From Oscillospiraceae bacterium (GTDB lineage: Bacteria > Bacillota > Clostridia > Oscillospirales > Oscillospiraceae), in assembly GCA_017548065.1 (NCBI GenBank), contig JAFYNQ010000085.1, positions 1 to 50,482 on the forward strand: a DNA stretch of 50,482 bases, given 5' to 3'. Below are positions 1 through 50,482 of this stretch, in pieces. The stretch's first letter is position 1. The number at the start of each line of letters is the position of its first letter. A program made the translations under genes and the position numbers. A model generated the notes under the pieces. The model was given only the letters and a program-made list of their open reading frames with translations, did no database searches and was not told the origin of the DNA.

Positions 1-1256
1 ATGGCCACGCAGTTGAGATAGTTAATAGAAGCAAGGATATCATCCTTGGTGATGTGCTTGGGAAGCAGCTCATCCATGCGAGCCTCGATGGCTTCTGCCC
101 AACCGTCGGCGGGGACAGTATCCAGCATTTCCTTCAGCACGCTGAAGCGAACCTTCTCCTTAACGCCGTACTCCTTGGGATCAAAGTCCACAAAGTTAGC
201 CATGTCAACCATGCCGTTGGAGAACACCTTCACGTTGTGATCGCCAACATTCAGCACGACCTCGTTGACACCGCGGGCAGAGATCTCCTGTGCCTTGTCA
301 CGGTCAATGATCTCGCCGGGCATAACCAGGATCTCGCCGGTCATGGGATCGGCACTGGGCTCAGCAGCCTCACGGCCGGACAGACGGGTCCAGATGTCCA
401 TCTTCTTGTTGAACTTATAACGGCCAACAGTGCTGACATCGTAACGGTGTGCATCAAACAGCAGACCTTCCAGGTGGCTGATGGCGGTCTCCACTGTGGG
501 AGGTTCACCGGGACGCAGACGGCGGTAGATCTCCAGCAGGCCCTCTTCACGGGTCTTCATGGGATCCTTCTCCAGGGTAGCCATAATACGGGCATCCTCG
601 CCGAACAGCTCCTTGATCTTCTCATCGGTATCCACGCCCAATGCACGGATCAGGCAGGTAATGGGCAGCTTACGGTTCTTGTCAATACGAACCCAGAACA
701 CGTTCTGCAGGTCAGTCTCATACTCCAGCCATGCGCCACGGTAAGGAATGACGGTAGCTGTGTAGGTGTGCTGGTCAGCCTTGTCCACCTCGTGACCGTA
801 GTACATACCGGGGCTACGGACGATCTGAGAGACAATGACACGCTCTGCACCGTTGATCACAAAGGTGCCGCCGTTTGTCATAATGGGGAACTCACCCATG
901 AAGATGTCCTGCTCTTTGATCTCGTCAGTCTCGGTGTTGCGCAGACGCACACGCACCTTGATGGACTTGGAGTAGGTAGCATCTCTCTCCTTGCACTGCT
1001 CAATGGTGTACTTGGGCTTCTCTTCCATGAAGTAATCCAGGAAGCTAAGCTCCAGCTTGCCGGTGAAATCCGTGATCACACCAACATCCTTGAAAACCTC
1101 ACGCAGACCCTCTTCCAGGAACCACTGGTAAGAGTCCTTCTGGATCTTCAGCATGTTGGGCATTGCCAGGATCTCCTGATACTTTGCGTAGGACTTACGC
1201 ATGGTCTTACCGAACATCTTGTCTGTTACCATTTTGTTCTCGACCATATGGATCAT
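1..1256 (-). CDS. rpoB: RNA polymerase beta subunit, N-terminal third (partial)
   Basis: This is the beginning of the beta subunit of RNA polymerase, the core transcription enzyme. About 418 codons are visible and the rest lies beyond the left edge. The protein reads MIHMVENKM, then KMFGKTMRKSYAKYQEI, and contains the family signature VNGAERVIVSQIVRSPGMYY, followed by DADKADQHTYTATVIPYRGAWLE-like lobe sequence and RIDKNRKLPITCLIRALG. The rifampicin-pocket region is not in the window. The start at 1256 is preceded by a purine-rich GAAAGGGAAAGG; in-frame ATGs at 1247 and 1232 are alternatives. The gene has its own sigma-A promoter at 1448-1477 and a leader of roughly 185 nt. No rplJ/rplL genes precede it here; a Nudix gene does, separated by a terminator. 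Identity is very secure from the motifs. Confidence 0.97.
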   Translation of the reverse strand, partial: MIHMVENKMVTDKMFGKTMRKSYAKYQEILAMPNMLKIQKDSYQWFLEEGLREVFKDVGVITDFTGKLELSFLDYFMEEKPKYTIEQCKERDATYSKSIKVRVRLRNTETDEIKEQDIFMGEFPIMTNGGTFVINGAERVIVSQIVRSPGMYYGHEVDKADQHTYTATVIPYRGAWLEYETDLQNVFWVRIDKNRKLPITCLIRALGVDTDEKIKELFGEDARIMATLEKDPMKTREEGLLEIYRRLRPGEPPTVETAISHLEGLLFDAHRYDVSTVGRYKFNKKMDIWTRLSGREAAEPSADPMTGEILVMPGEIIDRDKAQEISARGVNEVVLNVGDHNVKVFSNGMVDMANFVDFDPKEYGVKEKVRFSVLKEMLDTVPADGWAEAIEARMDELLPKHITKDDILASINYLNCVA

Positions 1257-1447
1257 CACAACCTTTCCCTTTCGCACCTGCATCCGGCAGGCGCTATTTG
1301 TGTAATTGCTTGTGTATTTCACTTTGATACGCACGGGTCAGTTGGCATTTTATTCAAACCGCCTCTTGACAACCGCCATATCCTGTGTTAAGATGCTCAC
1401 AGTGGGTAGAATGCACACTATGGCATATTATCACAGTATGGAAAGCC

Positions 1448-1477
1448 ATTATATCACAAGTGCTATGCCGTTGTCAA
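1448..1477 (-). promoter_or_regulatory. Sigma-A promoter of rpoB
   Basis: On the minus strand TTGACA (1472-1477) and TATAAT (1448-1453), both perfect consensus, are separated by 18 nt. Transcription would start near 1441 and give a leader of about 185 nt before the rpoB start at 1256. Confidence 0.85.
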
Positions 1478-1508
1478 TACTTTTGCCCTAAATTTCTTCC
1501 ATATTTTT

Positions 1509-1532
1509 CCGGGGAACTGCCCCGGTTTTTTT
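1509..1532 (+). terminator. Rho-independent terminator (plus strand)
   Basis: CCGGGG (1509-1514) pairs with CCCCGG (1520-1525) over a 5-nt loop and is followed by seven T residues (1526-1532). The poly-T lies only on the plus strand, where no protein gene ends, so the hairpin needs a plus-strand transcript to make sense. Confidence 0.6.
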
Positions 1533-1555
1533 GCGCCCAAAACATAATGGCGCCC

Positions 1556-1631
1556 AATTCTTAACTACTTAACTAATTGTAATTCTTAATTCTTGAATTA
1601 CCTCTCCACTCTCAGCTCTCAACTCTCAGCT
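1556..1631. repeat. AT-rich stretch with short direct repeats
   Basis: Between the two terminators lies sequence built from AATTCTTAA-like words and a 14-nt-period direct repeat ACTCTCAGCT (1608-1617 and 1622-1631). No coding capacity is seen. It resembles intergenic filler or the remnant of a small repeat element. Confidence 0.35.
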
Positions 1632-1633
1632 AT

Positions 1634-1675
1634 AAAAATATGCCGCAAAGCCAAACTGCTTTGCGGCGTATTTTT
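1634..1675. terminator. Bidirectional terminator after the Nudix gene
   Basis: GCCGCAAAGC (1642-1651) pairs with GCTTTGCGGC (1658-1667). The stem is flanked by A-rich sequence on the left and T-rich sequence on the right, so it can act on both strands. On the minus strand it overlaps the stop codon of the Nudix gene and ends the hydrogenase-Nudix operon. Confidence 0.8.
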
Positions 1676-2180
1676 ATTTACTTTGTCTTTCCAGCAGCAG
1701 GGGCTCGTGGTTGCGGAACTGACGGGCGATGACTTTGCAGATCTCCTTGCGCTCAATCATCTCATGTACCTCCTGGAAGGTCACCCACTTGGCATCATCT
1801 GTCTCACCGGGCTGCAGCACCACTTTTTCAATGGGAACAGCCTTATGCAGACAGTAGAAATCAAAATGGCAATTTTTATCTCTTGCGCTGCACAGAAGCT
1901 CAAATTCCTCCGGGGCAGCCTTGATGCCCGTCTCCTCACGAAGCTCACGGGTAATGGCCTGGAGGCTGTTCTCCCCTGCCTTCACAGCGCCACCGGAATT
2001 TTCCCAGGTGCCTGCAAAGGACTTTTCCGGCGCCCGTCGGGTCAGCAGCAGCTTACCTTTGCCGTCATAGACCCACACGCACACCACAAGACCGTACTCC
2101 CCTTTCCGCCAGATGGTACCTCTGCGGTGCCGTCTGCCGGTAAGTTTTCTGTCTTTATCGTATATATCGTTAAATTCCAC
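1674..2180 (-). CDS. Nudix hydrolase
   Basis: A small Nudix-family pyrophosphohydrolase of about 168 residues. It shows the complete Nudix box, read as GAVKAGE, seven residues, then RELREETGI, which binds Mg2+ and cleaves nucleoside diphosphate-linked substrates. The N-terminus (VEFNDIYDKDRKLTG) resembles Nudix enzymes that hydrolyse isoprenoid diphosphates or act as general house-cleaning enzymes; the substrate cannot be told from sequence. I chose the GTG at 2180 because GAGGG lies about 9 nt before it; a TTG at 2189 would overlap the hydrogenase stop codon and leave no spacing. The gene directly follows the hydrogenase gene and should be translated from the same mRNA. Confidence 0.85.
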   Translation of the reverse strand: MEFNDIYDKDRKLTGRRHRRGTIWRKGEYGLVVCVWVYDGKGKLLLTRRAPEKSFAGTWENSGGAVKAGENSLQAITRELREETGIKAAPEEFELLCSARDKNCHFDFYCLHKAVPIEKVVLQPGETDDAKWVTFQEVHEMIERKEICKVIARQFRNHEPLLLERQSK

Positions 2181-2185
2181 GCGTA

Positions 2186-3697
2186 TCAACCCTCTTCCAG
2201 ACTTTCGCCCTGATCACGGTAGGCGCTGTCCAGAGGACTTTCCACGTCTGCCTCATTCTGATATCTTCCAACTACCTTTGCCGCCAGGTCAACCGGCAGC
2301 AGCGTGCCTGCGCCGGCAACACATCCACCGGGGCAGCCCATACCTTCCAAAAGGTAGCCGTCATACTTTCCTGCCTTTGCCAGGGTCATCAGCTTGCGGC
2401 ACTCCCGCAGACCCTCGGCACGAGCCGTTTTCACCTCACGGTCGGGGTCGGTCTTGTGGATCATCTTCTCCACAGCGCCAGCCACACCGCCGGACACCGC
2501 AAAGCCACGGCCTGCGGCGCTGCCCTCGTTCAGGTCAAACATAGGCTCAATGGTTTCAAAATCAATTTCATTTGCCTCAAACATGCCCTGCAACTCTTCA
2601 AAGGTCAGCACAAAGTCCACATCAGAGCGGATATCCTCACGGATGGCCTCCAGCTTCTTTGCGGCGCAAGGACCTACGAAGACAACTTTGCAGTCGGGGT
2701 ACTTTTTCTTCATCAGTCTTGCGGTGTAGACCATGGGGGTCAGGGTCATGGAGATCTTGCCCGTCTCACCGGGGAACAGCTTATGGATCATGGCATGCCA
2801 TGCAGGACAGCAGGAGGTCGCCATGTAGTTCTGCTGCTCCGGCACCTTCTCCAGGAAGTCTCTTGCCTCCTCAATGGTGCAAAGGTCAGCGCCCACCGCC
2901 ACCTCCACAATACGGTGGAAGCCCAATTTTTTCATAGCGGCAATAAACTTGCCGGGTGTGGAATGCTTGCCGAACTGACCGATAAAGGCAGGCGCCACGA
3001 TGGCAACCACCTTGTCGCCACGGATAATGGATTGGATCACCTGGAATATCTGTCCCTTGTCCACGATCGCACCGAAGGGGCAGCTGACAAGGCACTGACC
3101 GCAGGCAACGCACTTATCCTGGTTGATCACCGCTCTGCCATGCTCGTCGGATACGATGGCATCCATACCGCAAGCCACCTGGCAAGGACGCTCCATATGG
3201 ATGATAGCATGGTAGGGGCAAGCCTTTTCACATTTGCCGCAGCGGATGCACTTTTCCGGGTCAATGTAGCTTTTGCCGTTGACGAAGGAAATGGCCTCCT
3301 TGGGGCATACCTTCTGGCAGGATGCTGCCAGGCAGTTCTGACAGCTCTCGGTAACACGGTACTGATTGGTGGGGCAGGCATGGCAGGCATAGGGAATGAT
3401 ATTGATCAGCGGCGGCTTGTAATACTGCTCTGCCACTGCAGCCTGATCCATGTCCTCCGTCATCAGATGACGGGTCTGCACCGGGCGGATGTTAAGACCC
3501 ATAGCCAGACGCACACGCTCACTGGCAATGGCACGCTCCAAAAACACAGACTCACGGTGCAACGGTCTGTCACCGGGTACAATAATATAGGGCAGCTCGT
3601 CCACGCCTTCATAGCCTTTGCCGGAATAAGCAAGACGGGCAACCTCTGTAAACACACTCTTACGAATATCCGTAATAAGGGACGGAATTCCTCGCAT
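2186..3697 (-). CDS. [FeFe]-hydrogenase, group B-like, with ferredoxin domains
   Basis: A 503-residue iron-only hydrogenase that interconverts H+ and H2 or senses H2. An N-terminal cysteine-rich segment (about 105-131) is followed by two 4Fe-4S ferredoxin motifs, CIRCGKCEKACP (150-161) and CVACGQCLVSCP (196-207). The H-cluster motifs are TSCCPAW (294-300), GPCAAKK (342-348) and EGMGCPGGC (451-459). The TSCCP and GPC forms, in place of the TSCSP and MPC of classical catalytic enzymes, point to the poorly characterised group B of fermentative anaerobes. There is no signal peptide, so it is cytosolic. The start has AGGAGG 6 nt upstream and a sigma-A promoter at 3728-3755. The maturases HydE, HydF and HydG are not in the window. 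Family is secure; whether it evolves, takes up or senses H2 is unknown. Confidence 0.92.
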   Translation of the reverse strand: MRGIPSLITDIRKSVFTEVARLAYSGKGYEGVDELPYIIVPGDRPLHRESVFLERAIASERVRLAMGLNIRPVQTRHLMTEDMDQAAVAEQYYKPPLINIIPYACHACPTNQYRVTESCQNCLAASCQKVCPKEAISFVNGKSYIDPEKCIRCGKCEKACPYHAIIHMERPCQVACGMDAIVSDEHGRAVINQDKCVACGQCLVSCPFGAIVDKGQIFQVIQSIIRGDKVVAIVAPAFIGQFGKHSTPGKFIAAMKKLGFHRIVEVAVGADLCTIEEARDFLEKVPEQQNYMATSCCPAWHAMIHKLFPGETGKISMTLTPMVYTARLMKKKYPDCKVVFVGPCAAKKLEAIREDIRSDVDFVLTFEELQGMFEANEIDFETIEPMFDLNEGSAAGRGFAVSGGVAGAVEKMIHKTDPDREVKTARAEGLRECRKLMTLAKAGKYDGYLLEGMGCPGGCVAGAGTLLPVDLAAKVVGRYQNEADVESPLDSAYRDQGESLEEG

Positions 3698-3727
3698 ACT
3701 GTCGCCTCCTAAAAACTATTACCCTTT

Positions 3728-3755
3728 ATTATAGCTCCAATACCGAAATAGTCAA
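3728..3755 (-). promoter_or_regulatory. Sigma-A promoter of the hydrogenase-Nudix operon
   Basis: Minus-strand TTGACT (3750-3755), 16-nt spacer, TATAAT (3728-3733), about 30 nt before the hydrogenase start. Confidence 0.8.
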
Positions 3756-3847
3756 GTGTTCCAGCGGTTTTGGAGAAAATTTCATGGATAAGTTCTAGCT
3801 TTCTCCCTTGGGACATACTCTTGAGTAAAACGAAAAGGAGGCTGGCT

Positions 3848-5311
3848 ATGGAAAATATTTATGCTGACATTGCCGCCCGTACCGGGGGCAATATTTATAT
3901 TGGTATCGTGGGACCGGTGCGTACCGGCAAGTCCACACTGATCAAGAGGATCATGGAGGAACTGGTGATCCCCAAGATCCAGGATCCCTACCAACGGGAA
4001 CGGGCAAAGGATGAGCTGCCCCAAAGCGGCTCCGGCAGGAGCATTATGACCAGTGAGCCAAAATTCGTGCCGGAGGAGGCTGTGGAGATCTGTCCCGACG
4101 AAAATGCCCGGGTACGGGTGCGGATGATCGACTCTGTGGGCTACATGGTTCCCGGCGCAAACGGCGCTACGGAGGACGGCATTCCCCGAATGGTCACCAC
4201 CCCCTGGTTTGACTACGAGATCCCCATGACCGAGGCTGCGGAGGCAGGTACTCGGAAGGTGATGCAGGAGCATTGCTCCATCGGTCTTGTGGTCACCACC
4301 GACGGCACGGTAACAGACATTCCCCGTCAGGATTACATAGAGGCGGAAAACAGCGCCATCTGTGATATGAAGCTGACGGGCAAGCCCTTCCTGGTGGTGA
4401 TCAACAGCCGGGAGCCTTTGGGTGAGGCGGCAAAGCAGGTGCAGCGTACCATTTACGAGACCCACGGCATTTATCCCCACATCATTGATGCCCAGGCCAT
4501 CACAGCCGACGGCATCACCTTACTGCTGCAGCAGCTGCTGTACAGTTTCCCCATAGGCTGTCTGCGTGTGCATATGCCACGGTGGATGGATGCCCTGGAA
4601 AATGACCACCCGGTAAAAGCCGCCCTTTACGATGCCCTTTTGTCCGCAGCCGGGGAGATCACCGCACTGTCCCACGCCGAGGAGGCGCTGCGGCGGCTGA
4701 AGGGCATGGCTCAGATCCGGGAGGTAACCGTCACCGGCATTGACCTTGGCAACGGGGCGGTGGACTGCCGTCTGGACTTCCCACAGTCGCTGTTTTATGA
4801 GATCATCAGCAGCAAGGCAGGCATTCCCATTGAAAACGACGGAAAGCTGTTATCCCTGCTCACAGAGCTTTCCGCCATCAAAAAGGAATACGACAAGCTT
4901 TCCGATGCCCTCGCCTCTGTCAACGCCACCGGCTACGGCATCGTCATGCCCGACGCAGAGCAGATGACCCTGGAGCCCCCGGAGGCTGTACGTAAAAACG
5001 GCAGCTACGGTGTAAAGCTTCGGGCAGGCGCACCGTCGGTGCATATGATCCGTGTGGACATTGACACCGAGATCAGCCCCATGGTGGGTGATGAAAAGCA
5101 GTCCCGGGATCTCATCGGGTATCTGTCCGGGGAGTCCCCGGAAAAGCTTTGGGAAAGTCACATCTTTGGAAAGTCTGTATACGAAATGATCCGGGACGGC
5201 ATCAGCGCCAAGCTGCTGAACACACCGGAGGATGTGCGCAGCAAATTCCGTGGCACGCTCACCCGCATCGTCAACGAAGGCGCCAACGGCCTTGTCTGCC
5301 TTATCATTTAG
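3848..5311 (+). CDS. spoIVA: Stage IV sporulation protein A (spore coat ATPase)
   Basis: SpoIVA is an ATPase that polymerises on the outer forespore membrane and forms the base on which the spore coat is built. The 487-residue product matches the family length (about 490). It has a Walker A motif GPVRTGKS (22-29) near the N-terminus, the DSVGYMVPGA switch-like segment and TTDGTVTDIPR. The ATG at 3848 has AAAAGGAGG 6 nt upstream; the in-frame ATG at 3770 would place that site inside the gene. It is divergent from the hydrogenase gene. A CATACTCTT about 25 nt upstream is vaguely like a sigma-E -10 element, but no matching -35 is seen. Its presence shows that the organism, or its recent ancestor, makes endospores. 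Confidence 0.95.
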   Translation: MENIYADIAARTGGNIYIGIVGPVRTGKSTLIKRIMEELVIPKIQDPYQRERAKDELPQSGSGRSIMTSEPKFVPEEAVEICPDENARVRVRMIDSVGYMVPGANGATEDGIPRMVTTPWFDYEIPMTEAAEAGTRKVMQEHCSIGLVVTTDGTVTDIPRQDYIEAENSAICDMKLTGKPFLVVINSREPLGEAAKQVQRTIYETHGIYPHIIDAQAITADGITLLLQQLLYSFPIGCLRVHMPRWMDALENDHPVKAALYDALLSAAGEITALSHAEEALRRLKGMAQIREVTVTGIDLGNGAVDCRLDFPQSLFYEIISSKAGIPIENDGKLLSLLTELSAIKKEYDKLSDALASVNATGYGIVMPDAEQMTLEPPEAVRKNGSYGVKLRAGAPSVHMIRVDIDTEISPMVGDEKQSRDLIGYLSGESPEKLWESHIFGKSVYEMIRDGISAKLLNTPEDVRSKFRGTLTRIVNEGANGLVCLII

Positions 5312-5324
5312 CCGCTAAATAGTG

Positions 5325-5547
5325 GTGAAGTTACTTCGTAGTGAAGTTTGCCATACGGCAAGTGAAGTTGCTTACGCAGCGAAGTTTTCCCCTTTGGGGA
5401 AAGTTATTGTGTCGCCAAAGGCGACGATTTAAATAGTCCGCAAAGCGGACACCATAACTGCCACGTATGTGGCAACTTCACTTTGCGAAGCAAAACTTCA
5501 CAGCGCAGCTACTTCACGCACCGCCAGGTGCATTTCACCATTACTGT
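5325..5547. repeat. Palindrome-rich intergenic element (MITE-like)
   Basis: The gap between spoIVA and the next gene holds about 220 bp made almost wholly of short stem-loops laid end to end: TGCCATACGGCA, TTCCCCTTTGGGGAA, GTCGCCAAAGGCGAC, GTCCGCAAAGCGGAC and TGCCACGTATGTGGCA, with GAAGTT..AACTTC arms around them. The outer ends are imperfect inverted repeats (AATAGTGGTGAA at 5325 and TTCACCATTACT near 5534), so the whole segment can also fold as one long hairpin. No open frame with a ribosome site is present. It looks like a non-autonomous, genome-wide intergenic repeat; it may also end the spoIVA transcript. Confidence 0.65.
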
Positions 5548-5647
5548 GATTTGGTGAATATATTCTCTAATTTTTATCATACTCTCTTTACCCCGGGGGA
5601 ATAATGTGGTAGACTATTATATAATACACATTATCAGGGGGACGGGT

Positions 5648-8350
5648 ATGGAGCAGTTGCGTCAGCGGAGGATCCGGCAGAAGAAGCCGATTCAATGGAA
5701 TTTCATATTACTGGCCTTTTTGGCGCCTGTTTTCGGCATGTTTGTGGTAATGCTGGTGCGTGGCTTTATTCCCTTCGGAGACACCTCCATGCTGTACTCC
5801 GATATGTACCATCAGTATTACCCCTTCTTCGTTGCCTTCCGCAAGGCGCTTTTGTCCGGGGACAGCCTGCTGTACAACTGGAGCGTGGGCATGGGCATGG
5901 ATTACCTGGGACTGGTGTCCTACTATCTTGCCTCTCCCCTGAATCTTCTCAGCGTGCTTGTGCCGGAAAGCTGGCTTTTGGGCTATTTCTCCTTGCTTGT
6001 TCCCATCAAGCTGGGCTTTGCCGGCATGTTCTTCGCTGTTTTCCTGAAGAAGCTGTTTCGCCGTGACGATTTTTCCCTGACGGTTTTCGGCGCTCTCTAC
6101 GGTCTCTGCGCCTGGGCGTTGGGCTATCAGTGGAACGTAATGTGGCTGGACACCTTTGCGCTGCTGCCCCTGGTGGCGCTGGGTACTGTCCGACTGCTGG
6201 AACGCAGAAAGTTCGTGCTTTACACCCTCACCCTTTTCCTCTCGGTTTTCTGCAACTATTATATCGGTCTTTTCACCTGCATTTTTGTTGCACTGGTGTT
6301 TTTCTGCTATGAGATCTGCCGCTGGAGAGGCTTCCGCCGTTTCCTTTCGGATCTGCTGTGCATTGCGCTGTTTTCCGCCCTTGCCATCGGCATGACTGCC
6401 ATTTTGACCCTGCCTGCCTATGCAGCGCTGCAGACCACCCAATCCAGTGTCAACAAGTTCCCCAAGGATTTCCGGCTGAACATTGCCGACGAAAACACCT
6501 GGAAGGGTCTGCTGGATGCCATGCGGCAGGTGGCAGGCAACATGAACGGCAGCCTCTCCCCCACCTTCAAGGAGGGCCTTCCCAATCTTTACTGCGGTGT
6601 GATCACGAGCCTCCTGGCGATCCTCTACCTCACCTGCCGTCAGGTAAAAAAGCGTGACCGGGTATGCGCCGTATTTTTGCTGCTGTTTTTCAATGTCAGC
6701 TTTATTATCCGCCAGCTGGATTACATCTGGCACGGCTTCCATTTCACCAACATGATCCCCTACCGCTTCAGCTTCTTGTACAGCTTCGTGATGCTGTACA
6801 TGGCTTACCGGGCATGGCTGCTGCGGAATCGCTTCCGTGTGTGGCAGCCGGTGACAGCAGGCATTCTTGCCACAGTTCTCGCCTTCCTTTCGGAAAAGCA
6901 GGGTCTTCTCTACTGGCTGTACAACGGCATCCTGCTGGCTGTCTATTTCCTGCTTCTGCTGCTGCCCTGCTTCACGGGGCTGAAGAAGAAGGACACCACA
7001 CTGCGCCAGCGCCGCCGTATGCTACGCCGTCTCCGTCGCCGCCGCAGAACCGCTGCCACGATCCTGCTCATTGTGATGGTGGCAGAGCTGGGACTCTCTT
7101 TGGGTACCTTTGGCTATCATTTCACCGGCACCACCGTCACCAACTACCCCCGTGGCACCAAGTACACCGATGCCCTGATCGATTATATGTACGAGCGTGA
7201 GGAGGACAACCTCTTCTTCCGTGCAGAGACCACCCATTCCCAGACACTCAATGACGGCGCCTTGAACGGCTACAACGGCATTTCCACCTTCACCAGCTCC
7301 GCCAATGTGAAGGTGACCGAGTTCATGAAGACCCTTGGCTACGGTGCCAAGAACACCTACAACCGTTACTGCTACGAGGAAAGCTCCCCGGTGGCCAATC
7401 TGTTTTTGAACCTGAAGTATATGCTGGAGCGGCAAAATAAAGTGGAAGAGAATTTCTACTTTACGGAGATCCACCAGTACGGCAGTGTCCATCTTTTGGA
7501 AAATGCCGCCTACCTGCCCTTGGGCTTTTTGGCGGACAACCAGCTGGTTAACGTGGACTTTACCGGTATCAGCAACACCTTCTCTTTCCAGAATGAACTG
7601 TTCACCGGCGCTACCGGTGTAACAGGCGAGGTGTGGAGCCTCATCACCGGCACAGACCTTGCCATTTCCGGCACAGAGGTAACTGTCAACTCCCAGACAC
7701 AGACCGGCTACTGCGCCTACACCACAGATGCTGACAAGGGAGGCATCATCACCTACCGCTACACCGTTCCCAAGGAGGGTCTTGTGTGCATTGACCTGAA
7801 CCTGTCCAAGAAGAACAAGTTCTCCTTCTGGAAAAACGGCACTGAGCTGTATAACGAGACCTATAGTCTTCCCCAGTCCCTCTCCGTCAGCCACTGTCTG
7901 CCCGGCGATGTGATCGAGGTACAGCTTACCTGCAATGCCGGTGAGCGTGGCACCATCACCCTCCATGCAGGTCTGCTGAACGAGGATGTATTCTGGGCAG
8001 GCTACGATGTTCTGAACGCTTCCACCCTCACCCTTACGGAATTTAAAAACACCTATGTTGCCGGTGAGATCACCTGCAACCGCAACGGTGTGCTTTACAC
8101 CTCCATTCCCCAGGACGGCAACTGGTCTGCCTGGGTGGACGGTATGCCTGCGGATATTGTACTCATCGGCGATGCCATGGTGGGTCTTCTGCTGTCCGAG
8201 GGCGAGCATACCGTCACCTTCCGCTACAAAAACAGCGCCTTTCACCTGGGCGCAGCTGTAAGCGCTCTCTGCCTTGCTGTATTTCTTGTGCTTTATTTCT
8301 GCATTTACAAGCCGAGACTTCCCAAGGGCAAGTACGAGCGCACCACCTGA
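5648..8350 (+). CDS. YfhO-family multi-pass membrane protein
   Basis: A 900-residue integral membrane protein of the YfhO type, a family linked to glycosylation of lipoteichoic acid or other cell-surface glycans. A basic N-terminus (RQRRIRQKK) leads into many hydrophobic segments up to about residue 420. A very basic Arg-rich cytosolic stretch (RQRRRMLRRLRRRRR) and one more membrane segment follow. The remainder is a large extracytoplasmic region rich in Thr, Asn and Tyr, ending in a final membrane helix (AAVSALCLAVFLVLYFCIY). The early motif SDMYHQYYPFF is typical of the family. The ATG at 5648 has AGGGGGA upstream; the in-frame ATG at 5606 has no ribosome site. A TATAAT lies at 5620-5625 without a clear -35. 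The sugar donor and acceptor are unknown. Confidence 0.82.
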   Translation: MEQLRQRRIRQKKPIQWNFILLAFLAPVFGMFVVMLVRGFIPFGDTSMLYSDMYHQYYPFFVAFRKALLSGDSLLYNWSVGMGMDYLGLVSYYLASPLNLLSVLVPESWLLGYFSLLVPIKLGFAGMFFAVFLKKLFRRDDFSLTVFGALYGLCAWALGYQWNVMWLDTFALLPLVALGTVRLLERRKFVLYTLTLFLSVFCNYYIGLFTCIFVALVFFCYEICRWRGFRRFLSDLLCIALFSALAIGMTAILTLPAYAALQTTQSSVNKFPKDFRLNIADENTWKGLLDAMRQVAGNMNGSLSPTFKEGLPNLYCGVITSLLAILYLTCRQVKKRDRVCAVFLLLFFNVSFIIRQLDYIWHGFHFTNMIPYRFSFLYSFVMLYMAYRAWLLRNRFRVWQPVTAGILATVLAFLSEKQGLLYWLYNGILLAVYFLLLLLPCFTGLKKKDTTLRQRRRMLRRLRRRRRTAATILLIVMVAELGLSLGTFGYHFTGTTVTNYPRGTKYTDALIDYMYEREEDNLFFRAETTHSQTLNDGALNGYNGISTFTSSANVKVTEFMKTLGYGAKNTYNRYCYEESSPVANLFLNLKYMLERQNKVEENFYFTEIHQYGSVHLLENAAYLPLGFLADNQLVNVDFTGISNTFSFQNELFTGATGVTGEVWSLITGTDLAISGTEVTVNSQTQTGYCAYTTDADKGGIITYRYTVPKEGLVCIDLNLSKKNKFSFWKNGTELYNETYSLPQSLSVSHCLPGDVIEVQLTCNAGERGTITLHAGLLNEDVFWAGYDVLNASTLTLTEFKNTYVAGEITCNRNGVLYTSIPQDGNWSAWVDGMPADIVLIGDAMVGLLLSEGEHTVTFRYKNSAFHLGAAVSALCLAVFLVLYFCIYKPRLPKGKYERTT

Positions 8351-8371
8351 CAAGAAAGAAAGGATCGTCCC

Positions 8372-9253
8372 ATGGAACTGATGCAGCTGAAATATTTCAA
8401 GACCGTGGCAGAGATCGGCAAGATCTCCGATGCTGCCAGCGCTTTGTTCATTTCTGCGCCTGCCTTAAGCACCTCCATTTCCCGATTGGAAAAGGAGCTG
8501 GGCATGCCGCTGTTTGACCGCACCAACAACCGGATCCTGCTCAACCGCCAGGGACAGATCTTCCTGCGCTATGTCAATCAGATTTTTTCCAACCTGGACT
8601 GCGCCAAAACAGAGCTGCAGCAGAGCATCCTCCACCAGGGTCAGCACGTGTCCATTGCCTCCGTCGCCTCTACCCAATGGGTGGACATGATCACCGCCTT
8701 CTCCCAGGAGCATCCCCGGTTCACCCTCTCCTGCACCAACGTGAAGCGCTCGGAGCTTGCCAGCAATGCGCTGCCGGTGCAGCATAACTTTCTGTTTGCC
8801 TCCGAGGAGGACATTCCTCCCTTCTATCTGGGTGAGCTGGAGAGCATCGTGCTGTTTGAAGACCACCCGGTGGTCATGGTGCATTCCGACCACCCCCTTG
8901 CCAAGGAAGCGTCCGTCTCTTTAAGTCAGCTGGCAGGCGAGCATATTTTCCTGCCCATGCAGAACTATCCGCTGTATGACCATCTTGTAAAGCTGTTTGA
9001 AGCCTCCGGCATCCCCTTCCCTGCAGGAAATGCCTACTCCCACCTTGCCGCCCAGCAGATGGTGGCAAAGAAGCTGGGCATCGCCTTCTCCTCCGAGCAT
9101 ACCGGGCGCACCCCGGCGCTGCCGGTGAGCTACGTCCCCATCCGGGACTCCTACACACCCTGGGTCTCCCGTCTTTACTGGCGCCGGGATCACATATTCA
9201 CCGAGGACGAAGTTATCTTCAAGGCATTTGTGGAAAAATATTACAAAAATTGA
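8372..9253 (+). CDS. LysR-family transcriptional regulator
   Basis: A 293-residue LysR-type regulator. The winged helix-turn-helix occupies about residues 1-60 (MQLKYFKTVAEIGKISDAAS, SAPALSTSISRLEKELGMPLF, with the usual RQGQIFLRY linker helix). The rest is a periplasmic-binding-protein-like effector domain. It lies 21 nt after the YfhO gene on the same strand and just upstream of an MFS transporter. The 9-bp inverted repeat at 9257-9282 in the intergenic gap is a plausible binding site, so control of the MFS gene is likely. The effector is unknown. Confidence 0.9.
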   Translation: MELMQLKYFKTVAEIGKISDAASALFISAPALSTSISRLEKELGMPLFDRTNNRILLNRQGQIFLRYVNQIFSNLDCAKTELQQSILHQGQHVSIASVASTQWVDMITAFSQEHPRFTLSCTNVKRSELASNALPVQHNFLFASEEDIPPFYLGELESIVLFEDHPVVMVHSDHPLAKEASVSLSQLAGEHIFLPMQNYPLYDHLVKLFEASGIPFPAGNAYSHLAAQQMVAKKLGIAFSSEHTGRTPALPVSYVPIRDSYTPWVSRLYWRRDHIFTEDEVIFKAFVEKYYKN

Positions 9254-9256
9254 CCC

Positions 9257-9282
9257 TTTGCATAACAAAAACTTTATGCAAA
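9257..9282. promoter_or_regulatory. Perfect 9-bp inverted repeat, probable LysR operator
   Basis: TTTGCATAA (9257-9265) and TTATGCAAA (9274-9282) form a perfect dyad with an 8-bp spacer, immediately after the LysR stop codon and about 20 bp upstream of the MFS promoter. Size and T-N-A form fit LysR-type sites. Binding is inferred. Confidence 0.55.
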
Positions 9283-9299
9283 TAATAACCGATACATAC

Positions 9300-9328
9300 T
9301 TGCCCTCTCGTGCAAACAGTGATATAAT
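9300..9328 (+). promoter_or_regulatory. Promoter of the MFS gene
   Basis: TTGCCC (9300-9305), 17-nt spacer, TATAAT (9323-9328). The promoter lies inside two nested inverted repeats (see next entry), about 30 nt before the ATG. Confidence 0.7.
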
Positions 9329-9353
9329 TTCACTGTTATTATGCATGAGAGGG
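9303..9353. promoter_or_regulatory. Nested palindromes around the MFS -10 element
   Basis: An inner perfect dyad ACAGTGA (9316-9322) / TCACTGT (9330-9336) has the TATAAT as its loop. An outer dyad CCCTCTCGTGC (9303-9313) / GCATGAGAGGG (9343-9353), one mismatch, encloses it and covers the ribosome site GAGAGGG. The arrangement suggests a repressor site and/or an RNA hairpin at the 5' end of the message. Confidence 0.55.
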
Positions 9354-9360
9354 TGTTTTC

Positions 9361-10665
9361 ATGACTTTAGAGAAAAAAAGCTTTGATTACAAATGGGTGA
9401 TCCTTGCGCTGTCTTTCATGATGGTGTTTGTCTGTCTTGGCTTCTGCAGCGCCAACAAGGGTCTGTACCTGGCCGCCATCACCGAGGCTTTGGGCATCAA
9501 GCGTAGTCTGTTCTCCATCAACGACAGCTGCCGCTTTATCTCCCAGGCTGTGATCAACCTGTTCTTTGGTTCGTTGGTCACCAAGTTCGGCGTGCGGAAG
9601 ATGATCTCCTTCGGCTTCCTGGCACTGGTCGGTTCTATGCTGATCTACGCTTTTGCCGAGACCATCTACGTGTTCTACATCGGCGGTGTGCTGCTGGGTG
9701 TGGGTCTGACCTTCACTACCACCACCATGGCCTCCAGTGTGGTTCGCCGCTGGTTCAAGAAGGACATCGGCAAGTACACCGGCATCGTCTTCGCTTCCAA
9801 CGGCATTGGCGGCGCTCTGGCTGCACAGATCGTTACTCCCATGATCAACGATGAGAACAACGCATTCGGTTACCGCAATGCTTACCTCATGGTTGCAGGT
9901 CTTCTGGTAGTCATCGGTCTTCTGCTGTTCTTCTTCATGAAGGAGAATCCTTCCGATGCCCCTGCTACCACCTCTGCGCCTACCAAGAAAAAGGCACGTG
10001 GCGTCATTTGGAGCGGCATTGATTACAACACCGCCATCCACGCTCCCTTCTTCTACCTGGCAGGTCTGTGCGTGTTCCTCACCGGCTTCTCCCTCCAGGG
10101 CATCAACGGCGCTTTCGCCGCCCACATGAAGGACGTGGGTCTCTCTCCCGAATTTGTGGCAACCGTCAGTAGCGTGTACTCTCTGTGCCTTACCGGCAGT
10201 AAGCTGGCTGTGGGCGCTCTGTATGACCGCTTCGGTCTGCGCACTGTGATGCTCATCTGCCAGTCCTCCGCCATTCTGGCCTTCGTATTCCTGGCAATGC
10301 TCACCACTTCCCTGGTCACCGGCTTTGCTACCCTTGCCGGCATCGTGGCATTTGCCTTCGGCATTCTCTACGCTTTGGCTCTGCCCCTGGAGACACTGGT
10401 GATCCCCCTGATCGCCAATGACCTCTTCGGCTCCAAGGCATTTGACAAGCTGCTGGGCATCCTCATCGCCATGAACTACGCAGGCTACGCACTGGGCGGC
10501 CCCATTGTGAACCTGAGCTTTGATGCCTGGGGCACTTACAAGCCTGCTCTGCTGGCAATGGCCGCTATCACCGTGGCAATGCTGCTGGTGTTCCAGGTTG
10601 TCATCAACTCCGCCAACAAGAAGAAGCGTGAAGTGCTGGCACTGGAAGAGGCTGAAACCGTCTGA
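9361..10665 (+). CDS. MFS transporter (OxlT/OFA-like)
   Basis: A 434-residue major facilitator superfamily permease with two six-helix halves separated by a basic, Thr/Lys-rich loop around residues 198-215. The segment between helices 2 and 3 reads VTKFGVRKMISFGF, and the second half has the related GALYDRFGLRTVMLI; both are the G-x-x-x-D-R/K signature loops. Family resemblance is to oxalate/formate-type antiporters (OFA), but the substrate cannot be assigned. The ATG follows GAGAGGG. It is the likely target of the LysR regulator upstream, judging from the dyads between the genes. A hairpin follows at 10697-10730. Confidence 0.88.
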   Translation: MTLEKKSFDYKWVILALSFMMVFVCLGFCSANKGLYLAAITEALGIKRSLFSINDSCRFISQAVINLFFGSLVTKFGVRKMISFGFLALVGSMLIYAFAETIYVFYIGGVLLGVGLTFTTTTMASSVVRRWFKKDIGKYTGIVFASNGIGGALAAQIVTPMINDENNAFGYRNAYLMVAGLLVVIGLLLFFFMKENPSDAPATTSAPTKKKARGVIWSGIDYNTAIHAPFFYLAGLCVFLTGFSLQGINGAFAAHMKDVGLSPEFVATVSSVYSLCLTGSKLAVGALYDRFGLRTVMLICQSSAILAFVFLAMLTTSLVTGFATLAGIVAFAFGILYALALPLETLVIPLIANDLFGSKAFDKLLGILIAMNYAGYALGGPIVNLSFDAWGTYKPALLAMAAITVAMLLVFQVVINSANKKKREVLALEEAETV

Positions 10666-10696
10666 GCTACCAACAACAATTAAAACAATACATACA

Positions 10697-10730
10697 CAGG
10701 GCGTGTTGCAAAATCCTGCAACACGCCCTG
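10697..10730. terminator. Strong hairpin after the MFS gene
   Basis: CAGGGCGTGTTGCA (10697-10710) pairs perfectly with TGCAACACGCCCTG (10717-10730) over a 6-nt loop. There is no T-run on the plus strand, so it may stabilise the message end or terminate inefficiently. Confidence 0.5.
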
Positions 10731-10829
10731 ATGTTATCCCCCCGTAGGGAACGGATTTATCCCTTCCGTTTATCCTTCCCGGATATCACCGGAATGCATA
10801 AATGCCTTCCCTACAGCTGTTCTTTTTGC

Positions 10830-10858
10830 TTGCGTACCGCTTTCGGGTATGGTATAAC
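10830..10858 (+). promoter_or_regulatory. Promoter of the DUF4886 pair
   Basis: TTGCGT (10830-10835), 17-nt spacer, TATAAC (10853-10858), 27 nt before the lipoprotein start. Confidence 0.55.
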
Positions 10859-10885
10859 TAATATAACAAACAAAGGAGGCTGTCT

Positions 10886-11839
10886 ATGAAGAAACTCATA
10901 TGTCTGCTTATTGCAGCGCTTATGCTGCTCACCGCCTGCAGTAACAATGCAGAGCTTCCCACAACGGAGGAAACTATGAATAACATTTATCAACAGTCCG
11001 ACCCGGCGCAGGATGACGTGCTGAACATTCTTATGATCGGCAACAGCGGCTGCTACTACTATGTGGAAGAGCTCCACGGCATGCTGGCTGCCGTAGGCAT
11101 CAAGGCCAATGTGTGCAACGTGTACTACAACGGCTGCAAGCTGTCCCAGCACTGGACCTGGTGGAAGACCGGTGAAAGCAAATATGACTATTTCATCACC
11201 AATGACCAGGGACGTGTCAAGACCTCGGAGGTAAACCTGGAGTGGTGTCTGCAGCAGCAGAACTGGGACGTGATAAGTCTTCACGAAGGCGGTATGGCAG
11301 ATTTGCGTTCCAGCGCTGTAGAAATCTCCATTGAAAAGCGGCACACCTATCTGTTTGACCTTACAAACTATTTAAAGGAACAGTTCCCCTACGCTTCCCT
11401 TTACTGGCAGCAGCCTGCCGCCTACCAGGTGGGCTACAACCGCAGCTTTACCATCAACACCCTGGAGGATCAGCAGAAGGACACAAAGATCTTCCGTGAT
11501 CTTTCCATTGCCATCAGCAAGAAATACAACGTAGGCTGGATCCCCAGAGGCGATGCCGCCATTCTTGTCCGTGAGGGCGGCTACGATAACCTCTGCGCCC
11601 GTTTGGGTAAGGGTGAAAACAATGAGGGCGATTACTACCATGACGGCGATTGGGGCGGCGGACAGTTCCTGACCGCCAGCGTGTGGTTTGAGTGCCTCAC
11701 CGGTCAAAGCTGCATCGGCAACACCTACCGCCCGGTATACACCCAGGGTGCTGTGGAATACCGTTTGGAGGAAGACCTGGTCACCAAATTCCAGGCAGCA
11801 GCCCATCAGGCTGTGGCGAACAGAAACGAGGACGCATAA
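10886..11839 (+). CDS. Lipoprotein with DUF4886/SGNH-hydrolase-like domain
   Basis: A 317-residue putative secreted esterase. The N-terminus MKKLICLLIAALMLLTACS is a lipoprotein signal peptide with lipobox LTAC, so the mature protein would be tethered to the outer face of the membrane. The remaining domain starts with MIGNSGCYYYVEEL (nucleophile Ser in GNS) and ends with GDYYHDGDWGGGQF, where D-x-x-H gives the remaining catalytic residues expected of SGNH/GDSL folds. DUF4886 proteins are uncharacterised; a carbohydrate deacetylase role is inferred from fold and neighbours. It is followed 2 nt later by a close paralogue without signal peptide. AAAGGAGG precedes the ATG. Confidence 0.8.
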   Translation: MKKLICLLIAALMLLTACSNNAELPTTEETMNNIYQQSDPAQDDVLNILMIGNSGCYYYVEELHGMLAAVGIKANVCNVYYNGCKLSQHWTWWKTGESKYDYFITNDQGRVKTSEVNLEWCLQQQNWDVISLHEGGMADLRSSAVEISIEKRHTYLFDLTNYLKEQFPYASLYWQQPAAYQVGYNRSFTINTLEDQQKDTKIFRDLSIAISKKYNVGWIPRGDAAILVREGGYDNLCARLGKGENNEGDYYHDGDWGGGQFLTASVWFECLTGQSCIGNTYRPVYTQGAVEYRLEEDLVTKFQAAAHQAVANRNEDA

Positions 11840-11840
11840 C

Positions 11841-12671
11841 ATGGAGAAAAAGCTGAATTTGCTTATGATCGGCAGCTCCTTCTGCTATTACTACGTGGAA
11901 GAGCTGTTCGGCATGCTGGATGCCGTGGGCATCAAAGCCAACATCTGCAACGTGTATTATAACGGCTGTCCCCTGGAAAAGCACTGGAACTGGTGGAAAA
12001 CCGAGGAAGCCCACTACCACTACTTTATCACCAACGAAAACGGCAGAGTCAAGACTGCCCCCGTAAATCTCCAGTGGTGCCTTCAGCAGCAGGATTGGGA
12101 TGTGATCAGCCTGCAGGAGTCCACCGGCCGCATTATAAATGCCGGCGCCGATACCCACCTGGAGGTTTCCAAGGTTTGGCGCACCGAGCTTTGGGCATAC
12201 CTGAAGGAGCGCTTCCCCAACAGCCGCCATCTGTGGCATCAGCCCTGGACCTATCAGATCGGCACCGCCACCAACGGCTATGTGATGGAATCTCTGCAGC
12301 AGCAGGAGGCCAATGCAAAGCAGATCCGGGACTACGCCCTGGCAGTGTGCCGGGAACTGAACCTGGAGCGTGTGAACACCGGCGAAGCCTGGCAGCTGGT
12401 GCGTCGGGAATACGGCTATGATAAGCTGTGCGCCCGTATCGGCAAGGGTGAGAACAACGCCGGTGACGGCTATCATGACGGCGATATCGGCGGCGGTCAG
12501 TACCTGAATGCCTGCGTATGGTTTGAGATCCTCACGGGACAAAGCTGCATCGGCAACACCTACAGACCTCTGTACATGGATGACCCGGCGCTCTCCCCCT
12601 CCGAAGAACTGATCCTCATGCTGCAAAAAGCCGCCCACGAAGCGGTTGCCAAACGAAAAGAAAGCAATTAA
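11841..12671 (+). CDS. DUF4886/SGNH-hydrolase-like protein, cytosolic paralogue
   Basis: A 276-residue paralogue of the preceding lipoprotein: MIGSSFCYYYVEEL against MIGNSGCYYYVEEL, and AVGIKANICNVYYNGC against AVGIKANVCNVYYNGC. It has no signal peptide, so it should stay in the cytosol. Catalytic candidates are Ser in GSS and D-x-x-H in GDGYHDGD. The start at 11841 is one base after the upstream stop codon, so the two are cotranslated; a longer frame back to 11688 would overlap the first gene. The pair looks like a tandem duplication with one secreted and one internal product. It ends at a hairpin shared with nadE. Confidence 0.8.
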   Translation: MEKKLNLLMIGSSFCYYYVEELFGMLDAVGIKANICNVYYNGCPLEKHWNWWKTEEAHYHYFITNENGRVKTAPVNLQWCLQQQDWDVISLQESTGRIINAGADTHLEVSKVWRTELWAYLKERFPNSRHLWHQPWTYQIGTATNGYVMESLQQQEANAKQIRDYALAVCRELNLERVNTGEAWQLVRREYGYDKLCARIGKGENNAGDGYHDGDIGGGQYLNACVWFEILTGQSCIGNTYRPLYMDDPALSPSEELILMLQKAAHEAVAKRKESN

Positions 12672-12678
12672 AAAATAC

Positions 12679-12838
12679 AGCCTTCCCAGGCAAGCAGATA
12701 AGTCCAACAAATGTGTCATTCCGAGGCTGCGCAGGCAGCCGTGGGAATCCCCATCATACGAGGGAGATTGCCACGCCTTGCTTCGCAAGTCTCGCAATGA
12801 CAGGACGTAAAAGCTTTGTCCTGGGAAGGCTTTTCTAT
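12679..12838. terminator. Convergent terminator whose loop holds a repeat element
   Basis: AGCCTTCCCAGG (12679-12690) is perfectly complementary to CCTGGGAAGGCT (12820-12831), followed by TTTTCTATTTTG on the plus strand and by TATTTTTT on the minus strand. The 130-nt loop contains the repeat at 12714-12802. It lies between the convergent DUF4886 and nadE genes. Confidence 0.6.
12714..12802. repeat. Short interspersed repeat with inverted ends (MITE-like)
   Basis: About 89 bp bounded by TGTCATTCCGAG and CTCGCAATGACA, an imperfect inverted pair. The internal words (GTGGGAATCCCC, GAGATTGCCACGCC) are of the kind found as scattered intergenic repeats in many Clostridia. It sits inside the loop of a terminator stem, as if inserted there. 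Confidence 0.6.
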
Positions 12839-12844
12839 TTTGTT

Positions 12845-14791
12845 TTACAGATTTTCCGCTTCCTCCAGCCACAGCGCGGCAGTGGCATCGCTGGGCATAT
12901 GCAGGTCGCCACGGGGGCCGACACCCACAGAGCCAAGCTTCACGCCGTCGGGCTGACAGTTACGCTTGAATTGCTGACTAAAGAAGCGGCGGTAGAAGGT
13001 CACCAGCCATTTCTTCACCGTCTCCGGGGAGAAATCCTCACGGAAGGCACGGCATGCCAGGTTAAATATCTTCTCCGGGGTAAAGCCCCAGCGAAGCACA
13101 TAGTAAAGGAAGAAATCGTGCAGCGCATAAGGACCTACGATATCTTCCGTCTGCTGGGAGATCTTACCCTTGGCATCCGGAGGCAGCAGCTCGGGACTGA
13201 TGGGGGTGTCCAGCACATCCAGCAGCACCTCTCTTGCCGGGGCAAAGGTTGCCTCCCGGGAGACAGTATCAATGATCCAGCGGATCAGGGTCTTCGGCAC
13301 AGCGCCGTTAACACCGTACATGCTCATGTGGTCGCCGTTGTAGGTACACCAGCCAAGGGCCAGCTCGCTGAGGTCGCCGGTGCCGACGACGATGCCGCCT
13401 ACCTCACCTGCGTAATCCATGAGGATCTGTGTGCGCTCACGTGCCTGGGAATTTTCGTAGGTAGTGTCATGCTTATGGGGATCGTGTCCGATGTCACGGA
13501 AATGCACGCTCACCGCATCCCGGATGTTGATCTCCTTGGCGGTAACACCCAGCTTCCGCATCAGCTCCCAGGCGTTGTTATAGGTGCGGTCAGAGGTGCC
13601 GAAGCAAGGCATGGTGACACCGTAAACATCGGTGGCAGGTCTGCCCAGCTGGCGCATGGCCTCCACCGCCACCAGCAGCGCCAGGGTAGAATCCAATCCG
13701 CCGGAGATGCCGATGACAGCCTTTGTCTTAATGGTTTCCAATCGGTGCTTCAAGCCTGCCACCTGAATGGCAAAGATTTCCTTGCACCGTGCCATTCTTT
13801 CCGCTTCTGTGTCGGGAATGAATGCCAATTTCCGCACAGGGAACAAGCTGCCGTCGCTGCGCAGCGGATGCCAGCTGCCCTCCCATGCTTCCACCTCGTT
13901 CTGTGCGCCGTAGTAAGCCGCCGCATCCCGGAAGGTGTTCTTTCTTGCTCTGTCGCTGCGAAGCATGCCCACATCCACATCGGAGATGAGCATATAGTCG
14001 CTGGCGATCAGATCTTCGTTTTCTGCCAGCACCCTTCCGTTCTGGGCAATGATGCTGTGACCGGAGAACACCAGATCCTGGGTAGACTCTGTGGCACCGG
14101 CGCTGCAGAAGGCATAGCCGCAAATGGCGGCAGCAGACTGGTGCTGCACCGTAGCTTTGCGGTAAGCACGCTTACCAACGGTCTCATTGGAAGCGGCAGG
14201 ATTTACGATGATCTCCGCACCACCCAGCGCCAGCACAGAGGACTGGGCAACCGGCGCCCACAGATCCTCACAGATCTCCACACCCAGCTTCACACCGTTT
14301 CCAAGGGTGTAGTGGGTCATGGTGTTCAGGCACACATCGTAGTCCCCTTCCAGCCCCAGCTTTGTGACGTGGATGGGGTACTGACAAATCTGGGAAGCAT
14401 CTGCAAACCAGCGCTTTTCGGAATACTCGTTATAATTGGGCAGGTAGGTCTTGGGCACAAGACCACGGAGGCAGCCGTCATTGACAACGGCGGCGCAGTT
14501 GTACAGCTGACCGTCAATGCGGATGGGCAATCCCACCACCACGGTCAGTGCAGAGCATTCCCGGGAGCAGGTCAGGATCTGCTGCAGACCCGAAATCGCC
14601 GCTTGCAGCAATGTCTCCTGGAAGAAAAGGTCGCCGCAGGTATAGCCGGTGAGGGCAAGCTCGGGAAATACCAGCACATCCGTCAGCTTGCTGTCTGCTT
14701 CCTTCATCGCCTTACAAATATTCTCTGCGTTCTTTTTTACATTGCCCACAGCCACTGCAGGCACTGCGCAGGCAATTCGGATATAAGGCAT
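12845..14791 (-). CDS. nadE: Glutamine-dependent NAD+ synthetase
   Basis: A 648-residue two-domain enzyme that makes NAD+ from nicotinate adenine dinucleotide, with ammonia from glutamine. The N-terminal nitrilase-type glutaminase has Glu44 in FPELALTGYT, a Lys in VPKTYLPNYNEY and the Cys in GVEICEDLW, the full E-K-C triad. The C-terminal synthetase has the ATP-binding SGGLDST loop and the VGTGDLSELALGWCTYNGD segment. Length and order match the long bacterial form. The gene lies 14 nt after a DUF4886 gene and so appears to be the last member of an operon with an acyltransferase-like gene, an odd setting for a housekeeping enzyme. Confidence 0.95.
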   Translation of the reverse strand: MPYIRIACAVPAVAVGNVKKNAENICKAMKEADSKLTDVLVFPELALTGYTCGDLFFQETLLQAAISGLQQILTCSRECSALTVVVGLPIRIDGQLYNCAAVVNDGCLRGLVPKTYLPNYNEYSEKRWFADASQICQYPIHVTKLGLEGDYDVCLNTMTHYTLGNGVKLGVEICEDLWAPVAQSSVLALGGAEIIVNPAASNETVGKRAYRKATVQHQSAAAICGYAFCSAGATESTQDLVFSGHSIIAQNGRVLAENEDLIASDYMLISDVDVGMLRSDRARKNTFRDAAAYYGAQNEVEAWEGSWHPLRSDGSLFPVRKLAFIPDTEAERMARCKEIFAIQVAGLKHRLETIKTKAVIGISGGLDSTLALLVAVEAMRQLGRPATDVYGVTMPCFGTSDRTYNNAWELMRKLGVTAKEINIRDAVSVHFRDIGHDPHKHDTTYENSQARERTQILMDYAGEVGGIVVGTGDLSELALGWCTYNGDHMSMYGVNGAVPKTLIRWIIDTVSREATFAPAREVLLDVLDTPISPELLPPDAKGKISQQTEDIVGPYALHDFFLYYVLRWGFTPEKIFNLACRAFREDFSPETVKKWLVTFYRRFFSQQFKRNCQPDGVKLGSVGVGPRGDLHMPSDATAALWLEEAENL

Positions 14792-14805
14792 ATTATCCCT
14801 CCAAT

Positions 14806-15537
14806 TTACATTGCAATGGGTTCAAAGCCGTCCACCAGCTTCTTTGCCAGTGCCATCTCCTCTGCTGTCACGGGTGCATCAAAGTCACAGAAGGTATTGT
14901 CTGCCACAGAGGCGCCGGTGAGCATGCGATACCACAGAAGACCCAGTGCATAGCGGCCAAGACCCTTGGTCACGTGCAGGTTATCTCTGTGGATGCAGGG
15001 AATGCCGTTGTGCAGCAGCTGCTGCATCAGCTTACCGCCGGGGATCATGCCGTCAGCATCTACGGAATCTGCGCAGATCTCATAAGCCTTCTCAATGTCT
15101 GCAAACATGGCATCAAAGGTGGCATAGGGAGTGACGGTAAGCATCAGGTCACTGCCCTCCTTGTAAGCCCAGGTCTGATGCACCAGCAGCTTTGCCTTGG
15201 GGGCGCACTCACGGATGCAGTCTGCCAGAGCCGTTGCGTAGGGTTCATATTCATCCGCAAGGTAGCTCTTGCGGCTGCCCTGCTGAATGGTCACCACATC
15301 CCACTCACGGGACAGCAGCGCCTCTTCAATAGACACCATAAAGCCGGTGTTGTGACCGTTGAAATGCAGTTCGTAAGCTTCTTTGTTGCCCAGCAGATTG
15401 CGATAATGTCTGTCCAGGGTGCAGCCGCCGATGTACAGCGTTGCCACATTGATCACCTCGCCGCCTGCTCTTGCGATCTGATGCAGGTAAGCATTTGCGT
15501 CATCACCGAAGCTGTTGGAAATTGCCAGAACATTCAT
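14806..15537 (-). CDS. DUF4886/SGNH-hydrolase-like protein (third copy)
   Basis: A 243-residue putative hydrolase. It begins MNVLAISNSFGDDANAYLHQ, with the nucleophile Ser in SNSF, has GGCTLDRHYRN and DVVTIQQGS in the positions seen in DUF4886 proteins, and ends with D-N-L-H (catalytic D-x-x-H) before a GLLWYRMLTG helix. It is more distant from the two plus-strand copies than they are from each other. No signal peptide, so cytosolic. Downstream of the acyltransferase-like gene (14-nt gap) and upstream of nadE. A de-esterifying role on imported oligosaccharides is inferred. Confidence 0.78.
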   Translation of the reverse strand: MNVLAISNSFGDDANAYLHQIARAGGEVINVATLYIGGCTLDRHYRNLLGNKEAYELHFNGHNTGFMVSIEEALLSREWDVVTIQQGSRKSYLADEYEPYATALADCIRECAPKAKLLVHQTWAYKEGSDLMLTVTPYATFDAMFADIEKAYEICADSVDADGMIPGGKLMQQLLHNGIPCIHRDNLHVTKGLGRYALGLLWYRMLTGASVADNTFCDFDAPVTAEEMALAKKLVDGFEPIAM

Positions 15538-15551
15538 AATTTTTATCCTCC

Positions 15552-16724
15552 TTAAAATATCACACCGGCAAAGGCATAGTTGTAGCCGCCGCCGAGATAA
15601 AGCTGTTTCAAAAGGCGCATAAGACGGGTATTTTCGGGAAGCTTATCAAAGCTTCCGTAATTTTTCGGGAATACAAAGCCAAACACGTGCATGCCGCTGC
15701 TCTTGATGGGATGCCGTGTATACAATCTCTGGAAGCCGGAGATCTTGCTCTCCTCTCCCAGCAACCGGGTAAGACCGGGATCCAGCAGCCAGGAGGAGCA
15801 GTATACCAGTCTGCCGGTAAATTCGGGGTAGCGCTCCTTTACCAGGGCTCTTGCAAGTTCAATAGAACGGTTTGTTGCCGCCACGGAAATATCCGCACCT
15901 GCGGGAATATGCATGCCCATGCAGGGCTCTCCCGGCGCAAGCGCGATCTCCCACTGTGCCTTGGGGAATGCCTCTTCTGTCTTTGCCACCACGTGGTCAT
16001 GGCAGCCGTAGCCATAGTAGTTTTCCTCGTCCTCACGGAATGCGCAGGTAAAGGCGCCCTCCTCCCCGGTATAACCGGCAGAGCCCAGCACCTGCTTTCC
16101 GCTTTCGTGGAAGGTACCGGCAGCCATCACGGGAAGCACCTGGCCGTTCTCTTTGTTTTTCAGGTAATAGGCAGCCTGGGGCAGCTTCCGCAGCTCATAC
16201 TGAAGGCCGCCGATCTCAAAGATCTGCGCTTTGATAAAATGGGTGTCCCAGCCGTAGTAAAGGGAGTTGGTGCCGGGAAGACCTGTGTGATTTTCCACAA
16301 TTGCCAAAGAGTTTCTGTAGACCTTGTAATGATCCTCCAGTTCCTCCTCACGGAAGCCTCTTCTTCTGTACTCAGCCAAAGAATCGGGTATCTGGGCAGC
16401 CAAAATATAGAACGGCAGCATGTTGGTCAGAAGCGTGCCGTCAAATGCCGGCACGGGAACAGACTTTGCCTGGGCAAAATCACCGGCACGGCAGAAGGCA
16501 ACCGCCGTCTTTACCCATGCGCTGCGGACAGGGTCTTCGTTGACCTTCTGCGCATACTCACACACCAGGTCATAGTAATCCCCAAACATAGTATAATCCT
16601 TTTGCAGCTGTTCAAACAGAGTAATGTCGCAGGCAGGCGCTTTGTCCTGGGGATCATAATAAGCCTCCATGGCCTCGGGATAGGTCTTTACACCTACAAT
16701 TGCCGCAATTTCCGAAAATGTCAT
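15552..16724 (-). CDS. Acyltransferase-domain protein (two-domain GNAT-like)
   Basis: A 390-residue protein resembling the 'acyltransferase domain-containing' proteins of gut Clostridia: an all-helical N-terminal half (about 1-150) and a mixed C-terminal half containing APGEPCMGMHIPAGADISV and a Cys- and Trp-containing core (YCSSWLLDPGLTRLL). The substrate is unknown. These genes often sit beside glycoside hydrolases, as here. First gene of an operon with DUF4886 and nadE, driven by the promoter at 16784-16812. I recognise the family only by general look, so the function stays tentative. Confidence 0.62.
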   Translation of the reverse strand: MTFSEIAAIVGVKTYPEAMEAYYDPQDKAPACDITLFEQLQKDYTMFGDYYDLVCEYAQKVNEDPVRSAWVKTAVAFCRAGDFAQAKSVPVPAFDGTLLTNMLPFYILAAQIPDSLAEYRRRGFREEELEDHYKVYRNSLAIVENHTGLPGTNSLYYGWDTHFIKAQIFEIGGLQYELRKLPQAAYYLKNKENGQVLPVMAAGTFHESGKQVLGSAGYTGEEGAFTCAFREDEENYYGYGCHDHVVAKTEEAFPKAQWEIALAPGEPCMGMHIPAGADISVAATNRSIELARALVKERYPEFTGRLVYCSSWLLDPGLTRLLGEESKISGFQRLYTRHPIKSSGMHVFGFVFPKNYGSFDKLPENTRLMRLLKQLYLGGGYNYAFAGVIF

Positions 16725-16783
16725 AGCCTCAGCCCCTCATACTGAATTCCAGCAAGAAGCCTGCACTTCTTCCTATCTATTGA

Positions 16784-16812
16784 ATTATAACAATAAAAAA
16801 GCAGGAAATCAA
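16784..16812 (-). promoter_or_regulatory. Promoter of the acyltransferase-DUF4886-nadE operon
   Basis: Minus-strand TTGATT (16807-16812), 17-nt spacer, TATAAT (16784-16789), 60 nt before the gene start. The -35 lies inside the stem of the upstream operon's terminator. Confidence 0.7.
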
Positions 16813-16840
16813 CTTTTTCCGTTGACTTCCTGCTATTTTT
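16795..16840 (-). terminator. Terminator of the glycosidase operon
   Basis: AGCAGGAAGTCAAC (plus-strand 16821-16834 region) pairs with GTTGATTTCCTGCT (16800-16813 region) with one bulge, followed by TTTTTTATTG on the minus strand. T-runs on both sides would allow activity in either direction. Confidence 0.8.
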
Positions 16841-18876
16841 TATTTCGGGAAATGAAGGATCACATAGGCGCAGTCCCGAGGCAGTGTCAGGGTGCAGACG
16901 CCGTTTTCCAAAGAAACCGCTGTTTCCCCGGAAGCAAAGGGTGTATACACCTCAGGCTTACGCTCTGTCTGCAGCACCAATTCCCTGCTGATGCCAATGG
17001 GTGTGACCTTGTTTATGTAGTTCACACGGCTGCGGTGGTAGCGGATCTCGTCCAGGTGGTGGTCAATATCCGTGTCATACTCTGCCGCCAGCAGCTGCAG
17101 CGTCACGCCGTCCTCCCCACGGAAGGCAGTGATATAATAGCCCTCCTGGCGCAAGACCTGCACCGGCATGGGCTCTGCCCAACGCTTGCAGTACGCAAGG
17201 ATGTCTGCTTCCACAGCAGGCACACGGGCAGGATTGTAGAAAATGTTCTTTTCAATTTCCGTCCAGGCAGCTTCGCCGCACACCTCCGGCACTGCCATTT
17301 CCAGCAGCCATTTGGGCGCTTGCGCCCACACGCCGTCACGAATGGTATGGAAGAAAGCTTCGGGCTCGCAGTCTGCCTTTGTGGGTAAATCATAGGTGTG
17401 CCGGCAGCCGGGGAATGCGCTGGGGCCGGTGATCACCACCTTGCCGCCATGGGCAGCGTACCGCCGCATGGCAGCGATCTCATCTTCTGTCATGGCAGCG
17501 GGACTGGGTACCAAGACAAAAGGCAGCTTTCCGGCATCCTCCGGAAAATCAAACACCGTGTGCGCGCTGATGCCTTCTTTAAACAGCAGCTTCAGGGTGT
17601 GGGAATAGTCCCGGGCGTAGCCCTTGTTGATCGCACCGAAGCAGGTGTGGTTTCGTGTCTCATAGGAGAAATACACACCCAGCTGTCCCACCGGCGCACC
17701 GCTGAAAAGCCAAGGATGGGTTTTCTCAAAGGTATAGGCAGTTTTGATCACATCCTCCTCTTCCGGGAGTGTCTTCAGGATGCGTTGCGGCAAGCCAAGA
17801 CGTGCCTTCAATGTTGAAAAATGGCAGTCTGCATCCAGCATTTTATTGGCCGCCCAAATAATATTGGCAGTGGGTTCTGTAAAACCATAGCCGGTGCCGT
17901 AGCAACGGGCAGACTTTTCCCGTGCCGCCGCACTGTGGTGGGAGGCGCTGATGAGTCTTGCAGACAAGGGTACATTCACCGTCACGGGGTCATGCTTATA
18001 AGGCGGTGTGTTGCCGCTGAACTCCTGGTTCACGTAGTTGCAGCCGCCCATAAATTTACGGGCATCGGAGGCAGAATTCACAGCGCCGGCTGTAGCGCTG
18101 GGTGCGCCGCAGCTCATAAGTAAAAATTCCTGGGGCAGCACCGCACGAAGGGCGCTGTGGAAATCACGGGTGGCATCAAAGCGAAGATCAATCCAGTGGC
18201 GCCATGCTGGATTCTCCCAGTTGCCCCAAAAGCTTTGGTCTTCTATAGGCGGCAGGTCAATGCCCGCGCGGTTTTTCAGCTCCTGGCGGCAGTAAGGGCA
18301 GGCGCAGGCATTCATGTTGGCATAGTACATGGCATCGTCTGCCATCAAACCCTTGATACCGGTGTCCCGTACCAGCTTCACCGCATAGTCACGGTAGCTC
18401 TCCGCAAACTCGGGATTGCGGTGACAGAAGCCCTCGGAGGCATACTGCGGAAACCACAGAATGTCACGGGTCTTCGTGTCAATCATCCGCCAGTTGTTCA
18501 GCTTTTTGCCGTTATACTCCCAGGAAGCTGCCGCCTCACGGGAGGGGCTGAAGGGAATGTGGGGCCCGGAGTGCTGCATCACTCTGCGCATCTCCTCCAC
18601 GGAGCTGTAGCGGTGGATGAGATTGACGGAGTGGTGGTCAATCAGCTCAATGCCGTATTTTCCCAGCTCCTCCGCAACTGTTGCCAGGTAATCATGTAAA
18701 ATCGTGAAAAAGGGCAGATAATCCCAACGAAAATGGCAGCCGAAAATAATGGCAGAGGTAATATTCGCCTCAGCATATTTTTCCGCCTTCCGGCGCACCG
18801 CCTCCATAGAATCCGGATTGGGCCAGTGCAGATCCTCCCAGTGGATCCACCAGTTGGTAAATCGCCTTTTCTCCAT
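16840..18876 (-). CDS. Glycoside-hydrolase-like TIM-barrel protein (GH42-like layout)
   Basis: A 678-residue cytosolic protein. The N-terminal half reads like a TIM-barrel glycosidase (WWIHWEDLHWPNPDSMEAV, HFRWDYLPFF, GIELIDHHSVNL, GIKGLMADDAMYY). The Asp pair in MADD is followed by a cysteine motif CACPYCRQEL. The second half has LGVYFSYETRNHTCFG and FVLVPSPAAMTEDEIAAMRRY, then HGGKVVITGPSAF, the flavodoxin-like trimerisation fold of GH42-type beta-galactosidases. A small beta domain ends the protein. I cannot assign it to a numbered family. It is the second gene of an operon with a GH28 gene 13 nt upstream, so its substrate is probably a pectin-derived or related oligosaccharide. The stop codon is followed by a terminator. 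Confidence 0.62.
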   Translation of the reverse strand: MEKRRFTNWWIHWEDLHWPNPDSMEAVRRKAEKYAEANITSAIIFGCHFRWDYLPFFTILHDYLATVAEELGKYGIELIDHHSVNLIHRYSSVEEMRRVMQHSGPHIPFSPSREAAASWEYNGKKLNNWRMIDTKTRDILWFPQYASEGFCHRNPEFAESYRDYAVKLVRDTGIKGLMADDAMYYANMNACACPYCRQELKNRAGIDLPPIEDQSFWGNWENPAWRHWIDLRFDATRDFHSALRAVLPQEFLLMSCGAPSATAGAVNSASDARKFMGGCNYVNQEFSGNTPPYKHDPVTVNVPLSARLISASHHSAAAREKSARCYGTGYGFTEPTANIIWAANKMLDADCHFSTLKARLGLPQRILKTLPEEEDVIKTAYTFEKTHPWLFSGAPVGQLGVYFSYETRNHTCFGAINKGYARDYSHTLKLLFKEGISAHTVFDFPEDAGKLPFVLVPSPAAMTEDEIAAMRRYAAHGGKVVITGPSAFPGCRHTYDLPTKADCEPEAFFHTIRDGVWAQAPKWLLEMAVPEVCGEAAWTEIEKNIFYNPARVPAVEADILAYCKRWAEPMPVQVLRQEGYYITAFRGEDGVTLQLLAAEYDTDIDHHLDEIRYHRSRVNYINKVTPIGISRELVLQTERKPEVYTPFASGETAVSLENGVCTLTLPRDCAYVILHFPK

Positions 18877-18889
18877 AAAAATCCCTCTT

Positions 18890-20224
18890 TTACAGCGTGG
18901 TAAAGCTGGTGGAATTCAGCACCAGGTTATCAACATAGCGGAAGGAAACGGGATCCAGCTTTGCACCGAAGCGAGCCAGGCGGTCGCTGAACTTGGTGCC
19001 CATTTCCTCATAAGGAACCTGGGTAAAGTGGCAATCGCTGAAGTAGATATTCTCCACATGGCAATCTGCACGTCCCTGCACCACGGGCATCTTGCCGCTG
19101 CGTGCATGGACATTGTTGAAATACAGATTGCGGATACCGGCACACAGATTGTCCTCTGCAATGACAACACGGATGGGACAGCTGTAGTTGCGGTCAAAGG
19201 TAATGTTGGTGAAGCTGATGTTCTCAATCAGAGTCGCCTCAAAGCCCTCATCGCTCATACGTGCATCCGCAGGATTGCCGGGCAGGTAGGCAGTGAGGCC
19301 GGAGAAGGTGTCGGTGATGTTCAGGTTGGAGAAGGTGCAGTTGCGGATTACGCCGTCATTGATCCAGCCCAGGCGCACAGCGCAGGCATGGCTGGTAAAG
19401 TTACAGTTGGTGACGGTCACCTTCTCGCACACCTTGTTCTCATGCAAGGGTGCGGAGTAAGCACGAACAACAACGCAGTCATCGCCGCAGGAGATGTTAC
19501 AATCGGACACAGTCACATTGGTGCAGCAGTTGATGTGAATACCGTCATTGTTGGGCATATCCACAGCAGCAAAAATGGAAGCTCTGTGAAAATGGACATT
19601 GTGGCAGTCGCAGATCCAGTAGCTCCAGCCGGCAGGCTGATTCTGCATGGTCACATCCTCTACCAGCACATTCTTACAGCCGATGAAGAACACCACACGG
19701 GCAGGCGCAAGGCTGGTGCTTCTGGGATCCAGGGGATGGGGCGCAGAGCCAACCATGGTGGTGGCTTCATCCAGGGGCTTCTCCCCTTCTGCCAAAGGCA
19801 TGGGCAGGCGCAGGTAAGACATGTTGGGACGGTTACGGATCTCCTCCTCCGTCATGGGACGGACGTAAGCTCTGCCCTGGCAATCGATCTTGCCACGGCC
19901 GGTGATCGCAATATCCTCGCAGCCCTCTGCGTAAATAAAGCAGCGTCTGTTAAATCTGGGGGCATACTCAGTGCGCCAGAAATCTGTGACGATTTCCGGG
20001 AAATCGTTTACGTCGGTAGAGCCCAGCAGCATGCCGTCACGCTCAATGTGCAGGTCAACACCGTTTTTCATATCAATACGGCCGGTAAGGAACTTACCGC
20101 CCTCCAGGATCACACGTCCACCGCCGTTGGCAGAGCAGTCATCAATCGCCGCCTGAATCGCCTTGGTATCCAGGGTAACACCGTCACCCACGGCGCCGTA
20201 GTCACGAACATTGCAATTTTTCAT
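18890..20224 (-). CDS. GH28-family (polygalacturonase-like) glycoside hydrolase
   Basis: A 444-residue right-handed beta-helix enzyme. It begins NVRDYGAVGDGVTLDTKAIQ, the typical GH28 opening, and has NNDGIHI (motif I Asp), SCGDDCVVV (motif II Asp pair) and TSHACAVRLG (motif III His). The fourth classical motif, RIKT, is not conserved: the matching place reads DTFSGLTAYL. GH28 enzymes hydrolyse galacturonan or rhamnogalacturonan; the changed fourth motif suggests a different sugar at the reducing side. No signal peptide is present, so it acts on imported oligosaccharides. Start chosen by GAAGGA upstream. The promoter at 20255-20283 with two direct repeats upstream suggests activator control. 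Confidence 0.88.
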   Translation of the reverse strand: MKNCNVRDYGAVGDGVTLDTKAIQAAIDDCSANGGGRVILEGGKFLTGRIDMKNGVDLHIERDGMLLGSTDVNDFPEIVTDFWRTEYAPRFNRRCFIYAEGCEDIAITGRGKIDCQGRAYVRPMTEEEIRNRPNMSYLRLPMPLAEGEKPLDEATTMVGSAPHPLDPRSTSLAPARVVFFIGCKNVLVEDVTMQNQPAGWSYWICDCHNVHFHRASIFAAVDMPNNDGIHINCCTNVTVSDCNISCGDDCVVVRAYSAPLHENKVCEKVTVTNCNFTSHACAVRLGWINDGVIRNCTFSNLNITDTFSGLTAYLPGNPADARMSDEGFEATLIENISFTNITFDRNYSCPIRVVIAEDNLCAGIRNLYFNNVHARSGKMPVVQGRADCHVENIYFSDCHFTQVPYEEMGTKFSDRLARFGAKLDPVSFRYVDNLVLNSTSFTTL

Positions 20225-20254
20225 AAAAAGTCCTTCTTTCCGTTTTTTTCTTTC

Positions 20255-20283
20255 ATAATACTAAATCCAAAAATAATAGTCAA
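20255..20283 (-). promoter_or_regulatory. Promoter of the GH28 operon
   Basis: Minus-strand TTGACT (20278-20283), 17-nt spacer, TATTAT (20255-20260), about 30 nt before the GH28 start. Confidence 0.8.
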
Positions 20284-20295
20284 GCATACCGCAGA

Positions 20296-20330
20296 ATTTC
20301 ATAATATTTATATACGATTTCATAAGATTT
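20296..20330. promoter_or_regulatory. Two 14-bp direct repeats upstream of the GH28 promoter
   Basis: ATTTCATAATATTT (20296-20309) and ATTTCATAAGATTT (20317-20330) match at 13 of 14 positions and lie exactly 21 bp apart (two helical turns), just upstream of the -35. This is the layout of an AraC-type activator site. Binding is inferred. Confidence 0.55.
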
Positions 20331-20386
20331 TGATATAACCGCCTCTTTTCCCACACCCCGATGGGTATGGGCTGATCGGTCGCATT

Positions 20387-20505
20387 TTGCAAGTTTCCTT
20401 GCACATAAAATTCTTTTTGCATTTCCTCTTGCATTTTCCAAGAATATATGATACAATTTTGCAAGTAATCCGTCATGCTATTCACTTTATGAAAGGTTTG
20501 TTGCA
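20387..20505. promoter_or_regulatory. Cluster of six TTGCA words before aspA
   Basis: TTGCA occurs at 20387, 20399, 20417, 20429, 20459 and 20501, spaced 12, 18, 12, 30 and 42 bp, that is in multiples of 6. One forms the -35 of the aspA promoter. It may be an operator array or chance in AT-rich DNA. Confidence 0.3.
20429..20457 (+). promoter_or_regulatory. Promoter of aspA
   Basis: TTGCAT (20429-20434), 17-nt spacer, TACAAT (20452-20457), about 50 nt before the ATG. Confidence 0.65.
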
Positions 20506-20507
20506 AT

Positions 20508-21881
20508 ATGTATCGTTTGGAGAAGGATTCCATTGGTGTTAAAGAAGTCCCCGTAGATGCCTATTACGGTGTGCAGTCCCTCCGTGGCTGTGAAAATTTT
20601 CAGATCACCGGTCAGCAGCTGCGTCCTGAATTTATCATTTCCCTGGCACAGATCAAAAAGGCCTGCGCCATCTGCAACCACGCTGTGGGTCAGCTGGACG
20701 GCAAGCGGTTCAAAGCCATTGTGACCGCCTGCGACGAGATCATTGCCGGCAAGCTCCACGACCAGTTTATCTGCGACCCCATCCAGGGTGGCGCCGGTAC
20801 AACTGCCAACATGAATGCCAACGAGGTGATCGCCAACCGTGCCATTGAGCTTCTGGGCGGCAAAAAGGGCGATTATTCCATTGTGCATCCCAACGATCAT
20901 GTAAACCGCGCCCAATCCACCAACGACGTGATCCCCACCGCTGCCAAGCTCACCGCCGCAAAGCTGCTGCTCAAGTGCATTGACACTGCCAAAACCATGC
21001 ACAGCTGCCTGCAAAGCAAAGAACGGGAATTCCACAAGGTCATCAAAATGGGTCGCACCCAGATGCAGGATGCTGTCCCCATTCGCCTGGGCGACGAATT
21101 CGGCGCTTACGCTGCCGCACTCAGCCGTGACCTGAAGCGGATGAACAATGCCCTGAAGGAGATGTACACCATCAACCTGGGCGGCACTGCCATCGGCACC
21201 TCCCTCAACGCTGACCCGGTTTACGTGGCATCCCTTGCCCCTACCCTCTCCGAGATCTGCGGACTGCCCCTGAAAAAGGCAACGGATCTTGTAGACGGCA
21301 CGCAGAACCTGGACAGCTTTGCTTACGTGTCCTCTTCTTTGAAGACCTGCGCCATCTCCTGCTCCAAAATGGCAAACGATCTGCGTCTGATGTCCTCCGG
21401 CCCTCGCTGCGGCTTCGGTGAGATCAATCTGCCTCCCATGCAGAACGGCTCTTCCATCATGCCCGGCAAAGTGAATCCTGTGATCCCCGAGGTCATGAGT
21501 CAGGCTGCCTTCTGCATCATGGGCAATGACATGTGCATCACCATGGCAGCGGAAGCCGGTCAGCTGGAGCTGAACTATGCAGAGCCGGTGCTGTATCACA
21601 AGCTGTACGAGTCCATTGTTGCCCTTACCGGCGCCATGGACACCATGACCAAGAACTGCCTTGTGGGCATCACCGCCAACAAAGACCGCTGCCGTGAGCT
21701 GGTGGAGGGTTCTGTGGGTGTGATCACCGCCATCTGTCCCATTGTGGGCTACGCAGAGGCTGCGGACATTGCCAAGAAGGCCATTGCCACCGGCGCTTCC
21801 GTCCGTGAGGTGCTGCGGGAAAAGGCAATTCTTCCCGAAGAGGAAATTCAGAAGATCCTGGATCCCAAAACCATGGTATAA
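20508..21881 (+). CDS. aspA: Aspartate ammonia-lyase
   Basis: A 457-residue member of the aspartase/fumarase superfamily, which converts aspartate to fumarate and ammonia. It has the superfamily signature GSSIMPGKVNPVIPEVMSQ, the substrate-binding GRTQMQDAVPI and STNDVIPTA segments. The N-terminus DSIGVKEVPVDAYYGVQS favours aspartase over class II fumarase. Length fits aspartases (about 460-480). The ribosome site is a weak GAAAGG. The gene stands alone between divergent GH28 and a convergent sugar transferase, with a shared terminator. In an anaerobe it would feed fumarate or release nitrogen from aspartate. Confidence 0.92.
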   Translation: MYRLEKDSIGVKEVPVDAYYGVQSLRGCENFQITGQQLRPEFIISLAQIKKACAICNHAVGQLDGKRFKAIVTACDEIIAGKLHDQFICDPIQGGAGTTANMNANEVIANRAIELLGGKKGDYSIVHPNDHVNRAQSTNDVIPTAAKLTAAKLLLKCIDTAKTMHSCLQSKEREFHKVIKMGRTQMQDAVPIRLGDEFGAYAAALSRDLKRMNNALKEMYTINLGGTAIGTSLNADPVYVASLAPTLSEICGLPLKKATDLVDGTQNLDSFAYVSSSLKTCAISCSKMANDLRLMSSGPRCGFGEINLPPMQNGSSIMPGKVNPVIPEVMSQAAFCIMGNDMCITMAAEAGQLELNYAEPVLYHKLYESIVALTGAMDTMTKNCLVGITANKDRCRELVEGSVGVITAICPIVGYAEAADIAKKAIATGASVREVLREKAILPEEEIQKILDPKTMV

Positions 21882-21894
21882 CCGCAAAAGAAAT

Positions 21895-21935
21895 ACCGCA
21901 GGAGGCGTTAAACGCTTCCTGCGGTTTATTATTTT
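21895..21935. terminator. Bidirectional terminator between aspA and the sugar transferase
   Basis: ACCGCAGGA-GCG and its complement CGC-TCCTGCGGT (21895-21925) form a 13-bp stem with a small loop, followed by TTTATTATTTT on the plus strand. A-rich sequence on the left side allows minus-strand use. Confidence 0.8.
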
Positions 21936-22599
21936 ACATGGCACCCTTGCCGGTAAGGACAACTTTGATGGTCTTGAAGATCACCTTCAGGTCGGTGAGC
22001 ATGCTGCGCTCACGGATGTAACGAAGGTCAGACTCCACCCACTTGTCAAAATCCTTATCGTCGCTGCGACCCTCGCACTCGTGGTAGCAGGCAAGGCCGG
22101 TCTTCACGTCCAGGCGGTGCAGCTGGTAAGGTGTGTACTGGGCAACCTCACGGGGCAGCGGAGGACGGGGTCCGATAATGGTCATATCGCCCATGAGAAT
22201 GTTCACCAGCTGGGGCAGCTCGTCAATGCTGGTCTTACGGATAATATGACCCACCTTGGTAACACGGGGATCATCCTCCATTTTAAAAGCAGGACCCTTC
22301 ACCTCATTGTACTTCATAAGGTCATCCAGCTTCTTGTCCGCATCGGGACACATGGAGCGGAACTTGTACATGGTAAATTCCTTGCCGTCCTTTGTCAGTC
22401 GGGTCTGGGAATAAATAATGTCGCCGCCATCCTCGCACTTGATCGCAATGGCAGTGATCAAAAAGACAGGGCTGAGAACCACCAGGGCAAAGCTTGCCAT
22501 CACAAGGTCAAAAACACGCTTAAAGAAATCGTAAACCGGCTTTTCCTCAGGCTTAACATATTCTTTTTCCGTTTCCGGTGTGTTGTTCACTGGCTGCAT
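21934..22599 (-). CDS. Undecaprenyl-phosphate sugar phosphotransferase (bacterial sugar transferase)
   Basis: A 221-residue membrane enzyme of the WcaJ/RfbP C-terminal type, which starts a surface glycan by moving a sugar phosphate to undecaprenyl phosphate. It has one N-terminal hydrophobic segment (VMASFALVVLSPVFLITAIAI), then QTRLTKDGKEFTMYKFRSM, the conserved KTSIDELPQLVNILMGDM and GPRPPLP motifs, and VKTGLACYHECEGR. It lacks the large N-terminal membrane domain of the long forms. I chose the ATG at 22599 because AAAGGAG lies 8 nt upstream; the TTG at 22620 would put that site inside the gene. No other glycan-assembly genes are next to it, though the YfhO-type gene is in the same window. 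Confidence 0.92.
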   Translation of the reverse strand: MQPVNNTPETEKEYVKPEEKPVYDFFKRVFDLVMASFALVVLSPVFLITAIAIKCEDGGDIIYSQTRLTKDGKEFTMYKFRSMCPDADKKLDDLMKYNEVKGPAFKMEDDPRVTKVGHIIRKTSIDELPQLVNILMGDMTIIGPRPPLPREVAQYTPYQLHRLDVKTGLACYHECEGRSDDKDFDKWVESDLRYIRERSMLTDLKVIFKTIKVVLTGKGAM

Positions 22600-22634
22600 A
22601 TCTCTATCTCCTTTCGCCAAACCACACTATGGCT

Positions 22635-22663
22635 ATTATAGCGTCAACCTTTTACAATTGCAA
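22635..22663 (-). promoter_or_regulatory. Promoter of the sugar transferase gene
   Basis: Minus-strand TTGCAA (22658-22663), 17-nt spacer, TATAAT (22635-22640), about 36 nt before the ATG. Confidence 0.75.
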
Positions 22664-22780
22664 GCACTTTAGCTTATGCCACAAATAGCGAAACATTTAT
22701 ACAAATGTGTGTTAGTTTTGGCAAGACCTGAATATTCGGAACAATTGGTGTTTTCCAATGGAAAAACTTGGATTTTTCCC

Positions 22781-23464
22781 TTATTTTTCTTTTGTCAGCA
22801 GCTCCAGGGCAATACGGGCAGCTTCCTGCTCCGCACGCTTTTTGCTGCTGCCGGTGCCTTCACCCAGCTTTTTACCGTTGAGGCTCACAGCGGCAACAAA
22901 TTGCTTGTTGTGATCCGGGCCGGACTCCCCTACCAGGGTGTAGGTGATGACCTGGTTCTTCTTTTGCTGCACCAGCTCCTGAAGGGCAGTCTTGTAATCT
23001 GCGTTCTTCAGCTTGGTCACCGGCACATTGCAAAGCACAAAGGACTCCACAAAGTGCTTGGCAGGTTCCATACCACCGTCAATGAACACGGCAGCGATCA
23101 CAGACTCCACAGCATCTGCCAGAATAGATGCACGGCTTCTGCCGCCACCCTGCTCTTCACCGTGACCCAGCAGCAGGTGTCCACCCAGCCCCAGCCGGTC
23201 AGCCACCTTTGCCAGCGCCTGCTCGCAGACCATGTCCGCACGCATACGGGTCAGCTCACCCTCAGGTCTGTCGGGGAAATTGCGGTACAGATGCTCTGCC
23301 ACCACCATACCCAAAATGGAATCTCCCAAAAACTCCAGCCGTTCGTTGCTCATAAGGCTGTTATGCCAATACTCGTTGGCATAGGAAGAATGTGTCAGCG
23401 CATTTTGCAAAAGGGTGATGTTTTTAAAGCGGTAACCGATGGCCGCTTCCAGATCCTTAATCAT
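22781..23464 (-). CDS. rnc: Ribonuclease III
   Basis: A 227-residue double-strand-specific endoribonuclease that matures rRNA and cuts structured messages. The catalytic domain has the signature NERLEFLGDSILG near residue 40 and the second acidic cluster DAVESVIAAVFIDGG near 110. The C-terminal third is a double-stranded RNA binding domain ending in SSKKRAEQEAARIALELL. The start overlaps the end of plsX by 8 nt, indicating coupling. Last gene of the long minus-strand operon; only a weak hairpin follows. Confidence 0.96.
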   Translation of the reverse strand: MIKDLEAAIGYRFKNITLLQNALTHSSYANEYWHNSLMSNERLEFLGDSILGMVVAEHLYRNFPDRPEGELTRMRADMVCEQALAKVADRLGLGGHLLLGHGEEQGGGRSRASILADAVESVIAAVFIDGGMEPAKHFVESFVLCNVPVTKLKNADYKTALQELVQQKKNQVITYTLVGESGPDHNKQFVAAVSLNGKKLGEGTGSSKKRAEQEAARIALELLTKEK

Positions 23465-24488
23465 CGCTGCTCTCCTTAATCATAGAAAGCGCCTGCTCCA
23501 GCTCTGCAGAGATATCGCTTTCCGCAGCAGACATTGCCTGGCGCACAGCATTGCGGAATGCCAGGGCATCGGAGGAACCGTGGGCTTTGATCACCGGCTT
23601 CTTGATACCCAAAAACTGGGTGCCGCCGATCTCACGATAATCCATCATCTTCATGACCTCATCCACACCGGGCTTGCAGAACAGATAGCCCAACGCGGAG
23701 AAGATGTTTCTCTTGAAAATCTTATGCTTCATCAGGCTGCCCATGAACATGGCAGTGCCTTCAATGGACTTCAGCAGCACATTGCCGGCAAAGCCATCAC
23801 AGACCACCACATCCACTGCGCCCAAAGGCACGTCACGTGCCTCCACGTTGCCCACAAAGTTGATAAGACCTTGGGCAGCGGCATCGGTGAGCAGCGCATG
23901 CGCCTGCTTCTGCAGGTCAGTGCCCTTGGTATCCTCGGTGCCGATGTTCAGAAGTCCCACCTTGGGGGTTGCAACATTTAAGTATTTCTTTGCATACAGA
24001 GAGCCAACAATGCCAAACTGCAGCAAAAATTCCGGTGTACACTCTGCGTTGGCGCCGCAATCCAGGATCACGGTCTTGCCGCCTGCCTTATTGGGCATAA
24101 CGGGACCCATGGCAGCTCTGCGGATGCCCTTCACACGCTTCACAAGCAGCGTTGCGCCGGTGAGCAGTGCGCCGGTGCTGCCTGCAGATACCATGGCATC
24201 GCCCTGCCCCTCTGCCAGCAGCTTCAGACCCACCACCATGGAGGAATCCTTCTTTCTTTGGATCACACGGGCAGGATCATCGTGCATATCCACGATCTCC
24301 TCTGCATTGGCGATCTCCAGACCCTCCGGGAGGTCTGTGTATCCGTTCTCACGCATGACCTCAAGAATTTTCTCTACCTTACCCACCAGGGTGATCTGCG
24401 CTCCAAAATCCTTCACTGCCTGCAGGGCGCCCAGCACCGGTGCTGCCGGCGCATTGTCGCCTCCCATGGCATCCAGAATGATCTTCAT
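23457..24488 (-). CDS. plsX: Phosphate acyltransferase PlsX
   Basis: PlsX turns acyl-ACP into acyl phosphate, the first step of phospholipid synthesis in most Gram-positives. The 343-residue product starts MKIILDAMGGDNAP, the family hallmark, and has GSTGALLTGAT and GVAGN-like (DGFAGNVLLKSIEG) segments. I chose the ATG at 24488 with GAGG 8 nt upstream; a GTG three codons earlier is possible. plsX-rnc adjacency is common in Firmicutes, but fabD/acpP, usually between them, are absent. Confidence 0.96.
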   Translation of the reverse strand: MKIILDAMGGDNAPAAPVLGALQAVKDFGAQITLVGKVEKILEVMRENGYTDLPEGLEIANAEEIVDMHDDPARVIQRKKDSSMVVGLKLLAEGQGDAMVSAGSTGALLTGATLLVKRVKGIRRAAMGPVMPNKAGGKTVILDCGANAECTPEFLLQFGIVGSLYAKKYLNVATPKVGLLNIGTEDTKGTDLQKQAHALLTDAAAQGLINFVGNVEARDVPLGAVDVVVCDGFAGNVLLKSIEGTAMFMGSLMKHKIFKRNIFSALGYLFCKPGVDEVMKMMDYREIGGTQFLGIKKPVIKAHGSSDALAFRNAVRQAMSAAESDISAELEQALSMIKESSDD

Positions 24489-24507
24489 TGTACGCACCTC
24501 TTTCTCT

Positions 24508-25812
24508 TTAAATGCCCTCAGCTACCAGCTTGTCAATGATCTCCAAGGACCGATTTGCCAGGGCAAGGTTTTTCTCCGCCTTTTTGCGGATCCGCTGCTG
24601 CAGCGGTGTAATAATGCTGAAATTCACGTTCATGGGCTGGAAATTTTCCACCCGTTCGTCGCTGATGTACAGACCCAAAGCGCCAATGGCAGTCTCCTGT
24701 GGGAATTCCACCGGCTCTCTTCCCTGCACCTTGGCTGCCATGGCAACTGCTGCCAGGAAGCCGGAGGCGGCGCTCTCCACGTAGCCCTCCACACCGGTCA
24801 TCTGTCCGGCAAAGGCCACCAGAGGATTCCGTCTGTCCGCATAGAAGCGGTCAAGAAGCTTGGGAGACTGGAGGAAGGTGTTCTGATGCATCACGCCGTA
24901 GCGGACAAACTCCGCATTTTTCAGCGCCGGGATCATGGAGAACACACGCTTCTGCTCCGGGAATTTCAAATGCGTCTGGAAGCCTACCAGGTTAAACACC
25001 GTCTTCACTGCATTGTCCTGGCGCAGCTGCACCACTGCGTAGGGCTCACGTCCCGTTGCCGGGTCAGTAAGTCCCACGGGCTTCAACGGGCCAAAGCGCA
25101 GTGTCTCATGGCCACGGCGTGCCATGACCTCAACGGGCATGCAGCCCTCAAACACACGCTTATCCTCAAAGCCGTGCACCTCCGCCTCCTCTGCGGCGAT
25201 CAGCTCCGCAATAAAAGCATCGTACTCTTCCTTGTTCATGGCGCAGTTGATATAGTCCGGGGTGCCACGGTCATACCGGGACTGCCACCAGGCCTTTTCC
25301 ATGTCCACAGATTCCGCAGTCACCAGGGGTGCGGCGGCATCAAAGAAATGGAGGTAATCTGCGCCAAAGTATTCACCGATGGCCTTGGAAAGGCTGTCGG
25401 AGGTCAACGGGCCCGTGGCAATGATCACAGGGCCTTCCGGCACCTGGGTCACCTCCTGGGCTGTGACGGTGATATTGGGATGGTTTTTGATTTTTTCCGT
25501 AACCAAATCGGAAAAGCCCTGGCGGTCAACTGCCAGACAGCCGCCGGCCTCCACACGGGTGGCCTCGGCACATTCCATGATCAGGCTGCCCATGCGGCGC
25601 AGCTCTTCCTTCAAAAGACCCACTGCATTTTCCAATCTGTCACCACGCAGGGAATTGGAGCAAACCAGCTCTGCAAAGGTGTCCACGTGGTGGGCAGGGG
25701 TTTTCTTCAGCGGCTTCATCTCGATCAGCTCTACGGAAATGCCACGCTGGGCAAGCTGCCAGGCTGCTTCGGAACCGGCAAGACCGGCGCCGATCACTTT
25801 AACCGTCATCAT
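24508..25812 (-). CDS. trmFO: tRNA (uracil-54-C5)-methyltransferase, folate-dependent
   Basis: TrmFO makes ribothymidine at position 54 of tRNA, using methylenetetrahydrofolate and FAD. The 434-residue protein starts with an FAD-binding Rossmann motif KVIGAGLAGSEAAWQLAQRG and has the family blocks LVCSNSLRG, GPLTSDSLS and YINCAMNKEEYDAF. Its ATG overlaps the topA stop codon in an ATGA junction. topA-trmFO order is typical of Firmicutes. Confidence 0.96.
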   Translation of the reverse strand: MMTVKVIGAGLAGSEAAWQLAQRGISVELIEMKPLKKTPAHHVDTFAELVCSNSLRGDRLENAVGLLKEELRRMGSLIMECAEATRVEAGGCLAVDRQGFSDLVTEKIKNHPNITVTAQEVTQVPEGPVIIATGPLTSDSLSKAIGEYFGADYLHFFDAAAPLVTAESVDMEKAWWQSRYDRGTPDYINCAMNKEEYDAFIAELIAAEEAEVHGFEDKRVFEGCMPVEVMARRGHETLRFGPLKPVGLTDPATGREPYAVVQLRQDNAVKTVFNLVGFQTHLKFPEQKRVFSMIPALKNAEFVRYGVMHQNTFLQSPKLLDRFYADRRNPLVAFAGQMTGVEGYVESAASGFLAAVAMAAKVQGREPVEFPQETAIGALGLYISDERVENFQPMNVNFSIITPLQQRIRKKAEKNLALANRSLEIIDKLVAEGI

Positions 25813-28031
25813 GCCTTCTTGCCTCCTGCTTTCCTGGTCGTTGTCTTTTTAGTGGTCTTCTTTGCTGTCTTTTTGGCGGTCTTCTTTGCGCCCTTCTCTT
25901 CTGCAGCGGCCGCCTCACCGTTTGCATCCGGCTTCTTATAGTAGCCACGCTTGTCCTCGGGCAGGAAGTCGGGACAGCCTTCGTTGACGCAGAAGGTCTT
26001 TTGACGACCTCTGCCGGACTTTTTGAACATTGTCTGTCCGCAGGTCTTGCAATCCTCTGCGGTGGGTACGTCCCAGGTCATGAAGCCGCACTCTGCGCCA
26101 CGCTCACAGCCATAGTATGCATAGCCACGCTTGGACTTACGCTTCAAAATGGTGCTTGCGCACTTGGGGCAGCGACCGGGCATTTTCTCCACAATGGGCT
26201 TTGTATTGGTACACTCGGGGAAGCCGGGGCAGGCAAGGAACTTGCCGAAGCGACCGATCTTCACCACCATGTTCCGACCGCATTCCTCGCAGATCTCCTG
26301 GGTGACCTCATCGGGCACTTTGATGCGCACGCCTTCCAGGGCGGCTTCTGCATCCAGCATTTCCTGATGGAAGTCTGCATAGAAGGCGGAAAGCACATCC
26401 TTCCACTTTCTCTGTCCTGCTTCCACCTCGTCCAGCTGTGTCTCCATATTGGCGGTAAATTCCACGTCAATAATATCCCGGAAGCGCTCCAGCATAAGAC
26501 CGGTGACCACCTCGCCAAGGGCGGTGGGCACAAGGCGCTTATCCTCTTTGTTCACATACTCCCGGTCCTGGATGGTGGACACGATGGTAGCGTAGGTAGA
26601 AGGACGTCCCACACCCTTTTCTTCCATGGCCTTCACCAGGGTAGCCTCCGTATAACGGGCAGGCGGCTGGGTGAAATGCTGCTCCTTCTTCACATCACGC
26701 AGTCCGGCACGGTCGCCCTCCTGCAGTTCCGGCAGCGGAGAGGACACCACCTCTGCCTCATCGTCTCTTCCCTCTTCGTAAACGGCAATGAAGCCGGGGA
26801 ACAGCAGGCTCTGGTGGGTGCTGCGGAAAATATGACCCTTGCACTGGGTGTCGATTGCCACGGTATCGTACACTGCATTTGCCATCTGGGAAGCCAGGAA
26901 GCGGCTCCAGATCAGCTTATACAGACGGTACTGCTCTTTTGTCAGGCTGCCCTGGATGGAATCGGGATCCAGCTCTGCATGGGTGGGACGGATCGCCTCG
27001 TGCGCATCCTGCGCGCCGGATTTTGTTTTGTAGGTACGGAATTTTCCGTAGTAGTAAGCATCGCCGTAGCGGCTTCTGATCTCCTTGGCAGCGGCTGCCA
27101 TGGCTTCATCACTGAGGCGCAGAGAGTCGGTACGCATGTAGGTGATAAGACCGGTGACACCGATACCTGCCACATCCACACCCTCGTACAGCTGCTGGGC
27201 AATGACCATGGTACGCTTGGGGGTCATGTTCAGCTTACGGGAAGCCTCCTGCTGCAAGGTGGAGGTGGTAAAGGGAGGCGCAGGATTGCGGTTCTTCTTT
27301 GCACGCTTTACACCGGTGACGGTAAACGTCTGACCGGTGATGTCACGGATAATTTCGTCCACCTGGGTCTCGTTTTCCAGCTCACGCTTCTTGCTCTCGC
27401 CAAAATAGTTGGCAACAAAGGAGCCGGGCTTCTCCAAAAGATCCAGCGTTACCTGCAAAGACCAGTATTCCTTGGGAATAAAGCTGCGGATCTCGTTTTC
27501 TCTGTCCACCACAAGACGGGTAGCCACAGACTGCACACGGCCTGCAGACAGACCACGGCGCACCTTCTTCCACAGCAGCGGAGACAGCTGGTAGCCCACA
27601 ATACGGTCCAGCACACGGCGTGCCTGCTGGGCATCCACCAGGTTGCTGTCAATGCTTCTGGGATTTTGAATTGCCTCCACGACCACCTTCTGTGTGATCT
27701 CGTTAAAGGTCACACGGCAGGACTTGCTGTCGGGCAGCTTCAAAAGCTCCTTCAGATGCCAGGAGATGGCTTCACCCTCACGGTCCGGGTCAGTTGCCAG
27801 GTAAACCATTTCCGCACTCTTGGCTGCTTTGCGCAGCTCGGAAATGATTTCAGACTTTGCCTCCATAGGCACATACTCCGGCACAAAGCCGTTTTCAATA
27901 TCCACACCCATGGTGCTCTTGGGCAGGTCCCGCAGGTGCCCCATGCTGGCCTTCACGATATAGTCGCCGCCCAAATATCTTCCGATGGTCTTTGCCTTGG
28001 AAGGAGACTCCACGATCACAAGATTCGACAT
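25809..28031 (-). CDS. topA: DNA topoisomerase I
   Basis: A 740-residue type IA topoisomerase that relaxes negative supercoils. The TOPRIM domain opens the protein (SNLVIVESPSKAKTIGRYL; DPDREGEAI), and the active-site Tyr is in GLITYMRTDS near residue 295. The C-terminus carries cysteine zinc-ribbon modules (CEECGRNMVVKIGRFGKFLAC; CPKCASTILKRKSKRGYAYYGC; CKTCGQTMFKKSGRGRQKTFC) and a lysine/threonine-rich tail of about 35 residues (KKTAKKTAKKTTKK), probably a DNA-binding extension. The ATG at 28031 has GGAGGA 5 nt upstream; the GTG at 28043 lies before that site. Confidence 0.97.
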   Translation of the reverse strand: MSNLVIVESPSKAKTIGRYLGGDYIVKASMGHLRDLPKSTMGVDIENGFVPEYVPMEAKSEIISELRKAAKSAEMVYLATDPDREGEAISWHLKELLKLPDSKSCRVTFNEITQKVVVEAIQNPRSIDSNLVDAQQARRVLDRIVGYQLSPLLWKKVRRGLSAGRVQSVATRLVVDRENEIRSFIPKEYWSLQVTLDLLEKPGSFVANYFGESKKRELENETQVDEIIRDITGQTFTVTGVKRAKKNRNPAPPFTTSTLQQEASRKLNMTPKRTMVIAQQLYEGVDVAGIGVTGLITYMRTDSLRLSDEAMAAAAKEIRSRYGDAYYYGKFRTYKTKSGAQDAHEAIRPTHAELDPDSIQGSLTKEQYRLYKLIWSRFLASQMANAVYDTVAIDTQCKGHIFRSTHQSLLFPGFIAVYEEGRDDEAEVVSSPLPELQEGDRAGLRDVKKEQHFTQPPARYTEATLVKAMEEKGVGRPSTYATIVSTIQDREYVNKEDKRLVPTALGEVVTGLMLERFRDIIDVEFTANMETQLDEVEAGQRKWKDVLSAFYADFHQEMLDAEAALEGVRIKVPDEVTQEICEECGRNMVVKIGRFGKFLACPGFPECTNTKPIVEKMPGRCPKCASTILKRKSKRGYAYYGCERGAECGFMTWDVPTAEDCKTCGQTMFKKSGRGRQKTFCVNEGCPDFLPEDKRGYYKKPDANGEAAAAEEKGAKKTAKKTAKKTTKKTTTRKAGGKKA

Positions 28032-28048
28032 ATATTCCTCCACAACGG

Positions 28049-29209
28049 TTATTTCCGTGATACTAATTTTCCGGGGTGCATGATCACAAGCCCCCGCATT
28101 GCCATTTTCGTCAGTGTCCGAAGCACACTGCCGGTAGGCTGACCCACAGCTGCCGCCACGTCATCAATGGGTACGGCTTTGCGGTCAAGTAAGGACAGCA
28201 GGCGCTGCTCCTCCTCATTGGAAGCTGCCGCCGTGTCCTTTTTATAATCGTCAACGCACACACTATAAGGTTTTGTGTCTGCCTTGTCAACAACTTTTTT
28301 GTCGGGCGCTGCTGTCACGGGAGCAGCAGGCACGGTTTTTTCCTTGTTTTCTTTCGCATTCTGCTGCCGGATCCCCGGGTAGCGGTCTGCGTAATTTTTC
28401 AGCGTATCCCAGCCGGAAAAGGCGATGGTAGCGCCCTCCTGCAGGAGGCTGTTGCTGCCCTTGAAGCTGGGCAGGTCAATGTTACCGGGGACAACGTACA
28501 CGTCCCGGTTTTCGGAAATGGCGTTTCTTGCGGTGATCAGAGCGCCGCTTTTCTCCGGTGCTTCCACCAGCAGCACACCGTCGCTCATGCCGCTGATAAT
28601 GCGGTTACGCTGGGGAAACTGCCACTGCAAGGGCGGTGTGCCCGGTGGGTACTCCGAAAGCAGGCAGCCGTTTTCCTCCACGTCCATAAAAAGCCGACGG
28701 TTGGTTCTGGGATAGACGATATCCACACCGCAGCCCAGCACGGCGATCACCGGCCCACCCTGAAGGGTTGCGCCGTGAATGGCGCTGCTGTCAATACCGG
28801 CAGCGCCGCCGGAGATTACGATGCCGCCGCAGGCAGCGATCTGTCCGGCAAGCTTTTCCGCTGTTTCCATGCCGTAAGCCGTTGCCTTCCGTGTGCCTAC
28901 CACACCAATAAGCGGCGTAGTCTCTGTGTCCGGCATCGTTCCTTTACAATATAAAAGAAGGGGTGGGTCGGAAATATTCTTCAGCCGCTGAGGATAGCGC
29001 ACATCCGACATGGTGATGATCTCAATGTTCAGCCGCCGGCACTTATTGACCACCGTCTGCGCTTCCTTCAGATCCTTGTCCTGGGATAGCGGTGTGTCGG
29101 CATTGTAAATATCCTCGGGGTCGGAATAGGTTTTCAGCAGCTCCAGCTTGCCGCGCAGGGTCAGCGCCTTGGACAGCGCAAACCAAACCCAGTATTCCAA
29201 CATTTCCAT
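28049..29209 (-). CDS. dprA: DNA-processing protein DprA
   Basis: A 386-residue DprA/Smf protein, which loads RecA on incoming single-stranded DNA during transformation. The Rossmann core reads GVVGTRKATAYG, VISGGAAGIDSSAIHG, GCGVDIVYPRTNRRL and FPQRNRIISGMSDGVLLVEA. A linker of about 50 residues follows and then a winged-helix end (PIDDVAAAVGQPTGSVLRTL). Note GTRKAT where many have GSRxxS. The ATG at 29209 is the likely start, since a longer frame would run into the upstream gene. dprA-topA-trmFO order is common in Firmicutes. Confidence 0.93.
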   Translation of the reverse strand: MEMLEYWVWFALSKALTLRGKLELLKTYSDPEDIYNADTPLSQDKDLKEAQTVVNKCRRLNIEIITMSDVRYPQRLKNISDPPLLLYCKGTMPDTETTPLIGVVGTRKATAYGMETAEKLAGQIAACGGIVISGGAAGIDSSAIHGATLQGGPVIAVLGCGVDIVYPRTNRRLFMDVEENGCLLSEYPPGTPPLQWQFPQRNRIISGMSDGVLLVEAPEKSGALITARNAISENRDVYVVPGNIDLPSFKGSNSLLQEGATIAFSGWDTLKNYADRYPGIRQQNAKENKEKTVPAAPVTAAPDKKVVDKADTKPYSVCVDDYKKDTAAASNEEEQRLLSLLDRKAVPIDDVAAAVGQPTGSVLRTLTKMAMRGLVIMHPGKLVSRK

Positions 29210-29222
29210 CACCCGATTCTCT

Positions 29223-29972
29223 TTATTTTTGCATTTGCCACATAACAATGGTGGCTGCCACTGCCGCATTCAGGGACTCGCAGCGGCTGTTCATAGGGAT
29301 GATCAGCTCCGCCTGGGCTTCCGCCAGGATCTCACGGCGCACACCCTGCCCCTCGCTACCGATGACCACTGCCATAGTGCCGATATCCGCTTCCCGGATA
29401 TCCTTTGCACGGTCGGACAGCGCCGTCACCGCTACGGGGATATTTTTCTCTCCAAAGGCTTCCTTTGCTGCCGCCCAGGTGATTCTGGGGATAGGCATAC
29501 GAAAAACTGCGCCCATGGAGGAACGCACAACTTTATGGCTGAAGGGGTCAGCACAGCCCTCCAGCAGCGCCACCGGGACATTTAAAGCATCGGCGGTACG
29601 CAGGACCGTTCCCAGATTCCCGGGGTCCTGCAAGCCGTCCAGCAGCAGCATACCCGGCTTCGGCTGAAAAGCCTCTTCCCCGGGCAGACGGCAGATAAAC
29701 AGCGCACCCTGGGGGGATTTCATGGGAGACACATATTCCATCACGTCCCCCGGTACACGCACCACACGCACATACTCCGGAAGCGCTGCCTCCACACCGT
29801 CTGTCAAAATGACCGTCTCAAGACCGTCCCACCATTTCACCGCTTCCTGCAGAAGCTTTGTGCCGTCGGCAACAAATAAGCCCTCCGCTTCACGGTCTTT
29901 TCGGGAGGTCAGCAGGCGACGAACCTGCTGGATCAGCGGATTTTTCCGCGCAGTTATTCTCTGCTCTGTCAT
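29223..29972 (-). CDS. SpoU/TrmH-family RNA 2'-O-methyltransferase
   Basis: A 249-residue SPOUT methyltransferase acting on rRNA or tRNA ribose. It has an N-terminal substrate-binding domain, then the three SpoU motifs: GLQDPGNLGTVLRTADAL, VIGSEGQGVRREIL and IPMNSRCESLNAAVAATIV, which form the trefoil knot for S-adenosylmethionine. The target nucleotide cannot be told. Its start overlaps the trkA stop by 4 nt. Confidence 0.92.
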   Translation of the reverse strand: MTEQRITARKNPLIQQVRRLLTSRKDREAEGLFVADGTKLLQEAVKWWDGLETVILTDGVEAALPEYVRVVRVPGDVMEYVSPMKSPQGALFICRLPGEEAFQPKPGMLLLDGLQDPGNLGTVLRTADALNVPVALLEGCADPFSHKVVRSSMGAVFRMPIPRITWAAAKEAFGEKNIPVAVTALSDRAKDIREADIGTMAVVIGSEGQGVRREILAEAQAELIIPMNSRCESLNAAVAATIVMWQMQK

Positions 29973-30616
29973 AGCTTCTGAATGGCCTTCAGGGCAGCCG
30001 TATCACCCAGCACCACAAGAACATCGCCGGAGGCAATGCAAAAATCTGCTGCCGGGGACACGGTGATATCCTCTCCACGCTTCACAGCCAGGATGTTCAC
30101 GCCCAGCTTTGCCCGGACATTCAGTTCAATAAGGCTCTTGCCGCTCCACTTTGCAGGCGCCGGGATCTCAATAATACCGTAATCCTCGGACAACTCAATG
30201 TAGTCCAGGGCATTGGTGGAGGAAAGGCTCTTCGCCAGGCGCTCTGCCTGCTCTTTTTCGGGAATGACCACCTTATCGGCGCCCAGCTTCTTCAGCACCT
30301 GGGTATGGGTCTCGTCATAGGCCTTACAGACGATATAAGGCACATCCAGCTCCTTCAGGTTCAGCGTTGCCAGCACGGAGTCTGCCAGGCTGTCACCGAT
30401 GGCAACGATACCGCAGTCAAAGCTGCCGGCATCCAGGGCACGCAGTACCTCCTTGTCACGGGCATCTGCCACCACCGCCTGGGTCACATCCTCACTGATC
30501 TGCTGCACCAGGTCACTACTCACATCCACAGCCAGCACCTCACAGCCCTGTCTGCAAAGACTTCTTGCCGCTTCGCTGCCGAAGCGACCCAAACCGATCA
30601 CAATAAAGGATTTCAT
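29969..30616 (-). CDS. Potassium uptake regulatory subunit TrkA/KtrA
   Basis: A 215-residue cytosolic gating subunit of a K+ channel. The N-terminal RCK Rossmann domain reads VIGLGRFGSEAARSL and VLAVDVSS. The C-terminal RCK_C domain covers about 140-215. It partners the membrane subunit encoded 11 nt upstream. The size fits KtrA (about 220 residues) better than the double-domain TrkA. Confidence 0.93.
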   Translation of the reverse strand: MKSFIVIGLGRFGSEAARSLCRQGCEVLAVDVSSDLVQQISEDVTQAVVADARDKEVLRALDAGSFDCGIVAIGDSLADSVLATLNLKELDVPYIVCKAYDETHTQVLKKLGADKVVIPEKEQAERLAKSLSSTNALDYIELSEDYGIIEIPAPAKWSGKSLIELNVRAKLGVNILAVKRGEDITVSPAADFCIASGDVLVVLGDTAALKAIQKL

Positions 30617-30627
30617 AGCTACACTCC

Positions 30628-32001
30628 TTATCCAATCAAGAGATTTGTATCTGCATAGCGGATCCGCTCAGTGGCCTTATCCCCCATAAGGAAGCCAAGG
30701 CTGATGGTAAGAATACCCACACGACCGAAATACATAAAGACAATGATCATCAGCTTTGCCACCAGGTGCAGATTGGGTGTCACACCGGCGGTGATGCCCA
30801 CCGTTGCCAGTGCGGAAGCGGTTTCATAAAGGGCATCGGTAAAGGAGACCGGGGATGTGGCGCAAATAACCACAGCGCCTGCCATGGCAAGTCCCACCAC
30901 GATGGAGACGATGGTGGCAGCATCCATGATCTTCTCATGAGGCACAGTACGCTTGAATACGGTGACCGTGCTTTTGCCTCTTGCCCTTGCCAGCACGAAC
31001 AGCACCAGCACCAGCACCGTCACGGTTTTGATGCCGCCGGCAGTGGAGCCGGAGGAGCCGCCGATAAACATAAGGAAAATACTGACCGCCTTGCTGCCCT
31101 CTGTGAGCGCGGCCTGATCCACACCGGTGAAGCCGGCGGTGCGCACTGTCACAGACTGGAAGGCTGCGTTCAGCAGCTTTCGGGGGATGTCCATGCCGCC
31201 CAGGGTAGCAGGATTGTTCCACTCCAGCACTGCATACAGCACCGTGCCGCCCAGCAGCAGCACCGCTGTTGTCAAAAGCACCAGCTTGGTATACACGCTG
31301 AATTTTTTAAAGCTGCGGACAGTTGCCACCTCTTCCCAAACGAAGAAGCCAAGACCGCCCAACACAACCAGCGCCATCACCGTGATCATCACCACGGGAT
31401 CCTGGTTGAAAACAATAAGGTTTGCGCCGGGCGCAACATTGCCCGTAATATCAAAGCCGGCATTGCAGAAGGCAGAAATCGCATGGAATACGCTCCACTT
31501 TACAGACTGCCACACACCGTAGTCCGGCAGGAAGCGCAGGAACAGGATCATGGCGCCGGTAAGCTGAATGATCAGGCTACCCAGCAGCACCCATTTCTGC
31601 AGTCTCACAACGCCTTCCATTTCGTTGACGCTCAGTGCCTGCGCCATAAGCATACGCTGCCGCAGACCTACCTTTTTCCGAATGGCAAAGATCACCAGGG
31701 AGGCAGCGGACATAAAGCCAAGACCGCCGATCTCAATCAGGCAGAGGATCACCAGCTGACCGAAGCCGCTCCACTGTGTCCAGGTGTCCACCAGGATCAG
31801 TCCCGTAACGCAGGTGGAGGAGGTTGCGGTGAACAGCGCCGTCAGCAAGCCTGCGGACTGTCCGTCACGGGAAGCAAAGGGCAAAAGCAGCAGCAGCGTG
31901 CCCAGCAAAATAATTAAGCCAAAGGTCATGGCAATGATTTTCGTCGGACTCATTTGCCTGGATTTTTTCCTTGATGCCACAGCGGTGCCCACCTTTCCCA
32001 A
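30628..32001 (-). CDS. Potassium uptake membrane subunit TrkH/KtrB
   Basis: A 450-residue class K+ translocator with the four-fold membrane-pore-membrane repeat. Filter-like segments include SSTCVTGLILVDT in the first repeat and GSSGSTAGGIKTVT in the third. The cytosolic partner is the next gene. The frame opens at a TTG (32001); GTG or ATG codons 6-16 codons later (the ATG of MSPTKIIAMTFG) are alternatives, since family members start shortly before this segment. Driven by the promoter at 32029-32056; first gene of the long operon running through rnc. Confidence 0.92.
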   Translation of the reverse strand: MGKVGTAVASRKKSRQMSPTKIIAMTFGLIILLGTLLLLLPFASRDGQSAGLLTALFTATSSTCVTGLILVDTWTQWSGFGQLVILCLIEIGGLGFMSAASLVIFAIRKKVGLRQRMLMAQALSVNEMEGVVRLQKWVLLGSLIIQLTGAMILFLRFLPDYGVWQSVKWSVFHAISAFCNAGFDITGNVAPGANLIVFNQDPVVMITVMALVVLGGLGFFVWEEVATVRSFKKFSVYTKLVLLTTAVLLLGGTVLYAVLEWNNPATLGGMDIPRKLLNAAFQSVTVRTAGFTGVDQAALTEGSKAVSIFLMFIGGSSGSTAGGIKTVTVLVLVLFVLARARGKSTVTVFKRTVPHEKIMDAATIVSIVVGLAMAGAVVICATSPVSFTDALYETASALATVGITAGVTPNLHLVAKLMIIVFMYFGRVGILTISLGFLMGDKATERIRYADTNLLIG

Positions 32002-32028
32002 AACGTATACTTTCGGATGATACCCTAT

Positions 32029-32056
32029 ATTATAGCAAATATGAATGAATTTTCAA
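32029..32056 (-). promoter_or_regulatory. Promoter of the trkH-rnc operon
   Basis: Minus-strand TTGAAA (32051-32056), 16-nt spacer, TATAAT (32029-32034), just before the first possible trkH start. Gaps between the eight genes downstream are all under 20 nt or overlap. Confidence 0.75.
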
Positions 32057-32080
32057 CCTTTTTCTTTTTTATAATGTATA

Positions 32081-32111
32081 GACGAAAACAAGGAGGCTAA
32101 AAAGCCTCCTT
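32081..32111 (-). terminator. Terminator of the chromate transporter operon
   Basis: AAGGAGGCT and AGCCTCCTT (32090-32098 / 32103-32111) form a perfect 9-bp stem with a 4-nt loop, followed by TTGTTTTCGTC on the minus strand. Confidence 0.7.
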
Positions 32112-32117
32112 GAATCA

Positions 32118-32684
32118 TTATAAAAGATAGCCGATGGCGATGCCCAGCGCCGCAGAAATGCAGATGATCAGGATGGGGTGAACCTTCTTGAAGGCCAGCA
32201 CCGTCATGGCTGCAAAGATGGCGGCATAGAGGTACAGCGTAATGTCCTTGAACACCGCAAGGGTAAAGCCTGCGGGGAAGAAAATGGTCACAAACACATT
32301 CACCAGGGCATTGCCGATCAGACCCACGACCGCAGGCTTCAGGCCGGACATGCAGCCCTTGACGATGCGGTTGGTCTTAAACTTCTCGTAGCACTGCGCC
32401 ACAATAAGAATAATGATAAAGCTGGGCATAACCACACCCAGGGTGGCGCACACAGAGCCGAACACACCGCCCATCTGAGAACCGATGTAGGTGGCCATAT
32501 TCACCGCAAAGGGACCGGGGGTGGATTCGCTGACAGCAATGAAGTTGATCATCGCCTCGGAGGAGATCACGTCGCTCCAACGGGCAGCCACCTGCTCCTG
32601 GATCAGCGGCAGCATGGCATAGCCACCGCCAAAGGTAAAGGCGCCGATCATAAAGAAGGTGTAAAACAGTTCCAGATAAATCAT
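32118..32684 (-). CDS. Chromate transporter, half-length subunit
   Basis: A 188-residue single CHR domain. It starts MIYLELFYTFFMIGAFTFGGGYAMLPLI, with the conserved FxxGAFTFGGGYAM motif and ESTPGPFAVNMATYIG. Half-length CHR proteins act as a pair of oppositely oriented subunits; its partner overlaps by 4 nt upstream. They export chromate in some bacteria; in gut anaerobes the natural anion (for example sulfate-like) is unknown. The CHR proteins share 40% or so of visible residues by eye. Confidence 0.9.
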   Translation of the reverse strand: MIYLELFYTFFMIGAFTFGGGYAMLPLIQEQVAARWSDVISSEAMINFIAVSESTPGPFAVNMATYIGSQMGGVFGSVCATLGVVMPSFIIILIVAQCYEKFKTNRIVKGCMSGLKPAVVGLIGNALVNVFVTIFFPAGFTLAVFKDITLYLYAAIFAAMTVLAFKKVHPILIICISAALGIAIGYLL

Positions 32685-33241
32685 TTTTCTGCCTCCTTCT
32701 TCACAAGACTTGCGGTAATAAGACCGAAGACGGCGCAGAAAACAATGACAAACAGCACATTGACCTTCAAAATAGCGGTCAGCACAAAGGCAACAGCCAT
32801 AACAATGTAAGCAGCCCAGCCCTTGGGACTCTTCTTATACATTGTCCAAAGCGCTTTCACCAGCAGTGCCAGCACACCGGCACGGATGCCGTTGAAAGCG
32901 TACTGCACAGCCTTGATCTCCTGGAATGCCTCCAGCACATAGGAGATGGCCAGGATGATCACAAAGGAGGGCAGCACCACACCCAGAGTGGCGCACACTG
33001 CGCCTAAAAAGCCGCAGGTTTTATAGCCCACGAAGGTAGCAGAGTTGATGGCCACCGGGCCGGGGGTGGACTCTGCAATGGCGATGATCTCCAGAATATC
33101 ATCATCGGTGATCCACTTTTTATTCTCCACCGTCTCCTTCTGGATCAGGGGGATCATGGCATAACCGCCGCCGAAGGTAAAGCCGCCGATTTTGAAAAAG
33201 GTCAAAAACAGAGGCCACAGCTTCTTATAATCGTGTTTCAT
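32681..33241 (-). CDS. Chromate transporter, half-length subunit
   Basis: A 186-residue CHR-domain protein with FFKIGGFTFGGGYAMIPLIQ, then ESTPGPVAINSATFVGY, and a C-terminal membrane end followed by SLVKKEAEK. It pairs with the next gene in an ATGA overlap. AGGAG precedes its start. It is 9 nt downstream of the NifX-like gene, so all three are likely one transcript from the promoter at 33652-33679. Confidence 0.9.
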   Translation of the reverse strand: MKHDYKKLWPLFLTFFKIGGFTFGGGYAMIPLIQKETVENKKWITDDDILEIIAIAESTPGPVAINSATFVGYKTCGFLGAVCATLGVVLPSFVIILAISYVLEAFQEIKAVQYAFNGIRAGVLALLVKALWTMYKKSPKGWAAYIVMAVAFVLTAILKVNVLFVIVFCAVFGLITASLVKKEAEK

Positions 33242-33250
33242 AGTCTCTCC

Positions 33251-33622
33251 TTACTGACCGCAATTGCCGCCGCAATTGTGATCATGTCCGTGGTGGTTGC
33301 ACTGCACGCAGGGATTGTAACGCAGTGTGCCGTTCAGGTAATCCAGCACCACATCGTCTGCATCTCCGTGGACACCGCCGTAGAATTGAATACCGGCATT
33401 TTTCAGCGCCGCCTGTGCGCCACCGCCGATGCCGCCGCAAATGAGAATGTTTACGCCCAGGTTCTGCAAAAAGCCTGCCAATGCGCCGTGACCGTGTCCT
33501 GCGGTATCTACCACCCAGTCATTCTTCACTTCCCCGTTCTCTGCTTCGTAAATTTTAAAAGCCGCTGTGTGTCCAAAATGCTGGAACACAATACCGGCTT
33601 CATAGGTAACTGCAATTTTCAT
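33251..33622 (-). CDS. NifX/NifB-type iron-molybdenum cofactor-binding-domain protein
   Basis: A 123-residue cytosolic protein with the NifX/NafY-like fold that carries metal clusters: MKIAVTYEAGIVFQHFGHTAAF, then LGVNILICGGIGGGAQAAL. The C-terminal end is Cys- and His-rich (CVQCNHHGHDHNCGGNCG), a likely metal-binding tail. No nitrogenase genes are present, so it probably serves another metal. I chose the ATG at 33622 because AAGGA lies 9 nt upstream; ATG 33628 is nearly equal. First gene before two CHR transporter genes, which suggests an oxyanion or metal role. Confidence 0.85.
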   Translation of the reverse strand: MKIAVTYEAGIVFQHFGHTAAFKIYEAENGEVKNDWVVDTAGHGHGALAGFLQNLGVNILICGGIGGGAQAALKNAGIQFYGGVHGDADDVVLDYLNGTLRYNPCVQCNHHGHDHNCGGNCGQ

Positions 33623-33651
33623 AGCCATACTTCCTTTCCGAAACCTTATAC

Positions 33652-33679
33652 AGTATAGCATTTTTTGTAAGTTTGTCAA
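33652..33679 (-). promoter_or_regulatory. Promoter of the NifX-like/chromate operon
   Basis: Minus-strand TTGACA (33674-33679), 16-nt spacer, TATACT (33652-33657). Confidence 0.75.
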
Positions 33680-33715
33680 CAAAGGCATTGCGCTTTTCAT
33701 CACAAGTAGCGCCAA

Positions 33716-33752
33716 CCAATAAAAACGGGGCAGATCCGAAGATCTGCCCCGT
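33716..33752 (-). terminator. Terminator of the giant repeat-protein gene
   Basis: ACGGGGCAGATC (33725-33736) pairs with GATCTGCCCCGT (33741-33752) and is followed on the minus strand by TTTTTATTGG, 8 nt after the stop codon of the giant gene. Confidence 0.85.
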
Positions 33753-33760
33753 TGGCTCAT

Positions 33761-36700
33761 TTAGAAAATTGCTGCCAGCAGTCTCTTGATGAAGCTCATG
33801 GTCTGGACAGCGGCGATGGACACGGCATTGTCTGCCACATCCAAAGTCTTGCCTTCCACAGCCTTCAGCCAGCCGGCTGCCACATAGTCAGCTGCATGCT
33901 CGTGAGCAGTGGTGAACACGCCCTCACCGTTTACGGTGATGTCAGCGCCCTCAGTCAGCTCGCCCAGCACGATGGTCTTGCCGGAAGCGATCTCCAGCAG
34001 GCCGATGACAGGATTTCCGGAAATCTCTACGGGATTCACAGAATCTGTGTAAGTCAGGCTCTCGATGTTACCGCCGGTAATTTCAGCGTTACTGCCCACA
34101 TTGTAGTAGACGTAAACATTGTCCGCTGCCTTGTCTGCCTTACCGCCGGAGATCTCACCGCCGGTGACGATCAGGGTAGCTGTACCGACACAGATATTAC
34201 CGCCGGTCTTGGAGGTATAACCGCCAATGACCTTACCGTCAGAAACGGTCACGGTGGAAGAGCCCAGTGCGAAGATGTTACCGCCGCCGTTGGCATTGGT
34301 GCTGATAGCAGTACCGTTCTGCACAGTTGCGCCGCAAATAGTCAGGCTGCCGCCGCCAACGTAGATGTTACCGCCACGCTCGGTGGTGACACCGTTTTCA
34401 ATCACACCGCCGTGCAGAGTGACATTGGCAGTTGTACCGGTAGTAACCATGACGCCGCCACGGTTTACGCCATTATTGTCAGCTGCCAGCGCCATGGTGC
34501 CGCCGTACAAGTGGAAGGTAGCATCGGTGATGGAGATAACGCCGCCATTCTTGGCAGCTACACCCTTACCAATAACCTTACCGTTGCCCACAGAGTCTGT
34601 GATTGCCAGCAGAGAACCGGCCTTCTGGCTGAATACTCTTGCAGCGGATGTAATGTTGTAGCCGTTCAGATCCAGCACCAGGGTGTGGGACGCTTCAAGT
34701 GTCAGTTCTTCGGTCAGCGCCACATCAGCGGTCAGGTAGAAGTGACCGTCGGTAGCAGCGCCGTCCCAGGCAGACCAGTTGATGGAGGCATTGCAGTGCT
34801 GGCACAGCAGCTGCTCTGCAAAGCTGTCAATAACCAGCTTTTTGCCGTCCAGTTCCACGACCTGACGTGCAGTGCCGTAGATATAGCCCTTCTCCAGAGC
34901 CTCCTCTGCGTAATCGCTGTCCAGGGTGAAGACGCCCTCACCACGAGCCTGGATCTTTGCGCCCTCGGTCAGCTGACCCAGTTCAATCACCTTGCCGCTG
35001 GCAATATACAGGCTGCCGATCACAGGGTTGCCGGAAAGTTTCATGGGATCAATGGAAGCGGCATAATGCAGGCTCTCGATGTTACCGCCGGTAATTTCAG
35101 CGTTACTGCCCACGTTGTAGTAAACGTAAACATTGTCCGCTGCCTTGTCTGCCTTACCGCCGGAGATCTCACCGCCGGTGACGATCAGGGTAGCTGTACC
35201 GACACAGATATTACCGCCGGTCTTGGAGGTATAACCGTCAATGACCTTACCGTCGGAAATGGTCACAGTGGAAGAGCCCAGTGCGAAGATGTTACCGCCG
35301 CCGTTGGCGTTGGTGCTGATAGCAGTACCGTTCTGCACAGTAGCGCCGCAAACAGTCAGGCTGCCGCCGGCAACGTAGATGTTACCGCCACGCTCGGTGG
35401 TAATGCCGTCAGCGATGACACCACCACGGAGATTTACAGTTGCTGCGTTCTGCATATACAGGACGCCGCCCTGTTTTGCACTTGTACCGGTGTAGCGGAC
35501 TGTACCGCTGTACAAATCAAACTTGCCACCATTGACACGGATAACGCCACCAACAGTGTCCGAAGTGGAACCGCAACCGGTAACCTCACCGCCGCCAACG
35601 GTATCCATAATAGCCAGCTCGCCGTAAACATAGAAGGCTCTGGTTGCAGTGTTGTTGAATGCCTTGCCACGGAGATCCAGCACCAGCACATCGCCGGCAG
35701 GAACATTAACAATTGCCGTGACATTCATAGTCTCGTTCAGGTAGAAGTGACCGTCGGTTGCAGTGCCGTTCCAGGCAGCCCAGACTACTTCGGTGTTACA
35801 GTGCTGGCACATTGCGGTCTCTTCCTCATCGGAAGGATCGGAAGGATCAGAGGGATCGGGCTCAACAACAGGATCTGTCACTGCCAGCTGGTTATCAACC
35901 ACAGAGACGACCTTGGAAACGGAGTAAGCAGAGATATAACCCTTCTCTGCGATCAGCGCAGCACCGTCAAATGCGGTGGTGAATACCTCGGTAGCAGAAA
36001 CCTTAACGTTTGCACCCTCGGTCATCTCGCCCAGCTCAATGAGCTTGCCGGCAGCAATATCCATGCAGCCGATGACGGGATTACCGGACATCTTGACGGA
36101 TTCAGCATCCTTATAGTACAGAGTCTCAATGGTACCGCCGGTGATCTCAGCGTTACTCTCGCTGTAGTACAGGAAGACGTTCTTTGCGGAACCCTTGGAA
36201 TCGCCGCCGGAGATCTCGCCGCCGGAGACCTTCAGAGTACCGGTACCAACCAGGATGTTACCGCCGGTCTTGGTAGTGTAGCCACCTACGACCTTACCGC
36301 CGGTGATATCAATAACACCGTCGCCCAGGACGAAGATGTTACCACCGCCGTTGGCGTTGGAGCTGTTGGCAGTACCGTTCTGCACCGTAGCGCCGGAAAT
36401 GGTCAGGTAGCCGCTGTTGACGGTGATGTTACCACCACGCTCGGTGGAAATACCGTCGGTGAGCACACCGCCACGGAGGTTTGCGGTAGCGCCGGACTGC
36501 ATGTACAGAACACCGCCCTGCTTGACAGAGGTGCCAATGTAGCGGAGTGTACCGCTGTACAGATCAAAGTTACCGCCGTTAACACGGATGACACCGCCCA
36601 GCATTTCATCACCGGTGGAAGCGCCCTGGATCTCACCGCCGGTAGCGGAGTCCATGACCTTCATGTCACCGTAGATATAGAATGTTCTGGTAGCCTCGTT

Positions 36701-39700
36701 GATGACCTTATGGCCTGCCAGATCCAGGGTGAAGCTGTCACCTGCAGGAATCTGCACAACTTCTTCCAGAGTGATGTCCTCTTCCAGGAAGAAGTGGCCG
36801 TAGGTAGCAGCACCGTCCCAAGCGCCCCACTCTGCGTCTGCCTGGCAGATCTCACAGTAACGGGTCTCGGTCTCAATGTTGCTGGGAACACGGATAGAAA
36901 GCTTGTTGCCATCCACATTCACCACTGCGCCCTCAACATAGGGAACAACAATGCCTTCGTAAGCGTTGGCATCAGCCAGCTCGGTGGTGAACACACCGGA
37001 CGCATCCACAGCGATCTTGGCGCCGTCGGTCATCTCACCCAGGGTGATGTACTTGCCGGAGGTGATGTCCAGACGCTCAATCACGGGATTGCCGGAGAAC
37101 CGGGTGGGAGCAGCCTGATCGTTGATGGAGAAGTTGCCGATCTTACCGCCCTGCACAGTTGCGTTACTTGCGCTGTAGTAAACGTAGATATCGTTGCCTC
37201 TCTTAGGTGCAGTACCGCCGGTGACCTCACCGCCGTACACATTCAGGAAGCCGGTACCCACCAGGATGTTACCGCCGGTATTTGCGGACACACCGTTTGT
37301 GACCTTACCGCCGTAGAGGTTCATGGTGCCGCCGCCGACAACGAAGATGTTGCCGCCGCCGTTGCCGTTCTTATCACCGCTCTTACCGCCGGTGACCTCG
37401 CCGCCGTACATATTGAACACAGCGCCGGTGACATAGATGTTACCGCCACGCTCAACAGTCTCGCCGTCTGCGATCTTACCGCCGTACATATTGAATGTAC
37501 CGGGAGTCTTGTTATCATCAGCGCCCTTGCTGACGTAAACAACGCCGCCGTTCTTCTGCAGAGGGTGCTCCTTCTCCAGGCGGAGTGTGCCGCCGTAGAG
37601 GTTCACGGTACCGCCGGGGATACCCAGCACGCCGCCGGTCGCGCCCTTAACGGTGCCGTCGGCCTGGGTGGTGTTGATACCGCTGGAGGAGACAGCGCCG
37701 CCGCCCACAGTATCCATAATGTTCAGCGTTGCGTTGGTGTAGACATACATTGCACGGCCGTTCAGTCTGGTGTAGGTATGACCGTTCAGGTCAAGACAGA
37801 CTGTGCAGCTCTTGAAGGTGCTTCTGCCGGTGGAGCAAGGCAGGTAGGTGGTGGTGATGTCTGCAGGCAGGTAGAAGTGACCGCCGGCAGTGGAGAAGGA
37901 ACCGCCAACCCAGGGCTCCCATCTTACTTCCTTCTTACATACGTCACACATGCTTACCAGGCCCTTATCACGGCTTGCGTGGTAACGGATGTAAACATAG
38001 GTGTAGGTCTCATCGGTCATGCTCTTGTAAGCACGGACACGGTCACCCACCTTCAGGCTGACCTTAGCGCCAAAGTTTGCGGCATCAGGACCGACCTCAA
38101 AGACCTTGCAATCGGAGGACAAGGTGATGGTCATGGTCTCCTCACCCTTCTGCAGGGTGATCTTTCTGCCGTTGACTGCTGTGACGTCATAGTTCAGCAG
38201 GCTGGTACCGTTGGTATTCTTTGCGTAGGAGGGGCTGCCAACCTTCGTGATGATGTCATCCTTCACAGCCAGGGTGAAGGCGCCGCCGTAGTAATCCACC
38301 TTATCGGCAACAGCCTTATCCTTGGTCTTCAGAGTGACGACCTTTCCGTCGCTGCGGGAGAGGGTATAAACATAGTAGCCCTCTGCATCCAGCTCACGGA
38401 GAGAAACAGCGTTCTCGTCATCGTAAAGCCTCAGCTTGTTCCAGTACAGATAATCCACCTTACGGCTACGGATAGCCAGGATGGTAGTCTTGTCGTACAT
38501 ATCAGTGAAGGCGGTGATGGTATCGCCCACACGGACAGTGGTGGGTTCTGCAAAGGTAGCTGCCAGCGTGGTCATGTTGACAGTCTTGCAGTCATCTGCC
38601 AGGGTCAGGGTACGGGTGGCAATGGTGCCGTCTGCATTCTTATAGGAGGTCTCCACAGTATTGCCGCTGATGGAGGTAACGGTGTAGCCGTGGGCACGGC
38701 GGTAACCGCCGGTGGCATATCTGCCCTCGTATACCTCATATACAACACCGTCGCTGCCCACGTTCATGGCAAACACTGCAGGGTTGATGGCATCGATCTT
38801 GGTGGCCATGGCCTTGCTGTTGGTCTTGACGGTCATCAGCTTGCCATTGCGCATCACATCATAGTAGTACCAGCCGTCAATAGGCTCACGGGTGGTTTCC
38901 TTCTTGGTGGAGTTGTACTTACGCTCCAGGCCGTAGTAGACGGGCAGGTTGGTCTGTCTTCTGATAACGAATATCTCCAAAACCTGCAGGCTGGGGTTCT
39001 GGTATGCGTAGACATAGTCACCGGGCTGCAGCTTGGTCTCTGTGCCGTAGGTACCCACAGCAGAGAGGTTCCACACCTTGCACTCGGGGTGCATAATGCC
39101 GGAGATCAGCTTATCCGGTGCGGAGGTTCTGAAGCAGGCGAAGATAGAACCGGAAACGCTGGTGATATAACGACCCTGACCGAAGGCGCTGTAGCCGAAG
39201 ACAGAGTATACATTATATACATCCACGATCTCGTTGCCGTTGAGGGTCAGGCCGCAGACCTGAGCGCCCACGGAGTCGATCTCGGTGGCAACAGACTTAT
39301 CCTTGGTTCTGACTGTCATGATCTTGCCTTCTGTGAAGATCTCAATCTCGTACCAGCCGTTCACGGGCTCACGAGTGGTCTCCAGCAGCGTGGAATCATA
39401 CTTACGGGTGACGTTGTAGCACCACACAGCCTCTTCCACAACATGCTCGGCAACGTAGACGAACAAGGGAGTGCCGGTGGCATCTGCGAAGCAGACGATA
39501 CGGTCGCCCACAGACAGGCTGTCCACCTGCTTACCTGCACGGTCCTCGGACTTTGCAGCATAGCTCACGTCATAGATGGGGCAGTTCTCAGGCAGCACGA
39601 AGCTCTCGGTAGCACCGGCATTGCTGCCGATGATCTTGGTGGTGGAAATGGTGTTGCCGTCAATGGCGGTAACATCATAACGCTCACTGAGGATCATGCC

Positions 39701-40582
39701 ACGGATTGCCTCGTAGGAATGGATGGCCTCAATAATATAGCCTTCCTCATCAAACACAAGACCAAAGTGGCAGCTGTAGAAGCTCTGCTTATCAATGTAG
39801 TTGACCTCCACAACGTCCTTACACTTGAACTCCACATATTCACCCTCACAGTAGAAGGGAATGGTGTAGTAGCCGTTCTCGTCAGGCACACGGGTAGTCT
39901 TGCTGCTGGAAACAAACTGATTTGCTCTCCAGTAGACCTTGGACTCCTTGGGGTGAGAGGTAACGTACACATGGGTAATCTCGCCCTCGGCATTGCCGTA
40001 GACAGACAGCTTATCCATGACACCCAGCTTCTCCAGAGCGATCTCTGCGCCCTGAACCTCAGCCTTGGTGGTCACATCATAGATCTTGGTACGCTCGGTC
40101 AGCTCTATGGACTTCTTCAGACCGTTCATGACCACAGAGGAGTTGAAGGTCAGAACGCCGTCGCCCATTTCTTGCGCATAAACGTCCTCACCGATCACTG
40201 TGGCCATTTCCTTCACAGCAACAGCATCCACAATGTAGCCGTCGCCATCCAGCACGATACCCATAACAGCCATGGTATCAATGTAGTTGACCAACTGCTT
40301 GTCAGCAGTCAGCAGCTCCACGATCTGGCCGTCATAAGCATAGCGGATATGGAAGAAGCCATCCTCCGCCATCTCTCTGGACGAAGAAATAGCGCCTTTT
40401 TCAAAGTAGATCTCACGGTCCAGGTTCCAGTACAGATCCGGACGACCGTCATCTACCTGCTTGGCCTCCTGACCGCCCATAAGCACGATGCCAAGCACTG
40501 CGCCGACGATCAGCACAAGTGCAGCAATGCCAATGGCAAGCCACAAGCCAAGCTTACTTTTCTTGGTTGTTTCTTTTTTCAT
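33761..40582 (-). CDS. Giant membrane-anchored repeat protein with beta-helix modules
   Basis: A 2,273-residue protein of no family I can name. A basic start (MKKETTKKSK) and hydrophobic helix at about 11-35 look like a signal anchor, leaving the rest outside. Residues about 47-877 are five repeats of about 165 residues, each opened by an aromatic Y/W-x-N-like strand (LYWNLDREIYF; VYWRANQF; VWCYNVTRKY; VYYGLERKY; LYWNKLRLY) and containing GWY or GYY and a TKDKAVA-like turn. From about 877 come four modules (starting near 877, 1237, 1589 and 1924). Each has a CxxC-(x)n-W-x-x-W header, GH(F/Y)L, DLNG or DLAG, then many Gly-rich rungs such as ERGGNIYVGGG and NANGGGNIFALGS. These are beta-helix rungs. 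An acidic linker (DPSDPSDPSDEE) precedes module three. There is no sortase motif. AAGGAGG precedes the ATG. Surface binding or pectate-lyase-like activity is inference. Confidence 0.85.
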   Translation of the reverse strand: MKKETTKKSKLGLWLAIGIAALVLIVGAVLGIVLMGGQEAKQVDDGRPDLYWNLDREIYFEKGAISSSREMAEDGFFHIRYAYDGQIVELLTADKQLVNYIDTMAVMGIVLDGDGYIVDAVAVKEMATVIGEDVYAQEMGDGVLTFNSSVVMNGLKKSIELTERTKIYDVTTKAEVQGAEIALEKLGVMDKLSVYGNAEGEITHVYVTSHPKESKVYWRANQFVSSSKTTRVPDENGYYTIPFYCEGEYVEFKCKDVVEVNYIDKQSFYSCHFGLVFDEEGYIIEAIHSYEAIRGMILSERYDVTAIDGNTISTTKIIGSNAGATESFVLPENCPIYDVSYAAKSEDRAGKQVDSLSVGDRIVCFADATGTPLFVYVAEHVVEEAVWCYNVTRKYDSTLLETTREPVNGWYEIEIFTEGKIMTVRTKDKSVATEIDSVGAQVCGLTLNGNEIVDVYNVYSVFGYSAFGQGRYITSVSGSIFACFRTSAPDKLISGIMHPECKVWNLSAVGTYGTETKLQPGDYVYAYQNPSLQVLEIFVIRRQTNLPVYYGLERKYNSTKKETTREPIDGWYYYDVMRNGKLMTVKTNSKAMATKIDAINPAVFAMNVGSDGVVYEVYEGRYATGGYRRAHGYTVTSISGNTVETSYKNADGTIATRTLTLADDCKTVNMTTLAATFAEPTTVRVGDTITAFTDMYDKTTILAIRSRKVDYLYWNKLRLYDDENAVSLRELDAEGYYVYTLSRSDGKVVTLKTKDKAVADKVDYYGGAFTLAVKDDIITKVGSPSYAKNTNGTSLLNYDVTAVNGRKITLQKGEETMTITLSSDCKVFEVGPDAANFGAKVSLKVGDRVRAYKSMTDETYTYVYIRYHASRDKGLVSMCDVCKKEVRWEPWVGGSFSTAGGHFYLPADITTTYLPCSTGRSTFKSCTVCLDLNGHTYTRLNGRAMYVYTNATLNIMDTVGGGAVSSSGINTTQADGTVKGATGGVLGIPGGTVNLYGGTLRLEKEHPLQKNGGVVYVSKGADDNKTPGTFNMYGGKIADGETVERGGNIYVTGAVFNMYGGEVTGGKSGDKNGNGGGNIFVVGGGTMNLYGGKVTNGVSANTGGNILVGTGFLNVYGGEVTGGTAPKRGNDIYVYYSASNATVQGGKIGNFSINDQAAPTRFSGNPVIERLDITSGKYITLGEMTDGAKIAVDASGVFTTELADANAYEGIVVPYVEGAVVNVDGNKLSIRVPSNIETETRYCEICQADAEWGAWDGAATYGHFFLEEDITLEEVVQIPAGDSFTLDLAGHKVINEATRTFYIYGDMKVMDSATGGEIQGASTGDEMLGGVIRVNGGNFDLYSGTLRYIGTSVKQGGVLYMQSGATANLRGGVLTDGISTERGGNITVNSGYLTISGATVQNGTANSSNANGGGNIFVLGDGVIDITGGKVVGGYTTKTGGNILVGTGTLKVSGGEISGGDSKGSAKNVFLYYSESNAEITGGTIETLYYKDAESVKMSGNPVIGCMDIAAGKLIELGEMTEGANVKVSATEVFTTAFDGAALIAEKGYISAYSVSKVVSVVDNQLAVTDPVVEPDPSDPSDPSDEEETAMCQHCNTEVVWAAWNGTATDGHFYLNETMNVTAIVNVPAGDVLVLDLRGKAFNNTATRAFYVYGELAIMDTVGGGEVTGCGSTSDTVGGVIRVNGGKFDLYSGTVRYTGTSAKQGGVLYMQNAATVNLRGGVIADGITTERGGNIYVAGGSLTVCGATVQNGTAISTNANGGGNIFALGSSTVTISDGKVIDGYTSKTGGNICVGTATLIVTGGEISGGKADKAADNVYVYYNVGSNAEITGGNIESLHYAASIDPMKLSGNPVIGSLYIASGKVIELGQLTEGAKIQARGEGVFTLDSDYAEEALEKGYIYGTARQVVELDGKKLVIDSFAEQLLCQHCNASINWSAWDGAATDGHFYLTADVALTEELTLEASHTLVLDLNGYNITSAARVFSQKAGSLLAITDSVGNGKVIGKGVAAKNGGVISITDATFHLYGGTMALAADNNGVNRGGVMVTTGTTANVTLHGGVIENGVTTERGGNIYVGGGSLTICGATVQNGTAISTNANGGGNIFALGSSTVTVSDGKVIGGYTSKTGGNICVGTATLIVTGGEISGGKADKAADNVYVYYNVGSNAEITGGNIESLTYTDSVNPVEISGNPVIGLLEIASGKTIVLGELTEGADITVNGEGVFTTAHEHAADYVAAGWLKAVEGKTLDVADNAVSIAAVQTMSFIKRLLAAIF
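34057..34387. repeat. 331-bp near-identical direct repeat, copy A
   Basis: This segment of module four matches 35071-35401 in module three with few substitutions and no insertions or deletions; the two are exactly 1,014 bp (338 codons) apart. It encodes the ERGGNIYVGGG...ANGGGNIFALGS rungs. The identity is far higher than between other modules, so a recent duplication or gene conversion is likely. Confidence 0.8.
35071..35401. repeat. 331-bp near-identical direct repeat, copy B
   Basis: Partner of 34057-34387, offset 1,014 bp, in module three. Differences are scattered single bases, mostly at third codon positions (for example GTTGCC/GTAGCG types). Confidence 0.8.
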
Positions 40583-40682
40583 AAAAGACCTCCTTGCCGT
40601 CCCTCCCCGAGGGACAAGTGTTCGCGTTGAAACGCCACACAAGAACCGTCATTTTCCACAAAAACCAGCGTGCGTTTTTGTG
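40583..40682 (-). promoter_or_regulatory. Structured 5' leader of the giant gene (three hairpins)
   Basis: Three consecutive stem-loops lie in the 100 nt before the ATG: CACAAAAAC/GTTTTTGTG (40657-40682, 9 bp), GTGT-CGTT/AACG-ACAC type (40618-40640), and CTTG-TCCCTC/GAGGGA-CAAG (40593-40618). The last ends directly at the AGGAGG ribosome site, so its folding could change translation. Whether it is a regulatory leader is inference. Confidence 0.45.
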
Positions 40683-40754
40683 CATCATGCCAATTTTACG
40701 CAGATACGGCGATTTTCTTGCGCATTTTCGCATTATCAACATTATTTCAGTCTA

Positions 40755-40783
40755 ATCCTACCATAAATTCAGCGTAAATGCAA
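40755..40783 (-). promoter_or_regulatory. Possible promoter of the giant gene
   Basis: Minus-strand TTGCAT (40778-40783), 17-nt spacer, TAGGAT (40755-40760). It would give a leader of about 165 nt. The rest of the gap to 40842 shows no gene. Confidence 0.45.
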
Positions 40784-40842
40784 TATGTGATTATTGACGA
40801 TTTATTAACCCAGACTTTATGCAAAGCCCCTTTTGCCCCATA

Positions 40843-40879
40843 AAAAAGCGGCAACCCAGGGGGATTCCCGGGGTTGCCG
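40843..40879 (-). terminator. Terminator of the GH4 gene
   Basis: CGGCAACCC (40849-40857) pairs with GGGTTGCCG (40871-40879), with a smaller inner stem, followed on the minus strand by TTTTTTATGG. Confidence 0.8.
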
Positions 40880-40899
40880 TTAGTCTATGTTATGCAGTG

Positions 40900-42222
40900 T
40901 TATGCCAGAATGGGGTAGCCTGCCAACCTGTGGGCTTCTATCAGCTCGTCGCACATGGAAACGATCTCGTCGGTGGAAAGCTGTGCGCCGGTGAGAGGAT
41001 CCATCATGGCCGCCTGGTACACATACTCCCGCTTGCCGGTGTGGGCAGCTTCAATGGTAAGCAGTTGGGGATAGACATTGGATGCATTCATGGCTGCCAG
41101 CTGCAGCGGCAGTTCGCCTACATAGGCAGGATGGATGCCGGCGCCGTCTGCATAGCAGGTCACCTCAACACAAGCCTCCTTGGGCAGGTTGGTGATGATA
41201 CCGTTGTTGATCACGTTGCCGCCAAAGCGGTAAGGCGCATCCAGCACCATGGCCTCCATGATCCGGGAAGCATACTCTCTGGAGCGCACATGCTCCAGGT
41301 CTTCCCCACGGAGAATGGTGTCCCGACGGGCATTCCAGTTATTCTCGTTGCGCACGCAGCGACGGAGATACTCGTCCAGGGGGATGTTGAATTTTTCAAT
41401 CAGGTCTTCCCTGCCCTGCTTGATATAGAAGGGATTGTACTCTGCGTTATGCTCACTGGATTCCGTGCAGTAGAAGCCCAGCTTATCAATATAGTCAAAG
41501 CGCACCATATCGTCATGCTTCTGCTCTGCGTTCATCTTCTTTGCACGGGCACGGATCTCAGGGTACAGATCATTGCCTGCCTTATCCTTCAGCTCCAGCA
41601 GCCATGCCATGTGGTTGATACCGGCGATCACCTCGTTGGTGTTGCCCACGTATTCTCCCATGCCCAGCTTCTCCAGCAGCCGCATGGAGCAGACCTGCAC
41701 GCTGTGGCACAAACCGATGGTGTTCACACCGGTGTAGCGCTGCATATAGCCGGTGAGCATTGCCATGGGGTTTGTGTAGTTCAGAAGCCATGCATCGGGG
41801 CATACCTCCTCTATGTCACGGGCAAAATCTGCCATCACGGGAATGGTACGCAATGCACGGAAAATACCGCCGATACCCAGCGTATCTGCAATGGTCTGCC
41901 GCAGGCCGTACTTCTTGGGGATCTCAAAGTCGATCACGGTGCAGGGCTTATAGCCGCCCACCTGAATGGCATTGATCACAAAGCTTGCGCCACGAAGGGC
42001 CTCCTTGCGGTTTTCCACACCCAGGTGCGCTGTGATCTTTGCCTTGCCGCCGGCCAGTGCCTTGTTCAGATGCTCCAGGATGATCCGGGATTCCTCCAGG
42101 CGAACCGGGTCAATGTCATAAAGGGAAAACTCTGCATCCTGCAGTGCCTGGCACATCATAGTGTCACCGATCACGTTCTTGACGAAAATGGAGCTGCCTG
42201 CTCCCATAAAGGTAATTTTCAT
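40900..42222 (-). CDS. GH4 family 6-phospho/alpha-glycosidase (alpha-galactosidase-like)
   Basis: A 440-residue NAD- and metal-dependent glycosidase of family 4. The N-terminal Rossmann motif is MKITFMGAGSSIF, and the metal-binding residues appear in NYTNPMAML, GLCHSVQ (Cys) and GINHMAW (His). The GLCHSVQ form and lack of a phosphate-binding motif favour unphosphorylated alpha-galactosides or alpha-galacturonides (MelA type) over phosphosugars. Cytosolic. GGAGG lies 7 nt before the ATG at 42222. It is divergent from an AraC regulator, a classic arrangement for inducible sugar genes. Confidence 0.9.
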   Translation of the reverse strand: MKITFMGAGSSIFVKNVIGDTMMCQALQDAEFSLYDIDPVRLEESRIILEHLNKALAGGKAKITAHLGVENRKEALRGASFVINAIQVGGYKPCTVIDFEIPKKYGLRQTIADTLGIGGIFRALRTIPVMADFARDIEEVCPDAWLLNYTNPMAMLTGYMQRYTGVNTIGLCHSVQVCSMRLLEKLGMGEYVGNTNEVIAGINHMAWLLELKDKAGNDLYPEIRARAKKMNAEQKHDDMVRFDYIDKLGFYCTESSEHNAEYNPFYIKQGREDLIEKFNIPLDEYLRRCVRNENNWNARRDTILRGEDLEHVRSREYASRIMEAMVLDAPYRFGGNVINNGIITNLPKEACVEVTCYADGAGIHPAYVGELPLQLAAMNASNVYPQLLTIEAAHTGKREYVYQAAMMDPLTGAQLSTDEIVSMCDELIEAHRLAGYPILA

Positions 42223-42274
42223 GAAAATGCCTCCTTTTTTCTTATACGCTAACACATTTTTTTCAAAAAAGGAA

Positions 42275-42304
42275 TTGCAATATGGAACTTAAATATGGTA
42301 AAAT
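42275..42304 (+). promoter_or_regulatory. Promoter of the AraC gene
   Basis: TTGCAA (42275-42280), 18-nt spacer, TAAAAT (42299-42304), 23 nt before the ATG. ATATGG occurs twice 14 bp apart across it. A minus-strand TATAAG near 42243 may serve GH4. Confidence 0.6.
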
Positions 42305-42327
42305 GTAACTATATAGGAGGTGTTTCC

Positions 42328-43077
42328 ATGGCAGAAGAGCGCTGGCTGCTCACCAATCGGCATTTGCAGGATCTCAACCCCCTGGTGGCAGGAAAGGAAG
42401 CCTGCAAACCGGGAAAAAGCTTCGGCCCCGCCGTGCGGAGCTATACGCTGATCCACTATGTGCTTTCGGGTAAGGGCATATTTCAAAAAGGAACTAACAC
42501 CTATACCGTTTCCCCGGGTCAGGCCTTCCTGATCCTCCCCGGCGAGGTCACCACCTACACCGCCGACGAAAACGATCCCTGGCAATACTGCTGGGTGGGC
42601 TTTGACGGCAACCTCTCCCGTCGGTTTCAGACACTGCCGCCGGTGTTTTCCATTCCCGAAAATATTTTTCTTCGGCTGTTTCCCTGCGAAAAATCCGCCG
42701 ATGCCACGTTTTATATAACGTCGGGACTCTTCCTGCTCTACGGTGTCCTCTTCCCCGAGGCGCAAAAAAGCACCCATACCGAAAAAGTGGAGAACCTGAT
42801 CCGCAGTGACTATATGCGTCCCCTCCGTGTGGAGACCATCGCACGGGAGCTGAACCTGGACAGACGCTATCTTACACGGATCTTCAAAGCCCAGACAGGG
42901 ATGTCCATTCAGCAGTATCTTATAAACATACGGCTGGAAGCGTCAGACCGCTATCTGTCCCAGGGCATGAGCGTGCAGGAGTGCGCCAAGCTCTGCGGCT
43001 ACGAAGACTACTCCCTTTTCTCCCGACTGTACAAGAAGCACAGAGGACACAGTCCCAATACCAGGAAACGGAGGTAA
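42328..43077 (+). CDS. AraC-family transcriptional regulator
   Basis: A 249-residue regulator. The N-terminal half is a cupin-type sugar-binding domain (TLIHYVLSGKGIFQKGTNTY, SPGQAFLILPGEVTTY, WQYCWVGFDG). The C-terminal 100 residues hold two helix-turn-helix motifs (VETIARELNLDRRYLTRIFK; SVQECAKLCGYEDYSLFSRLYKK), the AraC/XylS signature. TAGGAGG precedes ATG 42328. It lies back-to-back with the GH4 gene and so probably activates it; the direct repeats before GH28 (20296) are also of AraC size. The next gene starts 5 nt later. Confidence 0.92.
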   Translation: MAEERWLLTNRHLQDLNPLVAGKEACKPGKSFGPAVRSYTLIHYVLSGKGIFQKGTNTYTVSPGQAFLILPGEVTTYTADENDPWQYCWVGFDGNLSRRFQTLPPVFSIPENIFLRLFPCEKSADATFYITSGLFLLYGVLFPEAQKSTHTEKVENLIRSDYMRPLRVETIARELNLDRRYLTRIFKAQTGMSIQQYLINIRLEASDRYLSQGMSVQECAKLCGYEDYSLFSRLYKKHRGHSPNTRKRR

Positions 43078-43081
43078 CTGT

Positions 43082-43492
43082 ATGGTTTCTTATTTTCCCG
43101 TCATTGACCCCGTGGCGACCGGGGAAAACATCATCCGCCTGCGGAAGGCCAAAGGTCTTACCGTCCGCCAGCTTCAGCAATGGTTCGGCTTTGAAGAGCC
43201 CCAGGCCATCTACAAATGGCAGCAGGGCAAAAGCCTTCCCTCTGTTGACAATCTCTATGCGCTGGGGTATTTTCTGAATGTCCCCATTGAGGACATTCTC
43301 GTCCCCTACGAAAACAAAAAGGGCGAACCGCTTTCTTTTGGCGGTTCGCCCTCTCTTTTTTACCCCACTCTTTTGAATACGGCAGGATTTGGAAATCCGT
43401 TCCCAATTTTGCTTTCCTGCGTTCCTCCTGCCCCGTACTGCCATAAAAGCAGACGGTGCGGTGTGTCCCCCGGGAAGGCAGATTTGTTTTAA
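43082..43492 (+). CDS. XRE-family helix-turn-helix regulator whose frame crosses a terminator
   Basis: The first 80 residues are a plain Cro/C1-type repressor: GENIIRLRKAKGLTVRQLQQ, then IYKWQQGKSLPSVDNLYALGYFL and VPIEDILV. The natural end of such a protein would be near VPYENKKG. Here no stop codon follows in any frame before an intrinsic terminator (43320-43361); the frame continues through the hairpin and on to 43492 as low-complexity residues. A message ended by this terminator would have no stop codon. GGAGG overlaps the AraC stop region, so the two regulators are coupled. Either a stop was lost, or this is a deliberate non-stop design. Confidence 0.72.
   Translation: MVSYFPVIDPVATGENIIRLRKAKGLTVRQLQQWFGFEEPQAIYKWQQGKSLPSVDNLYALGYFLNVPIEDILVPYENKKGEPLSFGGSPSLFYPTLLNTAGFGNPFPILLSCVPPAPYCHKSRRCGVSPGKADLF
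43320..43361 (+). terminator. Intrinsic terminator inside the XRE reading frame
   Basis: AGGGCGAACCGC (43320-43331) pairs with GCGGTTCGCCCT (43341-43352), 12 perfect bp with a 9-nt loop, followed by CTCTTTTTT (43353-43361). Very strong by eye. It sits before the stop codon at 43490-43492. Confidence 0.88.
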
Positions 43493-43800
43493 AATAATGT
43501 ATTCCTGCGAAACGAAGTTTGAGATAGAGGCTTGGAGAATGACGGTTTTTGCGAATGGAGGTAAGCACGTTGCACAATGTTCGCTACACTGCTCGTTGCA
43601 GGCTTTTCCGGTAATATTATCAGGCATAATACCCTAAAACTTACGATCATTTGCAGAAGTACTCTACGTTGCATCGTCAAAAACGTGCGGCATCACAGTT
43701 CATCCACACACGAACCGGGATCAACATCCCCGCCTCCTGACGTACTCAAAACAGTGGGGCAAGCTTCGGGGAAGGCATAAGCGCCTCCCCCGGGAGGTTA
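43493..43800. other. Gap without a supported gene
   Basis: About 300 bp between the XRE frame and the next gene. Short frames exist but none has a ribosome site or recognisable protein. A GC-rich dyad CCTCCCccGGGAGG and a GGGGAAGGC/GCCTCCCC stem lie at 43770-43797 and may end the minus-strand gene 43801-44436, though no T-run follows. Confidence 0.5.
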
Positions 43801-44436
43801 TCAGGCGTTTGCCTCCAGGAACTTGGCAAAGACGTCGGAGAAGGTGTCGTTCACGTCAAAGGGAGGCTCGTAAGCCACCTGACTGGTCACAAGACACTTG
43901 TCCAGCTCTGCGGAGATCCCATCGGACTTCTTGTTCAGGCCGGCAACGTAGCTGCGGATCTTGTTGCGGTCAAAGTTGATGGTGGTCACACGCTTCACGT
44001 CACAGCAAAAGCTGACCTGGTTACCCTCGGCATTGAATTTATAGGCAGTGCCACCGCCGGGGCTCACACGCTCGTAGCCACGGATGGCAGCCATGTCACG
44101 GAACACGCTTGCGATCTCCTGCCGCTTGGTGTTCAGGCTCACCTCGCCGTCAAAGTCAATGTCCATGCTCCGCTTGGCGCCACGGATGGCGTAGCCCAGC
44201 TTCTCACGCTGCTCCAGCAGATACAGCAGGAAGGCTGCCAGCCGATTCACATCCTCTGCATACTCGCAGTCAGGGGTCAGCACGGAGGTCTCGTCCTCAC
44301 GCTGAGGGTCGGTCTTGTGAATCAACTTGGTGATCTCCACCGTCACCAGGTTATCCTCACGTCGCAAAATGCACAGCGCATCACTCATCAGCCGCTGCAG
44401 TCTGTTCTGAAAACGAAAAGCTTCTTTCAAATTCAT
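43801..44436 (-). CDS. Protein of unknown function
   Basis: A 211-residue soluble protein that I do not recognise. It is rich in charged residues and helices in the first half (NLKEAFRFQNRLQRLMSDAL; LLYLLEQREKLGYAIRGAKRS). The second half may be beta-rich (TAYKFNAEGNQVSFCCDVKRV). The codon use is like the core genome (GC-rich), unlike the cassette upstream. The start is at 44436 (AGGAG 9 nt before) or 44442. The gene stands 160 nt after the cassette terminator, so it may be transcribed separately. No function is proposed. Confidence 0.75.
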   Translation of the reverse strand: MNLKEAFRFQNRLQRLMSDALCILRREDNLVTVEITKLIHKTDPQREDETSVLTPDCEYAEDVNRLAAFLLYLLEQREKLGYAIRGAKRSMDIDFDGEVSLNTKRQEIASVFRDMAAIRGYERVSPGGGTAYKFNAEGNQVSFCCDVKRVTTINFDRNKIRSYVAGLNKKSDGISAELDKCLVTSQVAYEPPFDVNDTFSDVFAKFLEANA

Positions 44437-44520
44437 ATTCATTCACTCCTTTACTTGATTACAGCCATATTCTACACCCCCACGCCCCCCTTGTCATTGA
44501 ACTGTTAGTTTAATTTTAAA

Positions 44521-44561
44521 GCAAAAATGGACCTCCGCATTTTTGCGAAAGTCCATTTTCC
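44521..44561 (-). terminator. Terminator of the three-gene cassette
   Basis: AAAATGGAC and GTCCATTTTT (44523-44532 / 44551-44559) form a stem with an inner TTCGCA/TGCGG stem, followed by TTTTTGCTTTAAAATT on the minus strand. Confidence 0.75.
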
Positions 44562-44599
44562 ATACGATTGCGTTTACTTAGCCCACTATACACAGAGTG

Positions 44600-46003
44600 T
44601 CACGCTGTCTCAAAGAAAGACGAAAGCTCTGCCAAATATTTTTCCAATTCCGGCGTATAGTGTTCCGTAAGAAATTTTGCCTTCATTTCCACATAAAATT
44701 TTTCCGACATCAGTATCGTACCAATAGATGCAACTGCGCCGCTTACGTGTGTACCAATATCATTTTTGTCAACGAAAGAGCAAATGATACTTGCAATCAC
44801 ATTGGATATTACCAAAATGCGATTTGTGCGAATTGCAACGTGCTCCACTTCCCCATCTTTCGGGGTGTACATTGCAGTATGTATGGCCGAAATGATTATA
44901 TTTACCAAAGAAATTGCAGCCAGCTCCGCAGCCGCATCTATCGCAATATCGCCTATGATCTCCACAAGTCCCTTGGACGTTTCTGCAAATCTTTCGGATT
45001 TTTCACCAACAGTCAAACTCATATCCAACAAACGATCCGTCATATGCGGTGTCACCTTCAAGATACCTTGTTCTTCCGCCTCACGAAAAACTGCAGCAAC
45101 CACGGCGTATTTGTTATCCTTCTTTGATAGGTCTAACCGCACCATGGGAACAATAACATCTGCCAAAGTAGAAACCTGTTCTCCCAGCACATTTTTTCTT
45201 CGCACATCACCGCTGTGCCTGACAGCATAAGATTTCAAATTTGACATTGTCACCGTATCCGTAAGAATATTGGCAACGCCAAAAATCCATCCCATAATCT
45301 TATGATAACCTAAAATCTCACCTCTCTGTACCCGACCGTTTTCCGCAACATCAAAAGGTGTATGGCTATGTAAAATATAGCTCTTGCAGGACACACCGCC
45401 GTCTTCCACATAACGATTCACAGTCTTTCCCGGCCTTATTGCCAATTCCGTATTTTTCCCTTTTTGAACACCTTTTCCCGTAGACGGCAACGCAGCAACC
45501 AATTGCCCACCTGCGATGGCTTTTGCCACCAAACGAAACAGCACCTGCGCACCGGCAGCCGCTATCGCAAAATACATATCCTCTTCCGTCATGCCTGTTT
45601 TGAGCGCAAACTCGTCGTCCAGTTTTTTTGTGGCACGGCATGCAAACGCCAATTCCTCATCCGTCAGCATCGTCTCCGGGCGAACATTTTTAAAACCTGC
45701 TTTGTGCGCTTCTTCCACCAACTTCTTAAAGCTGGCTGAAAAATCAAAACCCTCAGGAAGGGTTATCCTTATATCCGATGACACCCTGACAGTTGTCTCC
45801 GCAGCAGGTATAGTGAATTTTGATGGGGCAATGCCTAGCTCTTTCAGCCCTTTTTCAATCTCTTCCAACGTCGCATCCAGACTTTTTTCTTTCTCTTCCA
45901 GCGCTTTCAGGTCTCCCAAAGCGAGCGTGATTTCTTCTGTGTTTTTTTCGCTCAAGCTGCGAAGATAAGCAAATACGTCCAGTAGTTCGTCATTGTATCC
46001 CAT
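44600..46003 (-). CDS. Unknown protein with internal hydrophobic helices (cassette gene 3)
   Basis: A 467-residue protein of no family I recognise. Residues 1-60 are a predicted coiled coil (SLSEKNTEEITLALGDLKAL; TLEEIEKGLKELG). A middle part is a folded alpha/beta region (LPEGFDFSASFKKLVEEA; GKNTELAIRPGKTVNRY). The stretches YHKIMGWIFGVANILTDTVT and AAELAAISLVNIIISAIHTA are hydrophobic helices that could sit in or on a membrane. Base composition is AT-richer than the core genes, a sign of transfer. The ATG has GGAGG 6 nt before it. Its start overlaps no gene: it follows a 12-nt gap after cassette gene 2. It ends at the terminator 44523-44559. Membrane attack, remodelling or a phage-related role would be guesswork. 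Confidence 0.78.
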   Translation of the reverse strand: MGYNDELLDVFAYLRSLSEKNTEEITLALGDLKALEEKEKSLDATLEEIEKGLKELGIAPSKFTIPAAETTVRVSSDIRITLPEGFDFSASFKKLVEEAHKAGFKNVRPETMLTDEELAFACRATKKLDDEFALKTGMTEEDMYFAIAAAGAQVLFRLVAKAIAGGQLVAALPSTGKGVQKGKNTELAIRPGKTVNRYVEDGGVSCKSYILHSHTPFDVAENGRVQRGEILGYHKIMGWIFGVANILTDTVTMSNLKSYAVRHSGDVRRKNVLGEQVSTLADVIVPMVRLDLSKKDNKYAVVAAVFREAEEQGILKVTPHMTDRLLDMSLTVGEKSERFAETSKGLVEIIGDIAIDAAAELAAISLVNIIISAIHTAMYTPKDGEVEHVAIRTNRILVISNVIASIICSFVDKNDIGTHVSGAVASIGTILMSEKFYVEMKAKFLTEHYTPELEKYLAELSSFFETA

Positions 46004-46015
46004 AAAGGACCTCCA

Positions 46016-46561
46016 TCATACCTCAACTTTTTTACGAAACTCACCTATGTCCTGCACCAGCTGCAGCTTTTCCTTAAGTGCCGCAACCTCTGCCAGCAGC
46101 TGCTTTGCTTTTTTGCCGTACGCTTCTATATCCGCGTCCAACGCACGAACCTCATCCCGCATACGACTGATTATTTCGCGTTGTGCCAAATCGATCATAG
46201 CCTGCTTCGAAACCAGCTCTTCATAGATTGCCTTTAGTGCCTTTTTTGCTTCTTCCCTGGCTTTCTCCCTCTCGGCTTTTTCTGCCATTCCCCCTATAGT
46301 CTCTCTTCCCACTTCAAGAAGCACCGGAAGAAACAAGAGTACAGCCTCATCTATACTTCTTGCCCTCTCAAGTTTAGTAAGCATTTTTCCTGTATATGAT
46401 GCCGTTTTAGCACCCGCCTTCTCAATAGCATTTTCCAGAATGTCAAAAAATGTATCCGTTTCAAAAGGCGTTTCTAAGATTCGCTCTGCACGTTTTGCAA
46501 GTTCCGTCAATTCCGACGCACGATTCAAAAGTTCATCTAAATTTACATTTATCGTACTCAT
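46016..46561 (-). CDS. Coiled-coil protein of unknown function (cassette gene 2)
   Basis: A 181-residue helical protein. It starts MSTINVNLDELLNRASELT and is a heptad-rich coiled coil in most of its length (EREKAREEAKKALKAIYEE; ALDADIEAYGKKAKQLLAEV; LKEKLQLVQDIGEFRKKVEV). A hydrophobic stretch, AVLLFLPVLLEVGRETIGGM, is in the middle and could contact a membrane. The ATG at 46561 follows the stop of gene 1 by one base, with AAAGGTG in the end of that gene, so translation is coupled. AT-rich codon use. Not recognised. Confidence 0.75.
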   Translation of the reverse strand: MSTINVNLDELLNRASELTELAKRAERILETPFETDTFFDILENAIEKAGAKTASYTGKMLTKLERARSIDEAVLLFLPVLLEVGRETIGGMAEKAEREKAREEAKKALKAIYEELVSKQAMIDLAQREIISRMRDEVRALDADIEAYGKKAKQLLAEVAALKEKLQLVQDIGEFRKKVEV

Positions 46562-46562
46562 C

Positions 46563-47090
46563 TCATTCACACCTTTCACGCAGCACAATATTTTGCTCAT
46601 ACTCCCGCAGCAGCTTCTCTAGATTCTCCAATATAAGCCGCCGTTCTTCGCGCTTTTGCGCCTTATGATTGATTATCTTTTCCATTTCTATTATTAATTC
46701 CTGATTTCTCGCAAGCAGACACATCTGCTTTTCTGCCAGCATTTTATTACATTCCAAGATAGCGCTCTTAATTTGCTGCTCCGCATCATAAATTGCCGAC
46801 CATTTGGATAAACCAGAGAAGAATCCGTCACCCGTATCATACGCTTTTATGAATGCATCGCAAATCCCCACAGAGGCAGGAACCGGCGCACAATGACCCA
46901 GCCTAGTGCAAACATCTTCCGCCGTCTGTTCCCGCTCAACTAAGGTTTCAAGGTCTTCCACCATAGCATCTGCATCCGAATTTCCTGATACCATTCTTTT
47001 AATTTTTTCCAAGTCCGACCTTTGCGAAAATTTTGCATCTATAATTCTGTTGAGCCTTACCAACACTTTCTTTTTCTCTGCTTCTGTCAC
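46563..47090 (-). CDS. Coiled-coil protein of unknown function (cassette gene 1)
   Basis: A 175-residue protein. I chose the GTG at 47090 because GAGGGGG lies 8 nt before it; a longer frame to 47177 would pass through the promoter. It has a helical N-terminus (TEAEKKKVLVRLNRIIDAKF) and a central Cys-containing region (CTRLGHCAPVPASVGICDAF). The C-terminal helices (LARNQELIIEMEKIINHKAQ; RREERRLILENLEKLLREY-like) look coiled. First gene of the cassette under the promoter at 47158-47185. Not recognised. Confidence 0.72.
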   Translation of the reverse strand: MTEAEKKKVLVRLNRIIDAKFSQRSDLEKIKRMVSGNSDADAMVEDLETLVEREQTAEDVCTRLGHCAPVPASVGICDAFIKAYDTGDGFFSGLSKWSAIYDAEQQIKSAILECNKMLAEKQMCLLARNQELIIEMEKIINHKAQKREERRLILENLEKLLREYEQNIVLRERCE

Positions 47091-47157
47091 AGTATATTCC
47101 CCCTCATTTATGTCCCTTCGTAAAAATGCAACAAAACAACAAATATATTTAATTATA

Positions 47158-47185
47158 ATTATAACAATATCCCCCACAAACGCAA
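47158..47185 (-). promoter_or_regulatory. Promoter of the three-gene cassette
   Basis: Minus-strand TTGCGT (47180-47185), 16-nt spacer, TATAAT (47158-47163), with a very AT-rich leader of about 60 nt. Sits just after a terminator, so the cassette is a transcription unit of its own. Confidence 0.7.
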
Positions 47186-47209
47186 GTTATAATTTCAAAA
47201 GCATAGTAC

Positions 47210-47240
47210 AAAGGCACCGCTTGTTTTAAGCGGTGCCTTT
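47210..47240. terminator. Terminator of the nitroreductase gene
   Basis: AAAGGCACCGCTT (47210-47222) pairs perfectly with AAGCGGTGCCTTT (47228-47240), a 13-bp stem with a 5-nt loop, A- and T-rich at both ends. Confidence 0.82.
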
Positions 47241-47244
47241 CAAA

Positions 47245-47760
47245 TCAAATATATTCCACAATTTCCGATGCGTCTCTGAACTGGCTGTGCAGCGGCAGCG
47301 GCTTTGCGTCCTCCGCAGGATAGCCCAGAGGAAGCATTGCGGAAACCGTAACGTTTTCCGGTAGTTCCAGTGCCTCAGCGATCTTGGCAGCATCAAAGTA
47401 GCCTACCCAGCAAGCGCCCAGTCCCAACTCCTCTGCCTCCAGCATCATGTGGGTGCAGACAATAGCTGCATCGGTCTCACCGGATTCATAACCGGGCATC
47501 AGCTTATTTTTCCAGTCACGGGTGCGGTCATAGCACACCACCAGGATCACCGGTGCGCCAAAGGTAAAGCGGCAGACAGCTGCCAGCTTCTCACGTACCT
47601 CTGCACTCTGCACAACGTAAATGCGCTGGGGCTGGAAATTGCAGGCAGTGGGCGCCACATGGCCTGCCTCCAGGATCATATCCAGTTTCTCCTGCTCCAC
47701 CGTTTTGTCCGCAAAAGAACGAACAGAAAACCGCTTCTTTGCCAATTCCAAAAACGTCAT
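47245..47760 (-). CDS. Nitroreductase-family protein
   Basis: A 171-residue FMN-dependent oxidoreductase of the short nitroreductase type. It begins FLELAKKRFSVRSFADKTVEQEKLD (FMN-binding Arg-Ser-x-Arg region), has PTACNFQPQRIYVV and the GACWVGYFDAAKIAE loop near residue 115, then MLPLGYPAED. It would reduce quinones, flavins or nitro-compounds with NAD(P)H; the natural substrate is unknown. The ATG is preceded by AAAGGAG. Promoter at 47823-47851; a terminator follows the stop codon. Confidence 0.93.
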   Translation of the reverse strand: MTFLELAKKRFSVRSFADKTVEQEKLDMILEAGHVAPTACNFQPQRIYVVQSAEVREKLAAVCRFTFGAPVILVVCYDRTRDWKNKLMPGYESGETDAAIVCTHMMLEAEELGLGACWVGYFDAAKIAEALELPENVTVSAMLPLGYPAEDAKPLPLHSQFRDASEIVEYI

Positions 47761-47822
47761 AGTATTAACTCCTTTATTTTAGTGTGATAAAAGCATCGCC
47801 TGCGCCAAGTATATTCATTTAA

Positions 47823-47851
47823 ATTATACACACATCCACAGAAAACGTCAA
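47823..47851 (-). promoter_or_regulatory. Promoter of the nitroreductase gene
   Basis: Minus-strand TTGACG (47846-47851), 17-nt spacer, TATAAT (47823-47828). The remaining gap to 48006 is C-rich on the plus strand and shows no gene. Confidence 0.75.
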
Positions 47852-48006
47852 TGGTGCAAGCCGTCACAACGATCCACACCACCAATCACCGCACGAACCG
47901 CCACCGCTCCCCAAGCCGCTTGCCTCTGCGCACGCCCCCACCTGCCCGTACCGTCCCACCTTCTCTAAAAATTCGGAAAATGTTTTCTAAAAAGCGAAAA
48001 AAGTCC

Positions 48007-48035
48007 TTGACAAATACCCCTCTCGCAGTTATAAT
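48007..48035 (+). promoter_or_regulatory. Consensus promoter of tRNA-Ala
   Basis: TTGACA (48007-48012), 17-nt spacer, TATAAT (48030-48035): fully consensus, 31 nt before the tRNA, as usual for stable RNA genes. Confidence 0.9.
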
Positions 48036-48066
48036 ACAAAAGCTGTCTGCAATAGCGGACGGATAC

Positions 48067-48142
<76 letters not shown>

Positions 48143-48169
48143 AAGTCGGATCTGTGTTATTCGCAAGAA

Positions 48170-48205
48170 AAATCCTGAAATCGTATGATTTCAGGATTTT
48201 TTCTT
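48170..48205 (+). terminator. Terminator of tRNA-Ala
   Basis: AAATCCTGAAATC (48170-48182) pairs with GATTTCAGGATTT (48187-48199) over a 4-nt loop, followed by TTTTTCTTT. A second ATCCTGAAAT copy follows at about 48214. Confidence 0.82.
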
Positions 48206-48285
48206 TATCTTTTATCCTGAAATAGTTTCATTTTTCTATGTTGTGTTTTTACCGATCGAAACCCTAAAAACACGCGAAACTTTTT

Positions 48286-48307
48286 GTACAAGAATCGTAC
48301 AAGAATC
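48286..48307. repeat. 11-bp tandem repeat at the integrase 3' end
   Basis: GTACAAGAATC occurs twice back to back (48286-48296, 48297-48307), the second overlapping the integrase stop codon. It lies between tRNA and integrase, where arm-type integrase sites would be expected. Confidence 0.5.
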
Positions 48308-49451
48308 AGCCCGATTTGACCAAGGTAATCACATTACCGAACAATCCACCTCCAGGAGCAGAAAATGCATCATCGTAACGACTAATTGCATCCTGCTTGG
48401 AAGATTCTTGTGCGTGTGCATAGTACATTGTCATATCGATTTCCGCGTGTCCCACCAGAGCCTGGACCGTCTTGGGATCCACACCCAGCGCCAACATATG
48501 AGTAACATATGTATGTCTGCAGCAGTGTGGCGTCAAAACGCGAACACCTTCAATGGCTTTAAGGTATTCTCTGAAATGATCTCGGAAATAGGATGGATTC
48601 ACGGGTTTACCCTCCACCCTTGGGCTCTCCCAAATAAAGGTGCAGTCGGTGTCTCTCAAATTCCGGGCACAGTATCGAACTGTTTCCGGCACAGGAATCG
48701 TGCGTAAGCTGGTATGTGTCTTGGTGGGGCCTATTGTCGGCGATCCCTTTTCCATTACGATTGCTTGCGCAATATTAATGGAAGACCCATCCCTTGCTAT
48801 ATGCCTGGGCTCAAGAGCAAGCAGCTCCTGAGTACGCATTCCTGTTGCGAGCATAAGCCGAATGCTCCACCCGATTTTATCCTCCGGCAGCTCTTTCATC
48901 AGCTTTCGAACTTCGTCGGCTGTGAATGCGTCCTTAGGCTTGGGCGGTCCTCTCCGGATCTTTTCAGCGTGTGCTACGGGATTCTTCATAAGGATATCAT
49001 TTGCCACTGCCATTCTAAAGATTTGGAACAGCATGCCTCTGCTCTGGGCCACAGTGGAACCGGACTTACCATCTCTGACCAGTTTCATTAGATACTGTTC
49101 AATGTCGTAGGCCTTAATCTCAGAAAGCTTCCTCCGGCCGTAATAGGCCTTCAGATTGCGCAGTGTGTAGGAATATCCTTCTTGCGTTGTCACAGAGACT
49201 CTATTTTTGTGATGCTCAAACCAGAAGTCAGCCCATTCTGAGAAGGTATAGTCCATTGCGACCAACATTCCGGCGTCCCTTCTGCTCTCATACTCTCGCT
49301 TCATCCGCTTGGCGTCTTCGAGCTTCGGGGCGGTAAAGGTTTTGTATTTACGTTTTCCATCAGGCTTATAGCCATCCATTATCTGAATTTGCCAAGAGCC
49401 GTTTTTCAGCTTATGGATACTGCCATCACCTTTGGATCTTCTCTTTGCCAT
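48306..49451 (-). CDS. Tyrosine recombinase/integrase of an integrative element
   Basis: A 381-residue phage/ICE-type integrase. An N-terminal arm-binding beta domain (GDGSIHKLKNGSWQIQIMDG), a SAM-like core-binding domain (about 60-150) and the catalytic domain follow. Catalytic residues visible: Arg in ATGMRTQELLAL, His-x-x-Arg in TPHCCRHTYVTHM, His in VGHAEI, and the Tyr nucleophile in TMYYAHA. The ATG at 49451 has AGGAG 5 nt upstream; the ORF back to 49493 lacks one. It faces tRNA-Ala, and an excisionase-like gene lies upstream. The element continues past the right edge. Confidence 0.95.
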   Translation of the reverse strand: MAKRRSKGDGSIHKLKNGSWQIQIMDGYKPDGKRKYKTFTAPKLEDAKRMKREYESRRDAGMLVAMDYTFSEWADFWFEHHKNRVSVTTQEGYSYTLRNLKAYYGRRKLSEIKAYDIEQYLMKLVRDGKSGSTVAQSRGMLFQIFRMAVANDILMKNPVAHAEKIRRGPPKPKDAFTADEVRKLMKELPEDKIGWSIRLMLATGMRTQELLALEPRHIARDGSSINIAQAIVMEKGSPTIGPTKTHTSLRTIPVPETVRYCARNLRDTDCTFIWESPRVEGKPVNPSYFRDHFREYLKAIEGVRVLTPHCCRHTYVTHMLALGVDPKTVQALVGHAEIDMTMYYAHAQESSKQDAISRYDDAFSAPGGGLFGNVITLVKSG

Positions 49452-49491
49452 ATTACTCCTTTCCTGGCAAATGTGTCTACTGTGTTCTTGC

Positions 49492-49543
49492 ATGTTAATT
49501 GTAACACAGGAAAACGCTATATGGAAGATGCAAAAATTAACAT
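49492..49543. repeat. Perfect inverted repeat between integrase and excisionase
   Basis: ATGTTAATT (49492-49500) and AATTAACAT (49535-49543) form a perfect 9-bp dyad, 43 bp apart centre to centre, in the gap upstream of the integrase. Possible binding site for Xis or a repressor. Confidence 0.4.
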
Positions 49544-49613
49544 ATCGTAAACTTTTCAGCAGAAATAAACCGCCATTTTAACATTTTTCATATATTATTA
49601 CAAACAAATTATA

Positions 49614-49814
49614 TTACTTTGCTGTATTATCTTCGATCCATTTTAAGAACTTGCTGCGTTCAACCATCATACGCTTTCCCACCATAACAAGTGGGAATCC
49701 TTTAGAGTGTAAAAGGTTATATACCGACGATTTAGAGATGCACAAATAGCCGGCAATCTGTTTTGCATTTATAAATAGAGGTAGCTCTTCTACCGAATTA
49801 AAATGATATCTCAT
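49614..49814 (-). CDS. xis: Excisionase-like small HTH protein
   Basis: A 66-residue DNA-binding protein. LFINAKQIAGYLCISKSSVY and GFPLVMVGKRMMVERSKFLKW form the winged helix-turn-helix typical of excisionases of tyrosine-recombinase elements (Tn916 Xis/AlpA type). I chose the ATG at 49814 with AGGAGG 7 nt before it. It directly precedes the integrase gene in transcription order, as in ICEs. The recombination-directionality role is inferred from family and context. Confidence 0.82.
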   Translation of the reverse strand: MRYHFNSVEELPLFINAKQIAGYLCISKSSVYNLLHSKGFPLVMVGKRMMVERSKFLKWIEDNTAK

Positions 49815-49816
49815 AT

Positions 49817-49879
49817 TCATTCCTCCTTTGGAAATGATGTAAAGATAATCCAATCGGCGCCTGCGGCTTGCAGATCCAT
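49817..49879 (-). CDS. Candidate 20-residue leader peptide coupled to xis
   Basis: A short frame MDLQAAGADWIIFTSFPKEE ends with TGA inside the region of the xis start, and its last codons (AAG GAG GAA) are the xis ribosome site. GGAGA precedes its own ATG by about 4 nt. An in-frame ATG at 49903 is possible. Such coupling would tie xis translation to the leader. Too short to be certain. Confidence 0.35.
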   Translation of the reverse strand: MDLQAAGADWIIFTSFPKEE

Positions 49880-50126
49880 AGAGTCTCCTCTCCCCGTCTT
49901 CATTATGACCGGGCCGCGAATTACGGAAGTACCATTGTACCCTTACGGATCGTCGCGCTGTATGGGAGCCACCCACACATATGTGCTCATGGTTCTGCTA
50001 GGCCTGCAGACGGATAGCCGCTCCTCGACAAGGGGATGTACCGATTGGATGGTATGAACTTTTCAAGGTGCACGGCATGGGGAGCCTTTCATATATAAAG
50101 GAGGAACCGAAAAGTCTAAAAAACTA
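49880..50126. other. Gap with no supported gene in the integrative element
   Basis: The stretch contains a TTGAAA and several TACAAT- or CATAAT-like words on the minus strand, of which one must drive xis, but none forms a clear promoter with 16-18 nt spacing. No frame with a ribosome site and good protein is seen. Confidence 0.4.
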
Positions 50127-50482
50127 TCAATTTCGGAAAATTATCAAAAAATATTTTTGGAGCCCACAGCGTGTGCTGTGGGCTCCTCCGTTATATTTTA
50201 AAATAATGAATGTTAAGCGCAATATGGAGCCAGAGTTGCTGATGCATCTCTTCCTTATGGAGTAGGCGCAAATGAACTCCGCAGCAGCCTTGATGGTTTC
50301 ATCACCGCTAAACTTGGTTGCAAGCCAATTGATCGCCCGAGGTTCCATCGTCAAAATGTCACCTAATGTCTTACCATACATAAGCGCTTCGTCCACTCGT
50401 TCCGGCGATACTGCAGGAAGCCCCAGACTCATTGCCAGTTTGTCAGCAGTCTTGAATGCAATGCCGGCAAGCTCTACCAAAC
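50127..50482 (-). CDS. Partial protein of unknown function (runs off right edge)
   Basis: The 3' end of a gene that enters from the right. The visible residues LVELAGIAFKTADKLAMSLG, then PERVDEALMYGKTLGDILTM, then EPRAINWLATKFSGDETIKA, look like a real folded domain. GKTLGDIL-(x)n-W-L recalls the small C-terminal domain of exodeoxyribonuclease X-like proteins, and GIAFKTADKLA recalls a helix-hairpin-helix, but neither is secure. The last 35 residues lie within and past a strong hairpin (50159-50186), so the true coding end may be earlier or frameshifted. Part of the integrative element. Confidence 0.5.
   Translation of the reverse strand, partial: LVELAGIAFKTADKLAMSLGLPAVSPERVDEALMYGKTLGDILTMEPRAINWLATKFSGDETIKAAAEFICAYSIRKRCISNSGSILRLTFIILKYNGGAHSTRCGLQKYFLIIFRN
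50151..50186. terminator. Strong hairpin near the right end
   Basis: GGAGCCCACAGC (50159-50170) pairs perfectly with GCTGTGGGCTCC (50175-50186). T-rich sequence follows both ways, but with a gap of several A residues on the minus strand, so efficiency is unclear. It lies inside the frame of the preceding entry. Confidence 0.55.

Follow-up and report, generated by a model that had tools for sequence, protein, structure and literature searches.

The window analysed here, a stretch of 50,482 nucleotides from an Oscillospiraceae bacterium, harbors a single gene filling nearly 7 kb (Table 1), whose product comprises a short basic start, a sole hydrophobic helix of membrane type, five N-terminal repeats of about 165 residues (the N repeats) and four C-terminal modules of about 340 residues. 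This layout had been proposed in a sequence-only reading of the DNA and was borne out by comparison of the protein with itself, in which strong diagonals appear at 160 to 172 residues in the N-terminal half and at 335 to 351 in the C-terminal half; the N repeats begin at about residues 50, 216, 386, 548 and 712, and the modules as cut span 362, 345, 334 and 337 residues. An iterated N-repeat profile recovers all five repeats with E values of 3e-41 to 6e-51, which follow by construction, the profile having been built from those same repeats. Each module opens with the header that the earlier reading had described, consisting of a CxxC motif (at residues 879, 1243, 1592 and 1927), two tryptophans and the sequence GHF(Y/F)L; an extra CxxC at residue 926 was not counted as a header. 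A 100-nt stretch is 98% identical between modules 3 and 4, and a recent exchange between them is therefore probable.

Table 1. Features of the giant gene; residues are those of its product, counted from the ATG.
Feature	Position in window	Strand	Basis
Giant gene, 2273 aa	33761..40582	-	ORF and translation
Hydrophobic helix, residues 11-36 (approximate), predicted membrane anchor, no lipobox	40475..40552	-	sequence; class A N-termini compared
N repeat 1, residues 50-215	39938..40435	-	self-comparison, repeat profile
N repeat 2, residues 216-383	39434..39937	-	self-comparison, repeat profile
N repeat 3, residues 384-547	38942..39433	-	self-comparison, repeat profile
N repeat 4, residues 548-711	38450..38941	-	self-comparison, repeat profile
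N repeat 5, residues 712-872	37967..38449	-	self-comparison, repeat profile
Module 1, residues 876-1237	36872..37957	-	
Module 2, residues 1240-1587	35822..36865	-	
Module 3, residues 1588-1924	34811..35821	-	
Module 4, residues 1924-2262	33797..34813	-	
Header of module 1, CDVC..W..W..GHFYL	37589..37954	-	
Header of module 2, CEIC..W..W..GHFFL	36551..36862	-	
Header of module 3, CQHC..W..W..GHFYL	35504..35815	-	
Header of module 4, CQHC..W..W..GHFYL	34499..34810	-	
100 nt in module 4 that match 35157-35256 in module 3 at 98% identity	34143..34242		
Antisense frame, open over 2292 aa, explained by codon choice	33752..40630	+	ORF list, codon counts

Scans of the whole protein against Pfam, NCBIfam and PHROGs returned no family above cut-off, so that the earlier statement that no described family has this build stands for those three libraries. 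Neither an LPxTG nor an SLH model was matched in those scans, and neither feature was seen when the sequence itself was read, in agreement with the absence first reported. The C-terminal translocator barrel of autotransporters likewise gave no Pfam or NCBIfam match above cut-off, the Pfam family Beta_helix (PF13229) did not match the giant protein, and a single-sequence search of the PDB returned two matches at chance level (E 2.1 and 3.2). A profile check for a characterised family, using alignments of 22 module sequences and of repeat pairs, revealed none common to the two. Searches of phages with modules 1 to 3 and of plasmids with the N-terminal half gave no match, and a literature search found nothing related by title, although the family may have been described in other wording. 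Elsewhere in the window, GC content falls to 0.45-0.47 and GC skew to as low as -0.28 between positions 44001 and 50000, and a tRNA-Ala lies at 48067.

The body of each module had been read as a beta-helix, and that fold, as a prediction, is supported in part. Across 93 header-bearing genes (described below), the spacing between successive GG(N/S/V/A/T)(I/V/L/M) motifs, counted with no shuffle control, peaks at 24-28 residues with a mode of 27; 314 of 1080 spacings fall within 22-33, and a second peak lies at 11-15. Within the giant protein, successive GG motifs are mostly 26-30 residues apart (exceptions being 12, 15, 34, 43 and 45). Glycine autocorrelation in its modules has its maximum at lags of 6-7 residues and comes to 0.11 at lag 26, about the top of 300 shuffles (0.108), and a hydrophobic signal at lag 19 (0.11) is level with the top shuffle (0.106). 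When a profile of 22 modules was compared with the PDB, pertactin (1dab) ranked first, with a weak E value of 1.2e-3. Together, a spacing near 27 residues and the likeness to pertactin fit a three-stranded rung; against the fold stand the pattern of glycine autocorrelation and the result that Pfam Beta_helix is hit by just one of the 22 aligned modules, at E 0.033. Pfam Big families are absent from the giant protein, and Big_2 occurs in two of the 22 module sequences. The N repeats match Ika8 and Ika4, two beta-propellers made by design, with E values of 6e-9 and 5e-5, respectively, for whole chains and about 0.002-0.02 for single domains. A propeller fold was a lead not built on, and since these designs are the only matches, the reading of the N repeats as a stalk is not established.

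The earlier interpretation is partly supported as a whole; what it missed is that the gene belongs to a large paralogous family of two classes. In its own genome, an assembly of 2,460,682 bases, the giant protein matched 117 stretches, and a profile made from 47 headers of that genome gave 92 matches, a few of them weak. Since the header recurs some ninety times, the giant protein is apparently one of many surface and secreted proteins that together form a large, undescribed group. The 42 family genes that were read total 66,373 aa (cut stop to stop, and leaving out matches on contigs C43, C111, C125 and C99), or about 8% of the 2.46 Mb assembly. Together with 5, 21 and 25 header-bearing genes from the genomes G1064, G1065 and G1066, respectively (leaving out one G1066 match, on C48), these make up the set of 93.

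The family falls into two classes: class A combines N repeats with modules, and class B combines a signal peptide with modules and often an enzyme domain. N repeats occur in six of the 42 own genes, with one further stretch on contig C109 (L007) in a fragment that lacks a header, and at least two are present in 25 of the 93 genes (own genome 6, G1064 1, G1065 8, G1066 10). Domains adjoining modules in Pfam searches were DUF4886, metallo-beta-lactamase, Exo_endo_phos and BspA-type leucine-rich repeats; among 20 pieces from 20 module genes, one of which falls outside the 42, a family reached the cut-off in 12 and none did in 8. DUF4886 is described as an SGNH hydrolase family of unknown activity (PMC9487903). 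A DUF4886 profile matched 17 of the 42 own genes and one gene of G1064. An additional 'mid-domain', which starts near the motif FHRL and usually either separates the modules from the enzyme domain or ends the protein at its C-terminus, was matched in 31 of 42 own genes (for example in the class B gene at L017:7130-11431, minus strand) and in 10 of 21 in G1065. None of the 25 genes with at least two N repeats matched either profile; both were built from own genes only (the mid-domain profile from four seeds) and may miss distant copies, so that their absence from all 25 genes of G1066 may be such a miss.

Comparison of N-termini points to membrane attachment of class A proteins at that end. In five N-repeat genes from two relatives (L080, L081, L101, L104 and L106), the hydrophobic run ends, as judged by eye, in a lipobox, and the remaining N-repeat genes carry a membrane-type run, which suggests different anchors for the same place. 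Lipobox pattern matches in L079 and L086 were judged false, and none was seen in class A genes of the own genome. The single helix first reported for the giant protein could instead be a cleaved signal.

Several other loci illustrate the variety of the family. Of the eight N repeats in a giant at L009:12292-19512 (minus strand), two follow the first module header, and a BspA-type leucine-rich repeat giant at L025:2-11680 (plus strand), with 3893 aa within the stretch read, has one CxxC header, at residue 2924. Four module genes stand in a row at L014:1638-15751 (plus strand); the N-terminal parts of the first two gave no Pfam or NCBIfam match above cut-off and look like distant ceramidase relatives. 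Lipoprotein genes resembling Ceramidase_alk (E 4.4e-8; score 32.7 bits, cut-off 32.1) adjoin a class A giant at L010:14931-17000 (minus strand). An open frame at L010:14941-16683 (plus strand), considered as a gene family beside giants, was rejected because it lies opposite these lipoprotein genes, and a later frame score also spoke against it; with 31 matches in its own genome and no match among 29 relatives, this antisense frame hints that the ceramidase-like locus represents another large family.

The giant gene itself is overlain by an antisense frame, which was rejected as a second gene. None of its 280 leucine and serine codons is TTA, CTA or TCA, where 13.3 would be expected from eight neighbouring genes, and the absence of these codons from ATG to stop leaves the opposite strand fully open. 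Two other family genes likewise lack them, and in the whole family they amount to 1.5%, against 4.2% in a control of 165 ORFs cleaned of frames that are probably not genes. Relative to that control, the giant gene also favors CTG for leucine (0.76 vs 0.56), AAC for asparagine (0.74 vs 0.59) and TAC for tyrosine (0.70 vs 0.52); the family as a whole lies near it (CTG 0.60 vs 0.56, AAC 0.58 vs 0.59). Because the bias is strong in the giant gene and slight family-wide, codon use suggests high expression for the giant gene but not for the family. Such a bias, along with the share of the assembly that the family occupies, would suit a structural coat, in which abundant rods form a protective sheath or layer with little specific binding; that explanation is nevertheless improbable, as CTG use in the family hardly exceeds the control, the paralogs differ in module number and sequence, and enzyme domains are attached to many of the modules.

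The composition and inheritance of the header bear on its possible chemistry. By pattern, 75 of 89 own headers carry CxxC, 10 carry CxC next to the tryptophan and the remaining 4 are partial or doubtful, and all 13 headers of G1064 carry CxxC. In G1065 and G1066, 60 of 110 headers carry a different cluster, H-C-x-C...H-x-C or H, alongside 15 with CxxC, 8 with CxC near the tryptophan and 27 of other types (at least one of these last, L079 at 381, lies within an N repeat and is false). Cysteine makes up 5.8% of the 40 residues before the header tryptophan in own genes (204/3529), against 1.3% in the rest of these proteins (836/62844). In genes with at least one N repeat, the first module thereafter has CxxC in 21 of 27 cases (own genome 6/6, G1064 1/1, G1065 3/8, G1066 11/12). 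With patterns slightly stricter than those used to count header types, the histidine of GHF(Y/F)L is kept in 68 of 70 own CxxC headers (one of the two exceptions is a gap where a contig ends), in all 13 of G1064 and in all 15 of G1065 and G1066, where headers with the other cluster have it in 11 of 66 (Fisher p 9.5e-10, for headers that are related by descent). Six CxxC headers of G1066 have lost the glycine before this histidine and kept the histidine itself, and of five first headers in G1065 class A genes that lack CxxC, three also lack the histidine and two have it. On a tree of the remaining columns, header type changes six times, twice on supported branches; the histidine follows in 1.8 of the 2 supported changes on average and never moves in the opposite direction, and with two such changes the pairing cannot reach significance.

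The suggestion that CxxC and histidine form a metal site is thus strengthened by their pairing and by the alternative Cys/His cluster, and tempered by the small number of independent changes. A CxxC motif by itself fits a disulfide or redox role equally well, particularly in proteins that are presumably exported; this alternative is doubtful, since related modules carry histidine-rich clusters at the same place (some of them HxH, wholly without cysteine, where a disulfide is impossible) and the downstream histidine is kept together with CxxC. The retention of CxxC and histidine as a unit, and the H-C-x-C...H-x-C cluster elsewhere, favor a metal cap, and we hold with moderate confidence that the header is a metal site with swappable ligands. 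No paper on the capping of beta-helices by zinc or cysteine was found by title.

The conserved putative ligands number two cysteines and one histidine, and the site may therefore be incomplete within one module. This feature would suit a surface scaffold built on contacts between modules, by which class A giants, themselves anchored, retain the secreted enzymes of class B on the cell; the CxxC headers of two modules could even share one metal in the manner of a zinc hook. The same module indeed occurs in anchored proteins that lack the tested enzyme domains and in unanchored proteins that have them, and 85 of 89 own headers carry CxxC or a CxC adjacent to the tryptophan, as do (with CxxC) all 13 in G1064. 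Many modules in G1065 and G1066, however, carry a cluster whose four ligands would make up a whole site in a single module, and a scaffold of this kind is unlikely, with the caveat that both genomes nonetheless have class A genes and G1065 has mid-domain genes as well. A cell-surface display system of gut Clostridia in which tethered giants and secreted enzymes assemble through one shared, metal-capped beta-helix module is distinctly improbable; it would differ from the cellulosome, which employs cohesin and dockerin, in relying on like-to-like module contacts bridged by metal.

The size of the family might also be inflated if some of its contigs came from another organism in the bin. The assembly, in 126 contigs, is 88.9% complete with 3.5% contamination; neither the full header nor an N repeat was found in any of 24 congeners, seven of which show weak partial header matches, and a 123-residue protein just downstream of the giant gene matches 9 of 15 congeners with its best match (63%) in another family of the order. 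Opposing this, 21 of the 24 congeners share, at 59-74% identity, a nearby gene that we take to be TrkH-like, an adjoining gene, presumably GH4-like, is 81% identical in one congener, and at 21 loci the GC content of family genes lies within about 0.04 of their flanks, which range from 0.46 to 0.56. Two neighbour tests on other contigs are void with respect to bin purity, because the frames used are probably not genes. An assembly artefact of this kind appears very improbable.

Overlapping taxonomic samples, each of which counts the own genome, were searched for the header: 28 of 300 genomes from the family and 19 of 394 from the order have matches at E 1e-8 or better, as do 3 of 398 from the phylum at E 1e-10. 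Matches elsewhere in the order, of which 1 to 5 are listed per genome, share the body of the header from the tryptophan onward (E 1e-8 to 2e-15), as in HxHDG..W..W..GNYYLT..LCLNGH. No CxxC directly precedes the tryptophan in the matches of 25 of the 26 loci L039-L064 (L062 being the one without printed matches), and many of these headers have HxH or H-x-x-C-G...C...H clusters; these glycine-rich modules thus differ in having a Cys/His cluster, HxH or nothing in place of CxxC. A scan of 84,980 species genomes, for which the 47-header profile was too diverse and the N-terminal half plus first module served as query, located five loci in three gut-type MAGs with giants of the same build, though it relied on two short patterns and may have missed relatives. 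Two of the MAGs are Oscillospiraceae (titled yak caecum and water-buffalo colon) and the third is Lachnospiraceae Tb.RUG.154, in which RUG presumably denotes rumen; they hold 13, 49 and 51 header matches at 1e-6. The source bacterium is probably likewise from an animal gut.

These observations establish the giant gene as real and conserved, without a name in the searched libraries, and as one product of a striking expansion. For the role of the giant protein, a class A member, the explanation that we prefer, and that may equally well prove right or wrong, is a membrane-tethered stalk crossing the wall and displaying metal-capped beta-helix rods that bind glycans or cells. The N-terminal helix would stay in the membrane and the rest of the chain would be exported, with the five N repeats as a stalk across the Gram-positive wall. 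The four modules would form right-handed beta-helix rods, each with about six rungs of some 27 residues, the first rung closed by a Cys-Cys-His metal knuckle (probably zinc) and capped by the two tryptophans and the GHF(Y/F)L strand. The exposed rods may bind glycans, neighbouring cells or plant fibre; adhesion or glycan binding is what we infer for the modules generally, and class B paralogs, bearing the same modules behind a cleavable signal, would use them to direct secreted hydrolases to targets of that kind. Genes with one unnamed module, outside the searched libraries, take up about 8% of the assembly, and if the modules do bind glycans or partners they may be a main means by which the bacterium holds on to its surroundings and places its enzymes. 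Given the two-class layout, how such bacteria keep their secreted enzymes close to the cell becomes a testable question.

Several known systems invite comparison. The Rad50 zinc hook and zinc ribbons have a Cys pair of the CPxCG type; the pair is alike here, but the putative site would probably be extracellular, on a repeat protein, with its histidine about 20 residues after the Cys pair. The beta-helical passengers of autotransporters, including pertactin, show the weak profile likeness noted above in the region of the rungs; they are not known to carry a CxxC header, are secreted through a Gram-negative barrel that the giant protein lacks, and are anchored at the opposite end.

The closest parallel is found in the adhesin-like proteins (ALPs) of gut and rumen methanogens. 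These giants are rich in repeats and contain right-handed beta-helical domains, and most of them are anchored in the membrane at the N-terminus; more than 40 genes, occupying over 10% of a genome, encode them, and they have few database matches (PMC11532034). One of them, Mru_1499 of Methanobrevibacter ruminantium, is reported as the adhesin used with rumen protozoa (PMC10658910). The same description of the ALPs presents a capping helix of the beta-helix as conserved (PMC11532034), so that a metal-capped first rung, if true, would be an unusual end for such a fold. The giant protein appears to share with the ALPs an N-terminal anchor, as judged from its sequence, and membership in a large paralogous family. 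It differs in that the ALPs are archaeal and join their beta-helix to archaeal Big domains, whereas its second domain is the 165-residue repeat; in that no CxxC-W-W header, which here stands on each module, is mentioned in the parts of their description consulted; and in that many members of its family carry enzyme domains. By analogy with the ALPs, the most likely role of the giant protein would be to work as they do, by means of a tether, a stalk and binding rods.
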